A stretch of 64,000 nucleotides of DNA from Armatimonadota bacterium (GTDB lineage Bacteria; Armatimonadota; Fimbriimonadia; Fimbriimonadales; Fimbriimonadaceae). Positions 1-64,000 of the stretch are shown in pieces. The stretch spans positions 404-64,403 of the forward strand of contig JAFDWR010000004.1 in assembly GCA_018268355.1 (NCBI GenBank), given 5' to 3'. How positions within the stretch are numbered: position 1 is the first letter of the stretch; each line of letters starts with the position of its first letter. The position numbers and the translations under genes are program-made. Under the pieces are notes generated by a model. The model made no database searches, was not told where the DNA came from, and worked only from the letters and a program-made list of their open reading frames with translations.

Positions 1-297
1 GCGGATCATCCTCTCAGACCCGCTACCCGTCGTCGGCTTGGTGAGCCGTTACCTCACCAACTACCTGATAGGCCATAAGCCGCTCCCAAAGCGAAAAACC
101 ATTTGATGGAAAGAAGATGCCATCTCTCCGTCATATCCGGTATTGCCCAGAGTTTCCTCTGTATATCCCAGTCTTTGGGGCACGTTGCTTATGTATTACT
201 CCGCCGTTCGCCACTAGACCCGAAGGTCTCGTTCGACTTGCATGTTTTAGGCACGCCGCCAGCGTTCGTCCTGAGCCATGATCAAACTCTCCGAAGA
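1..297 (-). rRNA. rrs: 16S rRNA, 5' part (partial)
   Basis: The minus strand reads as the first ~300 nt of 16S rRNA. It has the universal AGAGTTTGATCATGGCTCAG motif at 290-271, then GACGAACGCTGGCGGCGTGCC-type sequence, and the conserved GGCGAACGG and AGTAATACAT blocks further in. The gene runs off the left edge of the window. The mature 5' end is set near 297 by placing E. coli position 8 at base 290. The 3' end, with the anti-Shine-Dalgarno, lies outside, so SD pairing cannot be checked here. Confidence 0.97.
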
Positions 298-504
298 AAG
301 TGTTGATCCCAATTTCCTCTTTCGAGGCTGGTTGTCTCTTTCTGACGGTGACTGTTCTTTTGAACTGCCAAACTCCACCGAGACGAACTCGCAGGAGCTG
401 GCTCACCGATTGATTTTTTGTTTTAAAAAATCACTTGCTGAACGATTGTTCCTCTATGAAACTTTCAAGGTTCTTTCCGTTCTCTTTCGAGCGCGGCGAG
501 GAAT
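298..504 (-). other. 16S rRNA leader region
   Basis: This ~200-nt stretch lies between the predicted rRNA start near 498 and the mature 16S 5' end, and holds no convincing gene. It contains an A/T-rich perfect inverted repeat (arms 412-419 and 425-432). It also holds a palindromic GTTCTTTTGAAC at 354-365, whose boxA-like reading is on the strand opposite to rRNA transcription. It probably carries RNase III/antitermination signals, but no canonical boxA is visible on the sense strand. Confidence 0.6.
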
Positions 505-534
505 ATTGTAGGCTCACCCACCCTCAGATGTCAA
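505..534 (-). promoter_or_regulatory. rRNA operon promoter
   Basis: On the minus strand TTGACA (534-529) is followed, after an 18-bp spacer, by TACAAT (510-505). It is the closest match to a housekeeping sigma-70 promoter in the window and points into the 16S gene. The interval 535-653, up to the first plus-strand gene, shows no further feature that can be supported. Confidence 0.85.
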
Positions 535-653
535 GGGCAAGGGCGAAAATTCTGGAGAAAATCGCGGCTTTGACCCGAATCCGCCCGTCTTGAACCTATT
601 GCGCGGCCCTTTTCCGCGCCACTTCTCCAGCTTGCCACGTCCTTTCCACCGTC

Positions 654-2879
654 GTGCGCTGGATCTTCACCCTTGCCGTCCTGGTCAACTCGGCCCTCCT
701 GTTCCTCGTGCAACCGATGGTGGGCAAGATGATCCTCCCCCGGTTTGGCGGCGTTCCCAGCGTTTGGAACACGACCATGCTCTTCTTCCAGGCCGCCCTT
801 CTCGGTGGTTATGCCTATGCCCACTTCTCGGTCAAGTGGCTGGGCCCCAAGCGGCAGTCCATCCTCCACCTCGCGCTTCTATCCCTCGGGTTCCTCCTGC
901 TTCCCATCACCCTCCCCGCCGGCGTCGGCGCCGAAGGCGCGAACAATCCAGCCTTCCAAGTTCTCGCGACGCTCCTCGTGATGGTCGGTCTTCCGTTTCT
1001 CCTGGTCTCTGCGGGCGCACCCCTTCTCCAGCGGTGGTTCGCCCAAACCGACGATCCCCTCGCCGAGAGTCCCTACTTCCTTTATGCGGCGAGCAACTTC
1101 GGCAGCCTCGCCTCTCTCCTCGCCTATCCGTTCCTTATGGAGCCCAGTCTCACCGTCCAAGGCCAAACCTCGGCGTGGCGGCTCATTTTCGTTGCGCTGA
1201 TCGTCCTCCTGGCAGTGTGCGCGGGGTTCACCTGGAAGCGAGGACGCGACGTCATGCCCGGACTCGAACTCGCTGCTGCCCAACCTTTGACCTGGGCCGA
1301 TCGCGGCAAGTGGATCCTGCTCAGCGCGGTGCCCGTTTCCCTGCTGCTCGGCTGCACCACGTTTGTCACCACCAGCGTCGCGCCGATTCCTCTGCTCTGG
1401 GTGATCCCGCTCTGCCTCTATCTGGTGTCGTTTATCCTTGCCTTCGCCCGAAAGCCGATCCTGAAGTCGAGCACCGTCGCCTGGTTCGCGATTCCGCTCG
1501 CCGGAGCGGCAATGGTGACCGTCAACCTCCTCACCATCCAGTTCTTCGAATACCAGCTCATCGCCAACTTCGGAGCGCTCCTCGCGGTGGCCTGGATGTG
1601 CCACGCCGTTCTCGTTGAAAACAAACCCCACCCCACTCACCTCACCGAGTTCTATCTCTGGCTCAGCTTTGGGGGCGTGGTGGGCGGCGCGTTCAACTCG
1701 CTCCTGAGCCCGGTGATCTTCACCAATCTGTACGAGTATCCGATCGCACTCGCCGTCGCCATCGCGATCGCCCCGCGCGTCGTCCGCAACTCAAAGGTCT
1801 GGGTCAGCGTTGGGCTCGGTCTCGCCTTTGCCGCCATGAGCTACGGACTCCTTCGGATGAACTTCGCCGGTGGCGAAGCGCGCTGGGGCTACTTCTGGCC
1901 GCCCACCCTCATCGTCGTGGGCATCCCGATGGTCCTTGCGCTCATCTTCATTCGCCGCCCCCTCGGCATCGCGATCAGCTTCCTTCTTTGCTGGGCGGTG
2001 GGCTGGTTCGGCCACATCTCTTATGGCGGCAACCCCGACATCGCTGAGTTCCGCAGCTACTTCGGCACCCACAGCGTGAACCTCATTCAATACGGCGGCC
2101 ACCGCTACCACGCGATGCGCCACGGCAACACCCTCCACGGGATGCAGGACCTCGACCAGCCACGCCGAACGGTCACCTACTACATGGAGACGAGCGGGAT
2201 CGGACTCGTCATGAAGGCGACCCAGGGCACGCCGGCGGGTCGTGAGCTCTGCGTCCTCGGCCTTGGCACCGGCATGATGGCGACCTTCAGCACGAAGGAT
2301 CGCAACATCACCTTCTATGAGATCGACCCCGAGGTCGTCACGATGGCGAAGGACACCCGGCTCTTCACCTATCTGAAGGATGCCCCGGGCAAGGTCGACC
2401 TAGTCATGGGCGATGCCCGGTTGGAAATGCAGCGCGCGCCCAATGGCAAGTACGGCGTGATGATGTTCGACGCCTTCACGTCCGACGCGATTCCGGTTCA
2501 CCTGGTGACGAAGGAGGCGATTCGGATCTATCTCCAGAAGCTCGCGCCGAACGGGATCATGGTCTTCCACATCAGCAATCGCTACGTTGAGCTCGAGCCC
2601 GTGCTCGCGGCGGCGGCGGAAGACCTGGGGCTGAAGGCGAGGATTCGACACGATCTCGTGAAGTCGAGCGACACCTTCACCCAGCCCGGAAAGAACTCGA
2701 GCGACTTCGTCATCATGGCTCGATCGGACGACGACCTCAAGGCGATTGACGCTCAGGGGCTTTGGGAGCGACCGAACCGCCAGCCTGGAATTCAGGCTTG
2801 GACGGACGATCGCTCCGACATTCTCTCGGTCTTCCGCTTCTCGCGGGTGACCGGAATGGGACGTGGCTCAGGTCGTTAA
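654..2879 (+). CDS. Spermidine-synthase-like membrane protein
   Basis: A 741-residue fusion. Residues ~1-450 are a run of hydrophobic helices of the kind found in 'fused MFS/spermidine synthase' proteins. Residues ~530-700 form a class I methyltransferase-fold domain with a glycine-rich loop (VLGLGTGMMATF), an acidic residue at the end of strand 2 (YEIDPEV) and a GDAR motif, as in spermidine synthase. Whether it makes polyamines is uncertain: many such fusions have unknown substrates. The start is GTG at 654; no clear Shine-Dalgarno precedes it. It is transcribed divergently from the rRNA operon and stops just before a convergent gene. Confidence 0.8.
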   Translation: MRWIFTLAVLVNSALLFLVQPMVGKMILPRFGGVPSVWNTTMLFFQAALLGGYAYAHFSVKWLGPKRQSILHLALLSLGFLLLPITLPAGVGAEGANNPAFQVLATLLVMVGLPFLLVSAGAPLLQRWFAQTDDPLAESPYFLYAASNFGSLASLLAYPFLMEPSLTVQGQTSAWRLIFVALIVLLAVCAGFTWKRGRDVMPGLELAAAQPLTWADRGKWILLSAVPVSLLLGCTTFVTTSVAPIPLLWVIPLCLYLVSFILAFARKPILKSSTVAWFAIPLAGAAMVTVNLLTIQFFEYQLIANFGALLAVAWMCHAVLVENKPHPTHLTEFYLWLSFGGVVGGAFNSLLSPVIFTNLYEYPIALAVAIAIAPRVVRNSKVWVSVGLGLAFAAMSYGLLRMNFAGGEARWGYFWPPTLIVVGIPMVLALIFIRRPLGIAISFLLCWAVGWFGHISYGGNPDIAEFRSYFGTHSVNLIQYGGHRYHAMRHGNTLHGMQDLDQPRRTVTYYMETSGIGLVMKATQGTPAGRELCVLGLGTGMMATFSTKDRNITFYEIDPEVVTMAKDTRLFTYLKDAPGKVDLVMGDARLEMQRAPNGKYGVMMFDAFTSDAIPVHLVTKEAIRIYLQKLAPNGIMVFHISNRYVELEPVLAAAAEDLGLKARIRHDLVKSSDTFTQPGKNSSDFVIMARSDDDLKAIDAQGLWERPNRQPGIQAWTDDRSDILSVFRFSRVTGMGRGSGR

Positions 2880-2891
2880 ACCAGAACCAGG

Positions 2892-3404
2892 TTAGCCAAG
2901 GATCTTGGCGGTATCGACGAGCCTTTGGAACGTCTTGGCGAGCTCGGACTCCTTCTTCGGGTCCTTGATCTTCACCGAGAGCGCGAGGATGCGGTTCGAC
3001 GGCGAGCGAAGGATGACGTAGCGAGCATCTTCAAACCCGTTCGAGTTCTTCATCGCAAAGGTCATCGCCTCATAGCCTTGCTTGCTCTTGACGATCTTGT
3101 AGGCGGTCGGGGTGCCCTTGTTCTCGCGTCGGATGAAGTAGAGCGAGATCTCATAGAGTCGCTCCCAGTCGAAGTCTTGCGAAGGAGGCGCGGTCATCGT
3201 CGTCATGACCGGGCTGCCATCGGGCGAGAAGAGTTCGCGCTGGCCGAATGACGACTCGCGGCCGACCTTCCAGTCCTTGGGCACTTCGATCACGAAGTCC
3301 TTGGTTGAAACACGCACAAAGCCGTCCTTGAGGTCCTTGACCTCCTGGCCGAAGGCGGCGGAGAAGATTCCGGTCAACGCGAAAAGGGAAATGAGCCACT
3401 TCAT
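2892..3404 (-). CDS. Secreted protein of unknown function
   Basis: About 170 residues. The N-terminus MKWLISLFALTGIFSAAFGQ is a clear Sec signal peptide with a likely cut before QEV. The mature part has alternating beta-strand-like segments (FVIEVPKDWKV, ELFSPDGSPVMTTMTAP) reminiscent of PsbP/DcrB-like single-domain secreted proteins, but no firm family can be named. The ATG at 3404 is chosen because the longer reading only adds residues ahead of the signal peptide. It is divergent from the cytidine deaminase gene. Confidence 0.7.
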   Translation of the reverse strand: MKWLISLFALTGIFSAAFGQEVKDLKDGFVRVSTKDFVIEVPKDWKVGRESSFGQRELFSPDGSPVMTTMTAPPSQDFDWERLYEISLYFIRRENKGTPTAYKIVKSKQGYEAMTFAMKNSNGFEDARYVILRSPSNRILALSVKIKDPKKESELAKTFQRLVDTAKILG

Positions 3405-3446
3405 ACTCTGTGCTACGTGGACGCGACCGCCCATTGCGGCATCGGC

Positions 3447-3458
3447 TACGATAGGCCA
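3447..3458 (+). promoter_or_regulatory. TANNNT -10 box abutting cdd start
   Basis: TACGAT at 3447-3452 ends 5 nt before the ATG of the deaminase gene at 3458, which would place transcription initiation at or next to the A of ATG. No Shine-Dalgarno and no clear -35 are visible. A leaderless transcript is inferred. Confidence 0.45.
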
Positions 3459-3856
3459 TGGACCCCGAACTCTTTGAAGCAGCCAAGGCGGTGCGCGACC
3501 AAGCCTATGCCCCGTTCAGCGGCTACAAGGTTGGCGCGGCGCTGCGGAGCACCTCGGGTCGAATTTTTGTGGGCTGTAACGTCGAGAACCTCTCCTATGG
3601 ACTGACGGTCTGCGCCGAGCGAAACGCGATCGGCGCGATGGTCGCAGCGGGGGATCGCGAATTCACTGAAATCGTCGTCGTCACCGACGACATCGGCTCG
3701 CCTTGTGGGATGTGCCGCCAGGTTCTCGCCGAGTTCTCGCCGGGGCTGAAGGCGACCGTGAATCTCGCCAGTGACGAGGGTGAACACACGTCGATACCTC
3801 TCGCCAATCTCTTGCCCTACCCCTTCAAATCCGACAAAGTTCATCGTTCGAAGTAA
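3458..3856 (+). CDS. cdd: Cytidine deaminase
   Basis: 132 residues, the normal length of the small homotetrameric cytidine deaminase. It would hydrolyse (deoxy)cytidine to (deoxy)uridine in pyrimidine salvage. The diagnostic motifs are present: substrate-binding CNVEN (residues 40-44), the catalytic CAE with zinc ligand Cys52 and proton-shuttle Glu54, and PCGMCRQ with zinc ligands Cys83 and Cys86. The ATG at 3458 gives the canonical N-terminus. It is followed closely by a lipoprotein gene with its own promoter-like box. Confidence 0.95.
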   Translation: MDPELFEAAKAVRDQAYAPFSGYKVGAALRSTSGRIFVGCNVENLSYGLTVCAERNAIGAMVAAGDREFTEIVVVTDDIGSPCGMCRQVLAEFSPGLKATVNLASDEGEHTSIPLANLLPYPFKSDKVHRSK

Positions 3857-3868
3857 GAGGAATTGGCG

Positions 3869-3874
3869 TACAAT
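3869..3874 (+). promoter_or_regulatory. -10 box upstream of lipoprotein gene
   Basis: TACAAT, identical to the -10 of the rRNA promoter, lies 14 nt before the ATG at 3889. A weak TTCGAA at 3847-3852 sits 16 bp upstream as a possible -35. A very short 5' UTR is predicted. Confidence 0.45.
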
Positions 3875-3888
3875 CGCGTCTTACGACT

Positions 3889-4689
3889 ATGCGAATTTCG
3901 GCAGTTCTTGGCATCTTTGCCTTCGCCGCACTGGTGATTATCGGTTGCGGTGGTGGAGGCAGTTCAAGCACGGGGACCCCTGGTGGTGATGGTGGAGACC
4001 CTATCGTCTCGGCGATCAATATCGAGGCCATCCACGTTCCCACCGGCAAGCCGATTGACCCGCTCCAGCTTCAGGCGGGCGACTCGATCCGCTTCGAAGC
4101 CGCTGGCTACACGGCTTCCGGCTCACGCCGCGTGGTGAGCGCCACCGGTTGGGCAACCACCGACGTCGGCAACTCGGCGGGCACGCTTTCGGGCTCGGGC
4201 AACTATTCCGCCTCAAGCGCGAACGCGACCACCTTCACCGTGTCTGCCACCGAGTCATTTGGTAGCAGCGTCGTCACCCGCCAATACAAGGTCCTTGCTC
4301 CTTCTGCGCGCATCCTCGGCAAGGTTGTCGACACCAACAACAACCCCGCATCGGGCATCACGGTCGTCTTCTTCGACTCCTCGCTCAGCGAGGTCGGCCG
4401 CGGCACCACGCTCGGCAAGGGTGCGTTCACGGCTCGATTGAGCGGTTCGCCCACCCAGATGCACATTCTGAGCAGCTCGGTGAACACGGTTCTCTACTTC
4501 CAGAATTACTTCTTCCTGGGTCAGAGCTATTCGACGCTGATCGGAACCTGCACCGCACCGGCACCGACTGTCTCGGGTTCGAGCACGGTAGCGCTGAACT
4601 CAGATCTTGCCCTCAGTGCCCAGCGCGACTCGTCGGGTAATCCCAACCCGCCTCCTTCGCCGCCCACCGGCTGCACTAGCGCGCCGTAG
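3889..4689 (+). CDS. Lipoprotein with carboxypeptidase-regulatory-like domain
   Basis: 266 residues. The N-terminus is a lipoprotein signal (hydrophobic run, then VIIGCGGGG; lipidated Cys about residue 20), followed by a Gly/Ser-rich linker. Residues ~45-135 look like an Ig-like beta domain. Residues ~142-185 (ILGKVVDTNNNPASGITVVF) match the start of a carboxypeptidase-regulatory/CNA-B-like beta sandwich. The C-terminus is Pro/Ser-rich. Probably a surface- or periplasm-anchored protein; no enzymatic motif is seen. A strong terminator hairpin follows. Confidence 0.75.
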   Translation: MRISAVLGIFAFAALVIIGCGGGGSSSTGTPGGDGGDPIVSAINIEAIHVPTGKPIDPLQLQAGDSIRFEAAGYTASGSRRVVSATGWATTDVGNSAGTLSGSGNYSASSANATTFTVSATESFGSSVVTRQYKVLAPSARILGKVVDTNNNPASGITVVFFDSSLSEVGRGTTLGKGAFTARLSGSPTQMHILSSSVNTVLYFQNYFFLGQSYSTLIGTCTAPAPTVSGSSTVALNSDLALSAQRDSSGNPNPPPSPPTGCTSAP

Positions 4690-4695
4690 TCCTTT

Positions 4696-4732
4696 AGAGA
4701 GGCTGATCCAAAAGATCAGCCTCTCTTGTTTT
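4696..4732 (+). terminator. Rho-independent terminator
   Basis: A 13-bp perfect stem (arms 4696-4708 and 4714-4726) with a 5-nt loop CAAAA is followed by TGTTTT. It sits between the convergent lipoprotein and DUF1801 genes and overlaps the last codons of the latter. On the minus strand it is followed by AAAGG, so it works mainly for the plus strand. Confidence 0.85.
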
Positions 4733-5195
4733 AGGCCTTCGCGGCCTTGCGGTTTTCCGGACGCATGGAATCGTACAGCTCGATGAACTTCGGGAGGTCG
4801 ATTCGTTCCAGCAGCGCGCCAAGGACGTCCAGCGGCATCTGGTCGAGCTTCTTGAAGCGGATGCACGCCTTGCCCATGTCGAGCTTGATGCCTCGTTTGG
4901 CAAGCTCGTCGCTAAGCCAGGTGCTGTCTTGACCATCCACATACATGCAGAACATGTGGAGCGAGAAGCCACCCTTGTTGGCAGCGAGACTGATCGCCGA
5001 GAGCCGGGTGTTCTTCGAGCAGTGATAACCCTTGGGATAGACCGAGAACGGCACCACATAGTTGATCATCCCGCCCGAGGCGGAAACCTCAAGCTGCCTG
5101 GGCATGTGGGCCACGATGGTGGCATGAAGGGCCCGCAGGTCCTCCAGTCGCTCTGGGAACTTGGCCTCAAAGACATCGGCGACGATATCGCTCAT
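4731..5195 (-). CDS. DUF1801 (YdhG-like) domain protein
   Basis: 154 residues. The pattern LRALHATIVAHMPRQLEVSASGGMINYVVPFSVYPKGYHC, split over residues ~19-58, resembles DUF1801 proteins (iron-chaperone-like fold, function poorly known). No catalytic motif is evident. TAAATT ends 5 nt before the ATG, suggesting a leaderless start. It is divergent from the P-loop kinase gene with only 21 nt between starts. Confidence 0.7.
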   Translation of the reverse strand: MSDIVADVFEAKFPERLEDLRALHATIVAHMPRQLEVSASGGMINYVVPFSVYPKGYHCSKNTRLSAISLAANKGGFSLHMFCMYVDGQDSTWLSDELAKRGIKLDMGKACIRFKKLDQMPLDVLGALLERIDLPKFIELYDSMRPENRKAAKA

Positions 5196-5206
5196 GCCCC
5201 AATTTA
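5196..5206 (-). promoter_or_regulatory. TANNNT box abutting DUF1801 start
   Basis: Minus-strand TAAATT (5206-5201) ends 5 nt before the ATG at 5195. GGGGC lies between; it could be read as a weak Shine-Dalgarno but is too close to the ATG. Confidence 0.4.
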
Positions 5207-5216
5207 GCCCATATTC

Positions 5217-5696
5217 ATGACCATGATTCGCATCTATTCCGGACCGCCAGGTGCAGGCAAGTCGACCCTGGCTCGGCAGTGGGCGGCCTCAAGGCCGCGT
5301 GGCCTCTGCATCCCGGTGGATGACCTCCGGCTGTGGGTCGTCGGTGGGATCGCCGATACCCTGCCCGAATGGACCGACGAGACGACGCGCCAGTTTGCCC
5401 TTGCGGAAGACGCTGCCGCCCTTGTCGCCAAAAACTATGCGGCGGCGGGGTTTGATGTCGCGATTGACCATTGCCGAATGCCCGAAAACATCGACGCGAT
5501 GGTCGAGCGAGCGTTTGCGGGGGTCACCGTGGAGAAGATCGCGGTCCTTCCGCCTCTCGACGTGGTCCTTCAGCGCAACCGCGAGCGGACAAACAAGGAC
5601 TTCGACCCGCTGCTCCTGGAACCCATCATCAAGGTCGTCCACGCCGCCTATGCGGCGGCAGACCTGAGCTCCTGGACCCTGGAACCGAACCCTTAG
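5217..5696 (+). CDS. P-loop kinase-like ATP-binding protein
   Basis: 159 residues. A Walker A motif GPPGAGKS occupies residues 9-16 right at the N-terminus, followed by a zeta-toxin/AAA_33-type layout with DDLR (~36-39). A C-terminal segment, VVLQRNRERTNKDF, holds arginines typical of a kinase lid. Small phosphotransferases of this type act on nucleotides, sugars or antibiotics; the substrate is unknown. Two starts are possible, ATG 5217 and ATG 5223 in the same frame; the first is given. The stop codon interleaves with that of the convergent Lon-N gene. Confidence 0.7.
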   Translation: MTMIRIYSGPPGAGKSTLARQWAASRPRGLCIPVDDLRLWVVGGIADTLPEWTDETTRQFALAEDAAALVAKNYAAAGFDVAIDHCRMPENIDAMVERAFAGVTVEKIAVLPPLDVVLQRNRERTNKDFDPLLLEPIIKVVHAAYAAADLSSWTLEPNP

Positions 5697-6361
5697 TTCG
5701 GCTGGATCCACTCCGAGCGATCCGGGGCTGCGAGCTTGTAGGTCACCGGTGCTCGGTCGTCGAGGATCATGTTGGTGAGGTGGGGCATGATCAGCTCGAT
5801 TCGGTCGATGGTGTCGGTCGTCTCGAGCAGGCGCTGCCGCTCCAGGTTTGGAATCTGGAGGAAGCTAGCGACGAGGAAGCTAAGCAGCTGCGGATCGTCG
5901 TTGAAAGTGACCTTGATGTTGAAGTCTTGCTGACTGAAACGCGCCTTGATGAAGCTCTCAAACTCGGACCGGAAGGTCTGAACGAGGCCAAAGTTCTCAG
6001 GAGTTTCCTCGATCTCCATCTCGACGACCGGTTCCACCCGGCCCACGGAGTAAGGTTGGCCGTCAACGAACTCGCGGATGCGGAACCGCCGCTCGCCGCG
6101 CAGCCGCAGGTCGATCCGGCCTTGTTCGAGTTGATGCACGGTCTCGATTCGGACCGCTGTTCCGACGAGATAGGGGTCCGCAGGACCGCCCACCTCTTCG
6201 CCCTCGCGGATCAGCACAATTCCAAAGGGGCTGTCGTACTCAAGACAGTAGCGGACGAGATCCAGGTAACGGGGCTCGAAGACGTGAAGATGGATGGTGG
6301 AATACGGGAACAGCACCGCATTCACTGGAAAAAGCGGCATTTCCTCGAGCTCACGACCCAT
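5693..6361 (-). CDS. LON substrate-binding-domain protein
   Basis: 222 residues corresponding to the N-terminal substrate-binding domain of Lon protease without the ATPase and protease parts. The hallmark opening is present (MPLFPVNAVLFPYSTIHLHV, residues 8-27), followed by FEPRYLDLV and GERRFRI. The C-terminal ~60 residues are helical. Stand-alone Lon-N proteins are widespread; their role is not well defined, possibly in protein quality control. A TATACT box lies 9 nt before the ATG. Its TAA stop shares bases with the TAG of the convergent kinase gene. Confidence 0.85.
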   Translation of the reverse strand: MGRELEEMPLFPVNAVLFPYSTIHLHVFEPRYLDLVRYCLEYDSPFGIVLIREGEEVGGPADPYLVGTAVRIETVHQLEQGRIDLRLRGERRFRIREFVDGQPYSVGRVEPVVEMEIEETPENFGLVQTFRSEFESFIKARFSQQDFNIKVTFNDDPQLLSFLVASFLQIPNLERQRLLETTDTIDRIELIMPHLTNMILDDRAPVTYKLAAPDRSEWIQPN

Positions 6362-6370
6362 CGTCTTCTC

Positions 6371-6376
6371 AGTATA
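6371..6376 (-). promoter_or_regulatory. -10 box of LON-domain gene
   Basis: Minus-strand TATACT lies 9 nt before the ATG at 6361, leaving at most ~3 nt of 5' UTR. No -35 element is convincing. Confidence 0.45.
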
Positions 6377-6513
6377 TCGTGCGGACCCCTTCAGCGAACG
6401 GGGGTGAATTGCCGATCTAAAGTCAATCTCGGCACGATTTGCGGTTAAGGTCGTGCCGAAAAAGCCTCCGGGAGGGTAATGTCTCGTTTTGTTGCAGGTA
6501 AGGATCGTTGGGA

Positions 6514-8253
6514 ATGGATGAGCAACTGAACAATGGGTCGCAAGACCGGATCCGCGAGCTAGAATCGCTCGTTGAATCGCTCAACAGCAAGCTGGCTGAG
6601 CGCGAGGCGCGCATTAACGAGCTTGAGCGTCAAGGATCTGAGAACGCTCCTCGGCCCGCTGGCTCCAACGAGATCACGGCACCCGAAGCACCGATCAACG
6701 AGGCCGACGTCACGCTTCGCCGATTGGTCCAGCGCATCGCGATGATCCTCCAGGCCGAAAAGATCGCGATCATGTTCTTCGATCGTGAGATCGGCGAGCT
6801 CATCGGCATTCCGCCCGCCTATGGCATCGACGAGGCTCACCTCAAGCTGTTCCGAATCCGCGCCACCCACGGCATCTCGGGCAAGGTCTTCCGCGATGGA
6901 GAACCCGCCATCTTCCACGACGCCCAGACCGACCCGCGAACTCAAGAAGACCCTTTTGGTCTCCTCCACGTACAGAACGGCGTGACCGTCCCGCTGCTCA
7001 TCGAAAAGCGCGACGAAGAAAACCGTGTCATCGAGCGCAATACCATTGGTGTCCTCCACGCGTTCAACAAGCGGCACGGCGAAGACTTTAACGAAGAAGA
7101 CGAGCGACTGCTCGAGCGCATGGCCCGCAACGTCGGTTCCATCATCGCGAACCTCCAGCTTTACCGCGAGGTCGTCGAAGAGCGCGAAGAGCTCCTCCAG
7201 ACCTTCGAAGCCCTGACCGCCGGTCTCCTGCTCATGTCGCCCGATGGTCGGCTGAGCCAGATCAACGCCACCGCCCGCGCGATCTTCGACATCGGTCCTG
7301 AGGCCGTCGGCAGCGTCATCCGCGAAGTCATCCCCCACGAGGAGATGCACAAGGTCCTCGAAGCCGCCCGCAAGGGTGCGGAAGGCGCGAAGGCCGACCT
7401 GCACGTCACCCTCCACGGAAACGACCGCGTGTACGAAGTTCAGGCCGCGAACGTGTACGGTGAAGACAACAAGGACGTCGGCGTCGTCGCGATCCTCATC
7501 GACATCACGGACATGAAGAACATCGACAAGATGAAGTCGAGCTTCGTGGCTATGGCGTCGCACGAGCTGCGCACCCCGCTCACCGCGATCAAGGGCTTCT
7601 CGAGCACCTTGCTTGAGGGCATTGACGAAGAGCTTTACGGCCCCGACGACCAGAAGGAATTCCTCGGCATCGTCGTCTCCGAGTGCGATCGTCTTCGACG
7701 CCTCATCGACGACCTTCTCAACACGTCGCGCATCGAGTCAGGCGAGTCGCTCAAGCCGAACTACACCCGGTTTGAGCTCCTGCCGCTCCTTGAGAAGTCG
7801 GTCGCCGTTCAGCAGCAGGCGAGCAACAAGCACACCGTGGTCCTCAACGTCCACAACAAGCTTCCCGAAACCATCGTTGGCGACCAGGACAAGTTCGACC
7901 AGATCCTGACGAACCTCCTCAACAACGCGATCAAGTATTCGCCGAATGGTGGCCAGGTCACCGTCCACGCCAAGAACGAGGGCGACACCATCCTCGTCGG
8001 CGTGCAGGACCAAGGCCTCGGCATCCCCAAGGACCACCTCACCAAGGTCTTCGAGCGGTTCCACCGCGTCGACAACGAGGACAATCGAAAGATCTACGGT
8101 ACGGGTCTCGGCCTCTTCCTTGTCAAGCACCTGGTCAACCAGGTCCACCTTGGCGAGATCTGGGCAGAATCCGAAGTCGGCGTGGGTTCGACGTTCTGGT
8201 TCCGAATGCCGAGCGACCTCGACATCGAAAAGGCGAAAGCCGCCAACGACTAA
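6514..8253 (+). CDS. Soluble GAF-PAS histidine kinase
   Basis: About 579 residues with no membrane segment. Residues ~1-45 are coiled coil. Residues ~60-220 are a GAF domain (LVQRIAMILQAEKIAIMFF through to IGVLHAFNKRHGEDF). A PAS domain follows (~230-335), then HisKA with phospho-acceptor His350 in SHELRTPLTAI. The HATPase_c domain has an N-box NLLNNAIKYS (~469), G1 DQGLGIP and G2 GTGLGLFLVKHL. A cytosolic sensor kinase; no cognate regulator is adjacent. ATG 6514 is chosen; TTG 6508, 4 nt after AAGG, is an alternative. Its stop interleaves with that of trpG. Confidence 0.9.
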   Translation: MDEQLNNGSQDRIRELESLVESLNSKLAEREARINELERQGSENAPRPAGSNEITAPEAPINEADVTLRRLVQRIAMILQAEKIAIMFFDREIGELIGIPPAYGIDEAHLKLFRIRATHGISGKVFRDGEPAIFHDAQTDPRTQEDPFGLLHVQNGVTVPLLIEKRDEENRVIERNTIGVLHAFNKRHGEDFNEEDERLLERMARNVGSIIANLQLYREVVEEREELLQTFEALTAGLLLMSPDGRLSQINATARAIFDIGPEAVGSVIREVIPHEEMHKVLEAARKGAEGAKADLHVTLHGNDRVYEVQAANVYGEDNKDVGVVAILIDITDMKNIDKMKSSFVAMASHELRTPLTAIKGFSSTLLEGIDEELYGPDDQKEFLGIVVSECDRLRRLIDDLLNTSRIESGESLKPNYTRFELLPLLEKSVAVQQQASNKHTVVLNVHNKLPETIVGDQDKFDQILTNLLNNAIKYSPNGGQVTVHAKNEGDTILVGVQDQGLGIPKDHLTKVFERFHRVDNEDNRKIYGTGLGLFLVKHLVNQVHLGEIWAESEVGVGSTFWFRMPSDLDIEKAKAAND

Positions 8254-8843
8254 TTCGTCATCTTGACGAAGTTCTCAACGATTCTCAGCCCCGATTCGGT
8301 CAACACCGATTCGGGGTGGAATTGAACTCCTTCGATCGGCAACGAAACGTGCCGTAGCCCCATGATCTCGTGGTCATCGGTCGACCGTGCGGTCACGATG
8401 AAGTCCTTCGGGGGCGCATTCGAGTCCACGACCAGTGAGTGATAGCGGATCGCGCTGAACGGGTTGGGCATCCCTTCAAAGAGGCCCTTGCCATCATGCT
8501 CGACTGGGCTCGCCTTACCGTGCATCACGTTTCTTGCTCGAAGCACCTCGGCACCGCCCACCATGCCAAGCGCCTGGTGGCCCAGGCAAACGCCAAAGAG
8601 CGGGATCGGCTTGGCCCGATAATCGTCTGATCGGAGTGCCCAAGCGGTGAGATCGACACAGACGCCACTTTCCTTTGGGGTGCAAGGACCGGGCGACATC
8701 ATGATCCCCTGCGGGTTCAGCGCGAGCATCTCGTCGAGCGTGATCTTGTCGTTTCGGAAAACCTGCACCTCGGCCCCACACATCCCCAGGTACTGGACCA
8801 GGTTATAGGTGAACGAGTCGTAATTGTCGATGACGAGGATCAC
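8250..8843 (-). CDS. trpG: Anthranilate/aminodeoxychorismate synthase glutamine amidotransferase
   Basis: 197 residues, a complete class I glutamine amidotransferase of the TrpG/PabA type, which supplies ammonia for anthranilate or 4-amino-4-deoxychorismate synthesis. It has the family opening ILVIDNYDSFTYNLVQYL, the oxyanion motif SPGPCTP, the nucleophile Cys86 in FGVCLGHQALG and the His176/Glu178 pair in GVQFHPESVLTE. The chorismate-binding partner (TrpE/PabB) is not in the window, so tryptophan versus folate cannot be decided. The start overlaps the stop of the upstream SRPBCC gene by 4 nt, indicating coupling. Confidence 0.9.
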   Translation of the reverse strand: MILVIDNYDSFTYNLVQYLGMCGAEVQVFRNDKITLDEMLALNPQGIMMSPGPCTPKESGVCVDLTAWALRSDDYRAKPIPLFGVCLGHQALGMVGGAEVLRARNVMHGKASPVEHDGKGLFEGMPNPFSAIRYHSLVVDSNAPPKDFIVTARSTDDHEIMGLRHVSLPIEGVQFHPESVLTESGLRIVENFVKMTN

Positions 8844-9304
8844 GGCTTGCCCAGTTTACTGTCGAGCGCCTTTTTCGTCGCTTGATGCCGGAACGCCCAA
8901 AGCGCGTCGAGGTCCTTCGAAACGAAGAGCTTGTTCACTAAGCCCGCGAAGGGTCCTCCCGGCGGGATGTAGGTCACGGTGTCGCGAATCAGCGTTCCGC
9001 CATTCGGAAGCGCGATGAACTCGTGGTGGTGTCGCCATGCCTTGAACGGCGACTGCTCGGCGGTATCGACAAAGCCGTGGGGCGGTCGAACGTCGCTGAT
9101 CCTTGCCTTCCACTTTTGCGGGATGATCCCGAAGAGCTTGAATCCCATGACGTGGAGAGCGCCGTCACGGACCTCAAGATCGTCGGTGAGCGGGGTGAGC
9201 TTTCGACCCGGCGGCGTGAGTGCCTCCAGGGCCTCGGCCGAGGAGTGGAACGCCCAAACCTCTTCTTGGCTTGCAGCGACTTCGAGCTCCCAGACCCGTT
9301 CCAT
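8840..9304 (-). CDS. SRPBCC (START-like) family protein
   Basis: About 154 residues. The N-terminus MERVWELEVAASQEEVWAFH and the later WRHHHEF and LIRDTVTYIPPGG segments fit the SRPBCC lipid/ligand-binding fold. This subgroup is often annotated as a cyclase/dehydrase-like or cell-division-inhibitor-like protein next to short-chain dehydrogenases. Ligand unknown. ATG 9304 is chosen because residues upstream in the same frame look non-coding. It lies just upstream of, and overlapping, trpG. Confidence 0.75.
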   Translation of the reverse strand: MERVWELEVAASQEEVWAFHSSAEALEALTPPGRKLTPLTDDLEVRDGALHVMGFKLFGIIPQKWKARISDVRPPHGFVDTAEQSPFKAWRHHHEFIALPNGGTLIRDTVTYIPPGGPFAGLVNKLFVSKDLDALWAFRHQATKKALDSKLGKP

Positions 9305-9444
9305 CAACCAAGGTCTACGAGGGGGGACTTTGCCTCGTTGGCCCAGCCTCTTCAGTTTCGAACTTACAAGAAGACTCTGAGGTTTTTGAATTGCGTCCCC
9401 GACAACTTTAACAGGGCACGACTGCCCTACGGAGACGACGCACG

Positions 9445-10263
9445 ATGTATGAAGCCTATTGGGGTTTGACCGAACCACCTTTCAGCCTGACTCCCGACCC
9501 TCGGTTCCTTTACATGAGCCGCGGCCACGAGGATGCGCTGATGATGCTCCACTATGCCATCACCCGAAACAAGGGTGCGGCCATGCTCTTTGGTCCGATT
9601 GGTCTGGGTAAGACCACGGTCAGCCGAAAGCTCTTGGAGTTGCTCGACCCGGTGAAGACCAAGGTGGTCCTCATCGTGAACCCGATTTTGACCCCGGTTC
9701 AGATCCTGCAGGAGGTCCTCGGCCAGCTTGAGGTCCCCGTGAACAGCAAGAACCGGCAGGTGCTGGTCCAAGAGCTTCACAACACGCTGATCACGTATTA
9801 CGAACGCGGCCAACGTGTGGTCCTGATCGTCGACGAGGCCCACCTCATCCGGTCGGCGAACACCCTCGAAGAGCTCCGTCTTCTTTTGAACTGCCAGATG
9901 AACGACCAGTTCCTCATCTCGCTGCTCCTCCTCGGTCAGCCGGAACTGCGACAGAAGATCGCGAAGGTTCCTGCCCTTGAGCAGCGCATGGCCGTTCGAC
10001 AGGTCATCAAACCCCTCGATGCGATCGAAACCGGCGAGATGATTCTCCACCGACTCCGTGTGGCCGGCTATTCGGGTGAATCAAGCCCGTTCAGCCCCGA
10101 CGCCATCTTTGAACTCCACAAGTATGCGCAGGGTGCGCCGCGACTCATCAGCCAGCTCGCCGACAACGCCCTCATGCTTGCCTTTGCACAAAAGGTCCAA
10201 GTGATCGACGGCTTTATGATGCACAGCATCATCGCCGACTACTCGGGCAAGGAGGCCGCATAA
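9445..10263 (+). CDS. ExeA/GspA-like AAA+ ATPase of pilus operon
   Basis: 272 residues. The family opening MYEAYWGLTEPPFSLTPDPR is typical of ExeA/GspA/MshM ATPases. Walker A is GPIGLGKTT (residues 50-58), Walker B is VVLIVDEAH (~126-134), and the sensor region reads LLLLGQPELRQ. Such proteins in type II secretion and pilus systems help the secretin assemble through the peptidoglycan. The C-terminal peptidoglycan-binding part of long ExeA proteins is absent. A GGAG lies 10 nt before the ATG. It heads the operon ending in pilQ, so assisting secretin assembly is a reasonable inference. Confidence 0.85.
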   Translation: MYEAYWGLTEPPFSLTPDPRFLYMSRGHEDALMMLHYAITRNKGAAMLFGPIGLGKTTVSRKLLELLDPVKTKVVLIVNPILTPVQILQEVLGQLEVPVNSKNRQVLVQELHNTLITYYERGQRVVLIVDEAHLIRSANTLEELRLLLNCQMNDQFLISLLLLGQPELRQKIAKVPALEQRMAVRQVIKPLDAIETGEMILHRLRVAGYSGESSPFSPDAIFELHKYAQGAPRLISQLADNALMLAFAQKVQVIDGFMMHSIIADYSGKEAA

Positions 10264-10265
10264 CG

Positions 10266-10709
10266 ATGAACCTCGCTGACGCTATTCGACAAGCCGCTTC
10301 GCAGTCTGGCGCGCCCGTGATTCCCACGACCGCCGCTGTGCCGAGCACCGCTCCCGCTGCGACCCCGGCCTGGGAAGAGCCCACTCCGATCGCGACGCCG
10401 ACGGTTTCGACCAGCCCGGCCCCCGAGGCTCCTTCGCACCAAGTGCAAGGCAACGTGGTCCGACTTGAACTTTTCCTTTCTGCTGAGCAGATGGCCACCC
10501 TCTTTAAGAGCGTCGTCAGCAGCCAGCACTCGGTCATGACGCTCCGAGAAGCGGCGAGCTACCTTCGCGTGGCCGCCACCAGCCTCGAGCAGCTTGCGAG
10601 CGAGGGCAGCGTGCCCGCGTTCCAGGTTGACGGTCGATGGCGATTCTCGAAGTCGGCCCTCGATGACTGGCTCGCCGTCCAGAACCAACAGAAGAAGGAG
10701 GCATCGTAA
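10266..10709 (+). CDS. Proline-rich protein with excisionase-type HTH
   Basis: 147 residues. Residues ~15-60 are a low-complexity Pro/Ala/Thr segment. Residues 91-136 (TLREAASYLRV, then SVPAFQVDGRWRFSKSALDDWL) form a MerR/excisionase-like winged HTH. It follows the ExeA-like gene by 2 nt, and its stop overlaps the pilM start. A DNA-binding fold inside a pilus operon is unexpected; it may be a regulator of the operon, or the fold may be reused for protein contacts. No signal peptide or membrane segment is seen. Confidence 0.75.
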   Translation: MNLADAIRQAASQSGAPVIPTTAAVPSTAPAATPAWEEPTPIATPTVSTSPAPEAPSHQVQGNVVRLELFLSAEQMATLFKSVVSSQHSVMTLREAASYLRVAATSLEQLASEGSVPAFQVDGRWRFSKSALDDWLAVQNQQKKEAS

Positions 10710-11788
10710 TGGGACTTTTTCCAAAGCGAACCTATGTCGGCATCGACATCGGTCACCACACGATCAAGGCACTGCAGCTTGAGAAATCGGGCGATGTGTT
10801 CAAGGTTGTGAACTATGCTTGCACACCGACTCCTGCTGAGTCGGTGCGCGACGGTGTCATCAGCGCCCCCGACCTCATCGGTGATGCGATCAAGGACCTT
10901 CTGAAGCAAGGTCACTTCCACGCGTCGAGCGCTCACATCGCCGTGACCGGCGCGAGCGTCTTCGTTCGACCGGTGAAGCTTCCGAAGATGCCCGAGATTG
11001 CCCTTCGACGATCGATCAAGTACGAAGCCAGCCGCTACGTGCCGGGAACGCCGGAAGAGTCCTACATTGACTTCGAAATCTTAGGCGAAACCGAAGATGG
11101 TCAGATGGAAGTGCTCATCGTCGCGGCTCCGCGAGAGATCGTTGAGTCTCGACTGGCTGCCTTTGCCGTCGCCGACCTCGAAGTTGAGTCGGTGGAGGTT
11201 GAAGCCTTTGCTACCTACCGCGCTTTGATCGAATCGGATACGAATCGGCCGTGGAACTTGTCCACATTCGCACTCGTGGACGTGGGATCGATCACGACGA
11301 ACCTCAGCATCATCGCCAAGGGCCAGTTTGCGATGACTCGCGCCATCCCGCATGGCGGTCAGATGTGGACCGACGCCCTGAAGAGCTACTTCAAGCTGAA
11401 CGAGGACGATGCCGAGGCCGGTAAGGCCCAGCTTGACCTCGCCGAGCTCCTCGATGAAGCGCGTCCTCGCGAGAATCCGCCACTCCGCGTCTTGCAGCCG
11501 CACCTCGATGAGCTGGTTCGCGAAATCCGACGTAGCTTGAACTACTACCAGTCGCAGTTGGCCGAAGGTCAGACCGGCTCGCCCGTCGAGTCGATCATCC
11601 TCACCGGCGGCGCGACCAAGCTCAAGGGCTTTGAGCGCTATGTCGAACACAAGCTCGGCATCAAGTGCGAGAAGATCGGCCTTTTCTCGAGCACGCGATT
11701 TTTGCACTCCGGTGATCCCGAGGCCGATGGCCTTGAGCTCTCGGTTGCAAGTGGATTGGCAATGAGGGCCTTTAGTAAAGCCGCTTAG
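10709..11788 (+). CDS. pilM: Type IV pilus assembly protein PilM
   Basis: 359 residues, actin/FtsA-like fold. The phosphate-1 motif is YVGIDIGHHTIKALQL near the N-terminus. The second phosphate loop is LVDVGSITTNLSI (~190) and the adenosine motif is ILTGGATKLKGF (~298). PilM is a cytoplasmic ATP-binding protein that docks on the N-terminal tail of PilN and links the alignment complex to the pilus motors. A strong AAGGAGG precedes the ATG. Next gene, pilN, starts 9 nt after the stop. Confidence 0.92.
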   Translation: MGLFPKRTYVGIDIGHHTIKALQLEKSGDVFKVVNYACTPTPAESVRDGVISAPDLIGDAIKDLLKQGHFHASSAHIAVTGASVFVRPVKLPKMPEIALRRSIKYEASRYVPGTPEESYIDFEILGETEDGQMEVLIVAAPREIVESRLAAFAVADLEVESVEVEAFATYRALIESDTNRPWNLSTFALVDVGSITTNLSIIAKGQFAMTRAIPHGGQMWTDALKSYFKLNEDDAEAGKAQLDLAELLDEARPRENPPLRVLQPHLDELVREIRRSLNYYQSQLAEGQTGSPVESIILTGGATKLKGFERYVEHKLGIKCEKIGLFSSTRFLHSGDPEADGLELSVASGLAMRAFSKAA

Positions 11789-11797
11789 GAGATTACG

Positions 11798-12394
11798 ATG
11801 CCACTGATTAACCTCATTCAAGAACAAAGGCAGATTGTCCGGCGCGAAGAGCAACGGGCACGAAGCTTTGCCATGATGTTTGGCGCATCTCTCGTTGGCT
11901 CGTTCCTCCTCTTCGGCTTCTTCTTCCTGGAGACCGAGAGCCTGAAGGGCGAACAGTCGAAGCTCCAAGCTGAGCTTCAGCGACTGAAGCCGGTCATGGA
12001 ACAGATCGACGACAACAACAAGGCACTCGCCGACATGCAACCTCGCGTCAAGACGCTTGAGGATGCCCAGGCGATGACCGGTCGTTGGGGTCGCATCCTG
12101 CAGCACGTTGCGGTCCAGACGCCGACTCCGGTTTGGCTGACCACGGTTCGCGCCATCGGCGCCGATCCGTTCAAGCCGATCAGCGTGAGCTTTGCTGGAA
12201 TGTCGGCGACGAACGCACCGATTGGTGAGTTCATGCAGCGACTTCAGAACAGCGATGACCTTGAGGCCGTGAGCCTGAAGTACACGCAGGAGAAGCTTGC
12301 CGCCAACCTTCACGGACTGGAGTTCGAGATCTCAGCCGAGATCACGGGCACCGCCGAGGAGAAGCCCAAGACCCAGGAGGAACCCGCAAAGTGA
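11798..12394 (+). CDS. pilN: Type IV pilus inner-membrane protein PilN
   Basis: 198 residues. The N-terminus MPLINLI is the PilM-binding tail characteristic of PilN. One transmembrane helix follows at ~26-46, then a coiled coil (~47-75) and a periplasmic ferredoxin-like domain. AGGAG lies 7 nt before the ATG. It partners PilO in the inner-membrane alignment complex. The stop overlaps the pilO start by 4 nt. Confidence 0.9.
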   Translation: MPLINLIQEQRQIVRREEQRARSFAMMFGASLVGSFLLFGFFFLETESLKGEQSKLQAELQRLKPVMEQIDDNNKALADMQPRVKTLEDAQAMTGRWGRILQHVAVQTPTPVWLTTVRAIGADPFKPISVSFAGMSATNAPIGEFMQRLQNSDDLEAVSLKYTQEKLAANLHGLEFEISAEITGTAEEKPKTQEEPAK

Positions 12395-13014
12395 AGCGAT
12401 CACCCAGTCCAAAGACCTTTGTCTTGTTGACCCTCGGCGCGATGGCACTAGGTGGCTTTGCCTCCTACTACCAACTCGGCGTCAAGGGTGAACAGGAGTC
12501 CGCCGTCAGCAAGCTGAAGGCGCAGGTGAAGCCGAAGGAAGAGGTTGAGAAGGAACTCACGAAGTCCACCGAACAGGTGACTGTGGTTTCCACTCAGCTC
12601 AAGCACCTTGAGGCGAACATTCCCGAATTTGCCTACATCCCGACGCTGCTCCAAGAGCTGGAGCGCACGGGCAAGGAGCAGGGCATCGAAATCCTTGGCG
12701 TCCGACCGATGCCGAAGGCTTCGGGACCTGCGACCAAGACCGAAGACGGCGCGGTTAAGAGGAAGAAGGCTTATGAAGAGCAGGACATCGAGATCAAGGC
12801 TCGCGGCACCTATGGCGACGCGATGCGACTCATGCAGGCTCTCAACACCTTCCCGAAGATCATCGCGGTTCGAACCGTCACGATGATCCCGAAGGCCGCG
12901 CAGAACGGCGAGCCCAAGAATCGACTCGACATTACGATCGAAGTCCGAGCCTATGTCTTCCCGCCGAACGCGACGAAGACGGCTGGTGTGGAGGGCCAAT
13001 CGAACAATGGGTGA
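12391..13014 (+). CDS. pilO: Type IV pilus inner-membrane protein PilO
   Basis: 207 residues: a short cytoplasmic tail, one transmembrane helix (~9-27), a coiled coil (~32-75) and a PilO-type periplasmic domain (TLLQELERTGKEQGIEILGV; YGDAMRLMQALNTFPKI). PilO dimerises with PilN. Identification rests on topology, fold pattern and gene order. The stop overlaps the next gene's start by 8 nt. Confidence 0.88.
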   Translation: MKRSPSPKTFVLLTLGAMALGGFASYYQLGVKGEQESAVSKLKAQVKPKEEVEKELTKSTEQVTVVSTQLKHLEANIPEFAYIPTLLQELERTGKEQGIEILGVRPMPKASGPATKTEDGAVKRKKAYEEQDIEIKARGTYGDAMRLMQALNTFPKIIAVRTVTMIPKAAQNGEPKNRLDITIEVRAYVFPPNATKTAGVEGQSNNG

Positions 13015-13678
13015 CAAGAAGAAAATCATCATCATGGGCGCCTTGGGCGTCGCGATCCTGGGCGTGGGTGCCTTCCAGCTGATGGGTGGAAGCCCGCCTC
13101 CCGCTCCGGCCGCCGAAGCCAAAAAGGGCCTCGATAAGCCCGACTTTGAGCAAGGCAAGGATGGCGAAAAGAAGGATCTGAAGAATCCGCAATATGCGAA
13201 CTTACTTCCTCAGCGCGATCCGTTTGCCCAGCCCAACATCCCCGAATTGGCAGCTCCTGCACAGCCGCCGGTCCCGACTACGCCGACCCCGGCCACAACC
13301 CAGGGTGGAAGCAAGAGCTCGGGTCGGAAGATTCGCGTGCCCAGCACCTATGGCGGCGATGGCGAACCACAGATTCGCCCGCTCCCGCTTGGTGGTGAGA
13401 TTGGCAAGGGCGGCGTTCCGCCCGTTGGCGGCGGCGCAATGGCCGGTCCGGGACTGAAGGTCGAGCCGACCTACACCGTCACCGGCGTCATCGTCGGCAA
13501 GAAGCCCGCCGCTGTCTTCGTGGATAGCCAGGGCAACCAGCGCTTGATTCAAGAAGGCCAAATGATCGACGACGACGCAAAGGTCGTCGGGATCGAAAAG
13601 GGCAAAGTCCGTATTCGCCGCAAGGACGGCAAAGAACACTCGATTGAACTGACCGGAGGGTCACCTAATGGCAAATAA
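13007..13678 (+). CDS. PilP-like pilus assembly protein
   Basis: About 223 residues. The N-terminus has a membrane segment (residues ~6-26) without a lipobox Cys, unlike classical lipoprotein PilP. Then comes a DPFAQP motif (PilP-like 'RDPF'), a Pro/Gly-rich linker, and a C-terminal beta domain (YTVTGVIVGKKPAAVFVDSQ; GQMIDDDAKVVGIEKGKVRI) that matches the PilP/GspC HR domain pattern. It should connect PilN/PilO to the secretin. ATG 13007 is chosen over an upstream in-frame start because it gives the correct membrane anchor. It overlaps pilQ by 11 nt. Confidence 0.8.
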   Translation: MGDKKKIIIMGALGVAILGVGAFQLMGGSPPPAPAAEAKKGLDKPDFEQGKDGEKKDLKNPQYANLLPQRDPFAQPNIPELAAPAQPPVPTTPTPATTQGGSKSSGRKIRVPSTYGGDGEPQIRPLPLGGEIGKGGVPPVGGGAMAGPGLKVEPTYTVTGVIVGKKPAAVFVDSQGNQRLIQEGQMIDDDAKVVGIEKGKVRIRRKDGKEHSIELTGGSPNGK

Positions 13679-16259
13679 CCTTACACGTCAATGGATGGGC
13701 CTTGGTGCCCTCATCTTGTCCTCTGTCGCTTGGGCAGGCGGTCGAATCGACGAAGTCGAAGCTCGTCCGACCGAAACCGGCGTGATCGTTGAAGTCGTTG
13801 GGCGAAACCTCTCCCAACCGAAGGTGATCAAGTCGGCCACATCGACCACGTTTACGTTCGAAGCGTCACTTTCGGGCAAGTCGCGAAAGACGACCGTCGG
13901 TGCCAATGGCGTCGGCGAAGTTCGAACCACGGTGGTTTCGACCAAGCCGGCTCGAGTTCGCGTCGTCGTCTCGACGACCGACCAGAACCCGACGATCACG
14001 AAGTCCGAGTTCGGCTTTACGATCTCTTATGGTGCCAAGGCCGCTCCGAAGCCTTCGAGCTTCCCGACCGCGGTGCCGCCGATCGATCCTCAGCCGAAGA
14101 TGATCAGCGCGCTGACGACCAATCCGCTCACCACGGCGATCGTTGCAGAGCCCAAGGTCTCGCTCGACTTCGTCGGAACGGATGTCGTTCTCATCCTGAA
14201 GAGCCTCGCGCTCCAATCGGGTGTGAACATCGTCACCTCGCCGGAAGTTACGGGCAAGATCTCGATCTCGCTGAACACGGTCACCCTTCCGGATGCGATG
14301 GACTTCGTCACCACGATGGCGGGTCTTCGCTACACGAAGGTGAATGGCACCTATGTCGTCGCCACTCCGGCCAAGTTCGCTGACATGCTTTCGCAGATCA
14401 ACGGACGACAGGACCTCGCGACGGAGACTCGGGTCATCCCGATCCACAGCCACCAGGGCCTCCAGGTCAAGGCGGCCGTTCTCAAGGCGGTTCCCGTCGT
14501 GACTGCGCTCGGTAAGTACGACCTGCTTCTTTCGAGCGAAGAGATCTCGATCCAGCAGACGCAGACCCCGACCCCGCAAGCAGCTGGCGACCCCAAGCAG
14601 GGTGGCGCTCAGCAGCAGCCGGACACCACGGTTCAGACCAAGACGAACGACAAGGACACGGCCAACAAGGACAGCTACGTCGTCGTCATCGGCACGCCGA
14701 GCCGCATTGCAGAAGTCGAGCGAGCGATCCGAGCGATCGACACTCGCATCTGCGAAGCCACCGGCATCAAGGTTCCGGAGTCAAATGGTAGTATCACGCG
14801 CAGCTACGAACCGAAGGGAATCCTCGCCGAAGACCTTCTCGATACGCTCCGCAACGCAAAGGGCATCGACCTCAGCGCGGTGAAGATCGTCGCAACGCCG
14901 CGAACGAGCTCGAGCCGACAGGCGATCGTCGTCAACGGCCGATCGAGCGACGTGGATAGCGTTCTCGACCTCCTCGCCGGAATGGACAGCCTGAACGATG
15001 GCGGTCCCGTTGCCTACGAGGTCATCGACCTTCGCTTCATCCGACCGAATCACGCGCTGATCCAGCTCCAAGATGCCGTTCCGGGCCTCAAGGTCAAGCT
15101 GCTTCCCGCGCCGATCAATCCGATGATGGGCATCAACGTCTCCGAAATCGCAGCCACGGGCCGCGGCCAGATGGGCGGCAATGGCCAGAATGGTGGTCAG
15201 CCCGGAGGTCAGCAGCAGGGTGGCGGCGGGCAAGGCGGCGGTGCTCAGGGCGGCGGCCAGGCTGGCGGTCAGGGAACGCAGGGCCCCAACGGTAACCCGA
15301 TCCCGGTTCAAAACTCCGAGAACCTGATGGATGGCATGGCCAACATCAACAGCGGCAGCTTCGCGATGAAGCTCCTGGTTCGCGGTTCGAAGGACCAGAT
15401 CGACAAGGCTCGTGAGTATCTGCGCCTCGTGGACATCGCTCCCCGACAGGTTGCGATTGAACTCCGAGTCATGGAGCTCAGCCGAGAAGAAGCGCTGAAG
15501 ATCGGTCTCGATCTCACCGGCGCAACCAAGGGCACGCTTTCGACGATCCGACTCAACAACGGTCTCGGCACCGACTCGACCCTCGGCGGTTCGAGCGCGG
15601 CGCTGAAGTTCCCGGGTGGCGGAACGCTCGGTGCGCTCGGTCTTCTCGACCAGATCACGACTCGAAACAACCTGATCACCCGGCCGAACACGATCGCTCA
15701 GGACGGCGTTCTCACCAACATCTTTGTTGGCGACGAAGTCCGCTACGTCGAATCGATCAGCCAGAGCGCGAACAACGGTCTGCAGGTCGTCACGAACAAG
15801 GTTGATGTCGGCGTGGACTTCTGGGTCTGCCCGCGAGTCGGCTCGGACGGAACGATCACGCTCCAGATGAACCCGATGCTCAGCCTTCTCCAGGGATTCA
15901 CCAGCGTCCCCGGCGGCGGTCAGCTCCCGCAGACCAGCAAGCGATCGGCCAACATGCAGTTCCACCTGCAGAGCGGCGAGACGATTGCCATCGGCGGCCT
16001 CATCCAAGAGCAGGATCGACGAAGCTACGGCGGAATTCCGATCCTCAAGGACCTCCCGCTCATCGGTCGACTCTTTGGTCGAACGACCAATTCGAAGACC
16101 AAGAGCGAAGTCGTCTTCTTCATCACGGCGCGAGAAATCACGCAGGATGATCGCGGACCTTCGGGCAACCCGATCAACAGTGAAAAGAAGAACGACAAGT
16201 GGCCCGGCGGTGGTCCCGACCACTATAAGAAAGACAAGAAGGGCGGCGGCGGCAAGTAA
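13668..16259 (+). CDS. pilQ: Type IV pilus secretin PilQ
   Basis: 863 residues. A signal peptide (cut after SVAWA) is followed by an AMIN domain (~25-125; peptidoglycan binding), an STN/N0 domain (SLDFVGTDVVLILKSLALQS, ~165-240) and N1-type modules. Next is a Gly/Gln-rich insert at ~500-545, then the secretin beta-barrel domain (VAIELRVMELSREEALKIGLD through to SGETIAIGGLIQEQDRR and IPILKDLPLIGRLFG). It forms the outer-membrane channel through which the pilus passes. The last gene of the operon, it is followed by a very strong terminator. Confidence 0.95.
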   Translation: MANNLTRQWMGLGALILSSVAWAGGRIDEVEARPTETGVIVEVVGRNLSQPKVIKSATSTTFTFEASLSGKSRKTTVGANGVGEVRTTVVSTKPARVRVVVSTTDQNPTITKSEFGFTISYGAKAAPKPSSFPTAVPPIDPQPKMISALTTNPLTTAIVAEPKVSLDFVGTDVVLILKSLALQSGVNIVTSPEVTGKISISLNTVTLPDAMDFVTTMAGLRYTKVNGTYVVATPAKFADMLSQINGRQDLATETRVIPIHSHQGLQVKAAVLKAVPVVTALGKYDLLLSSEEISIQQTQTPTPQAAGDPKQGGAQQQPDTTVQTKTNDKDTANKDSYVVVIGTPSRIAEVERAIRAIDTRICEATGIKVPESNGSITRSYEPKGILAEDLLDTLRNAKGIDLSAVKIVATPRTSSSRQAIVVNGRSSDVDSVLDLLAGMDSLNDGGPVAYEVIDLRFIRPNHALIQLQDAVPGLKVKLLPAPINPMMGINVSEIAATGRGQMGGNGQNGGQPGGQQQGGGGQGGGAQGGGQAGGQGTQGPNGNPIPVQNSENLMDGMANINSGSFAMKLLVRGSKDQIDKAREYLRLVDIAPRQVAIELRVMELSREEALKIGLDLTGATKGTLSTIRLNNGLGTDSTLGGSSAALKFPGGGTLGALGLLDQITTRNNLITRPNTIAQDGVLTNIFVGDEVRYVESISQSANNGLQVVTNKVDVGVDFWVCPRVGSDGTITLQMNPMLSLLQGFTSVPGGGQLPQTSKRSANMQFHLQSGETIAIGGLIQEQDRRSYGGIPILKDLPLIGRLFGRTTNSKTKSEVVFFITAREITQDDRGPSGNPINSEKKNDKWPGGGPDHYKKDKKGGGGK

Positions 16260-16274
16260 GTCGCTAGCCAAAAG

Positions 16275-16310
16275 AAATCGGGGCCAGATCATTCGATCTG
16301 GCCCCGATTT
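16275..16310. terminator. Bidirectional terminator hairpin
   Basis: A 16-bp perfect stem (arms 16275-16290 and 16295-16310) with loop ATTC. Each outer end carries AAA/TTT, so it can act on both the pil operon and the convergent TolB-like gene, whose stop lies at 16314. Confidence 0.9.
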
Positions 16311-16313
16311 GCT

Positions 16314-17267
16314 TTACCAGACCGGGTTTTCGCCGTCTGAGATCAGGCTGATCTTGCGGCCGGTCGCGAGCTCATAGGCGGCAATGCCTCCGTGGAGCTT
16401 CGCATCGGGCGAATCCATCTCAAACGCGCGGTAGAGAATCCACTTTCCGTCCGGCGAGACGCTCGGCGAGAACCCGCGCATCTTCAGCCGGTTCATCTTT
16501 CGCGTGAGGACCTCGACAACCCAGATCTCTTCCGTCCCCGATCCCGTGAGTCGCTGCCGCGAAAGGGCGACGTGGGTGTTGTTCGGGAACCAACTCACGA
16601 CGCGGGTGCCGAGCGTGTCCTTGCTGCCGCCCCAGTTCGAGCCGTCATAGCGGGCCATCGCGGCGATCCGGGTCACGCTCCAGGTGTAGCGCACGTTCGG
16701 CTTGATTGCCGGGTCAGCAGGGTCGAGAACGCTCGCCAGCCAGAGGTCGCCGTTTCGCGAGAAGGCGATGCGCTTGGAATCGCGCGACCAAACCCCAAAC
16801 TCCTGGTTCGAGAACGTGAAGGTCGTGCTGTCGTCGCTCGGGGCAAAAAGGGTGAGGGGCTCAACCTTGCCCGAGGGGTCAACTTCGACGAGGGCGGAGC
16901 CGGTTCCGTCCACCGACTGGTAGACGGTGACGAGGAGGCTGCCATCCTTCCCGCGCCACGTCGCATAAGGGTTCATCGGCTCGGCGTTCGAGGTGTCCAT
17001 GCCCAGCTGCTTGGGGCCTTCATAGACCTTTCGCGCGCCGGTGCCATCGCTCGCACAGACGTAGACCGAGCCGCCCCGAGAAAAGGCGATCTGTTTCCGG
17101 TCCGGCGACCAGCTTGCATTCTCTGCGTTGCTGACGAGCTTCTTGGGCTTCGACCCGTCACCGCGGGCCACAAAAACGTCCGACCCCTTGGAATAAAGGA
17201 TCGACCAGTTCACGTTTGGCTTTGCCGGAGCGGCAAGCAAGGCGAGAGCGAGCGAAACGTGCAGCAT
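16314..17267 (-). CDS. TolB-like beta-propeller protein
   Basis: 317 residues with a short signal peptide (MLHVSLALALLAAPA). Repeated PD40/TolB blades are visible: SDVFVARGDG, ASWSPDRKQIAFSRGGSVYV, GVWSRDSKRIAFSRNGDLWL, PSVSPDGKWILYR. It is a periplasmic propeller of unknown partner; it lacks the extra N-terminal domain of true TolB and no Pal/TolA genes are near. TAAGTT lies 8 nt before the ATG. It follows the methyltransferase gene by 11 nt. Confidence 0.8.
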   Translation of the reverse strand: MLHVSLALALLAAPAKPNVNWSILYSKGSDVFVARGDGSKPKKLVSNAENASWSPDRKQIAFSRGGSVYVCASDGTGARKVYEGPKQLGMDTSNAEPMNPYATWRGKDGSLLVTVYQSVDGTGSALVEVDPSGKVEPLTLFAPSDDSTTFTFSNQEFGVWSRDSKRIAFSRNGDLWLASVLDPADPAIKPNVRYTWSVTRIAAMARYDGSNWGGSKDTLGTRVVSWFPNNTHVALSRQRLTGSGTEEIWVVEVLTRKMNRLKMRGFSPSVSPDGKWILYRAFEMDSPDAKLHGGIAAYELATGRKISLISDGENPVW

Positions 17268-17278
17268 GGTGTTCTAAC

Positions 17279-18013
17279 TTAGTCCTTCGGCTTCCGGGCG
17301 ACCGCGATCAGCGAACTGCCCCAGGGCAGATTCCAGCGGCACAGCCAAGATGCCTCGAGGTTCTGGATGCCGATCAGCGCGCGGTTCAACCACCCGGGTA
17401 CCTGGATGAGCGACGCTCGCGGCGGCCCCTTCTTCCTCTTTTGGAAAAGACGAAACACGACGATGAAGGGGAACAACAAAAACACAGAATAGGAACAACG
17501 GACGACCTCGAACCCACTCTCCGCCAACTTCTTGCGCAAGTCGTTCCGGACGTAGCGCCGAAAGTGCATCAGCGCGACGTCGTGGGGACCCCACAGCCAT
17601 TTGAACGCAGGGACGCTCAGCGTCACCGTTCCCCCCGGCTTGAGCACCCGAAAGGTCTCCGCAAAAGCGGCCATGTCGTCCTCGATGTGTTCGAAGACGT
17701 CGAGGCCGACGACGGCATCAAACTGGTTGTCGGCAAACGGAAGGGCAACGCCGTCACCCTGGACGAGCCTTGGCAGGCCCCTCTGGCCGCTGAACCCGAG
17801 CGCGATGTCGCTCATGTCCACTCCAACCGCCTTTCCACGCTTGCCGAGCTCGCCGAGAACGACGCCCGCCCCACAACCGAGGTCGAGCATGGTGGCATCC
17901 GTCCGACCGGCAAGGTGTTGATCCAGGAGCCTCAGCGCGAGTTCACGTCGACCGACGAACCACCAGTAGCGGTCCTCGTACTCGAACATTCGCCCGTACT
18001 CTTCGGCGTTCAT
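17279..18013 (-). CDS. SAM-dependent methyltransferase (class I)
   Basis: 244 residues. Motif I is MLDLGCGAGVVLGEL (~42-56), followed by an acidic loop GVDMS. Motif II/III reads FDAVVGLDVFEHIEDD, and a post-motif is LRVLKPGGTVTLSVPA. The C-terminal region is hydrophobic (YSVFLLFPFIVVF) and may contact the membrane, as in methyltransferases acting on lipids or polyprenyl-linked glycans. The start overlaps the stop of the adjacent glycosyltransferase by 4 nt, suggesting a shared pathway. Confidence 0.85.
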   Translation of the reverse strand: MNAEEYGRMFEYEDRYWWFVGRRELALRLLDQHLAGRTDATMLDLGCGAGVVLGELGKRGKAVGVDMSDIALGFSGQRGLPRLVQGDGVALPFADNQFDAVVGLDVFEHIEDDMAAFAETFRVLKPGGTVTLSVPAFKWLWGPHDVALMHFRRYVRNDLRKKLAESGFEVVRCSYSVFLLFPFIVVFRLFQKRKKGPPRASLIQVPGWLNRALIGIQNLEASWLCRWNLPWGSSLIAVARKPKD

Positions 18014-18753
18014 GACTCCGGATTTTCCGACAGGCGAGCTTTTTTGGACTTCATGCGGAGTTTGACGAGGTCTCGGAGCATTCTAGGTCCATCGCGCATC
18101 AAAACGACCTTAGAACCTTCTTGATGCCGCCACCGGATCGGCACTTCGGCGATCTTGTAGCCGAGGTCGCGCGCGACGAGGAGGGCCTCGAAGTCAAACG
18201 AGAAGCCGTTGAGCTTGCACCGCTTAAAAACGTCGTGCGCCGCCTTCCGGGTGAAGATCTTGAATCCGCACTGGGTGTCGTCGATCCCCTTCACCGCAAG
18301 GAGTTGCACCGAGCGATTGAAGATTCGCCCGAGCATCTCGCGGTGCCACGGCTGGCGGATTTCCAGGCTGCTGTCGGCCTTGGGGCGGCTGCCAATCGCA
18401 ACGTCGGCGCCCTCTTCCATCGCCTTGAGTAGCTTCTCGGTCTCCTCTTGGGGAGTTGCGAGGTCGGCATCGCAAAAGAGCACGAGGTCGCCGGTCGCGG
18501 CGAGCATCCCACGCCGAACGGCGTAGCCCTTGCCGCGGTTGGGTTGGTAGTCGAGGAGCGAGAACTTGGGGTGGGTGGCAGCGAACTCGCGGACAATGTC
18601 GTTGGTGCGGTCTTTGCTTCCGTCGCTCACCACGTTGACGTCGTAGTCGTAGCTCTGGGCATCGTAATACTCGGCCAGTCGCTCCAGCGTCCGCAAGAGC
18701 CGTTCTTCCTCGTTATAACTCGGCACAATGACCGAAAGCCGTTCGAAAGCCAC
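18010..18753 (-). CDS. Family 2 glycosyltransferase (dolichyl-phosphate-type)
   Basis: 247 residues. GT-A fold: LSVIVPSYNEEERLLRTL at the N-terminus, a nucleotide-binding VSDGSKDRT, the DXD-like motif FCDADLATP and GSR, and DTQCGFKIF as in Alg5/DPM1-like enzymes. These transfer a sugar from a nucleotide donor to a polyprenyl phosphate. No C-terminal membrane anchor is present. Start is GTG 18753, preceded by TAGACT at 9 nt. It is coupled to the methyltransferase downstream. Confidence 0.85.
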   Translation of the reverse strand: MAFERLSVIVPSYNEEERLLRTLERLAEYYDAQSYDYDVNVVSDGSKDRTNDIVREFAATHPKFSLLDYQPNRGKGYAVRRGMLAATGDLVLFCDADLATPQEETEKLLKAMEEGADVAIGSRPKADSSLEIRQPWHREMLGRIFNRSVQLLAVKGIDDTQCGFKIFTRKAAHDVFKRCKLNGFSFDFEALLVARDLGYKIAEVPIRWRHQEGSKVVLMRDGPRMLRDLVKLRMKSKKARLSENPES

Positions 18754-18760
18754 CGCGCAC

Positions 18761-19645
18761 CTAGTCTACCGCTCGCGGCTTCGCCCTCACGAGGATGGTG
18801 ACCCCGATCAGGATCAACGCACCGCCGACAAACTGCAAAGGCTGGGGGCGATCGCCGAGGAAAGCCATGCTGAGCACGAGGGTGATGAGGGGTTCGACCG
18901 CCGAAAGAGTGCTTGCATCGACGGGGCCGATCAAGCTGATGCCAATCAGGAAGGCGGCGAGCGCAATCACGGTGCCGAAGATGGCAAGGCCGACCGCGCC
19001 CACCCAGTCGGTCACCACGAGGGGCAAGACCAGCCCGTTGCCGAAATGCGCGAGAGCAAGGTTGGCGATGCCGGCGACGAACATCACGCCCGTGCTCACT
19101 TTGAGCGGGTCACTGCCGACCAGCAGCTTGGAACCGAGCAGGATGTAGGCCGAGTAGCCGACCGACGACAAGATGCCCCAAAAGAGCCCGGTCCGGTCGA
19201 TGTTGGTCGCGAATCCTAAAGTGAGAGCGGTGCCCGCGACCGCCAAAACGAGCGCGCCGAATTGAACGCGGTTGATCTTCTGCCGAAGGAAGGCAACCGA
19301 GACGAGGGTCACAAAAATCGGATAGAGGTAGAGCAGGAGCGCGGTCATGCTCGGCGAGACCGTCTCCAGCGCCCGAACATAGGCGTAGCTCTGGACGATG
19401 TAGCAGACGCCGAGGATCGCCCACGCCGAGAGCGGGTTCTGCGCAGTGACCGACGATTGCGCCGGTTTTCGCCGCAAGAGCACGATGACGGCCAGGATTG
19501 CCCCCGCGAGCAGGAATCGAAAAGCGAGGAGCGACGGTGCGTCCATCCGCTTGCTCTCACGAGCGAGGTGGACCCAAATCGCATACGTGCCAAAGGCCGC
19601 ACCCGAGATCAGCGTCCACAGGACGCCTCTGGCGCGTGGACTCAA
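18761..19645 (-). CDS. EamA/DMT family transporter
   Basis: 294 residues with about ten hydrophobic helices in two five-helix EamA repeats (second begins near FWGILSSVGYSAYILLGSKLL). These drug/metabolite transporters export amino acids, nucleosides or other small molecules; the substrate cannot be predicted. It begins 8 nt after the pdxS stop and ends 7 nt before the glycosyltransferase start, so it is probably co-transcribed. Confidence 0.85.
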   Translation of the reverse strand: MSPRARGVLWTLISGAAFGTYAIWVHLARESKRMDAPSLLAFRFLLAGAILAVIVLLRRKPAQSSVTAQNPLSAWAILGVCYIVQSYAYVRALETVSPSMTALLLYLYPIFVTLVSVAFLRQKINRVQFGALVLAVAGTALTLGFATNIDRTGLFWGILSSVGYSAYILLGSKLLVGSDPLKVSTGVMFVAGIANLALAHFGNGLVLPLVVTDWVGAVGLAIFGTVIALAAFLIGISLIGPVDASTLSAVEPLITLVLSMAFLGDRPQPLQFVGGALILIGVTILVRAKPRAVD

Positions 19646-19652
19646 GAGGGGC

Positions 19653-20582
19653 TTACCAGCCTCGTTCGGCGAGTCGATCGGCGTCGCTCAGCGTCGAACA
19701 GTTGATGCCCACCATCGGCTCCCCGAGGTTGCGGCTGATCTCAGCGAGCTTGCGCGCATCCTTGTAGAACAGCACGCTCTCCACGATCGCGCGGGCGCGT
19801 CGGGCTTGCGACTTGAGTCGCTCAGAGTCGCTGAGGCTCGCCGCGCTCTTGAAGATGCCCGAGCCCACAAAAACCGTCTCTGCGCCGAGCTTCATCATGA
19901 GGGCCGCGTCGGCCGGGGTGGCAATGCCGCCCGCCGAGAAGTTCGGGACCGGTAGCTTGCCGAGCGCCTTGACGTCGCGCAGGAGCTCGATCGGTGCCTG
20001 GTGCTCCTTGGCGAGGACATAAAGCTCGTCTTCGCGGGCGTTCTGGACCTCGCGGATCTCGCCCATGATCGTTCGCATGTGGCGGACCGCCTCGATGACG
20101 TCGCCGGTACCGGCCTCGCCCTTCGTTCGGATCATCGCCGCGCCCTCAGCGCAGCGTCGGAGAGCCTCACCGAGGTTCCGCGCACCACAAACGAACGGGA
20201 CGGTGAAGGCGTGCTTGTCGACATGGTTTGCGTGGTCGGCAGGCGTGAGCACTTCGCTCTCGTCGATGAAGTCGACTTCCAGGGCTTCGAGGATCTCGGC
20301 CTCAACAAAGTGGCCGATGCGGCACTTCGCCATGACGGGGATGTCCACCGCCGACTTGATGCCCAGGATCATCTCGGGGTCGCTCATGCGGGCAACGCCG
20401 CCATCCTTACGGATATCGGCAGGCACGCGCTCAAGCGCCATGACCGCAACCGCCCCCGCATCCTCGGCAATTTTCGCCTGCTCAACGTTGACGACGTCCA
20501 TGATGACGCCCCCTTTGAGCATCTCTGCGAGTCCAACTTTCTCTCGCCACGTCTTTGTGTTTGCCTTGGGAAGTGTGTTCAT
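19653..20582 (-). CDS. pdxS: Pyridoxal 5'-phosphate synthase PdxS subunit
   Basis: About 309 residues. It has the near-invariant PdxS core: [53 protein letters not shown], then [19 protein letters not shown] and [17 protein letters not shown]. It makes PLP from ribose 5-phosphate and glyceraldehyde 3-phosphate with ammonia from PdxT. PdxT is not adjacent, which is unusual because pdxS and pdxT commonly pair. The ATG at 20582 is preferred over an upstream GTG; TACGGT lies 6 nt before it. Confidence 0.96.
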
Positions 20583-20588
20583 GGAAGC

Positions 20589-20594
20589 ACCGTA
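20589..20594 (-). promoter_or_regulatory. TANNNT box abutting pdxS start
   Basis: Minus-strand TACGGT ends 6 nt before the ATG at 20582. No Shine-Dalgarno is visible, so a leaderless transcript is inferred. Confidence 0.35.
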
Positions 20595-20658
20595 CAGCAC
20601 CTTCTACGTGCCGTGATGATTGGAATGCTACCTTTTTGAACCTGCGGAATCCAAATTC

Positions 20659-20685
20659 ACCTTCGATCAACTCATGATCGAAGGT
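20659..20685 (-). terminator. Hairpin between aminotransferase and pdxS
   Basis: An 11-bp perfect inverted repeat (arms 20659-20669 and 20675-20685) with loop ACTCA lies 26 nt after the aminotransferase stop. On the minus strand it is followed by GAATTTGG, a poor U-tract, so it may be a weak terminator or an attenuator upstream of pdxS. Confidence 0.6.
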
Positions 20686-20710
20686 TTGGAGCCTCGGTTT
20701 CTAGCGAAGG

Positions 20711-21922
20711 TTAGGCGTTGGCGAGCTCGACCCGGCCCGGGTAAGCCGCGAGGCCTGCCTCTAGGCAGTCCATCGCCGCATCGAGGTCTTCGCGCTTCAA
20801 AACGTACGCAATGCGGACCTCGTTCTTGCCCGCGCCCTCGGTCGCATAAAATCCGGTTCCGGGAGCGGTCATCACCGTCGCGCCGTTGTGCGAGAACTCC
20901 TCAAGCATCCACTGACAGAACCGGTCGGAGTCGTCGATCGGAAGCTGGATCATCGCATAAAATGCGCCGTCCACCTTCGGGACCTTGACCCCGGGGATCT
21001 TGCTCAGTCGGTCAAGCATGAGGTCGCGGCGAGCCATGTACTCCACGCGAATCTCGTCAAAGTAAGCCTGATCGGCGTCCAGCGCACCCTCCACGCCGGC
21101 CTGTTCGAGAACCGGGGCGGAAAGCCTTGCCTGGGCGAATCGCAGGGCACCCGCCATGACTTCGGCGTTTCGGCTCATCAGGAAGCCAACACGCGCGCCG
21201 CACAGCGAGAACGTCTTGCTCACCGAATCGACGCAAACCGCGTGCTGCTCCAGGCCTTCAAGCTGGAGCACGGACGGAATCGGCTCGCCGGTGTAGTTGA
21301 ACTGGCGATAGACCTCGTCGGCAAAGACGTACAGGTCGTGGGCCAGGGCGAGGTCTCGAAGCTCCTCAAGCTGCTTGCGGCTATAGACGCAACCGGTGGG
21401 GTTGTTCGGGTTGCAAATCAGGATTGCCTTCGTACGCGGCGTGATGCGGCGCTCAAACTCCTCGACCCCCGGAAGGGCAAAGCTGTCCTCGATGTAGGTT
21501 GGAATCGGGACGATGTTGACGTCGGTCATTGCGGCAAAGCCGATGTAATTCGCGTAAAGCGGCTCGGGAACGATGATCTCGTCGCCCGGATTCAGGCAGG
21601 CCATCATCGCGAACATCAGCCCTTCCGAACCGGCAGTGGTGATGATCAGCTCGTTGGCCTTCAGGACGATGCCGCGCTCGCGATAGGCCTTGATCGCCTT
21701 CTCGCGGAGGCTGGGCAGTCCCGCGCTGTGGCCATAGGCCACCATCTTTGACCCACGATTCTCGAGGGCGGTCCAAAACGAGGTCGGCGGCTCAAGGTCG
21801 GGCTGGCCGATGTTGAGGAAGTAGACCTTGGTGCCGCGCTTCTGGGCGGCTTCGGCAAAAGGAACGAGCTTTCGAATCGGCGATTCGGGGGTTTGCTTGG
21901 ATCGTTCGCTGATACTCGGCAT
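20711..21922 (-). CDS. Class I/II PLP-dependent aminotransferase
   Basis: 403 residues, fold type I. Substrate-loop segments LNIGQPDLEPP and YGHSAGLPSLREKAI are present, as are ICNPNNPTG (~169-177), FADEVYRQFNY and the Schiff-base Lys236 in SVSKTFSLCGARVGF. It resembles aspartate/aromatic aminotransferases of the AspB subgroup; the exact substrate is open. The ATG directly follows the TAA of the upstream receiver gene, so the two are coupled. Confidence 0.9.
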   Translation of the reverse strand: MPSISERSKQTPESPIRKLVPFAEAAQKRGTKVYFLNIGQPDLEPPTSFWTALENRGSKMVAYGHSAGLPSLREKAIKAYRERGIVLKANELIITTAGSEGLMFAMMACLNPGDEIIVPEPLYANYIGFAAMTDVNIVPIPTYIEDSFALPGVEEFERRITPRTKAILICNPNNPTGCVYSRKQLEELRDLALAHDLYVFADEVYRQFNYTGEPIPSVLQLEGLEQHAVCVDSVSKTFSLCGARVGFLMSRNAEVMAGALRFAQARLSAPVLEQAGVEGALDADQAYFDEIRVEYMARRDLMLDRLSKIPGVKVPKVDGAFYAMIQLPIDDSDRFCQWMLEEFSHNGATVMTAPGTGFYATEGAGKNEVRIAYVLKREDLDAAMDCLEAGLAAYPGRVELANA

Positions 21923-22366
21923 TTAGCGACCTTCTTGGACTTTGGCGGCGCGCTCCCACATCTCAACCGTGCGAACGTCGCGGCGGCGGCGATCGAGGGC
22001 TTGGTCGATCTTCATCGTGAGCACCTCATAGATGTCTACGCCAGGCGAATTCTTCTCGATGTAGTCGAACGCGCCACGCCGCATACACTCCACCGCGTTC
22101 GCAACGTTGCCATAGGCGGTCATCACGATGACCTCGGCAAAGATGTCGCGCGCAAAGGCGGCCGAAAGGACCTCAAGGCCGCTCGTCGATTCGCCCATGC
22201 TCATGTCGGTGACAATCGCGTCGTACGGGTTGGGCGAGTTCGCGATCTTGTCGATGCCTTCCTCGGACGAGTTGGCGGTGTCCACGACATAGCCCTCGCG
22301 CTGGAGGCGCCGTTGGACGGCCATGCCGACCGCTTCTTCATCGTCGATCACGAGGATCCGGTTCAT
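21923..22366 (-). CDS. Stand-alone response regulator receiver
   Basis: About 147 residues forming one complete receiver domain: acidic pair in ILVIDDEEAVG, phospho-Asp in AIVTDMSMGE, Thr in VIVMTAYG, Lys in FDYIEKNSPG, then a short helical tail. No output domain. It may relay phosphate or act through protein contacts, like CheY or Spo0F. ATG 22366 is chosen over TTG 22372. TACACT lies 7 nt before it, giving a possible leaderless transcript. Confidence 0.88.
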   Translation of the reverse strand: MNRILVIDDEEAVGMAVQRRLQREGYVVDTANSSEEGIDKIANSPNPYDAIVTDMSMGESTSGLEVLSAAFARDIFAEVIVMTAYGNVANAVECMRRGAFDYIEKNSPGVDIYEVLTMKIDQALDRRRRDVRTVEMWERAAKVQEGR

Positions 22367-22373
22367 CCCCAAG

Positions 22374-22379
22374 AGTGTA
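22374..22379 (-). promoter_or_regulatory. TANNNT box abutting receiver gene start
   Basis: Minus-strand TACACT ends 7 nt before the ATG at 22366. The same hexamer precedes the nfo start. It sits in the 32-nt gap after the phosphohexomutase gene. Confidence 0.4.
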
Positions 22380-22398
22380 CTCGGCAGCGGGGTCGGTT

Positions 22399-23760
22399 CT
22401 AGCCTCGGATGATCGCAAGGAGTTCTTGCGTCTTCTCTTGCATCAGGCCGTGGTCACCGCGGGACTCGACATTCAGCCGGATCACAGGCTCGGTGTTCGA
22501 CCCTCGCAGGTTGAACCTCCATGCCCCGCAGTCGATGCTGAGGCCATCGACGTGGTCCACAGTTCCCAGCGGGCCATAGACGGCCTCAACCTTCTCCAGC
22601 GTCGCCTTCACGTCGCTCACCGTCGAGTTGATCTCGCCCGAACACGGGTAGTTCGCAATCATCTCGCCGACGAGGTCGCCCAGAGTGCGGCCGCTTTGGC
22701 TGACGAGGCGCGCCACGAGAATGAGCGGGATCATGCCGCTGTCGCAATACCAATGGTCGCGGAAATAATGGTGCGCGCTCATCTCGCCGCCATAAACGGC
22801 GTCTTCGAGGCGCATCTTTTCCTTGATGAAGGCGTGGCCGCTCTTGCAAAGCACCGCGCGTCCGCCCGCCCGAGCGACGATGTCGAGCGTATTCCAGGTT
22901 AGCCGCGGGTCGTAGACGATCGCCTGGCTGGGGTCTTTGTGGAGGATCGCCTGGGCGAGCAGCCCGACGATGTAGTAACCCTCGATGAAGTTGCCCGCCT
23001 CGTCAAAGAAGAAGCAGCGGTCGTAGTCGCCATCCCACGCGACGCCAAAGTCAAACGCGTGACCCTCGCCCGCAGCCTTGCGCATCGTCTCTTCGGTGAC
23101 CGCGCGGGCCTCGTCGAGAATCGGATTCGGAACGCCGTTGGGGAAGGTTCCGTCCGCCTCCCAGCGCAGCTTTTCGATCTGGAGCGGGAGGTGGGGTGCC
23201 AGCACGTCCATCGCAAGGCCCGCCGCGCCGTTACCGGGATCAGCAAGGATCTTCAGCGACTCTAGGTCCGACGGTCGGACGATGCCGAGGAGGTGCTGGA
23301 TGAAATCTTCGTAGACGTTCTGGTCACGGCGAGTGCCGCTTCCGGTTCGCTCCCACTGCTGGTCGCTCGCCCGCTTCTCGATGTCGAGAAGGCCAGTGTC
23401 GCCGCTGATGGGCCGGCTCTCCGACCGCACCATCTTCATGCCGTTGTATTCGGGCGGGTTGTGGCTGGCGGTGATCATCACGCCGCCGTCATAGCCATAG
23501 AACGCGGTCGCGAAATACACCATTTCGGTGCCGACCATGCCGAGGTGAATCACGTCCACCCCGGCATCGTTCAGGCCCCTGGCCAAGGCGTCATAAAGCT
23601 CGGGTCCGCTCAGACGAATGTCATAGCCAACACAGACCGTTTGAGCCTGGGTTTGGTCGGCATAGGCGCGACCAATCCGGTAGGCGATGTCCGGGTTCAG
23701 CTCGCTCGGAACCTTGCCGCGAACGTCGTACGCCTTGAAACAAGGGAGATATTGACCCAT
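22399..23760 (-). CDS. Phosphomannomutase/phosphoglucomutase
   Basis: About 453 residues, alpha-D-phosphohexomutase family, ManB/AlgC-like. The phosphoserine loop is VMITASHNPPEYNG (Ser99), the Mg-binding loop is WDGDYDRCFF, the sugar-binding loop is YGGEMSAHHYF, and the phosphate loop is NLRGSNTEPVIRL. It interconverts hexose 6- and 1-phosphates, feeding nucleotide-sugar synthesis for the nearby envelope glycosyltransferase. GAGGGTG precedes the ATG at 23760, favouring this start over the GTG two codons upstream. Confidence 0.92.
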   Translation of the reverse strand: MGQYLPCFKAYDVRGKVPSELNPDIAYRIGRAYADQTQAQTVCVGYDIRLSGPELYDALARGLNDAGVDVIHLGMVGTEMVYFATAFYGYDGGVMITASHNPPEYNGMKMVRSESRPISGDTGLLDIEKRASDQQWERTGSGTRRDQNVYEDFIQHLLGIVRPSDLESLKILADPGNGAAGLAMDVLAPHLPLQIEKLRWEADGTFPNGVPNPILDEARAVTEETMRKAAGEGHAFDFGVAWDGDYDRCFFFDEAGNFIEGYYIVGLLAQAILHKDPSQAIVYDPRLTWNTLDIVARAGGRAVLCKSGHAFIKEKMRLEDAVYGGEMSAHHYFRDHWYCDSGMIPLILVARLVSQSGRTLGDLVGEMIANYPCSGEINSTVSDVKATLEKVEAVYGPLGTVDHVDGLSIDCGAWRFNLRGSNTEPVIRLNVESRGDHGLMQEKTQELLAIIRG

Positions 23761-23784
23761 GGGCACCCTCTAAGCTACCCGAAA

Positions 23785-24546
23785 CTACTCTCCCTCGCCG
23801 TGCTCGTGGACCTTGACGAGCTTGCCCGCCTTGGTCAGCCGCCAAATGACCCCGCCCGCACTCCAAGGCTCGGCGTCGTAGGTCACGAACTCGGTTTGGC
23901 CGTCACCCTCAAGGTCGGCGACCGCGAGGAGGTAGTTCTTGAACGGGCCGTGCTGCATCTGATAGCCGGTTTGGAAGAAGAGTTCGTAGGTCTTCACCGT
24001 CTTGCCGATCTGGGTTCGCAGGATCGTCGCTCCGAAGTCCGATTTCTTGGCCCCTTCGAGGACCTGCGAGCCCTTGTGGGCGACCACGATGACCTCGGGA
24101 TTGCCGTCGCCGTTGAGGTCGGTTCGGATCACCTTGGTGAGGATGACGTCGCTTGCCTTGGCGCCCTTCACGCCCTTGCTCCGGGCGAAGTCGGCGACAA
24201 ATCCCTTATAGGTCGCGCTCTTCGTGCCGAGGTCTTCGATTTTTGTGCGGCGCTTGGCATAGCCCTCGGTCACCCGGAGAACCGGCTCGTCGTAGCCCGC
24301 GCCCATATCGTAATCAAAGTAGATGTTCTTGCCGCTGGGGCCTTCGCCTTCTTCGAGCGAAATCTGCTTCGAGGACGTGATGCCGTCGAGGCCCACGCGC
24401 TCCATCGGCACCGCCGTGCCCTTCAGCTTCAGGGGGATCTCTTTCCACGACTTACCGTCGTAGTGGCCAAATCCCATGTGGTCAACACCGACCACGATGG
24501 GCGGCTTGGGGTCGAGAGTCATGAGTGCAAGCAAGGTGCTGATCAT
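23785..24546 (-). CDS. Secreted protein with DxDG repeat, unknown function
   Basis: 253 residues with a short hydrophobic N-terminus (MISTLLALMTL) that may be a signal peptide. Two Ca-binding-like/FG-GAP-type motifs occur: DLNGDGNPEVIVVA (~146) and DLEGDGQTEFVTYD (~217), the pattern of VCBS/FG-GAP propeller blades. No enzyme motif. A short inverted repeat (24548-24554/24562-24568) overlaps a TATCCT box 9 nt before the start, so it may have its own promoter after the YqgF-like gene. Confidence 0.65.
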   Translation of the reverse strand: MISTLLALMTLDPKPPIVVGVDHMGFGHYDGKSWKEIPLKLKGTAVPMERVGLDGITSSKQISLEEGEGPSGKNIYFDYDMGAGYDEPVLRVTEGYAKRRTKIEDLGTKSATYKGFVADFARSKGVKGAKASDVILTKVIRTDLNGDGNPEVIVVAHKGSQVLEGAKKSDFGATILRTQIGKTVKTYELFFQTGYQMQHGPFKNYLLAVADLEGDGQTEFVTYDAEPWSAGGVIWRLTKAGKLVKVHEHGEGE

Positions 24547-24547
24547 T

Positions 24548-24568
24548 AACCGAAAAGGATATTCGGTT
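24548..24568 (-). repeat. Inverted repeat at start of DxDG-repeat gene
   Basis: AACCGAA (24548-24554) and TTCGGTT (24562-24568) form a 7-bp stem with a 7-nt loop that contains AGGATA (TATCCT on the minus strand), ending one base before the start codon. It could be an operator over the -10 box, or a weak terminator of the upstream gene. Confidence 0.4.
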
Positions 24569-24594
24569 TAGCCTGATCTGTGTAGCCCGCCGCG

Positions 24595-25002
24595 TTACAG
24601 AAGGACGCGTTCGGCGAGGATAAACGCGGCGAAATCGTCAATCGGGACGGGCGGAACCTGGAGCGTGGACGGCAGCAGCCGTCGCCAGCCACGGCGAGGA
24701 TTGAACTCCCAATACCGCTCGCGGGCCTGCAGGGTCGTGTCTTTTTCGTCCACTGAGAGGATCGCGGTTGCCGGCCACTTTGTGCGGAGCCGCTGGACGG
24801 TCTGCTTGCCCTGAGTGCCCGATCCCACCACAAAAACGCTCGCCTGCTCGATCTGGATTGCCTCATCAATCGCCTCGATGAGGTCCTCGGACGGGGCGAT
24901 TTTTCGCCACAGGAGGGTTAGCTCGTTGTTCGATTCCCGCCGAACGAGCGCGAGGCCGCACTTCTTGCTTCCCGGATCAATCGCAAGAACCGTCTTCGTC
25001 AT
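24595..25002 (-). CDS. RNase H-fold YqgF/RuvC-like protein
   Basis: 135 residues. The N-terminal strand VLAIDPGSKKCGLALVRRE is the classic RNase H-fold first strand with catalytic Asp. A later VDEKDTTLQARERYW and a C-terminal PPVPIDDFAAFILAERVLL supply further acidic residues. It resembles pre-16S rRNA processing nuclease YqgF/RuvX in architecture but differs in sequence, like the cyanobacterial form. A role in RNA processing or in cutting structured DNA is plausible, not proven. The start overlaps the DUF3084 stop by 4 nt. Confidence 0.75.
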   Translation of the reverse strand: MTKTVLAIDPGSKKCGLALVRRESNNELTLLWRKIAPSEDLIEAIDEAIQIEQASVFVVGSGTQGKQTVQRLRTKWPATAILSVDEKDTTLQARERYWEFNPRRGWRRLLPSTLQVPPVPIDDFAAFILAERVLL

Positions 25003-26468
25003 CGAACCACCTTGAATTCAAGATTAAGGTCGTCGGCGGCCCGGGTGTCCTCCTTGGCGATCACCTGAACCTGGACCACACGCCCTTCTGCCCGGATCGA
25101 CGACACGACGGCGATCAGCGAACGCGGGTCGGTGGTTGCGGTGTCATCACGCGGGATCAGCCCCGCGATGACTGCAGTCTGGAAGGTGTTCTGGGCGAGC
25201 TGGGTCACCTGGTCGAGGACTTCGACAAACCCCTGGCGACCATCAATTCGCAGCTTCTCGATGACCTGGCCCTTGCGGAAGATGAGCGGGTTCGACTTCA
25301 GCAGGGTCTGGATCGGCACCGACTCCGTTCGGAACGTGTTGAACGCGGCGACCGACATCAGCACCATCGGCTCGCGGTTGCCGGTGAGCACCTTGATCAG
25401 CTCTTCTTTCAGCCGGTCTTGGAAGGGAGTGATGATCTGCGGGCCATTCGGAAGCTGCACGATCTGAACGGTGTCGCTGTTGCGCGCACCGCGCTGAATC
25501 GCCGACGTTTGGATGGCGGAGAGGAAGTCTTCGACCGCCTTTCGGGCCTCGCCGGGGGTCAGGTTCTCGTTGACGGGCTTCCGGCCCACCTCGGTCCCTA
25601 CGCCGTAGATGATCGGCTCATACAGCGAGGTCTTTGCGCCTTCGAGCGAGCGCTGGAGCTCGGCCAATCGACCCTCGTTCTCCTCCAGCCGGCGGCGTTG
25701 GTCCTGGAGTTCGGTTTGGGCCGCCGTGAGCTTCTTGCGACCATCTTCGAGCTGCGTATTGAGCGAGTCCCGGTCCGACGTGAGATCGTCGACTTGGCCA
25801 CGAAGGGCGAGGAACTCCCTGTTCAGCGACAGGTATTCGGCATTCAGCCGCGAGTACGACGTCTGCACCGACCCCAGGCTCAATTTCGCGGTTCCGAGGG
25901 CCTTGTCTGCCGAGGTGAGCTGATTCTTGATCAAACCCAGGGCGGCGCGGCCCGTCTGGACCTCGCGCGAAAGCCTTGAAGCAAGCCGGGTCTGGGTGGC
26001 AACCGCGCGCTCGGCGGCATTGAACTTCCGCTGGAGTCCGACCGCTTGCTTGGTCAGCAAAGAAAGTTTTGAATTGAGGTTCTTCAGTTGGCTACTTCGC
26101 GAGGCAAGCAGGTTGCGGGTTTCCTGGAGCTTGGCCTTCGCGCTCGCTTCGTCCTGCTTGAGCTTCGAGTTCGACGTCGTCAGGTTCTGGGTTTCGCGAA
26201 GGAGTTGGTCACGCTCTTGCTTCACTTGACCCGAACGGAGCAGCCACTCTCGAACGCTGCCGCTGCCGATGAGCATCGCGGCCATCGCGAGGAGCGGGAT
26301 GACGACGCCGGCAAGCACAGTGAGGATCGTGGCGGTGTAACGCGGGCGCAAACCGAGGAGCGAGAGGCGCTTTTTGCCGAGCTTTCGGCCAAGCGAGTCC
26401 GCGAAGTAGGCGAGGAAGCCTCCCGTGACCATCATCCCGAGGATGAACCAAACGCTGCCCGGTTCCAT
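24999..26468 (-). CDS. DUF3084 membrane coiled-coil protein
   Basis: 489 residues. Two N-terminal membrane helices (~5-25 and ~47-70) flank a basic loop (GRKLGKKRLSLLGLRPRYT). A long coiled coil follows (~75-275), and then a C-terminal alpha/beta domain (~285-489; GVGTEVGRKPVNENLTPGEA onward). This layout matches DUF3084 proteins, known mainly from cyanobacteria and a few other phyla, with no established function. It starts 3 nt after lptF and overlaps the YqgF-like gene, placing it firmly in the LPS-export operon. Confidence 0.8.
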   Translation of the reverse strand: MEPGSVWFILGMMVTGGFLAYFADSLGRKLGKKRLSLLGLRPRYTATILTVLAGVVIPLLAMAAMLIGSGSVREWLLRSGQVKQERDQLLRETQNLTTSNSKLKQDEASAKAKLQETRNLLASRSSQLKNLNSKLSLLTKQAVGLQRKFNAAERAVATQTRLASRLSREVQTGRAALGLIKNQLTSADKALGTAKLSLGSVQTSYSRLNAEYLSLNREFLALRGQVDDLTSDRDSLNTQLEDGRKKLTAAQTELQDQRRRLEENEGRLAELQRSLEGAKTSLYEPIIYGVGTEVGRKPVNENLTPGEARKAVEDFLSAIQTSAIQRGARNSDTVQIVQLPNGPQIITPFQDRLKEELIKVLTGNREPMVLMSVAAFNTFRTESVPIQTLLKSNPLIFRKGQVIEKLRIDGRQGFVEVLDQVTQLAQNTFQTAVIAGLIPRDDTATTDPRSLIAVVSSIRAEGRVVQVQVIAKEDTRAADDLNLEFKVVR

Positions 26469-26471
26469 CGT

Positions 26472-27599
26472 CTAGGAGTTTCGCCTCCAGATGATGATGC
26501 AACTGACGATAAGGCCGATCACGAGGGGCGTGAACGAGGCCACAAAAGCGGGAATCGCTCCGTTCATCGCAAAGGTGTTCAGCGTGTTCGCGAGCATGAT
26601 GTAAAGGAAGCTGATCCCAACACTGATCGCGAATCCCGATGCCGTCCCGGTTCGGCGATTCTGGATGCCGAGGGGCGCCCCGAGGAGGCCGAAGATCACC
26701 GCCGCGAGGGGCAATCCGATCTTGTTCCAATAGCCAAATTCGTAGTTGGCGATCTTGTCGCGGCGCGGGTTCTCGGCGGCCTTTTCTTTTTCGATCTCGC
26801 GTTTGATTTCGCTCATGGAAAAGACGTCGAGATTGCTCACCTTGTCGGTCAAAAGCGCTTCGGCACTAACGTTCGGTCGCGGAAAGTCGCTCGGCCAGAC
26901 GTCGCCATCGACTTGGATGTACTTCGACCCGTCGCGCGAGGTGATCGTCGCGCCGCCCACGATGCGCCAGCCCTGACCCTTGGCGATCAGTTGCGGTTCA
27001 ATCTGCATCGCGACGGCGGTGAGGTACTGCTCGACGCGCCCATCGGCATTGAAGAGCTGGATCGTCGCCTCGCGAAGGGTGCGGGTCTCGAGGTTCAGGT
27101 CGCGGGCAGTGAGAATCCCGCGCAGCTTGCCCCTCTCTTCGAGCGGGTAGCCCACCACGCGCTGGAGGTTGCCCTTGAGGTTTCGCTCGATCTTCGATTG
27201 CAGCCGGAGGGTCTCCATCGACGCCCGGGGAACCCAAATCTCGTTGATTGCAAAGGCAGCAACCGCGACGGCAAGGGCAAAAATCGCGACCGGCACCATG
27301 ATCCTGAACAGGCTCACGCCCGCCGCACGCACCGCGATGATCTCACTATCCGAACTCAGCCGACCAAACGCGAGCAGCCCCGCCAGGAGCATGGCCATCG
27401 CGAACGTCTTAACCATCACGCCGGGAAGGTTCAGCCCTAAAAAGAGCAGAACCGTCATCGGGTTGAGGCCCTGGCTCAGGTAGTCGCTGATTCGGCCGAG
27501 AAAGGTCGCCGCCACGATGAGCAGGGTGTACATGACGACCCCGAACACCCAAGGTCCAAACAGCTCTCGAAAGATCAGGGCATCCAGCCGGCGGAGCAT
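26472..27599 (-). CDS. lptF: LPS export ABC permease LptF/LptG family
   Basis: 375 residues, YjgP/YjgQ family. It opens with MLRRLDALIFRELFGPWVFG, has three N-terminal membrane helices, a large periplasmic beta-jellyroll (~130-265) and three C-terminal helices (YWNKIGLPLAAVIFGLLGAPLGI). It pairs with LptB to lift lipopolysaccharide from the inner membrane into the LptC/LptA bridge. Only one such permease is in the window: it may form a homodimer, as suggested for cyanobacteria, or the partner lies elsewhere. The start shares a base with the lptB stop (TAATG). Confidence 0.9.
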   Translation of the reverse strand: MLRRLDALIFRELFGPWVFGVVMYTLLIVAATFLGRISDYLSQGLNPMTVLLFLGLNLPGVMVKTFAMAMLLAGLLAFGRLSSDSEIIAVRAAGVSLFRIMVPVAIFALAVAVAAFAINEIWVPRASMETLRLQSKIERNLKGNLQRVVGYPLEERGKLRGILTARDLNLETRTLREATIQLFNADGRVEQYLTAVAMQIEPQLIAKGQGWRIVGGATITSRDGSKYIQVDGDVWPSDFPRPNVSAEALLTDKVSNLDVFSMSEIKREIEKEKAAENPRRDKIANYEFGYWNKIGLPLAAVIFGLLGAPLGIQNRRTGTASGFAISVGISFLYIMLANTLNTFAMNGAIPAFVASFTPLVIGLIVSCIIIWRRNS

Positions 27600-28378
27600 T
27601 ACTCGGTGAGGTCCTCCGGATCGCTGTCCACAAGGCGCTCGCGCACCTCGGCCAGCGGATCGAGGCTGAAGCTCTCGCCAAGGTAGTACTTGCGCACAAG
27701 GGCGTTGCTCGCGATCTCGCGCGATGACCCTTCGGCAAAGATCTCGCCATCGTTGATGATGAAGTTGTAGTCCGTGATGCGGAGGGTCGCGCCGACGTTG
27801 TGGTCGGTGACGAGGATGCCGATCCCGCGGTCGCGAAGGGTGAGGAGGATGGACTGAATCTCCTCAATCGTCTTCGGGTCGATGCCCGCGAATGGCTCGT
27901 CAAGCAGGATGAACTTCGGGTCGCACGCGAGGGCGCGCGCGATCTCGACGCGCCTTCGCTCACCGCCGGAAAGCACGTTGCCCGTGCTGTCGAGGATCTT
28001 CGTGATGTGGAGCTCTTCGGCAAGCTGCTGGACCCGCTCCTCGCGCTGGGCCTTGGGCACCTTGCGGAGCTCAAGGACGAGGCGCAGGTTGTCGCGCACA
28101 GAAAGCCGCCGGAAGACGCTCGCCTCTTGCGGCAGGTAGCCAATTCCCGCCCGGGCGCGCTTATACATCGGCCACGCGGTGACCTCTTCGTCGCCCAAGA
28201 AAACCTTGCCCGCGTTGGGCCGGACGAGGCCAACCGTCATATAAAACGTCGTCGTCTTTCCCGCGCCGTTGGGTCCCAGAAGGCCGACAATTTCGCCCTG
28301 GTCCATCTGGAACGTCACCCCGCGGACGACCTTTCGGCCGCGATAGGCCTTTTCGAGTCCCACGCCGCGAATCTTCAT
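27599..28378 (-). CDS. lptB: LPS export ABC ATPase LptB
   Basis: 259 residues. Walker A is GPNGAGKTT (35-43), Q-loop YLPQE (82-86), signature LSGGERRR (136-143), Walker B FILLDEPFAGIDP (156-168) and H-loop VTDHNV. The LptB-specific FAGIDP and the neighbouring LptF, OstA-like and LptC genes fix the role as the cytoplasmic motor of lipopolysaccharide export. The start overlaps the OstA-like gene's stop by 4 nt. Confidence 0.95.
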   Translation of the reverse strand: MKIRGVGLEKAYRGRKVVRGVTFQMDQGEIVGLLGPNGAGKTTTFYMTVGLVRPNAGKVFLGDEEVTAWPMYKRARAGIGYLPQEASVFRRLSVRDNLRLVLELRKVPKAQREERVQQLAEELHITKILDSTGNVLSGGERRRVEIARALACDPKFILLDEPFAGIDPKTIEEIQSILLTLRDRGIGILVTDHNVGATLRITDYNFIINDGEIFAEGSSREIASNALVRKYYLGESFSLDPLAEVRERLVDSDPEDLTE

Positions 28379-29250
28379 CGATCACCTCCGCCTGCGTTCA
28401 GGACCGCGTTGATGGGACTGCCCTTCACCTCGATTTTCAGAACCCGATTGTCGGGGGCAAACCAAACCGTCGCCTGGTCCGCGTTGACGGTTCCGTTGAG
28501 CCCGACCGCGTTGCCCGTGATGATCACCTTGCCGCGAATCTGGGCGGTCTTGTTGTTCGGGTCGCGGAAGTTCAGGTCGGCCTCGTTCGCCTTGAAGTCG
28601 TAAACCTGATGGTCGGGGCCTTTCGGGGTGACCTTGTCGATCTCAATGTGGATATGGACCGAGTTTCGCAGCTCCGCCCATTGGACGACGTCCTTGGCGT
28701 TGCCGAGGGCGACCTCGAGGATGGACCGACCGGCTTCAAACAGCGTCCGGACGTTCGATGGAGTGCCTGGCTGGGCGGCATCGACCAAGGTGAACGACTG
28801 AGTGAAGGTCATCGGCGAGGGCAGCTCAAATTTGCCCCTTTCCGGTTCGCCCGTGTAGACCCCGCGCTCGGTTTTGAGTTCAAACTTGGCATCCTTGATC
28901 CCCGAGGTGTCGGGGAGAAGGGTTGGCCCGCCGTCTGTGATCGGGACCGCCTTGTTCTGGTCGCCGGTGATGACCAGGCCGCCTTCGAGGAGGGCAGTCT
29001 TGAGGAATGTCTTGGGTCCCACTGTCCCCGTCGTCCCCGAGAGCTTGGGGCACCGCATCTCGGTGCCGTAGTTCGGCAATTCGATGATCACCGGCTTTCC
29101 GTTGCCAGAAAACGTCATGCCTCCCGGCGTGAAGGTCGCCTCAGAGGTGTCGAAGTTGCGAAGGACAAAGTCGCCGTTCGGCGACCGGAAAAACACCTTG
29201 CCCTGGGCAGCCAGGAGGGCGGACGCCAAAAGTGCGCTCACGATCCCCAC
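28375..29250 (-). CDS. OstA/LptA-like periplasmic protein (second copy)
   Basis: 291 residues with a signal-like N-terminus (MGIVSALLASALLAAQG). The segment YDFKANEADLNFRDPNNKTA, then RGKVIITGNAVGLNGTVNADQATVWF, follows the repeating beta-strand pattern of LptA/OstA jellyroll proteins. With its neighbour it could form part of the periplasmic LPS bridge. It overlaps the preceding OstA-like gene by 13 nt. Being longer than typical LptA (~185), it may contain more than one jellyroll. Confidence 0.7.
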   Translation of the reverse strand: MGIVSALLASALLAAQGKVFFRSPNGDFVLRNFDTSEATFTPGGMTFSGNGKPVIIELPNYGTEMRCPKLSGTTGTVGPKTFLKTALLEGGLVITGDQNKAVPITDGGPTLLPDTSGIKDAKFELKTERGVYTGEPERGKFELPSPMTFTQSFTLVDAAQPGTPSNVRTLFEAGRSILEVALGNAKDVVQWAELRNSVHIHIEIDKVTPKGPDHQVYDFKANEADLNFRDPNNKTAQIRGKVIITGNAVGLNGTVNADQATVWFAPDNRVLKIEVKGSPINAVLNAGGGDR

Positions 29251-29918
29251 CTCAGCGAGGCCAGCTGTCCCTTACTATCTAACTCAATCCGCACTTCGCT
29301 CACATTGTCCAAAGTTCCAAACGGAACACCGCCTCCGCCCGTTCCGGAGCCACGAACCTTCACCCCGCCGCTGAGCCGGATCGAGCGACCCTGGTTGCTC
29401 ACGTCGAGCCGTTGACCCGTCGCGATCAGGTTGCCGCTCTTCTGGATCATGTTGATCCGAACGCCGCCGCTCAGCTCGGCCCGGACGAGGCCGGATTGAC
29501 CGAGCAAGGCTTGTCCCGACGAGCCGGTGACGGTCGCCGTCGTCGCTCCCCTTGAGTTGATCGTCACCCCGCCCCGCATCTGCACATCGTACTGCCCACC
29601 CGAGCGCTTGACGGTCGCCGAACCACAGTTCAGCCGAACCATTGACCCTTGATTCATCGAAACCCCGCCGGTGGCGACCATGTTTTCGATCACCTGGCCC
29701 TTGCCTTCACGCCGAACCACGCCCGTCATCGACGAGGCATTCAGCCCGAGGTCGTCCTTCGACGAAACCACTTTGACCGCCCCTTTTAGCTCAAACTTCA
29801 GCCGATCTTGGCCGAGCACGGATGCCGCCCCGCCATTCGCCTGGAGCGTGATCGAGCGGTCCGGGCTTTCATAGCGAAAGACTGATTGGGCGAGCAGAAG
29901 CGCGGTAATGAGGCTCAT
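29238..29918 (-). CDS. OstA/LptA-like periplasmic protein (first copy)
   Basis: About 226 residues with a very short signal-like start (MSLITALLLAQS). The repeated strand pattern (LKFELKGAVKVVSSKDDLGL, NMVATGGVSMNQGSMVRLNC, ISRGGV-type turns, ATGQRLDVSNQGRSIRLSGG) is typical of LptA/OstA. ATG 29918 is chosen because it overlaps the lptC stop by 4 nt; the upstream extension is the lptC gene in another frame. It should receive LPS from LptC. Confidence 0.72.
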   Translation of the reverse strand: MSLITALLLAQSVFRYESPDRSITLQANGGAASVLGQDRLKFELKGAVKVVSSKDDLGLNASSMTGVVRREGKGQVIENMVATGGVSMNQGSMVRLNCGSATVKRSGGQYDVQMRGGVTINSRGATTATVTGSSGQALLGQSGLVRAELSGGVRINMIQKSGNLIATGQRLDVSNQGRSIRLSGGVKVRGSGTGGGGVPFGTLDNVSEVRIELDSKGQLASLRWGS

Positions 29919-30445
29919 CGCACCCCCTGAAAGAGGTTCGGCGTGGCAACCCGCTTGAGGTCGCGGCTGGCCCAAAGCTCGTCCATCGGGCCGACCTTCC
30001 CGTTCGGGCCCGTCCAATAGACCTTGCCCCTTGCCTTGATGATCTCGTCCTTGGCTGCGTAATCCATCTCTTCACAGGTCAGCGTATCGGGGGTCGCCTT
30101 TGAAGTGACCTTCACCTGACCCTTCACCTTCATCGTCTTCTCGAGTTGATTGAGTACGCCTTCCGAGGCTGCAAAAGTGGCCGAGACCTTCCCGTCCTCA
30201 AACAGCTCGCCCGTGATTCCGCGCACCTTTGCCATCCCCCCTTTCTTGGACGGATCAATCTCAAGGTCAGCTTCTGTCCAGTGAACGGTGTACTGCACCT
30301 CGCGGGTGGCCGACTTTTCGTTGCGCGCCGTGAAGCTGCCCGATTGGACGGTGACGTCCTGCCGAGGGAACGGCGACTCGCTCGCCTTGGCGGAGGCCGC
30401 GCGGCGCCCCTTTCCGCAACCACCCAGCCCGACGATGGCCACCAT
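29915..30445 (-). CDS. lptC: LPS export periplasmic protein LptC (lipoprotein-like)
   Basis: Conservatively started at ATG 30445, which overlaps the rlmN stop as TGATG; 176 residues. The strand pattern REVQYTVHWTEADLEIDP, then VRGITGELFEDGKVSATFAA, matches LptC/OstA-type jellyroll proteins. The N-terminus reads IVGLGGC, a lipobox, but a start here lacks a positive N-region. In the same frame, an ATC at 30475 lies 5 nt after a perfect AAGGAGG (30488-30482) and would give a full lipoprotein signal NRAAVGLVLMVAIVGLGGC. The true start may therefore be the rare codon AUC (see findings). Confidence 0.75.
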   Translation of the reverse strand: MVAIVGLGGCGKGRRAASAKASESPFPRQDVTVQSGSFTARNEKSATREVQYTVHWTEADLEIDPSKKGGMAKVRGITGELFEDGKVSATFAASEGVLNQLEKTMKVKGQVKVTSKATPDTLTCEEMDYAAKDEIIKARGKVYWTGPNGKVGPMDELWASRDLKRVATPNLFQGVR

Positions 30446-31527
30446 CAAGACGAGGCCAACGGCAGCGCGGTTGATCCGGCCCTCCTTGAAAATCGACCCG
30501 TGTGTTGACCCGCCAGCTGACCACAGGCAGCGGCGATATCGTGGCCGCGCTCCACGCGCTCGGTGGTGTTCACCCCTGCCGCCTCCAGGATTCGCCGGAA
30601 CGACCGCACGCGGTCACGGCTGGGACGCGAGAAGCCGTGGCCGGTGTCCACCCAGTTGAAGGGAATCAGGTTCACGACGCACGGGATGCCCTTGAGCAGC
30701 GGGACGAGGGCACGCGCCTGTTCGGGGGTGTCGTTCACCTCGTTGATGAGCAGGTATTCGAAGGTCGCCTTGCGGCCGGTCTTGTTCGAATAGTCGCGCA
30801 TCGCGCCGATGACTTCGCGCACGGGCCACTTGTGGTTCACCGGCATGAGCTTGTCGCGGACCTCGTCGAACGGGCTGTGGAGGCTGAGCGCCAGGTGGAT
30901 CGGCAGGCCTTCTTCGGCGAGTTGTCGAATCTGGGGCACGAGGCCCACCGTGCTGACCGTCAGGTGGCGGTAGCTCATGCCCACCTCGTCGTGGAGCAGG
31001 CGCATCGCCTTCAGCACGTTCGGCAGGTTGAGGAGCGGCTCGCCCATCCCCATGAAGACGACGTGGGAAATTCGGCGCTCGGTGAGTTTTTGAAGGGCAA
31101 GGACTTGGCCCACGATCTCGCCCGCATCGAGGTTGCGGTCAAAGCCGCCCATGCCCGTCGCGCAGAACGTGCAGCCCATCGGACAGCCAACCTGGGAGCT
31201 GATGCAGCAGGAAACCCGCTTATCGTAGGGCAGCAGGACGCACTCCACCACTTGGCCGTCGCCTCGGTGGACCAGGAGCTTGTCGACGCCGTCGGTGCTG
31301 CGGCGGTGGCTTGCGATGATGAGTGGGTTGACGCTCGTGGTCTGGGCAAGCTCCTCGCGGAGGCTGAGGGGCAGGTCGCCCATCGCCTCAAGATCGCTTT
31401 CCGCCCGCCGGTAGAGGTGAAAGGCGAGCTGCTTGGCTCGGAGCTTGGCGTCCGACCGCGGCTGAAGGAAGGCTTCTAACTCCTCGCGCGATTTGCCGAC
31501 AAGGCTGGGCATCGGCTGGACGGTCAC
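30445..31527 (-). CDS. rlmN: Dual-specificity 23S rRNA/tRNA adenine C2-methyltransferase RlmN
   Basis: 360 residues, radical SAM. The iron-sulfur motif CPMGCTFC gives Cys115, 119 and 122. GMGEPLLNLPNV binds SAM. A C-terminal Cys335 in DIAAACGQL is the methyl-carrying cysteine. It methylates A2503 of 23S rRNA and A37 of some tRNAs. A TACAAT box ends 6 nt before the GTG at 31527, suggesting a leaderless mRNA; an internal ATG at 31512 lacks a Shine-Dalgarno. It heads the LPS-export operon. Confidence 0.94.
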   Translation of the reverse strand: MTVQPMPSLVGKSREELEAFLQPRSDAKLRAKQLAFHLYRRAESDLEAMGDLPLSLREELAQTTSVNPLIIASHRRSTDGVDKLLVHRGDGQVVECVLLPYDKRVSCCISSQVGCPMGCTFCATGMGGFDRNLDAGEIVGQVLALQKLTERRISHVVFMGMGEPLLNLPNVLKAMRLLHDEVGMSYRHLTVSTVGLVPQIRQLAEEGLPIHLALSLHSPFDEVRDKLMPVNHKWPVREVIGAMRDYSNKTGRKATFEYLLINEVNDTPEQARALVPLLKGIPCVVNLIPFNWVDTGHGFSRPSRDRVRSFRRILEAAGVNTTERVERGHDIAAACGQLAGQHTGRFSRRAGSTALPLASS

Positions 31528-31533
31528 GGGGGA

Positions 31534-31539
31534 ATTGTA
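31534..31539 (-). promoter_or_regulatory. TANNNT box abutting rlmN start
   Basis: Minus-strand TACAAT, identical to the rRNA -10, ends 6 nt before GTG 31527. No -35 is recognisable. It would drive the rlmN-lptC-ostA-lptBF-DUF3084-yqgF run as a leaderless transcript. Confidence 0.5.
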
Positions 31540-31572
31540 CTTGAAGCGGGGCCCAAGTCGCCGATTTTGAGC

Positions 31573-32439
31573 CTAACCGCCCCTCGGATGCGCACCTTCG
31601 ACCACCGCGCGCAGGCGCTCGACGCTCACGTGCGTGTAAACCTGCGTCGTGGTCAGCGACTCGTGGCCGAGCAGCTGCTGGACCGACTTCAAGTCCACCC
31701 CGTTATCGAGCAAGTGGGTGGCAAAGCTATGGCGCAGGGTGTGGGGCGAGACGTTGGTCGGGAGGCCGGCAGCGGTCGCCCAGCGACGAACCACGTTGTA
31801 AACCGTCCTTGAGGAGAGCGCCTTGCCGGTCGGGCCGGTGAAGATGGGATCGCCCGTCGTCGGCCGTACCCGCGACTTCAGGAAGTACTCCTGAAGCGCG
31901 CGGCGGCACGATTCGCCGAACAGCACCATCCGGTCCTTTGAGCCCTTACCGCGCACCCGCAGCGTCCCCGCCTGAAGCTCAAGGTCGATCATCTTGGCCC
32001 CCACGACCTCGGAAACGCGCAAACCCGCGCCATACATCAGCTCGAGGAGGGCAAGGTCGCGCTCAGGGTCGGTGATCGGGCCGGGAGAAGTAAAAATCGC
32101 AGCTGCCTGGTCCTGGGTGAGCACGGCGGGAAGTGACTGCCGCCGGATGGGGGCTTCGATCCCGGCGGTGGGGTCTGTTTCGAGCCAGCCCAATCGAATT
32201 GCATATCGAACGAACGAGCGCAGCGCGCTCAGCTTCCTCGCCCGGGTTTTGCTTGTCCCGCCGACCTTGCGAAGGTAGGCGCGGACATCGTCCGGGGCGA
32301 GCGGCCAGGCCCCTTCGCCCACCTGGATGAGTTGCAACAGGTCCACGCGATAGGAACGCAGCGTATTCGGGCTGCGCCGGGGAGCGAGGTGCTCAAGGAA
32401 GGATTCAACCGCCGATGCCAGCTCGGGGCGATCAGACAT
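31573..32439 (-). CDS. xerC: Tyrosine recombinase XerC/XerD family
   Basis: 289 residues. An N-terminal SAM-like core-binding domain (SFLEHLAPRRSPNTLRSYRV) precedes the catalytic domain with the full set: Arg141 (GLRVSEV), Lys165 (GKGSKDR), His233 and Arg236 (HTLRHSFATHLL), His259 (LLGHESL) and nucleophile Tyr268 (TTQVYTHV). Length and lack of mobile-element context suggest the chromosome dimer resolution recombinase. XerC versus XerD cannot be decided from sequence reading alone. The ATG at 32439 overlaps the fabF stop. Confidence 0.88.
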   Translation of the reverse strand: MSDRPELASAVESFLEHLAPRRSPNTLRSYRVDLLQLIQVGEGAWPLAPDDVRAYLRKVGGTSKTRARKLSALRSFVRYAIRLGWLETDPTAGIEAPIRRQSLPAVLTQDQAAAIFTSPGPITDPERDLALLELMYGAGLRVSEVVGAKMIDLELQAGTLRVRGKGSKDRMVLFGESCRRALQEYFLKSRVRPTTGDPIFTGPTGKALSSRTVYNVVRRWATAAGLPTNVSPHTLRHSFATHLLDNGVDLKSVQQLLGHESLTTTQVYTHVSVERLRAVVEGAHPRGG

Positions 32440-33679
32440 CGCTGCCGCGTCGGAAGACGAGCGACACGTTGTGACCGCCAAAGCCGTACGAGTTCGACAT
32501 GGTGTAGGCGGCCTGAGCGTCGCGCGCCACATTCGGGATGTAGTCGAGGTCGCAGTCGGGGTCGGGCGTGGTGTAGTTGATCGTCGGCGGGAGCTTGCCG
32601 TCGCGCATCGCGAGAAGGCAAATCAGCGCTTCAATCGCGCCCGCCGCACCCAAGGTGTGGCCGATCATCGACTTCGTGCTGCTCACCGGCGTGGAATGGG
32701 CCGCGTCGCCAAAGACTTCCTTGATCGCCTTGGTCTCCATCTTGTCGTTGAGCGGCGTGGAGGTTCCGTGCGCGTTGATGTAGCCGATCTGACTCGGCTC
32801 TAGGCCCGCGTGCTGGAGTGCCTTGCGCATCGCACGGATGGCACCGCTCGCTTCCGGATCGGGAGCGGTGATGTGGTGGGCGTCGCCGGTCATGCCGTAG
32901 CCGACCACTTCGCCATAAATCTTTGCGCCGCGTGCCCGTGCGAAGTCGAGGTCTTCGAGCATGAAGACCGCCGCGCCTTCGCCGATGATGAACCCGTCGC
33001 GGTCGGCATCAAACGGCCGAGACGCGCCCTGGGGGTCATCGTTTCGAGTGGTCATCGCGCGCATCGAACAAAAACCGCTCATGCCCATCTCGTTGATCGG
33101 AGCTTCCGCGCCGCCACAAAGCATCGCCACCGCGTCGCCGCGCTTGATGATGTGATAGGCGTCGCCGATCGCATTCGCGCCCGTGGAGCAGGCGGTGACC
33201 ACGCAGGTGTTGGGTCCCTTCAGGCCGTGTTGAATCGAGGCGTACCCCGAACACATGTCAGGGATCATGTAGGGGACCATAAACGGCGAGACCTTGCTCG
33301 GTCCGCCTTCGACCAGTCGAGTGTGCTGGTCGCCCATCGTCGTAAGGCCGCCGATGCCGCTGCCGATCAAGGTGCCGACTTCGTAGGCGAGTTCACCCTC
33401 GACCTTGAGGCCGCAATCGGTCATCGCCATCGCCGCCGCCGCGCAAGAGAGCGCGATCGTGCGGTCAATCCTGCGGGCTTCCTTCTTTTCCAGCCAGTCT
33501 TCGGCGTTGAAGTCTTTGACTTCTGCTGCGATTCGGGTCGTGTACTCACTGACGTCGAGAAGAGTGACCGGGGCAACGCCAGACTCGCCGGCAAGAAGCC
33601 GCGGCCAAAAGACGTCCACGCCGGTGCCCAGCGGTGTAACCGCTCCGACACCTGTCACTACGACACGACCCGAAGGCAT
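32432..33679 (-). CDS. fabF: Beta-ketoacyl-ACP synthase II
   Basis: 415 residues, thiolase fold. Catalytic triad Cys164 (VVTACSTGANA), His304 (INAHGTSTPLND) and His341 (SMIGHTLGAAGA); C-terminal NSYGFGGHN. It condenses malonyl-ACP with acyl-ACP in fatty acid elongation. It lies 6 nt after acpP, the classical acpP-fabF pair. Confidence 0.96.
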   Translation of the reverse strand: MPSGRVVVTGVGAVTPLGTGVDVFWPRLLAGESGVAPVTLLDVSEYTTRIAAEVKDFNAEDWLEKKEARRIDRTIALSCAAAAMAMTDCGLKVEGELAYEVGTLIGSGIGGLTTMGDQHTRLVEGGPSKVSPFMVPYMIPDMCSGYASIQHGLKGPNTCVVTACSTGANAIGDAYHIIKRGDAVAMLCGGAEAPINEMGMSGFCSMRAMTTRNDDPQGASRPFDADRDGFIIGEGAAVFMLEDLDFARARGAKIYGEVVGYGMTGDAHHITAPDPEASGAIRAMRKALQHAGLEPSQIGYINAHGTSTPLNDKMETKAIKEVFGDAAHSTPVSSTKSMIGHTLGAAGAIEALICLLAMRDGKLPPTINYTTPDPDCDLDYIPNVARDAQAAYTMSNSYGFGGHNVSLVFRRGSDV

Positions 33680-33685
33680 GCCCGG

Positions 33686-33922
33686 TTAGACCTTGGCCGA
33701 GATGTAGGAGACCGCGTCGCCGACGGTCTTAATGTTGCCCACTTCGTCGTCCGGAATATCGATGCTGAATTCGTCTTCAAAAGCCATGACTAGCTCGACG
33801 ACATCCAGGCTATCGGCACCCAGGTCCTCGGTGAAGGAGGCGGTCTCAACAACTTCCTCGGCCTTAACGCCGAGCTCTTCAACGGTCACTTTGACCACTC
33901 GGGCCATCACGTCATTCGACAT
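33686..33922 (-). CDS. acpP: Acyl carrier protein
   Basis: 78 residues, highly acidic. The 4'-phosphopantetheine attachment site is Ser38 in [18 protein letters not shown]. It carries acyl intermediates for fatty acid synthesis and is co-transcribed with fabF. A TAGAGT box ends 6 nt before the ATG and no Shine-Dalgarno is seen, which is notable for such a highly expressed gene. Confidence 0.97.
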
Positions 33923-33928
33923 ACCAAA

Positions 33929-33934
33929 ACTCTA
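33929..33934 (-). promoter_or_regulatory. TANNNT box abutting acpP start
   Basis: Minus-strand TAGAGT ends 6 nt before the ATG at 33922, placing the transcription start at the A of ATG. Confidence 0.45.
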
Positions 33935-33968
33935 CCACGGAAACTTTCTGGCTGGTAGGTCCCCGAGC

Positions 33969-35231
33969 CTAGATTGACCCTTGACAGACTCCAATTGCAG
34001 GGCCGATGTCGGGGCCAAAGACGCGCACGGGGTCGACGCCGGGCACCCTCTTGGTGAGGACTTCTGACCAAACTTGGCGATAGTCGGTGGTGACGGGAAC
34101 GTCGCCGGGCCCTTCCAAAATCTCCTTGCTCAATCCGGGGAAGGTGCCGTGGACCTTGCCACCGATGAAGCCGCCGCCCATGAGGAACATCACACTCGCA
34201 CGGCCATGATCAGTGCCCAAACCTGCGTTTTCGGCCACGCGTCGACCGAACTCGGTCTGAACGACCACGCTCACCCGGCCCATCTCAGTGCCTAGGTCTT
34301 GCGAAAAGGCGGCAAGGCTCTGGGCAACATCGGTCAGCATCGTCGCGAGAAGTCCGGTCGAACCGCCCTGCGCGACGTGGGTGTCCCAGCCGGTTCGCTC
34401 GAGGAAGGCGAGCTCCAGGCCGATCTCGCTGCGGATGAGGGTTGCGGTTTGTTGCAGGCCGCGCCCCAACTCGGTGTCGGGATAGACCGCTCCATTTTGA
34501 GGCCTGAACTTGGCGCTGTCGGTCGATTCGAGCGATTCGAGAACGCGCAGCGTCTCCCGGCCCGAGGTGGTCAGGACGTCGCCGCCGGTCGAATACATCG
34601 CGCGGATCGCCTGGGCGTCGCCGTCGAGCTTGAACTGCGCGAGAGATTCGAGGGCGAGCGCATCCGTCGCACCGCGAAGGGTGTCGGGCATGGTGGTGGC
34701 AAAGGCGACCGCACGCAACGGTGAACCCGTCGTCTCCCGCGCGGCTAACAGCCTTGCCATCCACCCGTTGGAACCCGCATCACCAGCGTTCCCCGTGCCC
34801 CGCTCCATGAGGCTCATCGCCTCGAAGTGCGACCGGGTCCGATCCCCTGACCCGGCCGCGGTCACTAAACCTAGCTGTTTCGATTCGTAAAGCGGATAAA
34901 GCGCGGCCAAAGCTGGATGCAGTCCAAACTGGTCATCGAGCCGAAGCAGCCGGTCCCGTGCGTTTGCCTTGGTTGAATCGGGGGCGGCAATCGCCGTGCT
35001 CGGGCGTGCATCGTAGTAGTTCGCCTCTTGGTAGGGCGCAACCGCGCTTAGGCCGTCGAGACCACCGCGCAAGAACACGTTCACCACGATGTCGCCGCGC
35101 GGTCCCGCACCCCTCGTCGGATTCAGACCGACTTGTGCGAGCGCGGAACCCGAAATCGCTCCGAGAAGCCCCACGCCCGAAGCCACGAACAGCTTGCGAC
35201 GAGAGAGCATTTGATATTCCTGACAACTCAT
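33969..35231 (-). CDS. DUF1501 Tat-exported protein
   Basis: 420 residues. A twin-arginine signal SRRKLFVASGVGLLGAISG lies at ~10-28. Then come IVVNVFLRGGLDGLSAVAPY and, near the C-terminus, VVVQTEFGRRVAENAGLGTD with GRASVMFLMGGG, both typical of DUF1501 (sulfatase-like alkaline-phosphatase fold; function unknown). The start is ATG 35231 after GTGGAG; an internal ATG 35210 after AGGA is an alternative. It follows the DUF1800 gene by 4 nt. The pair is common in Planctomycetes, Armatimonadota and related groups. Confidence 0.88.
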   Translation of the reverse strand: MSCQEYQMLSRRKLFVASGVGLLGAISGSALAQVGLNPTRGAGPRGDIVVNVFLRGGLDGLSAVAPYQEANYYDARPSTAIAAPDSTKANARDRLLRLDDQFGLHPALAALYPLYESKQLGLVTAAGSGDRTRSHFEAMSLMERGTGNAGDAGSNGWMARLLAARETTGSPLRAVAFATTMPDTLRGATDALALESLAQFKLDGDAQAIRAMYSTGGDVLTTSGRETLRVLESLESTDSAKFRPQNGAVYPDTELGRGLQQTATLIRSEIGLELAFLERTGWDTHVAQGGSTGLLATMLTDVAQSLAAFSQDLGTEMGRVSVVVQTEFGRRVAENAGLGTDHGRASVMFLMGGGFIGGKVHGTFPGLSKEILEGPGDVPVTTDYRQVWSEVLTKRVPGVDPVRVFGPDIGPAIGVCQGSI

Positions 35232-35235
35232 GGGT

Positions 35236-36666
35236 CTATCTCCACTGAAACTCTGGGGTGCTGAGGGCGAGGGCGAGCGCGGCCTGGGTGGACTTTCCGT
35301 CACAAGCCGCGAGGTAGCGGTCGCGGTCTCGACCGACGAGGATCGAATCAGCGAACAGCTTGGCCATGCTTCGACCCTCCGCCCGTTTTTCCCACTGCTC
35401 AAAAGGCACTTCGCTATCGGGTAGCCCGCCATTGCAAAGCGCATGGGCGAAGTTCCACCGCGCGAGCATCGAACCCGTCCACGACGAGGCGCGATCCGGA
35501 TAGCCATCCGGCATCGGCCATTCAAAGAGCGGTTGGCCCATCTTCGTCAGCCATTGCTGAATCGGAATCCGGGCATCCGTGTTGGCGTGGGAGGCGCGCA
35601 TCGCGCTCACCACGTAGTCGAGCGGTCGCTTGGCGATCGGTGCGCCTTCGAGGAACTCCTGACTCAGGAACAGCTCCTTGAGCATCGGCTTGATCTCGCC
35701 GCCGGTATCGCCAAAAATCTTGATCAGGCGGTCCACCATCGGCGAATTCGCATCGCCGAGAAAGGCTCGGCAAAGCTTCATCGAGATGAAGCGGGCACAG
35801 CTTGGGTGCTTGGTGATGATGTCGAGCACGCGGTCACCGTCCGATTGGCCGCCTCCGGCGGGAATCCGGACGCCGAGGACGGTCTTCTCGCCGTCGTCGT
35901 GGACTTCCGGGTTGAACCGGAACGCGCCGCCGTGGTGGAGGAATCGGTCCTCGACCGTCCAACCGGTGAAGCAGCGCGCCACCTCCTGAACGTCCTTTTG
36001 CGTGTAGCCACCATCCACGCCAAGCGAGTGAAGCTCCATCAGCTCGCGAGCATAGTTCTCGTTCGGCGCGCCGCGCAGGTTTTGCCGGTTATCGAGGTAG
36101 GCGAGCATCGCCGCCGAGTGGGCGTTGGCCCGCAGCAGCTCGGGGAAGTTGCCCAGGGCATGCTTGCGGATCACCTGGACGTCATCGTTGACCTTTCGCC
36201 AGGCCGCAAGGCCCTTGCGCCCGTAAACGTTGAAGTGGTTGGTCCAGAGGTCCACCATGCGCTCCCGGACCTGCCAGGGGCTGTAGATTTGGCGGAGAAT
36301 CTGGGCCTGGGCGAGCTGCCGTAGGACCTCGTCCTCGGGCAGATCGCGCAGCTCCATGCCGTCCATGCGCGTCGCTTCCAGCCGCGAAAGCTGAAGGCTG
36401 AGCGCGGGCGGCTCTTGGTCCGAGGGCTGAAGCTGGTCGGTCACCCAGGCCTCAATGCCTCGCTTGAGAACGTCCTCGACGTCACCCGGCCGGGGTCCGA
36501 ATCCTGCCCGGTCGAGGAGGCGAACCTCACGACTGACCTTGCCCGTGGGCGCGGTCAACTGGGCGGGAAGGGGGTCCGATCCAACCCTTTGGATGAATCG
36601 TCCGCATCCGGTGAGGGCGACGGTCGTCGCTCCCATTCCGATCAGATTTCGTCGAGAAACGCTCAT
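35236..36666 (-). CDS. DUF1800 Tat-exported protein
   Basis: 476 residues. Twin-arginine signal MSVSRRNLIGMGATTVALTGCG; the Cys in TGC could also make it a Tat lipoprotein. DUF1800 hallmarks are LLDRAGFGPRPGDVEDVL, VRERMVDLWTNHFNVY, NENYARELMELHSLGVDGGYTQ and FTGW. The function is unknown; DUF1800/DUF1501 pairs are thought to act together in the envelope. AGGGAG lies 8 nt before the ATG, so this gene has a good ribosome binding site and leads the pair. Confidence 0.9.
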   Translation of the reverse strand: MSVSRRNLIGMGATTVALTGCGRFIQRVGSDPLPAQLTAPTGKVSREVRLLDRAGFGPRPGDVEDVLKRGIEAWVTDQLQPSDQEPPALSLQLSRLEATRMDGMELRDLPEDEVLRQLAQAQILRQIYSPWQVRERMVDLWTNHFNVYGRKGLAAWRKVNDDVQVIRKHALGNFPELLRANAHSAAMLAYLDNRQNLRGAPNENYARELMELHSLGVDGGYTQKDVQEVARCFTGWTVEDRFLHHGGAFRFNPEVHDDGEKTVLGVRIPAGGGQSDGDRVLDIITKHPSCARFISMKLCRAFLGDANSPMVDRLIKIFGDTGGEIKPMLKELFLSQEFLEGAPIAKRPLDYVVSAMRASHANTDARIPIQQWLTKMGQPLFEWPMPDGYPDRASSWTGSMLARWNFAHALCNGGLPDSEVPFEQWEKRAEGRSMAKLFADSILVGRDRDRYLAACDGKSTQAALALALSTPEFQWR

Positions 36667-36679
36667 GGTCTTGCTCCCT

Positions 36680-37201
36680 TTAGGCCACCGATTGGTTCTC
36701 GGCGGTCGCGGTTGCAGGCTCCTTCACGAGGGCCATGAATCCCGCGCCCGTCCCCACGAGGAGTACGGCGAACGAGATGCCGAACGTGCCGATGAACGGC
36801 AACAGGCAGGCGATCGTGAGATAGGCCGCCGAACGCACCATCGAGGTCCACGGTCGAACCCTGGGGTCCTCTTCTCGCATGCGCTCTGCCGCGAGTCGAA
36901 TCATTCCCGCTGCGCCAATCGTGGCGAGGGTAGCCCAGACGAAGAGAATCGAGAAGCCGATGATCTTGGTCAGAAGCGTGGGAATGTTGAAGATCTGGAA
37001 GCCGACTGCCGCGAGGATCAGCGAAAGCGCGACGCCTTGCAGGCCTGCCTTCCAGGGCTTGGTCTTGAGATGTCCCTTGGCACGCTCAGAATGGCGGGCA
37101 AAGGTTAGGGCAGTGAACAGGATCGTCGCCCAACTGGCCAGTGTGACTCCGACAAAGAATCCCACCACCGCGAGCACGTCTCCGATGAGAAAGTTACCCA
37201 T
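36680..37201 (-). CDS. Small polytopic membrane protein
   Basis: About 173 residues with four predicted membrane helices (~6-33, ~52-70, ~75-97, ~127-152). A basic loop (RHSERAKGHLKTKPWKAG) follows helix 1. No family is recognised. ATG 37201 is preferred over GTG 37207; TAGGAT ends 6 nt before it. It lies 13 nt upstream of the DUF1800 gene and could be co-transcribed with it. Confidence 0.65.
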   Translation of the reverse strand: MGNFLIGDVLAVVGFFVGVTLASWATILFTALTFARHSERAKGHLKTKPWKAGLQGVALSLILAAVGFQIFNIPTLLTKIIGFSILFVWATLATIGAAGMIRLAAERMREEDPRVRPWTSMVRSAAYLTIACLLPFIGTFGISFAVLLVGTGAGFMALVKEPATATAENQSVA

Positions 37202-37207
37202 GCCCAC

Positions 37208-37213
37208 ATCCTA
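37208..37213 (-). promoter_or_regulatory. TANNNT box abutting membrane-protein start
   Basis: Minus-strand TAGGAT ends 6 nt before ATG 37201; no Shine-Dalgarno. Leaderless transcript inferred. Confidence 0.4.
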
Positions 37214-37249
37214 GGGCAATGTTCCCTCACCTCCAACCCTGGTAGGCAG

Positions 37250-37615
37250 TTAGACCCACGTGGAAGCGCGGCGAAAGATCTTGTAGTCGATCGGGTGGCG
37301 GTAGTGGAGGTAGATGAAGTCCGGGAAGCCCGCCATGAAGTCGAGCTCGTAGTCCTCGGGAGGGGAAAGGAGGGCAAGCTTCACTGGCCCCGCCACGGGG
37401 TGCTTCATCTTCGCGAGGGCGAACTGCTCGTAGCCCTCGATCTTGTGGGGTTCAAGCAGGGTGGCGATGAGGTCGACGAACATCAGGTCGACGTCGGCGC
37501 AGTTCTCAAGGGCCACGCGCCAGTCGGCGTAGACATGGAGCTCGTCATCCGGGTGAAAGCCCTTCTGGGCACTTTCGACCAACGCACTGTCCTTGGTGAT
37601 GAGCACGAATTTCAT
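37250..37615 (-). CDS. Receiver-like domain protein, divergent
   Basis: About 121 residues. The order MKFVLITKDSALVESAQ, ELHVYADWRVALENC, DVDLMFVDLIATLLE, PVKLALLSPPEDYEL resembles the alternating fold of a response-regulator receiver, with an Asp after the third strand. The paired acidic residues of strand 1 and the conserved Lys are not evident. Probably a pseudo-receiver. It is divergent from the ECF sigma gene; a TACAAT -10 (37637-37642) and GGGA precede the ATG. Confidence 0.55.
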   Translation of the reverse strand: MKFVLITKDSALVESAQKGFHPDDELHVYADWRVALENCADVDLMFVDLIATLLEPHKIEGYEQFALAKMKHPVAGPVKLALLSPPEDYELDFMAGFPDFIYLHYRHPIDYKIFRRASTWV

Positions 37616-37636
37616 TCCCTGAACCCCTGTGCCGCG

Positions 37637-37666
37637 ATTGTACAGGAATTGGCCCGTCTGACCCAA
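37637..37666 (-). promoter_or_regulatory. Promoter of receiver-like gene
   Basis: Minus-strand TTGGGT (37666-37661), 18-bp spacer, TACAAT (37642-37637). It leaves a ~15-nt 5' UTR carrying AGGGA next to the ATG. Confidence 0.5.
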
Positions 37667-37699
37667 AAACGCCCTGTATTTGACCGGACAAGAAATTTC

Positions 37700-37727
37700 T
37701 TTTGGTTTTTTTGTGGAAACCTATAAT
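37700..37727 (+). promoter_or_regulatory. Promoter of ECF sigma gene
   Basis: TTTTGG (37700-37705), 16-bp spacer and consensus TATAAT (37722-37727), in an unusually A/T-rich stretch. A second hexamer, TAGAAT (37743-37748), lies downstream. The 5' UTR would be ~45 nt, with GAGGA (37768-37772) as ribosome binding site for ATG 37780. Confidence 0.55.
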
Positions 37728-37779
37728 CTGAATACATCATTGTAGAATAATAAATATCAAGGACAACGAGGACCAGACG

Positions 37780-38385
37780 ATGACCGACCAAACCGACAGC
37801 TACGACCTTCAGGACGTCATTCGCACCGAGTTCGACACCCGCCGCTTTGAGGAGATGATGAACTCCACCGAACGACGCGCCTACTCGATGGCCCTCCAAC
37901 TCACCCGAAATCCCTCGGAAGCCGAAGACCTCGTCCAAGACACCTTCGTGAAGGCTTGGAAGGGCTTCGACAGCTACCACCCGGGACGTCCGTTCCTCAA
38001 CTGGCTGCTCCGCATCATGCAGCGCGCCTATCTGGACACCCGACGACGCGACAACCCGATTCGAAAGGCGGACTCGCTCAACTCGATGATTTCGCCGAAC
38101 GATGGCGAGGTGCAGGAGCTTCCGATCCCCGATCCGAGCCCCACGCCCGACGAGGAAGCGGTTTACGCCGAGTTCAGCAACGGCCTCCGAAACGCGCTCA
38201 GCGAGCTTCCCGCCGTCTATCGCGAATCGATTGAGCTTTGCGACCTTGAAGGCATGACCTATCAGGAGATCGCCGAGATTCAGGGGGCGACGATTGGCAC
38301 CGTCCGATCGCGCATCCACCGCGGACGAAAGATGCTCCGAGACGTCGTGACCCGACGCGGCATCACCCTCCCCCGCGGCTTCTAA
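37780..38385 (+). CDS. ECF-type RNA polymerase sigma factor
   Basis: 201 residues. Region 2 is AYSMALQLTRNPSEAEDLVQDTFVKAWKGF (split ~34-63) with the usual WLLRIMQRAYLDTRRR. Region 4 is LSELPAVYRESIELCDLEG, then MTYQEIAEIQGATIGTVRSRIHRGRKML (~135-190). The linker is acidic and Pro-rich. It resembles SigW/RpoE-group ECF factors. No anti-sigma or zinc-binding partner lies next to it, so its control is unclear. Its promoter region is more A/T-rich than the surroundings. Confidence 0.92.
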   Translation: MTDQTDSYDLQDVIRTEFDTRRFEEMMNSTERRAYSMALQLTRNPSEAEDLVQDTFVKAWKGFDSYHPGRPFLNWLLRIMQRAYLDTRRRDNPIRKADSLNSMISPNDGEVQELPIPDPSPTPDEEAVYAEFSNGLRNALSELPAVYRESIELCDLEGMTYQEIAEIQGATIGTVRSRIHRGRKMLRDVVTRRGITLPRGF

Positions 38386-38388
38386 GCC

Positions 38389-40473
38389 TCACGCATCATT
38401 CGCTTCCTGGAGCATCTCAGCGAGATCCAGGAGGCGAATTTCTTTGTCCGTGACCTGTTTGATCGAGGCGTCGAGCATGATCCGGCAGAACGGACACGCG
38501 AGGGCCACCGTCTCCGCACCCGTATTCACGAGCTCTTCGGCGCGGCGATTGCTCGGCCGCTGATTCGGCGGCTCCTCCATCCACATGCGTCCGCCGCCTG
38601 CGCCGCAACAAAGCGTCTTTCGGCCGTAATGCTCAGGCTCGGCGAGGTTCGTGGAGCCGGGCTCGGGGACATGGGGCAGGTTGTTCAGCCCTGCCGTTTC
38701 GCCCAGCAGTGCGCGGGGGGCGTCGGCCTCGTTGTTCACGCGGCCCAGGTAGCAAGGATCGTGGAGAGCGACCTTGCCCCGCTCGGGCTTGGCGGCCACG
38801 AGGTCACCCTTGCGGACGAGATCGGAAAGCAGCTGGGTGTGATGGAACACCTCCATCTGCGCGCCAAAGTCGCCGTACTCGTTCTTCAGGGAGTTGAAGC
38901 AGTGCGGGCAGGCGGTGACGACCTTCTTCACGCCGTACTTCTGGAAGACGCCGACGTTCTGGCTCGCCTTGTCCTGGAAGAGGAATTCTTCGCCGATGCG
39001 CCGTGCGGGGTCGCCCGTACAGGCTTCTTCCTTGCCGAGGCATGCAAATGAGATGCCCGCCTTCTTCAGCAGCGCGGCAACCGCCTTCGTCGTCTTCATC
39101 GCGCCGGGGTCGGTCGCGCCTGCGCAGCCCACCCAGAAGAGGTACTCAAACGACTGGCCATCGCGAGCGAGGGGAATATCCAGCCCTTCCATCCACTTCT
39201 CGCGCTCGTGGACCGATTGTCCCCAGGCGTGGCCGGTCGACCCGATCTGGCGAAGCATCACCGCGCCGGTGCCCGCGAGCTGACCCTCGGCCACCTTGTT
39301 ACGGCGAACATCGACGATCATGTCGACGTGGCGGATGAGCACGGGGCAGGCCTCGACGCAAGCATTGCACGTCGTACAAGCCCAAAGCGCCTCATCCGAG
39401 ATGCGCTCGGCAATCGCGACGCCGTCGTTCATCGCCGACTTCATGTCCTGGACAATCGCCTTGGGGTTCAAGACCTTGCCCACGTTCCAAGCCGGGCAGA
39501 CCTCGGTGCATCGGCCGCACTCCATGCAGGCATCGAGCGACATCAGGGTCCAGCGCGTGAAGTCCGACGTGTGGCTGACACCGATCTTTTCGGTCTGTTC
39601 GACCTCCTCCATGCTGATCGGCACGAGCCGACCCATCGGCTTCTCTTCGTGGCCCGCCGCGGTCGAAACCGCGAACAAGATGTGGCGGATCCGCATGCTC
39701 GGTAGCACCGCAAAGAAGGTGAGAACGAGAATCGCGTGGAACCACCAGATGCCGATGTAAAGGCCGTCGCTCACATTTGGCAGGGCCTTCGCGAGCATCG
39801 AGCCGACGAACGAGACATTGTCCCAGTCCTTCGGGATGTTGCTGATGCGGGCCCCTTCAACCAGGTAGCCGGTGAGGCCGATCAGCAGCAGGAGCCAAAG
39901 CGTCGCATAGTCGCGCCACGACGAGCTGAGCGGACGGCGGCGACGGTCCACCCGCTGGCTGGAAAAGGCATCGTCTTCGCCCATCTCGGCTTGGCCGAGG
40001 TCGCGTCGATCCTGCAGGTAGCGGCGACCCAATGCCCAGGCGCATCCGATGACAAACAGAAGGCCGAGGGCGTCAAACGTGGCTTCGTAAACCTGATAGA
40101 ACGCACCTTTGTGGAATTTGACCGGGCCATAGGAGTTGATCGCGAGGATTGTCGTCGCGAGAAGAAGGCTCAGAAACCCGAAGAAGATGAAGAGGTGCAT
40201 CGGCGCGCCCGACTTGCGCCGACTGGTGCGGACCTTTCGCTGGGCGAGGATGTACGTGGCGACGTTGCTCCACCATCGCTTCAAAGCCGCCGGTGTGGGG
40301 AGCCAGGCCTTGAACCCTTCGCGGTTGCCGCCCATCGGCCGACCCGACTGCCACTTCTTCACGCGAGCCACGATTTGGGCCGCCATGATGGAAAGGGCAA
40401 TCACGACAAGGATGTAAAAAACGATCTTGCCGCCACCAATCAGGTGAAACTCTTCGCGTGTAGGGGTTCCCAT
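38389..40473 (-). CDS. Membrane-bound Fe-S oxidoreductase (HdrD/GlpC-like)
   Basis: About 694 residues. The N-terminal third has several membrane helices like the NarI/HdrE-type cytochrome b domain. Two [4Fe-4S] motifs follow: CMECGRCTEVCP (~315-326) and CTTCNACVEACP (~365-376). Two CCG-type domains hold DPCYLGR and TLCCGAGGGRMW, plus ACPHCFN and ACPFCR. This is the layout of fused heterodisulfide-reductase-like electron-transfer proteins linked to quinones; the physiological partner is unknown. ATG 40473 is chosen over GTG 40497. Confidence 0.85.
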   Translation of the reverse strand: MGTPTREEFHLIGGGKIVFYILVVIALSIMAAQIVARVKKWQSGRPMGGNREGFKAWLPTPAALKRWWSNVATYILAQRKVRTSRRKSGAPMHLFIFFGFLSLLLATTILAINSYGPVKFHKGAFYQVYEATFDALGLLFVIGCAWALGRRYLQDRRDLGQAEMGEDDAFSSQRVDRRRRPLSSSWRDYATLWLLLLIGLTGYLVEGARISNIPKDWDNVSFVGSMLAKALPNVSDGLYIGIWWFHAILVLTFFAVLPSMRIRHILFAVSTAAGHEEKPMGRLVPISMEEVEQTEKIGVSHTSDFTRWTLMSLDACMECGRCTEVCPAWNVGKVLNPKAIVQDMKSAMNDGVAIAERISDEALWACTTCNACVEACPVLIRHVDMIVDVRRNKVAEGQLAGTGAVMLRQIGSTGHAWGQSVHEREKWMEGLDIPLARDGQSFEYLFWVGCAGATDPGAMKTTKAVAALLKKAGISFACLGKEEACTGDPARRIGEEFLFQDKASQNVGVFQKYGVKKVVTACPHCFNSLKNEYGDFGAQMEVFHHTQLLSDLVRKGDLVAAKPERGKVALHDPCYLGRVNNEADAPRALLGETAGLNNLPHVPEPGSTNLAEPEHYGRKTLCCGAGGGRMWMEEPPNQRPSNRRAEELVNTGAETVALACPFCRIMLDASIKQVTDKEIRLLDLAEMLQEANDA

Positions 40474-40592
40474 CGTTGCGATCCCACCGGGGACCACTCG
40501 GGACGCCCAGTTCTGACTTCATATTACGCAGTTGAACGCTTAGGCTGCATTGAGCCTGAGGAAATTCACAGGGTTCGCCGAAACCTAGAGTG

Positions 40593-42551
40593 ATGGTCGA
40601 ACTTCTCGTTCGCTTGGGTTTGTCGTTCGTGGTTGCCGGGGGCCTGTGGTTCGCCCGGGTTCAGAATGCCACGACGCTTTTGAAGCTGACCGCCGTATTT
40701 GGCGCCCTCGCCGTGATGCATGCAATCACCGAGCACCGCGGCCTTCGAAAGGGGCTGGTCGCGCTCATCTTGGGCGGACTCGATGCCGGTTTGCTTCTCG
40801 CGGGGATCGCCCTTTCGGGTGTCGTCGATTCCTTCGGCTTTGCCTGCATCCTGCCCATCGTTTGGATCAGCTACCGAACCCGGGTAAGCGTTCAGATTCT
40901 TGCTCCCATCACAGGCGCGGCCATCCTTGCCGCCCAGCTCACGCTTGGCCCAGGCATCACCGCCTATGCGGGTGCCCAGAGCGCGCTTGTCGTGCTGCTC
41001 TTGCTCGTTTTGCCCCAACCGACGGTTGAGAAGGTCAACCCGCACGCGGCCTGGATCGAAATGGTCCGCCAGGAGCGGGAAACGATGTGGGTCGACGAGG
41101 TCGCGAGCCCCGGTGAGGACATCCTTGCCCTGCGCGAGAACTATCGACAGCTGCGCGATCAGTACCGCGACCTTGAACGGCGATCCGGCAAAGACCGCAC
41201 GATCGCAACCGTCGCCGAGCTCGTCGGACTCCCCGAGAGCGCGATGTACACCAAGATGGCCCAGCGCCTGCGCGAGAGTCTCGGCGTTGACGACCTTGCC
41301 ATTTTTTCCGCGTCGATGGACCGCAACCAGATGGTCGTCCGCGCGGCAACCCCCGAATTCCCCCGCGAAGCAGGCCAACAGCCGCTTCGCGTCAACCTGG
41401 AGCAGCCTGATATCAAGCTCCGCGACGCCCTCACTCAGGCCGTCCGTGGCCATGCGGGCGACGAAACCCGAAAGGTGCGCAACGTGCTCCTCCTCGGCGA
41501 TTCTCGCCTCGTTGGGATGATCTCGCTCGTTGACAACAGCACCGAAAAGCTGGACGAAGCGAGCAGCAAACTGGAGGACGTTTCGAGCTTCCTCGCCGCT
41601 TGGATTCGCTCCACGAACACGAGTTTTGACTCTCGGCAGCGCGCCCAGACCTTTGAGGCCCTCTATGACCTCGCCATCGTCGGCGAATCGGCGGCCCGAC
41701 CCGACAAGCTTGCCAACCGCGCGCTCAGCACCCTCCAAGGTGCCCAGCGCATCGACGGTGCCTCGATCTACTTCATCGAAGACGGTGAAGAGGTCCTCGC
41801 CGCGAACGAAGGCGCGAGGCTGTATCTCCTTGAGGCGATGAGCTTTGCCCAGGGTCCTGGCCTGCAGGGCTGGCTTGCCATCGGCGCTCCCGAGCTTTGG
41901 CTTGAAGATGCGCGCGGCGACCAACGATGTGACCCCGAAGAGGCGAGCCGACGACGCATCGGCAGCACCCTGATCACGCCGATCTACCGATCCGGCCAAG
42001 TCATCGGTTTCCTTACTGGATCGACCCACCGCATGGGCGGCATTGATGAGGCGACCGCCGAATCCCTTCGACTTGTCGCGGGCGAGCTCAGCCGAGCCAT
42101 CACCCGACTCGACGAGGGCAAGGTCACGGGCGGACTCCTGCCTCAGTCCGAGTTTGCTTCGTTCATTCGCAACCGAGTTGGCTCGATCGCGGTCTTCGAC
42201 GTCATCCGCAAGGCGCTTCTCATCGAAGCGCACGGCATGGAGAACGTCCAGGTGGCCTGCAAGAGCTTTGAGCGACGGATTCGAACCCGGCTTCCGGCGG
42301 GAGCCGCTTATTGCAAGCGAGGCGAAGGTCACTACGTGGTCTTCCTGGCCGGGGTGATCGACGTGAGCGAGGCGAGCCAATGGGCGAGCGACGTCGCGTC
42401 GACCGCCAACCTCATCGCGCTTCCTGCGACGGACCGCGCGCCCAAGAAGCCCCTGCCGGTGCGCAGTAAGGTGGCAAACCTGGCGTGGTCGAGCTCCAAC
42501 GAGGCGACAGCGACCTCCGACGTCCCTGAAGTTGACGAACTCGTGGCCTAG
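40593..42551 (+). CDS. Membrane GAF protein with degenerate GGDEF-like end
   Basis: About 652 residues. Four to five N-terminal membrane helices (~1-145) precede a coiled coil (~170-200) and two GAF-like domains (~205-335 and ~350-510). The C-terminal ~120 residues include YCKRGEGHYVVFLAGV; GEGHY (577-581) sits where GGDEF would lie in a diguanylate cyclase, so catalytic activity is not expected. Likely a membrane sensor. ATG 40593 is preferred to GTG 40590. Confidence 0.7.
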   Translation: MVELLVRLGLSFVVAGGLWFARVQNATTLLKLTAVFGALAVMHAITEHRGLRKGLVALILGGLDAGLLLAGIALSGVVDSFGFACILPIVWISYRTRVSVQILAPITGAAILAAQLTLGPGITAYAGAQSALVVLLLLVLPQPTVEKVNPHAAWIEMVRQERETMWVDEVASPGEDILALRENYRQLRDQYRDLERRSGKDRTIATVAELVGLPESAMYTKMAQRLRESLGVDDLAIFSASMDRNQMVVRAATPEFPREAGQQPLRVNLEQPDIKLRDALTQAVRGHAGDETRKVRNVLLLGDSRLVGMISLVDNSTEKLDEASSKLEDVSSFLAAWIRSTNTSFDSRQRAQTFEALYDLAIVGESAARPDKLANRALSTLQGAQRIDGASIYFIEDGEEVLAANEGARLYLLEAMSFAQGPGLQGWLAIGAPELWLEDARGDQRCDPEEASRRRIGSTLITPIYRSGQVIGFLTGSTHRMGGIDEATAESLRLVAGELSRAITRLDEGKVTGGLLPQSEFASFIRNRVGSIAVFDVIRKALLIEAHGMENVQVACKSFERRIRTRLPAGAAYCKRGEGHYVVFLAGVIDVSEASQWASDVASTANLIALPATDRAPKKPLPVRSKVANLAWSSSNEATATSDVPEVDELVA

Positions 42552-42632
42552 ACCTGGTAATCATCACTGGCTTCGTTGGTTTCGAACGTAGGTCCAGCAG
42601 AATCACCGGGTTAGTTCCGCCACGAGTTTGGA

Positions 42633-42638
42633 TACAGT
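42633..42638 (+). promoter_or_regulatory. Possible -10 of TPR-like gene
   Basis: TACAGT lies ~40 nt before ATG 42679, with a weak TTAGTT (42611-42616) 16 bp upstream. The 126-nt gap 42552-42678 shows nothing else. Confidence 0.3.
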
Positions 42639-42678
42639 GGGAGCTACGGCGGCAAGACTGTCCCTGTGGTGCTTGGAA

Positions 42679-43203
42679 ATGAAGTCAAACGAAGTTGTCT
42701 CCCCGGACAAAGCCGCTAACTATCTGCGTCTCGGGAAAGCCCATGTCGTCGTACGCTGGGCCGAAGCGCGGTTGCGGAACAATCCTCACGATCTCCAATC
42801 TCGCGAGCTGCTTGCTCGTGCGCTTTGGGCGACGGGTGCGCATCGCGCCCTGCTCGATCAGCTCGCCATTCTCATCGACCAGAACCCCTATGAGCCGGGT
42901 TACCACGCCCTCCGCGGCGCGGTCCTCGAGGCCCAAGGGTTTACCGGAGAAGCGATTAAGGCACTGAGCCGAGCGCGAACGACCGAAGCGATCGAGCGCA
43001 TTGAGCTCCTTGAGAGCATGCAAAAGGAGCAGATCGAGTCGCTCATGGAGCTAAACCCCGAGGCGCGAGCCGCTTTTCGGGCCGACCTCCGGCGGGCTTG
43101 TGAAACCTACGGATTTGCGTTTGCGCCCCCTCAGGAGAGCCGACGAAAGGACCTCTCCAAGCGAGCGGTGGTTCGCATGAGTGACTGGGTTCGCCCGAGC
43201 TAG
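42679..43203 (+). CDS. TPR-like helical protein
   Basis: About 174 residues. Residues ~10-105 form helical pairs with TPR-like spacing (AEARLRNNPHDLQSRELLAR; LAILIDQNPYEPGYHALRGA; AQGFTGEAIKALSRA), a scaffold for protein contacts. The C-terminus is basic. No signal peptide. TPR identity is by pattern only. The stop codon is interleaved with that of the convergent lytic transglycosylase gene (CTAG). Confidence 0.6.
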   Translation: MKSNEVVSPDKAANYLRLGKAHVVVRWAEARLRNNPHDLQSRELLARALWATGAHRALLDQLAILIDQNPYEPGYHALRGAVLEAQGFTGEAIKALSRARTTEAIERIELLESMQKEQIESLMELNPEARAAFRADLRRACETYGFAFAPPQESRRKDLSKRAVVRMSDWVRPS

Positions 43204-44228
43204 TCGAGTCCGCAGAGCTTGCGGTATCGCGAAATCACGCGCTTGACGTAATTCTGCGTCTCTCGGAAGGGCGGAACGCCGCCGTACTTGCGGACGTTGC
43301 CTGGTCCTGCGTTATAGGCCGCAAGAGCGAGCACGAGCTGCCGCTCGGGACCCTTGTCGGCATAGTCCTCTAGGTGGCCGCGAATGAGTCGGACGGTGCC
43401 GTACAAGTTCTGGTAGGTGTCAAAAGCGTCGGTGAGGCCAAGCTCTTCGAGGTTCTCGGGCATGAGTTGTCCGAGGCCCATCGCGCCAGCGCGCGAAACC
43501 GTGCTCGGCTTGAAGTCGCTCTCGGTCATGAGCACCGCCATGATGAGGCGGGCGTCCACGCCGTATTTGAGGCAGTAGCCGATCACCGCGCGGGCGATGT
43601 CGTTCGCTTCCGCCGCGGAAAGGCGCGGATTGTGGTTCTTGATAAAGCTGGCGTAGAGCGGCTGGGCATCGCTCACCGGAATCGGCACCATGTGGGGCGC
43701 GTTCCGCTTGCTCGAGCCGCGCGACGACTTCGAGCTGCCTCGGCCGATCTGACCGGTGAGGGGCGAAGGAGTCGGCTTGGAGCCGCTGGACTTCGCAGCC
43801 GGCGTCGACTTTGAAGTCTTGGCCGCAGGTGCGACGTCGAGCCCCTTGACCGCGTCTTCCGGCGCTGCGCCAAGCAGGATCGCCTTCAGCGGAGCGGCAT
43901 CGTTCTCGCGGGTGGCCTTCACGATCAGTCGGGCGGCGACATCAGTTCCCTGGAGCCATGCCGCGCATTCGCTCGCATCGACAAACTCCGTTCCCCCGTC
44001 GGTGCGCTCGATCATGATCGTGAATCGCCCACCGACCTTGAGCACACCCTTCACGACGCCCTTGATCTCGAACACCTTGCTTCCGACAAAGTTTTCGAGG
44101 ACATCGCTGGGAACCGACTGCGTGATCTTGTACTGCTTGCGCATCGTCATGTACTCGGACACAGACTGTCCAAGCACCATCGTCGTCCCGGCGAACACCA
44201 GGGCCAGCGCAAACACCAACTTTCGCAT
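43200..44228 (-). CDS. Lytic transglycosylase (SLT domain)
   Basis: 342 residues. Signal peptide MRKLVFALALVFAGTTMVLG. Residues ~40-120 form a small beta domain. A Ser/Lys/Pro-rich linker (~135-178) leads to a C-terminal SLT domain with catalytic Glu236 in MTESDFKP, the GAMGLGQLMP motif and ALAAYNAGPGNV. It cleaves peptidoglycan between MurNAc and GlcNAc, in wall turnover or to pass pili or flagella through the wall. The N-terminal domain is not typical of MltC or Slt70. Confidence 0.88.
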   Translation of the reverse strand: MRKLVFALALVFAGTTMVLGQSVSEYMTMRKQYKITQSVPSDVLENFVGSKVFEIKGVVKGVLKVGGRFTIMIERTDGGTEFVDASECAAWLQGTDVAARLIVKATRENDAAPLKAILLGAAPEDAVKGLDVAPAAKTSKSTPAAKSSGSKPTPSPLTGQIGRGSSKSSRGSSKRNAPHMVPIPVSDAQPLYASFIKNHNPRLSAAEANDIARAVIGYCLKYGVDARLIMAVLMTESDFKPSTVSRAGAMGLGQLMPENLEELGLTDAFDTYQNLYGTVRLIRGHLEDYADKGPERQLVLALAAYNAGPGNVRKYGGVPPFRETQNYVKRVISRYRKLCGLD

Positions 44229-44333
44229 CTCTACTTATCTATTATTGCTGACGGGATCAACCCCGCTAGAGTTCAGTGGGAACTTTCGGCCATTCCTGTG
44301 GGTAAGGTTGCCGGATAGGACCGCAAATCCGCC

Positions 44334-45791
44334 ATGAACCGAACCGTTGCTCTTGCCCTCACCGCGCTCACCACGACTGCCTACGCCATCGCGCCCGGCC
44401 CCGCGCTTCTCTCCGTGAACCAGGCGAAGAAGGTCGCCAAGTCGGTGATCTCCGCCGATCAATGCCGAAACATTCTCACCTTCATTGCCAGTGACGCCCT
44501 CCTCGGCCGCGACACCCCCTCGCCCGGCCTTGATGCGGCCGCCGAATTTCTTGCCTATAACCTGCGCAAGTGGGGCGCGAAGCCCGGCGGCGACAATGGA
44601 TCGTTTTTCCAGAAGGTCACCCTTTATCGATCGCAGCTCGACACCAATTCAGCGGTGATCGTCGGGGGCACGACCACCCTTCGCTACGGCTCGCAGTTTG
44701 TCGTCAGCCGTGGCCAAGGCGACCTGAACGGGCCCGCCGTCTTCATCGACAACGAGGTTGGTACGACGGATGTGAAGGGCAAGATCGTCTTCATGGCCGA
44801 AAGCGTATCGCTCGCAGAGGACCGAGTGGCGGTCGACAAGGGTGCTGTCGCCGTCATCCGTGACCAGGGTGCGACCGGGGCTGACTGGACGAACTTTGCC
44901 CGCAGCTTCAACCGCCCGGTGGGTGGATTTGGGCTCACCGCGCCAAACGCCACCGCCCAAGCGCCCCGCATCCTCATGGAATCCACTGCGTTCGCTTCGA
45001 TCAAGTCTTCGCCGATGGTGCGGCTTCTCGTTGAGCGCAAGACCGAAACCGCCACGACCCAAAATGTCGTCGCCATCGTCGAAGGCTCGGATCCGAAGCT
45101 GAAGAGCGAGTACGTTGCTCTTGGTGCTCACCTCGACCACATTGGCGTTCGTTCTACCGGCGACGGCGACCGAATCTTCAACGGGGCCGACGATGATGGT
45201 TCGGGCACGACTGCGATCCTCGCGATTGCCGAAGCCGCCCTCACCGCCAAGGAACGCGCGAAGCGCTCCCTCCTTTTTGTCTGGCACTTTGGCGAAGAAA
45301 AGGGCCTCTGGGGTTCGAGCTACTTCACGAACAACCCGACCGTTCCCATCACGAGCATCGTCGCGCAGCTGAACATCGACATGTGTGGCCGAAGCCGCAT
45401 GGCCGGCGACACCAATCCGCGCAACGCGACCCTCACTGATCCGAACTCGATCTATGTGATCGGCACGACGATGATGTCGACCCGGCTCGGCGAGCTTGTT
45501 CACAAGACGAACGCCGACTTCCTCAAGGTCAACTACGACCCGCGCTACGACGACCCGAAGGACCCCAACCGCTTCTACTATCGCAGCGACCACTACAACT
45601 ATGCGCAGAAGGGAATTCCGATCTGCTTCTGGTTCGATGGCGTGCATGAGGACTACCACGGCGTGGGTGACGAGGTCTCGAAGATCGACTTCAACAAGAT
45701 CGAAAAGACGGCCCAAACCGTGTTTGTTACCGCCGTCGCCGTGGCCAACGAGCCGGTGCGTCCTCCGGTGGACAAACCGCTTCGCCCGTAA
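44334..45791 (+). CDS. Secreted M28 family zinc metallopeptidase
   Basis: 485 residues. Signal peptide (MNRTVALALTALTTTAYA). Residues ~95-240 look like an inserted PA domain. The M28 zinc-site pattern follows: GAHLDHIG (His266), FNGADDDGSG (Asp286), WHFGEEKGLWGS (Glu321/322), NIDMCGR and DYHGVGDE. It would act as an exported aminopeptidase or similar exopeptidase. No close operon partner: the next gene starts 47 nt later with its own box. Confidence 0.9.
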   Translation: MNRTVALALTALTTTAYAIAPGPALLSVNQAKKVAKSVISADQCRNILTFIASDALLGRDTPSPGLDAAAEFLAYNLRKWGAKPGGDNGSFFQKVTLYRSQLDTNSAVIVGGTTTLRYGSQFVVSRGQGDLNGPAVFIDNEVGTTDVKGKIVFMAESVSLAEDRVAVDKGAVAVIRDQGATGADWTNFARSFNRPVGGFGLTAPNATAQAPRILMESTAFASIKSSPMVRLLVERKTETATTQNVVAIVEGSDPKLKSEYVALGAHLDHIGVRSTGDGDRIFNGADDDGSGTTAILAIAEAALTAKERAKRSLLFVWHFGEEKGLWGSSYFTNNPTVPITSIVAQLNIDMCGRSRMAGDTNPRNATLTDPNSIYVIGTTMMSTRLGELVHKTNADFLKVNYDPRYDDPKDPNRFYYRSDHYNYAQKGIPICFWFDGVHEDYHGVGDEVSKIDFNKIEKTAQTVFVTAVAVANEPVRPPVDKPLRP

Positions 45792-45823
45792 GCTCACGGG
45801 GAACTGATCTAGGCTCAAACGGG

Positions 45824-45829
45824 TATCCT
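45824..45829 (+). promoter_or_regulatory. TANNNT box upstream of small membrane gene
   Basis: TATCCT ends 9 nt before ATG 45839, leaving about 3 nt of 5' UTR. The same hexamer and spacing precede the gene starting at 24546. Confidence 0.35.
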
Positions 45830-45838
45830 CTCATCGAG

Positions 45839-46096
45839 ATGGCGAAGAAACCTTCGAAACCAGCAGCTTGGAAGAACACCTTCTTCTGGCTTGCGGCATT
45901 GGGTTTTGTCATCTTCGTGATCGGCCTCATCCGTGGCGATGCGGCGATCCGAGACCCAGGCCAGAAGCGTGAGAACGGAATTGCTTTGTTCTACTTGCTG
46001 GCCGCGATTGTGATGCTCGTCAACGGGCTCATCAGTCACCGACTTACGGTGATGCAATACCAAGAAAACGAATCAAACGACCATGGTGACCTGTAG
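45839..46096 (+). CDS. Small two-helix membrane protein
   Basis: 85 residues. A basic N-terminus (MAKKPSKPAAWKN) leads into two membrane helices (~14-31 and ~47-66) joined by a charged loop. No family recognised. Its 3' end overlaps the next small gene by 14 nt, so the two are probably translated together. Confidence 0.65.
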   Translation: MAKKPSKPAAWKNTFFWLAALGFVIFVIGLIRGDAAIRDPGQKRENGIALFYLLAAIVMLVNGLISHRLTVMQYQENESNDHGDL

Positions 46097-46286
46097 CTGC
46101 GGCAAATCTATCGACAAACTCCCCAAGTGGCTTGAGGGCGTGAAGGTCGAGTTCGTGTGCAATAACTGCCCGAACCGACAGACCAAGAACATCGCCTTCC
46201 TTCAACTCGAGAACATCGTTGGCGAGAAGCCTAAGTCCGAAGAGGACGAAATGGAAGCCATCGACGAACCTGAAGAAGAGGAATAA
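46083..46286 (+). CDS. Small zinc-ribbon-like acidic protein
   Basis: 67 residues. CSCGK near the N-terminus and CNNCPNR further on give two cysteine pairs, a plausible zinc ribbon. The C-terminal 20 residues are strongly acidic (Glu-rich). Function unknown. It overlaps the small membrane-protein gene. Confidence 0.65.
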   Translation: MVTCSCGKSIDKLPKWLEGVKVEFVCNNCPNRQTKNIAFLQLENIVGEKPKSEEDEMEAIDEPEEEE

Positions 46287-46302
46287 GCTCTCACCGAAAC
46301 AT

Positions 46303-46327
46303 GCCGCCGTCAAGGTACAACGGCGGC
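46303..46327 (+). promoter_or_regulatory. Inverted repeat over serC -10 box
   Basis: GCCGCCGT (46303-46310) and ACGGCGGC (46320-46327) form a perfect 8-bp inverted repeat that ends directly before the serC ATG and encloses TACAAC (46316-46321), the likely -10 box 6 nt from the start. It could be an operator or a start-proximal hairpin. Confidence 0.45.
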
Positions 46328-47416
46328 ATGGCCCAACCTTACAACCGGATTTTCAACTTCTCCGCCGGACCGGGCGTTCTGCCGGTCGAAGTTCTTGAGC
46401 AAGCTCGAGATGAGATGATGAACTACGGCGGCTCCGGCGCGAGCGTCGCCGAGCTCAGCCACCGGTCGAAGACCTACGAAGGCATCATCCAAGGGGCTGA
46501 GGCGGACATTCGCACCCTTGCCTCGATTCCCGATAACTACAAGGTCCTCTTCCTGCAGGGCGGTGCCAGCCTCCAATTCTCGATGCTGGCGATGAACTTC
46601 CTCGGCCAGGGCCAGACCGCCGACTACATCGTCACCGGTGCCTGGGGCGAAAAGGCGGTCGAAGCCGCCCAGCTCGTTGGCAACGTGAACGTCACCTGGA
46701 ACGGCAAGTCGACCAACTTTGATCGCCTCCCGGATTCGCTGGGCGACCATTCGGGCGCAACCTACACCCACTTCACGACCAACGAGACGATCCAGGGCGT
46801 CGAATTCCAATCCGACCCCGACCTCGGCAATTCCACGATCTGCGACATGTCGAGCGACATCTTCTCGCGGCCGCTCGACGTGAGCAAGTACGCGATGATC
46901 TATGCCGGTGCCCAAAAGAACATGGGTCCCGCCGGTGCGTGCCTTGTCATCCTGCGCGACGACATGCTTGACCGGATCCCCAACGGCCTTGGACCGATGC
47001 TGGACTACCGCATCCACGCGAAGAACGGCTCGATGTATAACACGCCGCCCGCCTACACGGTCTACATGATCGGCCTCGTCATCAAGCACCTCTTGAAGAA
47101 CGGCGGCCTGCAGGGCGCGTTTGAGCGCAATGCGGCAAAGGCGAAGCTAATTTACGACGCCATCGACGGCTCGGGCGGATTCTATAAGGGCCACGCCCAG
47201 CGTGACTGCCGATCGCTCATGAACATCACATTCACCCTGCCGAGCGACGAACTCACCGACACCTTTGTGAAGGAAGCAAAGGCGGAAGGCATGATCGAGC
47301 TGAAGGGACACCGATCGGTCGGCGGCTGCCGCGCGAGCACCTACAACTCGATGCCGCACGAAGGATGTGTTGCGCTGAGCCAGTTCATGGCCCAGTTTGC
47401 CGCTCGCAACGGTTAA
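46328..47416 (+). CDS. serC: Phosphoserine aminotransferase
   Basis: 362 residues, the normal SerC length. It opens with YNRIFNFSAGPGVLPVEVLE. PLP is held at Lys197 in YAGAQKNMGPAG. The C-terminus GHRSVGGCRASTYNSMPHEG binds the phosphate of the substrate. It converts 3-phosphohydroxypyruvate to phosphoserine, and also serves PLP synthesis in organisms with the DXP-dependent route; pdxS here implies the other route. ATG 46328 gives the canonical N-terminus. Confidence 0.96.
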   Translation: MAQPYNRIFNFSAGPGVLPVEVLEQARDEMMNYGGSGASVAELSHRSKTYEGIIQGAEADIRTLASIPDNYKVLFLQGGASLQFSMLAMNFLGQGQTADYIVTGAWGEKAVEAAQLVGNVNVTWNGKSTNFDRLPDSLGDHSGATYTHFTTNETIQGVEFQSDPDLGNSTICDMSSDIFSRPLDVSKYAMIYAGAQKNMGPAGACLVILRDDMLDRIPNGLGPMLDYRIHAKNGSMYNTPPAYTVYMIGLVIKHLLKNGGLQGAFERNAAKAKLIYDAIDGSGGFYKGHAQRDCRSLMNITFTLPSDELTDTFVKEAKAEGMIELKGHRSVGGCRASTYNSMPHEGCVALSQFMAQFAARNG

Positions 47417-47419
47417 TCC

Positions 47420-48124
47420 ATGCGGGGCACGCTGCTCAATACGGCGACCATTCTCGTTGGGGCGGCGATTGGCGTGCTCGCCAAGTCGTCATTGCAGCCG
47501 GAATGGAACGCCGCGGCGATGGCGGGCCTCGGACTCGCGAGCGTGGGGATGGGGATTCGGATGTTCCTCCGAACCTCCAACCCGCTCGTCCCCGCGATGA
47601 GCATCGCGATCGGTGGGATCATCGGCGCGATGCTCGGCATCCACGGCGCGATTGATGGCCTCGCGACGACGCTCAAGGGTGCCCTTCCCGGCGACTGGGG
47701 ACGCTTCAACGAGGGGCTGATCACGTCGTTTGTCCTCTACTGCATCGGCCCAATGACGCTTCTCGGCTGCGTTCAAGATGCCCTGGAGAAGAAGATCGAG
47801 CTGCTCGCCCTCAAGAGCGCGATGGACGGCATCGCCGCGATCTTTCTCGCCGCGTCGTTTGGCCCCGCCTTGTTCGTCACCGCCTTTCTCGTCCTCATCT
47901 TCCAGGGCCTGCTGACCCTTGGCGCAAAGACCCTCGAGCCCGTGCTCCGCGACGAAAAGAGGCTCAATGAACTCACAGCGGCCGGCGGTTGTATCCTCTT
48001 AGCAACCGGAATTGGCCTCATGGGCATCAAAGACCTTCGCTCGTCGACCTATTTGCCAGCCCTCGTCCTTGCGCCGATCTTCACGGTGTGGATCGGCAGA
48101 TTGGAACGGAGACTAAGCGCATGA
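47420..48124 (+). CDS. DUF554 family membrane protein
   Basis: 234 residues with about six to seven membrane helices. The opening RGTLLNTATILVGAAIGVLA and the YCIGPMTLLGCVQD motif are characteristic of DUF554 (YdfK/YqgA-like) proteins, putative transporters of unknown substrate. It starts 3 nt after serC and overlaps the mscS start by 4 nt, forming a three-gene run. Confidence 0.85.
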   Translation: MRGTLLNTATILVGAAIGVLAKSSLQPEWNAAAMAGLGLASVGMGIRMFLRTSNPLVPAMSIAIGGIIGAMLGIHGAIDGLATTLKGALPGDWGRFNEGLITSFVLYCIGPMTLLGCVQDALEKKIELLALKSAMDGIAAIFLAASFGPALFVTAFLVLIFQGLLTLGAKTLEPVLRDEKRLNELTAAGGCILLATGIGLMGIKDLRSSTYLPALVLAPIFTVWIGRLERRLSA

Positions 48125-49143
48125 ACACCCCACAATGGCTCCAGGCGGGACTCTTGCTTGTCGCTGCGCTTGCGATTGCGACGATTGTCAGCCTTGTGGT
48201 TCGCGCGGTGCTGCGACTTCGCGAGAAGGTGGGCCTTGGCACGGTCAGCGTTCGCGCAGCCCGGATGATCCGCCGCGCCTTTGGCGTCGCGACGGTCGGT
48301 TTGGTCGTCATCTTCGGCCTCCAAGTCACCGATCTACCCCTCGACGTGGAAGCCAAGGCGGTTTTCGGAGCCGAAGTCGCCTTCCTCGTGGCGGGTGCGC
48401 TGTTGCTGCTGGGACTCTGGGAGGCAACGTGTGACCTCCTCGCGGCCCGAAGCAAGCCGAGCGAACGGGCGGAGCGGCTCCTTATCCCCGTCATCCGCAA
48501 GCTGGTCCGCGCCTGCATCCTGATTCTCGCCTTCCTCGCTACCCTCGGTCTGTTTGGCGTGAACGTGGCGGGTCTGCTCGCTGGACTCGGCATCGGCGGC
48601 CTTGTCGTCGCCCTTGCCGCGAAAGACTCAGTCGAGAATATCTTTGGTTCGGTCACGATCCTCTTCGACATGCCGTTCGCGATCGGCGACTGGGTGAAGA
48701 TCGACAAGGTCGAAGGCGTGGTCGAGGAGATCAACCTTCGCTCCACCAAGGTTCGCACCTTCGAGGATTCGATCATCACGCTTCCCAACTCGAACCTCAT
48801 CAAGGCGAGCGTCGAGAACTATGGCGCGCGCCGGTTCCGCCGCCAGCGGTTCTTCATCCGGTTCCTGCCCACGAGCACCGCGCCCCAACTCCTGGACTTC
48901 ACCGCAAAGCTCCAGGCATTCATCGAGAACGACCTCGCGAACGTGGTGCCCGACAAGACCCATGTGCGGATCAACGAAGTCACCGAGACGACGATTGGCG
49001 TTCTCGTTGTGACCTACTTTGAGACCGACCAATACGGCGTGGAGATTGAGACCCGCGAGAAGCTGCTCACCTTTGCGCTGAACCTTGCGCAAGAGCTCGA
49101 CCTGCACCTCAGCGGCGGGCCGTTCACGCCTCCACGTAGCTAA
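48121..49143 (+). CDS. mscS: Small-conductance mechanosensitive channel (MscS family)
   Basis: 340 residues. Helices at ~6-30, ~53-72, ~80-100 and a pore helix preceding the beta domain (LLAGLGIGGLVVALAAKDSV, then ENIFGSVTIL). The beta domain contains FDMPFAIGDWVKIDKVEGVVEEI and RTFEDSIITLPNSNL. It opens under membrane tension to release solutes on osmotic downshock. ATG 48121 overlaps the DUF554 stop. Its 3' end overlaps the convergent nfo gene by 20 nt. Confidence 0.9.
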   Translation: MNTPQWLQAGLLLVAALAIATIVSLVVRAVLRLREKVGLGTVSVRAARMIRRAFGVATVGLVVIFGLQVTDLPLDVEAKAVFGAEVAFLVAGALLLLGLWEATCDLLAARSKPSERAERLLIPVIRKLVRACILILAFLATLGLFGVNVAGLLAGLGIGGLVVALAAKDSVENIFGSVTILFDMPFAIGDWVKIDKVEGVVEEINLRSTKVRTFEDSIITLPNSNLIKASVENYGARRFRRQRFFIRFLPTSTAPQLLDFTAKLQAFIENDLANVVPDKTHVRINEVTETTIGVLVVTYFETDQYGVEIETREKLLTFALNLAQELDLHLSGGPFTPPRS

Positions 49144-49981
49144 ACAGCGTCTGGAGGTTCCGTGCGTGACCCACGGGGGCCTCGGGCGTTTCAAGCATGA
49201 TCGGCACGTTCACGAAGCGCGGATCATTCACCAGCCACCGGAACGCATCCGGCCCAATGAACCCCTCGCCGATGTGGTCGTGGCGGTCAACGCGCTTGCC
49301 GAACTCCTTCTTGCTGTCGTTGCAGTGGATCGCCTTGAGCCGGTCGAGGCCGACCAGCCGCTCAAATTCCGCCCACGTCGCCTCATAGGTCTCGCGGGTG
49401 CGAAGGTCATAGCCCGCGACAAAGATGTGGCAGGTGTCGAGGCAGACGCAGAGCCGCTTGTGGCCGCCGGTGAGCTCAAGGAGCCGCGCGAGGTGCTCAA
49501 AGCGGTAGTTGAGCGAGCTGCCCTGTCCGGCGGTGGTCTCCATAAGGATGCCGACCTCGTCGGGGGTCTCGGCGAGGACCTGGAGGGCGGATTCGGCGAC
49601 GATCTTCAGCCCCTCCTCTTCGCCTTGGCCCATGTGCGCGCCCATGTGGCTCACCGACCATGGGATGCCGTACTCCGCGCACCGCCGTAGTTCGCGCGAA
49701 AGCCCATCGATGGATTGAGCGCGTTTGTCCAGGTCAGGCGCGCAGAGGTTGATGAGATAGCTGTCGTGCGAGATCACGGCGTCGATCCCGGTCTCCGCCT
49801 TCGCCGCGCGGAAGTCGGCAACCATCGCCTCGGTGATCGGCTTGGCCTTCCACTGTTGGGGCGAGGACGTGAACACCTGCACCGCCGTGCAACCGATCGC
49901 CTTGCCTGACCGAATCGCATCGCCGAGCCCTTTTCCGGTGGGCATGTGCGCGCCAAGAAGGTGGCCAGGAGGAGGGTTCAC
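49124..49981 (-). CDS. nfo: Endonuclease IV
   Basis: About 285 residues, AP-endonuclease family 2 TIM barrel. The metal-ligand motifs are SHDSYLINL, SHMGAHMGQG, METTAGQGSSLNYRF, CLDTCHIFVAGYDLR and HCNDSKKEFGKRVDRHDHIGEG. It cleaves DNA 5' to abasic sites in base-excision repair. The canonical LLGAH opening means translation must begin upstream of the internal ATG; GTG 49981 fits, with TACACT ending 6 nt before it. Divergent from photolyase, another repair gene. Confidence 0.94.
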   Translation of the reverse strand: MNPPPGHLLGAHMPTGKGLGDAIRSGKAIGCTAVQVFTSSPQQWKAKPITEAMVADFRAAKAETGIDAVISHDSYLINLCAPDLDKRAQSIDGLSRELRRCAEYGIPWSVSHMGAHMGQGEEEGLKIVAESALQVLAETPDEVGILMETTAGQGSSLNYRFEHLARLLELTGGHKRLCVCLDTCHIFVAGYDLRTRETYEATWAEFERLVGLDRLKAIHCNDSKKEFGKRVDRHDHIGEGFIGPDAFRWLVNDPRFVNVPIMLETPEAPVGHARNLQTLFSYVEA

Positions 49982-49987
49982 GCGCAA

Positions 49988-49993
49988 AGTGTA
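49988..49993 (-). promoter_or_regulatory. TANNNT box abutting nfo start
   Basis: Minus-strand TACACT ends 6 nt before GTG 49981. There is no Shine-Dalgarno; this box is the best evidence for the GTG start. Confidence 0.45.
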
Positions 49994-50029
49994 CGCGATT
50001 CACCTTCGGCTTGCCCCGTAGACCCTAGG

Positions 50030-51436
50030 GTGAGCAAGCCCCTTCGCCGAGCCCTGGTCTGGATTCGCCGTGACCTTCGACTCTACGATCATGTCCCCCT
50101 CGCGCGGGCTTGTGCCGAGGCGGATGAAGTCGTCGTTGGGTTTGTTTTTGACACCACGATCCTGCGGGACCTGCAGGACAAGGACGACACCCGCGTCACC
50201 TTCATCCACGACTCGGTGATGGAGGTCGATCGCGGCCTCGCCGAGCATGGTTCGCGGCTGATGGTTCGCTATGGCGACCCGGTGGAGGAGATCCCGAAGC
50301 TTGCCGCCGAGCTTGGCGTCGATGCGGTGTTCACGGGGCGCGACTACGAGCCGTACGCAAATCATCGCGATGCCGAAGTGGCCCAGCGACTCGCGTGTCC
50401 GTTCGTGACGCTCAAGGACCACGTGATCTTTGAGGCGGGCGAGGTGCTCACCCAGGGCGGCGACCCGTTCCGCGTGTATTCACCCTATGCTCGCGCGTGG
50501 CGCACCCGATTTCGGCCTGAAGTGGACGCGGCGGAGGCAGTCGTTGACCCTGCCGCCTTTGGCAAGAACCTTGAGCCGCACGTCCAAGATTGGCCGCTTG
50601 AGAAGGTTGGGTTTGTGCGCGGCGAGCCATGGACGCCCGGTGGCGAGGCGGCGGGCCGGGAGAATCTCCGGGCCTTTGCTCGCAAGATTGGCCGATACGC
50701 CGCGAATCGTGACTTCCCGACCCGGGACGCGACCTCAGGGCTGTCGGTACACCTTCGGTTCGGCACCGTCAGTACCCGCGAGGCGTTTCGGGTCGCGCTC
50801 GCCGAGGGCGGCGACAAGTGGATGTCTGAACTAATCTGGCGCGAGTTTTATCAGGACATCCTCGCCAACCTTCCCGACGTCGTCGAGACCACCTTCAACT
50901 CCGCCTATCGTGACCTCGAATTCCCTGGTTCCGACGAGCACTACCAGGCGTGGGAAGACGGCATGACTGGCTATCCGCTCGTCGACGCTGCGATGCGATG
51001 CCTCAATCAGACGGGCTGGATGCACAACCGCCTCCGCATGGTCGTCGCGATGTTCCTCACCAAGGACCTGCTCGTCGACTACCGGCGAGGTGAGGCCCAC
51101 TTTGCCCGCAAGCTGCTCGACTTCGACCTCGCGCAGAACAACGGCGGCTGGCAGTGGTCCGCGAGCGTGGGCGCGGATGCCGCACCGTACTTCCGGGTCT
51201 TTAACCCTTACCTTCAGAGCGAGAAGTTCGACCCTGAGGGCGAGTTCATCGCCGAATGGGTGCCCGAGCTTGCCGCCTTGCCCGCCCACCAGCGGCACCG
51301 GCCCCACGAGGTGAGCCCGATGGAGCTCCTCGCGGCGGGGATCGAGCTCGGCAAGACCTATCCGTATCCGATCGTCGACCACGCGGTCCAAAAAGACCTC
51401 GCGATCAAGCTCTTCTCAGACTTGCGCGGGTCGTGA
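50030..51436 (+). CDS. phr: Deoxyribodipyrimidine photolyase
   Basis: About 468 residues. The N-terminal antenna-binding domain opens ALVWIRRDLRLYDHVPLARA. FAD-domain motifs are SGLSVHLRFGTVSTRE, WREFYQDIL, WMHNRLRMVVAMFLTKDLL, DFDLAQNNGGWQWSASVG and FRVFNP. It repairs UV-induced cyclobutane dimers using blue light. The start is GTG 50030, with TAGACC 5 nt upstream. It shares a 48-nt divergent region with nfo, and its 3' end overlaps the convergent MFS gene by 21 nt. Confidence 0.94.
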   Translation: MSKPLRRALVWIRRDLRLYDHVPLARACAEADEVVVGFVFDTTILRDLQDKDDTRVTFIHDSVMEVDRGLAEHGSRLMVRYGDPVEEIPKLAAELGVDAVFTGRDYEPYANHRDAEVAQRLACPFVTLKDHVIFEAGEVLTQGGDPFRVYSPYARAWRTRFRPEVDAAEAVVDPAAFGKNLEPHVQDWPLEKVGFVRGEPWTPGGEAAGRENLRAFARKIGRYAANRDFPTRDATSGLSVHLRFGTVSTREAFRVALAEGGDKWMSELIWREFYQDILANLPDVVETTFNSAYRDLEFPGSDEHYQAWEDGMTGYPLVDAAMRCLNQTGWMHNRLRMVVAMFLTKDLLVDYRRGEAHFARKLLDFDLAQNNGGWQWSASVGADAAPYFRVFNPYLQSEKFDPEGEFIAEWVPELAALPAHQRHRPHEVSPMELLAAGIELGKTYPYPIVDHAVQKDLAIKLFSDLRGS

Positions 51437-52669
51437 GTCGGGCTCGGGCAAGGTCAGCGCGACGATGAACGCGAGGATGTAAAGGAAGCCGACGTACCAG
51501 ACCGCCATCGCCGGTCCGCCGACTTGGGCCGAAAGCGCACCGCCAAGGAGAACACCAACCGCCGAGATTAGGCGACCGAAGTTGTAGCAGAACCCTGCCC
51601 CCGTCGTTCGCAAAAGTGTGGGGAAGAGGGGCGGAATGTACAGCGGGTACAGCGCGAAAACGCCAGTGGCAAAGAAGCCGGTGAGGTTGAACCAGAGCCG
51701 CGCCGAGGCGAGATCGGTGATCTGGCGGTAGCCCATGACAAAGACGACAAACGCGCCCGCGACCAGGGCGACGAACGCCTTGCGGTAGCCAAAGAAGGTG
51801 GCGACAGCGGCGGCGAAAAAGTTGCCCGCGATGGTCCAGAGCGTGTATTCGACGGTAACCGACCGCGTGAGGATGTCCTGCTGGGCCTTCGGCATCCCCT
51901 TCACGCTCTCGAGGCCGCGCAGGATCGGGTTGTTGAAGTAGAGGAACGCCCAAACGCAGGTGAGGGTCAGCGAGCAGATCGCGAGGACCCGCCAGGTCGT
52001 GCCGCGAACCTCGGGGGCAAAGAGTGCCGAGATCTTAGGCATCTCGCGCGAGTTGCGGTGCTCGGCCCATTCCTCGGGCTCGGGGACCGCCCACCGCAGC
52101 GGAATCGTCAGCAACGCCGGGATCACGCCAACAAGGAAAACATAGCGATAGGGAAGGTGGGAGAGGAGCCCGACGCTGACCGCGGCGAGGATCATCCCCG
52201 TCATGTAGCCGCTCTGAAGCAGGGCGCTCGCCCACGGTCGGCCCTTTCCGCGGAAGGTCTCGGCAACGAGCGCGGACCCTGCCGCCCACTCACCACCGAT
52301 GCCAAGCGCGGCGAGGAATCGGAAGATGAGCAGATGCCACCACGCGGTCGCGAAAAAGCTGAGACCGGTGAAGATCGCAAACGTGAGGATCGTCAGGGTC
52401 AACGTCTTGGTTCGGCCAATCTTGTCGCCGATCCGACCGAAGAACGCTCCGCCGACCGCCCAGCCAACCAGGAAGCAGGCTTGGATCAGCGCGGCGGTTC
52501 CGGCAACCTTTTCCACCGTGGCCTCCGGCCCCAGGAGCTCCTTCACGAATGGCAGGGCGACGAGGACATACAGATAGCCATCGAGGCCATCAAAGCACCA
52601 GCCGAGCCATGCGGCGATGAATGCGGTGACCGGATTATGCTTCTTTGGACGCAGGGTTGCCGACTCCAT
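51416..52669 (-). CDS. MFS transporter (SHS/ShiA-like)
   Basis: About 417 residues with 12 membrane helices. The motif GRIGDKIGRTKTL lies between helices 2 and 3, and RFLAALGIGGEWAAGSALVAE is typical of the metabolite:H+ symporter group (sialic-acid/shikimate/aromatic acid type). Substrate not predictable. TATAAT lies 9 nt before ATG 52669, overlapping the cdsA stop codon, so it has its own promoter although it follows cdsA closely. Confidence 0.88.
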   Translation of the reverse strand: MESATLRPKKHNPVTAFIAAWLGWCFDGLDGYLYVLVALPFVKELLGPEATVEKVAGTAALIQACFLVGWAVGGAFFGRIGDKIGRTKTLTLTILTFAIFTGLSFFATAWWHLLIFRFLAALGIGGEWAAGSALVAETFRGKGRPWASALLQSGYMTGMILAAVSVGLLSHLPYRYVFLVGVIPALLTIPLRWAVPEPEEWAEHRNSREMPKISALFAPEVRGTTWRVLAICSLTLTCVWAFLYFNNPILRGLESVKGMPKAQQDILTRSVTVEYTLWTIAGNFFAAAVATFFGYRKAFVALVAGAFVVFVMGYRQITDLASARLWFNLTGFFATGVFALYPLYIPPLFPTLLRTTGAGFCYNFGRLISAVGVLLGGALSAQVGGPAMAVWYVGFLYILAFIVALTLPEPDSRPAQV

Positions 52670-52678
52670 TGGATTGCC

Positions 52679-52684
52679 ATTATA
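52679..52684 (-). promoter_or_regulatory. Consensus -10 box of MFS gene
   Basis: Minus-strand TATAAT ends 9 nt before ATG 52669 and contains the TAA stop of cdsA. A 5' UTR of ~3 nt is predicted. Confidence 0.5.
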
Positions 52685-53444
52685 CGAAGGCAAGGAGGGC
52701 AAAGGGGATCGTAAAAAGCAAGGAATCGATGCGATCGAGGACGCCGCCATGGCCGGGAAGTAGGGTTCCGCTGTCCTTCACCCCCACCTTTCGCTTCAGC
52801 GCACTTTCAAAGAGGTCGCCCATCTGACCAAGGGTCCCTGCCGCGAGGCCCACCAGAAGGCCGCGCCACCAAGGGTGCCCAAACGCCATCGCCATCGCCA
52901 CGCCGCCGACCAGACAGCCGAGCAAGTTGCCTATCGAGCCCTCGACGGTCTTCTTCGGCGAGAGCTTGGGGGCGAGGGGGCGCTTGCCAAATGCGCGACC
53001 GACAAAGATCGCGGCGGTATCGCCGACCCAGACCGGAACGCAGGGGATGATGGCTTGGCCGACCGGCTGCCGCGACAGGCTCCATTCGGCGAGGGCAAAC
53101 AGCGGGGCGGCAACCCAACCCGCGGCCAGGAACGACAAGGCCTCCTTGGAGGGCTTTGAGGTCGAGAAACAGGCGAAGTAGGCGGCGAGGATGCCCGCCA
53201 CCGAGACCAAGACCGGCACCCACGGCTCAAGGAAAACTCCGGGGCGGAGGAAATGGAGGGTTCCCAGCGCGAGGGTTCCGATCACCGGTCCGAATCCCGT
53301 CGTCCCGGTGAGGCGACCGACTTCCATCGCGCCGAGCACGGACACCAGGCTGACGAGCCCGATGAGGACGCCCGGATAAGGCGAAAACACTGCCGCCAGG
53401 ACGATGAGAACGAGGACGGCGGCCGTGACCGTGCGAAGAACCAA
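52680..53444 (-). CDS. cdsA: Phosphatidate cytidylyltransferase
   Basis: 254 residues with about seven to eight membrane helices. The C-terminal signature KDSGTLLPGHGGVLDRIDSL is the CdsA motif, and VGDTAAIFVGRAFGKRPLAPKLSPKKT is the Mg-binding region. It makes CDP-diacylglycerol from phosphatidate and CTP for phospholipid synthesis. The start appears to be TTG 53444, since no ATG or GTG is available before the first helix; TAGACT lies 9 nt upstream. It follows the LuxR-type regulator by 12 nt. Confidence 0.9.
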   Translation of the reverse strand: MVLRTVTAAVLVLIVLAAVFSPYPGVLIGLVSLVSVLGAMEVGRLTGTTGFGPVIGTLALGTLHFLRPGVFLEPWVPVLVSVAGILAAYFACFSTSKPSKEALSFLAAGWVAAPLFALAEWSLSRQPVGQAIIPCVPVWVGDTAAIFVGRAFGKRPLAPKLSPKKTVEGSIGNLLGCLVGGVAMAMAFGHPWWRGLLVGLAAGTLGQMGDLFESALKRKVGVKDSGTLLPGHGGVLDRIDSLLFTIPFALLAFV

Positions 53445-53456
53445 AGCAGACTAAGT

Positions 53457-54068
53457 CTAGCCGAGCGACTGATAGGATCGCGAGCCGAGGACCTTGAGCG
53501 CAAGCTGGGTTCGGTTGTCGCAGCCCATCTTTCGCATGATCACGCTCACGAGGTTCTTCACGCTCTGCTCCTTGAGTCCGGTGACCTGAGAGACGCGTCG
53601 GTTCGGGTGACCCTTGGCGATCAGCGTGGCGACTTCAAATTCGCGTCGGGTGAGGTTCAGCTCGGCGTTATAGCCCTTGCTTCGGCCATCGCGGACTCGG
53701 CCCGGGATCTGGCGCGTGAACTTGGGTGCGGCTTCGCGAATCGAGTTGAACAGCTCTTCGGCGCCATCGGCCTTCGAGCAAACCAGGTCGGCACCGCTGG
53801 CTTCAAAACTACTGATCGACTTCTTGTCGGCGAGGATAACAATTCCAAAATCGCCGATGGTGCGAGCACCCATGTAGAACTCGATTTCCTTGGGATCCAT
53901 GTCCTGCACATCGAGGACAATCATCCAGGCGACGAGGTCTTTCGCCTTGGCAAGGAGCTCGCGGGGCTCCGTGCTCTTCCAAACGACGTCAAGACGACCC
54001 TCGTTACTCAAAAGGCTTGCGAGCGCATCGACCGCAAACTTATCTTTTCCACCTACAGCAATTCTCAT
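53457..54068 (-). CDS. LuxR-type regulator with pseudo-receiver
   Basis: About 203 residues. Residues ~1-115 have receiver-like order (MRIAVGGKDKFAVDALASLL; MIVLDVQDMD; FGIVILADKKS), but the strand-1 acidic pair is replaced by GGK, so normal phosphorylation is doubtful. Residues ~138-195 are a LuxR-type HTH (LTRREFEVATLIAKG; VTGLKEQSVKNLVSVIMRKMG). A transcriptional regulator of unknown targets, transcribed toward cdsA. ATG 54068 is chosen; TAAACT (54088-54083) lies 14 nt upstream. Confidence 0.8.
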   Translation of the reverse strand: MRIAVGGKDKFAVDALASLLSNEGRLDVVWKSTEPRELLAKAKDLVAWMIVLDVQDMDPKEIEFYMGARTIGDFGIVILADKKSISSFEASGADLVCSKADGAEELFNSIREAAPKFTRQIPGRVRDGRSKGYNAELNLTRREFEVATLIAKGHPNRRVSQVTGLKEQSVKNLVSVIMRKMGCDNRTQLALKVLGSRSYQSLG

Positions 54069-54191
54069 ATCGTCCAAATCCAAGTTTAAGGTGGCGCTCC
54101 CCCAAACACCGGCCTTATTCTGATGGATGTCTATTAATTAATTCAATATTAACGCAATGATATGAGAAAGTTACGAGGAAAATGAAACTCA

Positions 54192-54225
54192 GGTCCCTAG
54201 CACAACATTTTTTGCACTAGGGACC
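54192..54225 (-). terminator. Terminator after PKD-protein gene
   Basis: A 9-bp perfect stem (54192-54200/54217-54225) with a 16-nt loop that holds TTTTTT lies 26 nt beyond the PKD gene stop. On the minus strand TGAGTTTCATTTT follows. It would end the long flagellar transcript. The interval 54084-54191 is A/T-rich and probably holds the LuxR gene promoter; nothing else is seen there. Confidence 0.6.
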
Positions 54226-54250
54226 CAGTTTTCCCGACACACCGTTCAGG

Positions 54251-55273
54251 TTACGGGTTGACGGTGACTTGAATGGTTCGCGAAGCGCCTTGCTTAAGGC
54301 CGTACTCGTCGGTGACGGTGAGGGTCACGATGAACTTGCCCGGCTTGCGGAACTTGATCTTCACGACCTGACCTTCGGCGTCGGTCGAGATGCCATCGCT
54401 GGCATCAAAGTCCCACGAGAACTTGAGGACGCTCGCGCCACCAAACCCGTAGGCTGTGAACTCCACCGAATCGCCCAGCGCGAGGTTGAGCGGTCCCTTC
54501 GGGGTCGTGTCGGCTTGAATCTTCGTGGTGTCGTTGACAACGCGGATGTCGCCAACATAGATCGTCGAGGTAGCATCGCCCGAGAAGGCGATCGACTTCA
54601 CGATCTTGTTCGTCTTGTCGAATCCCTTGATCGACTGGAGCGGCACCGCCGCCAGTCGCCAGCCGCGCTGTCCGGTCGCGGTGTTCGAGATGCTCACATA
54701 AACTTCGCTGCGCTTGCCATCGGTCGTGGTGATGATCATGCGGAGGGTCTTGAGCGTCTCGGCGTCTGCGCTGTTCGAAGGAGCCGGAGCACCCGCCTGC
54801 GGTCCGCCCATCGGCGATCCCGGAGGGCCACCCATCGCGCCACCGCGAAGACCAGTCATGCCTGCGCCGCCTGCGCCACCGCCACGAGCACCACCCGCAC
54901 CGCCGTCACCGTCGGCACCGGGGCTACCGGGGTTTCCGCCGCCCGAGCGTCCGCCGAGGACCATATTGGAATCGGCGAGCCGAAGGGCAAATCGAAGCAT
55001 GTTGGCTCGGTCGCCAAAGGCGCCGCCGAGGTCCACCGGAGCACCGAATTGGACGATGCCGCCCTGGAAGGCGTTTCGGAACGACACTCGGATCGAGGTC
55101 GTGCCCTCATAGGCCGCATCCGTCGATTCTGCAATCGTGCCGCTTCCCCAGCCCTTGACGCCGATGTTCTGATCCTTGATCGTCCGACCGGGCACGTAAA
55201 GAATCTGCGACTGGGCATAGACGCCACCTGCAACACAGACTCCAGCAACAAAACTAATGATCGACTTCAGCAC
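54251..55273 (-). CDS. Exported Gly-rich protein with PKD domain
   Basis: About 340 residues. Signal peptide VLKSIISFVAGVCVAGGVYAQ. Residues ~35-95 and ~165-255 form beta domains with a carbohydrate-binding-module-like look. A Gly/Pro-rich stretch (~110-165) interrupts them. The C-terminal ~75 residues are a PKD domain (FSWDFDASDGISTD; FIVTLTVTDEYG). GTG 55273 is chosen because GGAGGTGATT, nearly a full anti-SD complement, lies upstream. Probably a surface or secreted binding protein, co-transcribed with the YmdB-type gene. Confidence 0.75.
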   Translation of the reverse strand: MLKSIISFVAGVCVAGGVYAQSQILYVPGRTIKDQNIGVKGWGSGTIAESTDAAYEGTTSIRVSFRNAFQGGIVQFGAPVDLGGAFGDRANMLRFALRLADSNMVLGGRSGGGNPGSPGADGDGGAGGARGGGAGGAGMTGLRGGAMGGPPGSPMGGPQAGAPAPSNSADAETLKTLRMIITTTDGKRSEVYVSISNTATGQRGWRLAAVPLQSIKGFDKTNKIVKSIAFSGDATSTIYVGDIRVVNDTTKIQADTTPKGPLNLALGDSVEFTAYGFGGASVLKFSWDFDASDGISTDAEGQVVKIKFRKPGKFIVTLTVTDEYGLKQGASRTIQVTVNP

Positions 55274-55277
55274 TGCT

Positions 55278-56063
55278 TTAATCACCTCCGATGGCGATGC
55301 GTTGGATAGCCAATGCACGCCCCGTCTCTCTTTCGACGGTTATAACCACTCCAGAGATTACACCGGTTTCTTGCGCAACTTCAAAACGTTCCGGCAAACC
55401 CGTGCGAAATCTCCTCAAAATAATCTCTCGATCCATCCCTAAAACGCTGTTCCAAGGCCCGCACATTCCCGAATCGGAGAGATAGGCGGTCCCTCCGGGA
55501 AGAATTCTTTCATCGGCGGTCTGGACGTGGGTGTGGGTCCCGATCACCGCGGTTGCCCTTCCCGCGCAGTGCCAACCCATCGCGATTTTCTCGCTGGTGG
55601 CCTCGGCGTGGAAGTCGAGGAACCGGTGCGGCGTGTCGAGCGAGTCCAGCATCTTGTCCACTGCGGCGAAGGGATCGTCGTAGTGGTCCATGTAGACCCT
55701 TCCGCAGGCGTTCATGACCGCGAGGGTGATGCCCTCCTTCTGCACGCGGCAGAGCCCGCGCCCCGGCACGCCTTGCGCCATGTTCACGGGTCGCACGATC
55801 GGCTTCCCGGACTCGAGGTAGCTCATGATCTCGCGCTTGTTGAAGGCGTGGTTGCCCAGCGTGATCGCGTCCGCACCCTGTTGATAGAACTCGTTCGCGA
55901 TGTCCGGCGTGATGCCCACTCCGCCCGCCGAATTTTCGCCGTTGATGATGGTGAAAAGGGGAGTGTGGAGCTCCTTGAGGTGAGGCAGGTACTCACGCAC
56001 TGCCACTCGACCTGGCTTCCCAACCACGTCACCCAAGAATAGAATCCGATACTCCGAACTCAC
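55278..56063 (-). CDS. YmdB-type metallophosphoesterase
   Basis: 261 residues. TIGR00282/YmdB family: ILFLGDVVGKPGRVAVREYLP at the N-terminus, then INGENSAGGVGI, LGNHAFNKREIMSYL, DFHAEATSEKIAMGWH and VIGTHTHVQTADERILPGGTAYLSD, all metal-site motifs. Known YmdB is a 2',3'-cyclic-nucleotide phosphodiesterase affecting motility/biofilm choice in Bacillus. Its position at the end of a flagellar operon agrees with such a role, by inference. The start overlaps the upstream membrane-protein gene by 4 nt. Confidence 0.9.
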   Translation of the reverse strand: MSSEYRILFLGDVVGKPGRVAVREYLPHLKELHTPLFTIINGENSAGGVGITPDIANEFYQQGADAITLGNHAFNKREIMSYLESGKPIVRPVNMAQGVPGRGLCRVQKEGITLAVMNACGRVYMDHYDDPFAAVDKMLDSLDTPHRFLDFHAEATSEKIAMGWHCAGRATAVIGTHTHVQTADERILPGGTAYLSDSGMCGPWNSVLGMDREIILRRFRTGLPERFEVAQETGVISGVVITVERETGRALAIQRIAIGGD

Positions 56064-56509
56064 GAGGAGAGGTTAGCAGGTTCGGAGCGATCCTTTCTCA
56101 ACGCGATCCAAGAGCTCAGCGCGGCAATCGAGGCCACACACCCCACGAGGATGAGGTTCCAGTCGGTCCAGATGCTCGCGGGGGCAAACCGCTCGCTGAT
56201 CGTGGTCAACGAAGCATCGGTGCGGACGATGATCTGGCCGACCACGCCGACAAAGGCCGCCATAACGGCGGGAACCGTGATGTTGAGAGGAAAACGCAGA
56301 CCACCCTTCCCGAGGAGCGACTCATACGAGCAGGACGTGATCACAAAGAACACCCACGCAACGCAGGGAGCGGTAATGGCGAGAAGGACGTCGGCTGCGC
56401 CGCGAAGGGCGCCGTACTTCCAGCAGCGGGCAAGGCCCAGGGTGCCAAAACAAAGGACGACGGGCATCGAGAGCTCGGCCGCAATGACGTAGCGCTCGAA
56501 CCACTTCAT
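56060..56509 (-). CDS. Four-helix membrane protein
   Basis: 149 residues with four membrane helices (~8-28, ~38-60, ~76-96, ~117-137). No recognised family. It overlaps csrA upstream and the YmdB-type gene downstream, each by 4 nt, so it is translated as part of the flagellar transcript. Confidence 0.65.
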
Positions 56510-56715
56510 AGATCGGGAACGTCTTCGGGCCGCGTTTCCGAGGCAGCGATGTTCTCGCCCTGGATCTGCTCGAAGATCTCCTTGCGGTGGACGGCGACGT
56601 TCTTCGGCGCACGAATACCGACGCGGACTTGTTCACCCCGCACTTCCAAGACCACGACCTCGATATCGTTCCCGATAACGATGCTCTGGCCAACCTTTCT
56701 CGTGAGCACTAACAT
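56506..56715 (-). CDS. csrA: Carbon storage/translation regulator CsrA
   Basis: 69 residues. [20 protein letters not shown] at the N-terminus and [18 protein letters not shown] in the middle are the two RNA-binding edges of the CsrA dimer. It represses translation by binding GGA motifs in mRNA leaders. It lies 33 nt downstream of fliW, the usual partner-switch pair: FliW binds CsrA until flagellin titrates FliW away. Confidence 0.96.
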
Positions 56716-56748
56716 GACGCCGCCTTCCTTGGCCGAACAAGCTCGCGC

Positions 56749-57216
56749 TTAGGCGGCCTTGCTCGGTTCGTCCGCTTCCGGGAACGCTCGGTGCTTCACA
56801 GTATAGCCAGGATCATCGAGGACCAACTGAATTCCCTTCCGAGAAAGCACGTTGACGAGGATCGGACCTGCCAAATTTAGCGTCATATCCCGGGGTTTTC
56901 CGGCCGGAATCGAGACCGTGGTGTACACCGCCGCCTGGGCCGAATCGGTCATCTCAATCCGCTTGGCAACCGCGTCGGAGACGTCAAATTCATAGTCCTT
57001 GACAAACTGCCCGGGTTCGACCACAAGCAGTGCCAGCCGAGGGTCCTCGGTGCTTTGGAGCCATCGGAACGGGGAGTCTTCCTTGTGGTTCAGGACGACA
57101 AAGGTTCGCCATCCCTCGAGGCCGACAAGGCCACCTTCAAAGGTGAAAACATCCGTTTCAGCGAATTCAAGTTCGCCAAAGCGCGTACCGACGAGTTTCG
57201 TTTTCGTTTCCATCAT
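56749..57216 (-). CDS. fliW: Flagellar assembly factor FliW
   Basis: 155 residues. The family pattern FGELEFAETDVFTFEGGLVGLEGWRTFVVL, split over ~13-42, and FRWLQSTEDPRLALLVVEPG are diagnostic. FliW binds flagellin and CsrA, coupling flagellin secretion to its translation. ATGATG at 57216 overlaps the flgL stop. The flagellin gene itself is not in the window. Confidence 0.94.
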   Translation of the reverse strand: MMETKTKLVGTRFGELEFAETDVFTFEGGLVGLEGWRTFVVLNHKEDSPFRWLQSTEDPRLALLVVEPGQFVKDYEFDVSDAVAKRIEMTDSAQAAVYTTVSIPAGKPRDMTLNLAGPILVNVLSRKGIQLVLDDPGYTVKHRAFPEADEPSKAA

Positions 57217-58094
57217 CGAATGAAGTTCATGAGGCTTAGTTCAAAGCCCTTGCTCGCGACCGTGAGCGCGCCCTGGTAGGCGGCTTCGGCCTTCTTGTAG
57301 TTAAGAATGGCTTCGGACAGGTCTACATCCTCGATGTCCGAAATGCCCGCGCTCAGTTCATCCGTGCGGCGCGAATTCTGGTTCGACATGATGTCCACGG
57401 TCTGGAGTCGAGCTCCGACCTGGCCGCGCATGTCGTTGAATTTACGAAGAGAGTCTTGGAGTTCGCCAAGGCTGATGCCACTGATCGCACCCAGGTTGCC
57501 TCCTTCCAAATTGGTCTTGAGGGTCTCCAGCCGGTCGTAGAGCTCCTTGAACTGCGGTCCGGCGGTGATGTTCGCCTGGAGCGTGTTCGTCGGGTCGGTC
57601 TCCACGAGGATCGGGTTGGTGTCGCCATTGAAGGTCGCGACTGCTCCCGAAACCGTCAGCGGCGGAGTGTCGTTCTTCTGACCGCCAAAGACGTACTGGC
57701 CGCTCTGGCCACGGGTGTTCGCCACGTCGAGGAGGCGGCGCTGGAGTTCACGAATCTGCGAGACCATGCCCTGGCGACCCGTTTGGTCGGTCGGCGAGTT
57801 CGCGCCTTGAATGGCGAGCTGGTTCGCCTGATTGATGATCGCGGTCGTCTCGCTGAGCGCGTTGTCGCTCACCGACAGCGAAACCTTGGCCTGCTTCAGG
57901 TTGTCGTCGTAGCCTTCGATGCCCTTTCGCAGGGCGCGCATGCTCACCGTCGTCGTCGCGCCGAGCACATCATCGCTGAAGGCTTCGATCCGCTTGCCGG
58001 TCGAAACCGTCCGCTGGGCGTTGAAGTACTTCTCACTCGCGCGATTCACCTCGTGCGAGTAGCGGTCGAATTGGTATTGGGTGCTGATCCTCAT
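57213..58094 (-). CDS. flgL: Flagellar hook-associated protein 3 (FlgL)
   Basis: 293 residues, flagellin-like ends. The N-terminus MRISTQYQFDRYSHEVNRAS and the C-terminus DVDLSEAILNYKKAEAAYQG, then ALTVASKGFELSLMNFIR, form the D0/D1 coiled-coil ends. It caps the hook-filament junction together with FlgK. It starts 12 nt after flgK. Confidence 0.93.
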   Translation of the reverse strand: MRISTQYQFDRYSHEVNRASEKYFNAQRTVSTGKRIEAFSDDVLGATTTVSMRALRKGIEGYDDNLKQAKVSLSVSDNALSETTAIINQANQLAIQGANSPTDQTGRQGMVSQIRELQRRLLDVANTRGQSGQYVFGGQKNDTPPLTVSGAVATFNGDTNPILVETDPTNTLQANITAGPQFKELYDRLETLKTNLEGGNLGAISGISLGELQDSLRKFNDMRGQVGARLQTVDIMSNQNSRRTDELSAGISDIEDVDLSEAILNYKKAEAAYQGALTVASKGFELSLMNFIR

Positions 58095-58106
58095 GGCTTA
58101 GCTCCG

Positions 58107-59498
58107 TTATCGAATGAGGTTGATAAGCTCCTCGGTCACCTGATCAAAGATGTTGAACGCCTTGGCCACCGCCTGATAGCTGCGTTGGTAGCGAAGCATG
58201 TTGGCCATTTCGTCGTCGAGGGAAACGCCGCTCGTGGACTGGATTTGGGCATCAATCTGCTCGCTGATCGCGCCTTGGGTCTCAATCGCGGCATTCACGT
58301 TCGAGATCTCACGGCCGTTCGCGCCGATCATGTCGGTGAGGTACTTGCCGAAGGTCTTGTTGCCAAGCGCGGCCACCGGGACGTCGCGCATTCGCGATAG
58401 TTGGAGGGCGAGGCCGCCGTCACCCGCAAGGCCGGTGGCCGAACTGACGATCGCGTTGGGGTCGGCCTTCACCGCCGCGCTGAGGTCGAAGTCGATCGCG
58501 CCCGATTGCGGCGTCGGCGGAGTGACGTCACCAAAGAAGTTCACGCCCGTGTTGCCCAGCGGGTTGGTGCCCGAGGCGTGGATGCCGTTGACCTGGGTGC
58601 GAAGCTGGTTCGCAAAGCCGTCGAGCTGGGCCATGCCGTCCTTGATCGCCTGCATCCCCTTGAAGAGTCCGGCGAGCTGACCCCCGCGAACGGGGTAGTT
58701 GCTCACGCCATCCGAAACCGTCGAGGCGAGCGTGTCATAGCTGCCGCTGGGGAACGGAGTCGCGCCTGCTTGGTCCACGAGAATTCGTGAACCCATGAAG
58801 ACGTTGACCGAGCCATCAGGCTGATTGAAGGTCTTCACATCCACAAGGTCGCTGAGGGCATGAAGGGCCTGGTCTCGCTGGTCGTAGAGGTCGTTGGGCT
58901 CGACGCCCTGGGCCTTCTGAATTCGAATGGAAGCGTTCAGGTCGGCGATCTGGGTGGTCAGCTGATCCACCTGTTTGATCGTCTGATCAACCTGCAAACT
59001 GGCCTGGGTCTGCATCGATCGAAGGTTATTGTAATTCCCGCGAACGGTGTCGGCGAGCTTTTGACCCGCCATCTGGACCTTCAGTCGTGCGCCCGGCTCG
59101 TTCGGGTTCGAAGCAAGGCTCGACCATGCGTTGTAGAAGTCGTTCATCGCACCGATGACGCCGCTATCGCCGAGGCCGTTGTAGAGCTGCTCCATGCCCT
59201 TGAGCTGAGTTCGGTAGCTGTCGAGCTGACCTTGCTCGCTCGTGGTTTCCATGCGGCGACCTTGTAGGAACAGGTCGCGCACCCTGCTGATCGCCGAGAT
59301 GGACACGCCATTGCCAAGCGCAAATCGGTTCGGCGCGCTGTAAAACAGCGTCGGCTCCATGTCCGCGAACTGCACCATCTGGCGCGAATACCCAGGGGTA
59401 TTCACGTTGCTGATGTTGTGCCCCGTGGTGTCGAGCGCCCGCTGGAAAACCCGCAGGGCTTGACTGGACATGTTGATTCCGTGGAATGCGCTTGGCAT
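58107..59498 (-). CDS. flgK: Flagellar hook-associated protein 1 (FlgK)
   Basis: 463 residues. The N-terminus contains the rod/hook motif ALDTTGHNISNVNTPGYSRQ. The C-terminus reads SLDDEMANMLRYQRSYQAVAKAFNIFDQ. These are the FlgK D0 segments; the middle is shorter than in enterobacterial FlgK. First junction protein on the hook. Confidence 0.94.
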   Translation of the reverse strand: MPSAFHGINMSSQALRVFQRALDTTGHNISNVNTPGYSRQMVQFADMEPTLFYSAPNRFALGNGVSISAISRVRDLFLQGRRMETTSEQGQLDSYRTQLKGMEQLYNGLGDSGVIGAMNDFYNAWSSLASNPNEPGARLKVQMAGQKLADTVRGNYNNLRSMQTQASLQVDQTIKQVDQLTTQIADLNASIRIQKAQGVEPNDLYDQRDQALHALSDLVDVKTFNQPDGSVNVFMGSRILVDQAGATPFPSGSYDTLASTVSDGVSNYPVRGGQLAGLFKGMQAIKDGMAQLDGFANQLRTQVNGIHASGTNPLGNTGVNFFGDVTPPTPQSGAIDFDLSAAVKADPNAIVSSATGLAGDGGLALQLSRMRDVPVAALGNKTFGKYLTDMIGANGREISNVNAAIETQGAISEQIDAQIQSTSGVSLDDEMANMLRYQRSYQAVAKAFNIFDQVTEELINLIR

Positions 59499-59524
59499 GG
59501 TGAACCCTCGTATTTATTCTCGGT

Positions 59525-59995
59525 TTAAGCCGCGTGATCCACGAGGACCGGGGCCGGCTGCTTGATCTTGAAGGGACCATCGCTCTCGACCGCCGCCTTG
59601 GCGATCAACGTGAGCGTTCCATTGATGTAGGTCATCTCGTTCTCCATCAGCGCGCGGTTCTTCGCGACGACATCCTGGAGGTGTCGGGCGGCGACCATCA
59701 CGCGATTGGCGAGACCCTGGAGCGTCTGTGCTTCGGCCTTTTCAAGCACTTGCACCAAGCTTCGAATGTTGGCTTCGGTATCCAACTCTTCGGCCAGCTT
59801 TCGGGCACAAGCCACCGCACGCTCATCAAGTTCCCTGACTCGTTCGGTCAGGAGGTCGAGCTCGGGCTGGATTCGCTCCACCCGGGCCACATCGCGGAGG
59901 ACGAGGGCTGCCGTTTGTTCGTGCAGCGAGCGAAGCAATCTCTCGCTCGTGCTCAGCCAGTCCCACCAGAGGGTTTGTAGTTCTCGTGTTTTCAT
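59525..59995 (-). CDS. flgN: FlgN-like export chaperone
   Basis: About 156 residues, almost wholly helical (WLSTSERLLRSLHEQTAALV through to VAKNRALMENEMTYINGTLT), matching FlgN, the cytosolic chaperone of FlgK and FlgL. AGGAA lies 9 nt before ATG 59995. Identification relies on helical pattern and its place directly before flgK. Confidence 0.8.
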   Translation of the reverse strand: MKTRELQTLWWDWLSTSERLLRSLHEQTAALVLRDVARVERIQPELDLLTERVRELDERAVACARKLAEELDTEANIRSLVQVLEKAEAQTLQGLANRVMVAARHLQDVVAKNRALMENEMTYINGTLTLIAKAAVESDGPFKIKQPAPVLVDHAA

Positions 59996-60022
59996 GGATG
60001 CTTTTCCTAGGTTCAAAAATCG

Positions 60023-60382
60023 TTACTTGGTCTTCTGAATGCGACCCTGGAGCCAGGCCTTGGCGGGGTCGTCGCTCAGCATGATGTCGCGCTCGGTTTG
60101 GGCAATCACCGACTTGCTGAAGGTCTTCTCCATCATCCGGGAGATGCCAAAGGCGCCCGTCTTCGAAAGCCGTTCGCTCAGGGTCTGGTTGATCATGTCG
60201 TCGTAGATTTCCGACCCCGACGATTGACCGAGCGAGACGTGCTTCACCGAGGCGCGCATGGTCTCCAGCAGCTTCTTGGTGAACATCTGCTCGAAGCCTT
60301 GGGCCGCCTTCTTCATCTCCGCCGCCTTGGGCTGAGCTTCATGGAGAATGGCGACGCCGCGAGCGATTTGGTTTAGGTTCAC
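60023..60382 (-). CDS. flgJ: Rod-binding protein FlgJ (N-terminal type)
   Basis: 119 residues, only the rod-capping domain: AAQGFEQMFTKKLLETMRAS and IYDDMINQTLSERLSKTGAFGIS. The C-terminal muramidase domain of proteobacterial FlgJ is absent, as in many other phyla, so a separate lysozyme-type enzyme must open the wall. The start overlaps the flgI stop by 4 nt. Confidence 0.88.
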   Translation of the reverse strand: MNLNQIARGVAILHEAQPKAAEMKKAAQGFEQMFTKKLLETMRASVKHVSLGQSSGSEIYDDMINQTLSERLSKTGAFGISRMMEKTFSKSVIAQTERDIMLSDDPAKAWLQGRIQKTK

Positions 60383-61620
60383 TGGACCACCAGCCTTGCC
60401 TTGAGGGCGCCCTGCGAGCGAAGGCCCTGCAGGATCGAAATGATGTCGGCGGACTTCAGGTTCAGCGCCTGGAAGATCCGGGCGAGGTCAGCGACGGTGG
60501 TCGTCGGTGCGATCGTCTTGATCTGGGCGTCGCGCTCTTCGGCGTTCAGCGTCTGCTGACCCGCGACAACGGTCGAACCTTGGCCGAAGGCGTTCGGCTG
60601 CGAAATCAACACCTGCTCATCGACCCGGACGCTCAGCGCGCCGTGGGCGATAACCGCCGGTCCGATGCGAACGTTGCCGCCCATGACGATGGTTCCCGTG
60701 CGCTCGTTGACGACAATCGTGCCCTGGGAGTCGACCTTCACACGGAGCTGCTCGACCTGGCTCATCACCTGGACTTCTGAGCGGCCCTGGGGCAGGGTCA
60801 ACTGGATCGTTCCCGGGTTGGTGGCGGTGGCGAGCAGTTCGGGATAGGCCTGCTTGATCGCGGCGACAATGCGGTCGGCGGTCGTGGTGTCCGAGATCTC
60901 GAGGTCGAGGAACATCCGGTTGCCGTCATAGAGCACCTTGGTCGGTGCGCCACGCTGGACAAGGCCGCCAGCGGGAATTCGACCCGACGTGACGAAGTTC
61001 TTCTTGCTCGAGTTGCCACCCGCTTGGATGTCGAAACCGCCGAGCGTCACCGAGCCTTGTGCGGTCGCATAAATCGTTTCCTTGTCGCCCGGCGCATAAA
61101 GCAGGGTCATCAGGAGCGTTCCTCCCGCAAGGCTGCGAGCGTCGCCCATTGACTGCACATTCACGTCGATCGGCAAACCGTTCGTCGCAAACGCAGGAAG
61201 GTCGGCGGTGACAAACACCGCAGCGACGTTCTGCATGTCGATCTGGTTCGCGTCGATGTTGATGCCGTAGTCGCGGAAGAGGTTTGCGACGATGGACTGG
61301 GTCACGACGCTTCGGCGCGTATCACCCGTGCCCTGAAGGCCAACGACAAGGCCGATGCCCTGGAGCGTGTTCGAGCGGATGCCGCGGAACCGGGCAATCT
61401 CCTTCAGCCGGGCTTCGACGCCGTTGCGTTCTGCATCGAGAATTCGGCCATCGCGAGACTTCTCAAGGTCAAGCTGCTTGTCCCGACTGTTCTGCGGACC
61501 GCCGTTCTGCGGGGCAGGCGTCGGCTTGGGCGTAGGCTGAACCTTGGGCGGCGAACCGGGGGCCTGCGCCATCGCGAGGCTGGTCACCGCACAGCAAAGG
61601 AGGAGGAGAATTCTCTTCAT
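60379..61620 (-). CDS. flgI: Flagellar P-ring protein FlgI
   Basis: About 413 residues. Signal peptide (MKRILLLLCCAVTSLAMAQA), then a Pro-rich, low-complexity insert of ~35 residues. The conserved body follows: EIARFRGIRSNTLQGIGLVV, GLQGTGDTRRSVVTQSIVANL, TADLPAFATNGLPIDVNVQS and VVVNERTGTIVMGGNVRIGP-type strands. It forms the periplasmic P ring. ATG 61620 overlaps the flgH stop (TAATG). Confidence 0.95.
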   Translation of the reverse strand: MKRILLLLCCAVTSLAMAQAPGSPPKVQPTPKPTPAPQNGGPQNSRDKQLDLEKSRDGRILDAERNGVEARLKEIARFRGIRSNTLQGIGLVVGLQGTGDTRRSVVTQSIVANLFRDYGINIDANQIDMQNVAAVFVTADLPAFATNGLPIDVNVQSMGDARSLAGGTLLMTLLYAPGDKETIYATAQGSVTLGGFDIQAGGNSSKKNFVTSGRIPAGGLVQRGAPTKVLYDGNRMFLDLEISDTTTADRIVAAIKQAYPELLATATNPGTIQLTLPQGRSEVQVMSQVEQLRVKVDSQGTIVVNERTGTIVMGGNVRIGPAVIAHGALSVRVDEQVLISQPNAFGQGSTVVAGQQTLNAEERDAQIKTIAPTTTVADLARIFQALNLKSADIISILQGLRSQGALKARLVVQ

Positions 61621-62225
61621 TAGAACAACCAATCCAGAAGTCGAGTGAGGATGCCCTTGCGCTGTCGGTCGCCGATGAGGCCCTTACCATCGGTCGTGAT
61701 GTTGGCCTCGGCCACCTGCTCGCTGAGCACGGTGTTGTCGCGGCGGACGTCTTCCTTTCGGACCACGCCGCTGAACTTGTAGAGCTGCAAATCCTTGTTG
61801 ACCTTCACCGCGCGCTGACCTTCAAGAACGAGCGCGCCGTTCGGGAGCACCTGCTTCACGATGACCGTGATCCGGGCTTGGAGTCGGCTCGTGTTGTTGG
61901 TCGTGCCGGTGCCCGTGGTCTGGCTCGTGTTGCCGGTGCTGAACCCGCCGAGGAACTCCTTGAGCAGCGGGATCTTGCCGAACGGAAGGCCGAGCTTGTC
62001 GATGATGTTCGAATCCTTCTTGGTGCCCGTCGTATTGGCGGTCAGGGTCGAGACGAAGTTCTCGTCGACGATGATCGTCAGGAGGTCGCCTACCTTCGTC
62101 GCGGTTCGGTCGACGAACGGGTTGCGGATGCGGTCGGGAACGAGCGAGCCGTCGTTGTCGAGGCTGTTCGTCTGGGCGACGCCAAGGCTCGACGCGAGGG
62201 CGAGCAGAATCCAAATCTTCTTCAT
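61620..62225 (-). CDS. flgH: Flagellar L-ring protein FlgH
   Basis: 201 residues. It has a signal peptide MKKIWILLALASSLGVAQ but no lipobox cysteine, whereas FlgH is usually a lipoprotein. The body has KVGDLLTIIVDENFVSTLTA, RLQARITVIVKQVLPNGALV, LEGQRAVKVNKDLQLYKFSG and the C-terminal DGKGLIGDRQRKGILTRLLDW. It forms the outer-membrane L ring. Confidence 0.92.
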   Translation of the reverse strand: MKKIWILLALASSLGVAQTNSLDNDGSLVPDRIRNPFVDRTATKVGDLLTIIVDENFVSTLTANTTGTKKDSNIIDKLGLPFGKIPLLKEFLGGFSTGNTSQTTGTGTTNNTSRLQARITVIVKQVLPNGALVLEGQRAVKVNKDLQLYKFSGVVRKEDVRRDNTVLSEQVAEANITTDGKGLIGDRQRKGILTRLLDWLF

Positions 62226-63427
62226 AGTTGAACCTCCAGGGTTTGGGCGTCCTTGAGAACGCCGGTGACAACGGTGCCGTTATCGAGCTTTGCGCTCACG
62301 GTTTCTCCGATCCAAGCGCTACCGGCGAGCTTGCCTTCGGTGCTCACGCTCGCCCCGCCGAGACGCATGATGATCTTCACCTTCGTGCCGCTCGGGAGGC
62401 TGACAAAGCCACCGGCGGGAGCAAGGCCGATCATGCGCGTCTGCTTCACCTGGCCATCGACGAGAATCTGAATGCCGACCGTGATCGACTGCGGCGACTT
62501 GTTGACCGACATCACCTTGATCTGCAGCTCACCGTTCGGGAGCTTGAGCGCGCCGGGATCGGTGGTGAACGTCAGGTCGGGCAGGCTGGGGTACTTCGCC
62601 TTGGCCGCTCCGAGTGCAACCTCAAGCTGCTTTTCAACGGTCAGGTACTGTGCCGCTCGCGTGATCTTCGCCATCGGGAACGGGCCGAGCTTCACCTTGT
62701 CGACGTCGATGCCCGCTGCGCGGAGCTGCATGAGCACGAAGTTGCGGTCGAGGCCGCGAGAGACGCCAAACGCGGGGGATCGCCCCAGGTTGACGCTGCC
62801 GAGCTTTTCGACCTCTTCGGGCTTGCCGTGAATCTCAGCGACCTCGGCGAGGGTGAACGATTCACCGCTCACCGTGCTTTCGGGTCGCACGACGATCTCG
62901 GCGGGGCCGGTCCACGACGACTCAACCGGCGTCTTGATGGTCTTGGGCGAAATCTGCGGCTGGGCCGTCTGCTTCGGCTTCGGTTCGGCTTGCTTGGGCT
63001 TGGGTTCCGGCTGCTTGATCGGCGTCGTTTTGCCGCCTTCGCGTCGAATCACGCCCCAATCGTCCTCTCCGGGGCTACCGAGCTGGGGACGATCAATTGA
63101 GATCGTGTAGCGGCCGTCGGTCGTGGTCGACTTGAGTCGTCCGAGCACGAGTCGGCCCACTTCCGCCTTTCCTCCTGCCGTGATCGCAAAGATGTGGCCT
63201 TCGAGGTCGCAGTCGAGCGCGGTAGCGTCGCCGGGAACGAAGATCTTTGGAAGCGGCTCTGCGCCACCAATGTCGCGCAGGCGTCCCTCGACCACCTCGA
63301 AGGTCGCGGTGGCGGCAAACACCACTCGGCCATCGCGGCACAGTCGAAGGTAGCCCTCGCCATCCACCCGAAGCGTCAGCTTGGGAGGGGTGAGCAGGGT
63401 CAGCAGGAAGAGGCTAGACGTGATCAT
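62222..63427 (-). CDS. flgA: Flagellar P-ring chaperone FlgA with extra N-terminal domain
   Basis: 401 residues, longer than ordinary FlgA (~220). Signal-like start MITSSLFLLTLLTPP. Residues ~17-100 resemble the middle domain of FlgG/FlgF (LRVDGEGYLRL; LPKIFVPGDATALD; GHIFAI). A Pro/Lys/Gln-rich linker follows (~135-165). The FlgA/SAF part (~175-401) contains VSGESFTLAEVAEI, GLDRNFVLMQLRAAGID, VQILVDGQVKQTRMIGLAP and GETVSAKLDNGTVVTGVLKD. FlgA assists FlgI polymerisation in the periplasm. Confidence 0.85.
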   Translation of the reverse strand: MITSSLFLLTLLTPPKLTLRVDGEGYLRLCRDGRVVFAATATFEVVEGRLRDIGGAEPLPKIFVPGDATALDCDLEGHIFAITAGGKAEVGRLVLGRLKSTTTDGRYTISIDRPQLGSPGEDDWGVIRREGGKTTPIKQPEPKPKQAEPKPKQTAQPQISPKTIKTPVESSWTGPAEIVVRPESTVSGESFTLAEVAEIHGKPEEVEKLGSVNLGRSPAFGVSRGLDRNFVLMQLRAAGIDVDKVKLGPFPMAKITRAAQYLTVEKQLEVALGAAKAKYPSLPDLTFTTDPGALKLPNGELQIKVMSVNKSPQSITVGIQILVDGQVKQTRMIGLAPAGGFVSLPSGTKVKIIMRLGGASVSTEGKLAGSAWIGETVSAKLDNGTVVTGVLKDAQTLEVQL

Positions 63428-64000
63428 TATCGCTTGAGCTGGTTGAGAGTGCCGAGCATGTCGTCGGAGGTCTGGATCGCCTTCGAGTTGATCTCGTAAG
63501 CGCGTTGAGCGGTGATCATCTTCACCATCTCTTCGACCACCTGCACGTTCGAACCTTCGAGGAAGGTGCTTCGCAGCGTGCCGATGCCAGCGGTGCCAGG
63601 AACGCCGTTCGTCGGGTCACCGCTCGATCCACCGCGAGCGAAGAGGTTCTGGCCGATCTTGGTGAGACCGGTCGGATTCGGGAACGTCGTGAGTTCGATC
63701 GTGCCGAGCTGCTGCGGGTCGTTCGAATCGGGGAGGATCGCGCTGACGATGCCGGTTTCGCTGATATCGATGGCGCGTGCCCCGGCAGGAATCGTGATCG
63801 ACGGGACGAGCGGGTAGCCGTCCGAGGTCACGAGCAGTCCGCTCGCGTCTCGCTTAAAGCTGCCATCCCGCGTGTAATAGATGTTGCCGTCCGGGCGCTG
63901 GACCTGGAAGAAGCCGGGGCCGTTGATCGCGAGATCGGTGGCGTTGCCCGTGCTCTGGAGCGGACCCATCGCGAAGTTCGAGACGCTCGCGGTGAACATC
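63427..64000 (-). CDS. flgG: Flagellar distal rod protein FlgG (partial)
   Basis: The window holds the C-terminal ~190 residues. ATDLAINGPGFFQVQRPDGN, YYTRDGSFKRDASGLLVTSD, GYPLVPSITIPAGARAIDIS and the C-terminal EEMVKMITAQRAYEINSKAI, then QTSDDMLGTLNQL, are characteristic of FlgG. The N-terminal ~70 residues, including the NNLAN segment, lie beyond the right edge, so the ATG at 63999 is internal. The stop overlaps the flgA start (TAATG). Confidence 0.93.
   Translation of the reverse strand, partial: MFTASVSNFAMGPLQSTGNATDLAINGPGFFQVQRPDGNIYYTRDGSFKRDASGLLVTSDGYPLVPSITIPAGARAIDISETGIVSAILPDSNDPQQLGTIELTTFPNPTGLTKIGQNLFARGGSSGDPTNGVPGTAGIGTLRSTFLEGSNVQVVEEMVKMITAQRAYEINSKAIQTSDDMLGTLNQLKR

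Follow-up and report, generated by a model that had tools for sequence, protein, structure and literature searches.

An apparent AUC start codon of lptC, conserved in Fimbriimonadaceae and associated with the overlap with rlmN

In an Armatimonadota genome, lptC very probably starts at an AUC codon that lies inside the 3′ end of rlmN, as judged from the 64-kb window of contig JAFDWR010000004.1 (the window being the whole stretch of DNA analysed here) and from the corresponding loci of related genomes. Comparative sequence analysis indicates that this AUC start is old, extends through Fimbriimonadaceae as a family and is linked to the overlap with rlmN. Only a small number of noncanonical start codons have been well characterised in bacteria, and most of the known ones are regulatory; lptC, a gene of the LPS-export system, presents a family-wide noncanonical start for which the comparison suggests a coding constraint imposed by the overlapping gene. 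The locus also provides a natural experiment, in which AUH codons (AUU, AUA or AUC), NTG codons (ATG, GTG or TTG) in place and NTGA at the rlmN stop replace one another at the lptC start. The explanation as a whole, that is, an AUC start with a strong Shine-Dalgarno sequence (SD), an initiator tRNA with a CAU anticodon and the overlap as the likely reason, appears very likely to us.

The rlmN-lptC junction and its translational context

The window belongs to a genome of 2.7 Mb in seven contigs, the sole member of its genus. The last 31 nt of rlmN overlap lptC (Table 1), whose frame reads INRAAVGLVLMVAIVGLGGC... from the ATC codon and comprises 186 codons; the product matches PF06835 (LptC) with an E value of 9.5e-7 and 29 bits, the curated cut-off being 21. 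The gene lies in an lptA/lptB/lptFG-type neighbourhood, near an lptB-like ABC ATPase (27599-28378; Pfam ABC_tran) and an LptF/G-like permease (26472-27599; judged from translation only). Downstream genes of the operon are joined by ordinary overlaps (ATGA at 29918 and GTGA near 29241; window positions 29238-29250 and 29915-29918), unlike the rlmN/lptC junction.

Table 1. Features of the rlmN-lptC junction in the window
Feature	Position	Strand	Basis
rlmN (23S rRNA/tRNA methyltransferase RlmN)	30445..31527	-	Pfam Radical_SAM 7.8e-19, RlmN_N 1.1e-7; translation
Shine-Dalgarno AAGGAGG	30481..30487	-	sequence; conserved across overlap loci
Putative AUC start codon of lptC	30473..30475	-	ATC/ATT conservation in family; ATG or TTG in place in two
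lptC CDS, 186 aa, stop 29917-29915	29915..30475	-	PF06835 LptC; translation
Predicted lipoprotein signal peptide (M)NRAAVGLVLMVAIVGLGG and lipobox Cys TGC 30418-30416	30416..30475	-	translation; R/K/H pattern
rlmN/lptC overlap, phase 2	30445..30475	-	RlmN reads GGA TCA (Gly-Ser) across AUC
TTG (30448) and ATG (30445) at rlmN stop	30443..30448	-	standard starts judged unused; not conserved

The original prediction placed a perfect AAGGAGG 5 nt before ATC 30475. The motif and its spacing are borne out, the spacer being GCCGG at 30480-30476 on the minus strand, whereas the motif coordinates, given as 30488-30482, were one base off and are correctly 30487-30481. Translation of the minus strand from ATC yields (M)NRAAVGLVLMVAIVGLGGC; the Cys codon lies at 30418-30416. 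It was also rightly stated that TTG 30448 and ATG 30445 are the sole standard starts: they are the first ATG, GTG or TTG past the in-frame stop at 30616. Both are very short alternatives, which would leave only 9-10 residues ahead of the lipobox Cys. The rlmN stop itself (TGA 30447-30445) is arranged as TGATG.

Taken alone, AAGGAGG says little, since it occurs 15 times in the 64-kb window against 8.3 expected. Its position is more informative: within a 464-kb sample of the same genome, an SD match of at least 7 nt stands at any ATG, GTG or TTG near the start of only 7 of 446 genes, and AUH codons with an SD of at least 6 nt and no better NTG are found essentially at lptC and infC only. Widespread AUH initiation in this genome was rejected on the basis of that sample. 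The use of SDs is weak overall: in 243 of the 446 sampled genes, none of the standard start codons near the beginning of the gene has a match of at least four bases. A 16S gene was searched for and not found in the assembly, so that the genome's own anti-SD is unseen; among seven complete relatives searched, six carry CCTCCTT in the expected context. The one initiator-like tRNA found has a CAU anticodon, which argues against a dedicated AUC-reading initiator with a GAU anticodon. A search for special mRNA structure at the lptC start revealed none beyond shuffles (z = 0.31).

Within this context, AAGGAGG would position AUC in the P site of the ribosome, where the ordinary CAU initiator would begin with fMet despite the mismatch at the third base, the strong SD compensating for the weak start codon. 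The predicted product is a lipoprotein precursor, (M)NRAAVGLVLMVAIVGLGG followed by the lipobox C. By analogy with other AUH genes, reduced initiation of lptC and sensitivity to IF3 would be expected.

Conservation of the start codon among relatives

lptC was found in 82 of the 85 genomes of the family, and its 5′ end is readable at 79 loci, whose start states were classified with sequence rules and by inspection, partly by eye. The codon homologous to the ATC of the window is ATC at 49 of the 79 loci (22 genera) and ATT at five; together these 54 loci span 23 genera, and each ATC or ATT is preceded by an SD-like purine run at usable spacing. Comparison of upstream regions in relatives, which the original prediction had proposed as a check, thus favours AUC; in two genomes, ATG or TTG occupies the position of this codon. 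Both occur in one genus, g22, in which ATC (G021), ATG (G070) and TTG (G073) all stand behind the same AAAGGAGTC. The codon is therefore conserved as an apparent start and is exchangeable in place with AUG and UUG. At the other family loci, the lptC NTG is fused to the rlmN stop as NTGA (nine genomes), or lptC is detached or spaced from the end of rlmN and apparently starts at NTG (twelve genomes); one further locus is truncated, and one (G001) is ambiguous, since SD and ATC are kept, yet a plausible GTGA start is also present. A G/C read error at 30473, which had been raised as a possible artefact, is excluded by the presence of ATC in independent genomes of 22 genera.

The neighbouring family f5 has ATC (G032, G036), ATA (G030, G038) or TTG (G034) at this codon. 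In families f2-f4, the RlmN tail differs wherever one is visible, and most lptC starts have a standard appearance, although some could not be placed. It appears that the AUC start has been kept since at least the family ancestor and, as f5 has AUC and AUA, probably since earlier. In G038, the apparent ATA start overlaps the rlmN stop as ATAA, and G030 also apparently uses AUA. Two family genomes of 1.5 Mb (G081 and G082; 97% complete) have rlmN and infC, and lptC was not detected in them. It should be noted that JADZEW010000016.1, titled Methanoregulaceae archaeon, has the same rlmN-lptC sequence as a family member (G011), and its title looks wrong.

The extent to which RlmN coding could produce this pattern was assessed by a null model in which the RlmN protein was held fixed and synonymous codons were resampled at 55 overlap loci. 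An AUH codon is present at the site in 53 of 55 loci against 4.5 expected, an SD of at least 6 nt in 45 against 2.9, and the AUH and SD signals together in 50 against 1.8; with one genome per genus, the figures are 23 of 23 against 1.7. At 54 of the 55 loci, the wobble position ahead of TC holds A, a base that makes up 13% of RlmN third bases, and AGG, which accounts for 7.8% of RlmN Arg codons, is nonetheless the codon seen most often at both SD positions. Conservation at the AUC site far exceeds what RlmN coding explains.

The overlap with rlmN and competing readings

The lptC start lies in phase 2 of rlmN: its first base occupies the wobble position of one RlmN codon, and its second and third bases open the codon that follows. 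For overlaps of this phase in general, Sabath et al. (2008, PMC2542354) noted that an NTG start obliges the upstream gene to read TGN, which encodes Cys or Trp or is a stop. AUG, GUG and UUG would therefore each put TGN into RlmN, whereas AUC puts UCN (Ser). Indeed, the RlmN residue over the start codon is Ser at 48 of the 55 loci, Leu at the five with ATT and Trp at the two with ATG or TTG, these two being the genomes in which Trp is tolerated in the RlmN tail; in f5, the locus with TTG in place has Cys in RlmN. Neither Cys nor Trp was found in the 936 residues of 75 other RlmN tails. Among 21 loci without the phase-2 overlap, none has AUH and all apparently start at NTG. The L-x-[VL] pattern of the RlmN tail also occurs in several genomes without overlap, which suggests that it belongs to RlmN itself instead of arising solely from the lptC signal peptide. 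At least nine interchanges between AUH and NTG are seen on the RlmN tree. Only three independent contrasts lie on well-supported branches; nearly all of them point the way expected, but so small a number gives no statistical power. For this reason, we regard the overlap, on correlational grounds, as the probable reason for AUC and go no further. We also asked whether the codon arose from ATGA by a single substitution to ATCA, but abandoned the idea because the RlmN tail is of similar length in NTGA genomes.

The most serious competitor accepts AUC as the start and holds that it has been kept for low LptC synthesis under IF3 control. AUH and GTC starts are described as repressed by IF3, and noncanonical codons as lowering yield, in the available text of PMC5472188 and PMC13009471, and infC of Fimbriimonadaceae also apparently starts at AUA. 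However, the complete lack of AUH among the 21 detached or NTGA lptC genes is not what a dosage requirement would lead one to expect, and a strong SD acts in the opposite direction. We consider this reading unlikely, though it deserves more weight than any of those below.

Far less probable is initiation of lptC at ATG 30445, or at TTG 30448, through termination-reinitiation at the rlmN stop. The TGATG arrangement makes a coupled start physically possible in the window's genome, nine other family genomes have NTG fused to the rlmN stop, and translational coupling is described as common in overlapping pairs (PMC10666635, available text). However, this alternative, which the original prediction had also named, does not fare well among relatives. 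ATG 30445 is not conserved, NTGA is absent from many AUH genomes, and the SD, missing as a conserved element from NTGA genomes, is retained in AUH genomes. Reinitiation would also yield signal peptides that are too short in most genomes: 38 of the 54 AUH relatives would keep fewer than 14 residues before the Cys, and 15 of the 54 have no ATG, GTG or TTG between AUH and the lipobox Cys. In eight of the 54, there is no such codon anywhere from the upstream in-frame stop to the lipobox. When translated from AUH, LptC has 15-19 residues before the Cys in most of the 54 genomes and an acidic residue there in only one, and R, K or H occurs among residues 2-5 in 51, in agreement with the predicted lipoprotein signal with a positive N-region. 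A downstream standard start is thus unlikely, and initiation at AUC remains the preferred reading.

Two further proposals can be set aside with near certainty. The ATC could be an internal or chance codon, kept because RlmN needs Ser and Arg-Arg; it does lie inside conserved rlmN coding sequence, with Ser over it at most overlap loci, but the resampling expectations given above for AUH and for both signals fall far short of the observed counts, A is nearly invariant at the wobble position before TC, and Ser gives way to Trp at the loci with ATG or TTG. Equally implausible is a frameshift product of rlmN, stimulated by AGGAGG in the manner of prfB or dnaX. Although an SD-like stretch lies inside rlmN near its end and lptC is in another frame of the same mRNA, the lipoprotein signal would be buried in a fusion to RlmN, inspection of the alignments by eye shows no conserved slippery sequence, in-frame stops lie 2-5 codons upstream of ATC in G099 (a TAG two codons upstream), G050 and G057, and frameshifting does not predict a codon limited to ATC, ATT, ATG or TTG.

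Other noncanonical starts in the lineage and elsewhere

According to the available text of three papers (PMC5472188, PMC13009471, PMC13068326), known AUH or GTC starts include those of infC, pcnB, sigR, cvfC1, ccpN and Listeria rnhC; they are often paired with strong SDs and show lower expression or a response to IF3 where measured. One close likeness to lptC is infC, encoding IF3, which has an AUH start (AUU, AUA or AUC) behind an SD, the Streptomyces gene being described as starting at ATC in the available part of PMC5472188. However, infC uses AUH for autoregulation, whereas lptC is an envelope gene whose AUH start tracks gene overlap. Streptomyces sigR resembles lptC in having a noncanonical start that is conserved within a group and misannotated by gene finders; it differs in that the codon is GTC, repression by IF3 was shown experimentally and no overlap constraint is reported in the available text (PMC5472188). 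Likewise, cvfC1 (AUU) and ccpN (AUA) of S. aureus combine a conserved AUH codon with a strong extended SD, but they were demonstrated by profiling and reporters and are not described as overlap-driven in the available part of PMC13009471. The experimentally confirmed ATC start of Listeria rnhC, cited in PMC13068326, is an ATC start in another gene and phylum, with no link to overlap in the available text. The rule of Sabath et al. (PMC2542354) covers ATG, GTG and TTG only, and here the barrier is apparently passed by AUH. Within partial literature coverage, no paper was found on a noncanonical lptC start or on any noncanonical start explained by gene overlap.

It is possible, and we suggest it tentatively, that phase-2 overlap selects AUH more generally. 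The AUC of lptC would then have been held since at least the family ancestor because NTG would corrupt RlmN, other long phase-2 overlaps may hide misannotated AUH starts, and lptC output would be tied to IF3. This leads to a testable rule for errors of gene finders, which consider ATG, GTG and TTG only: a long phase-2 overlap, a strong SD and no good NTG.

AUH initiation is plausible in this lineage because infC apparently starts at ATA in the readable family members and in the window's genome, and at ATC in genus g19. The infC start (for example, G000:C1:279084-280269, minus strand) lies behind a GAGGTGA-type SD, and automatic annotation will probably miss it. A lipA-like gene (L153:9263, minus strand), with AAGGAGG 8 nt before ATA and an ATG without an SD eight codons further on, is possibly another case of an AUH start.
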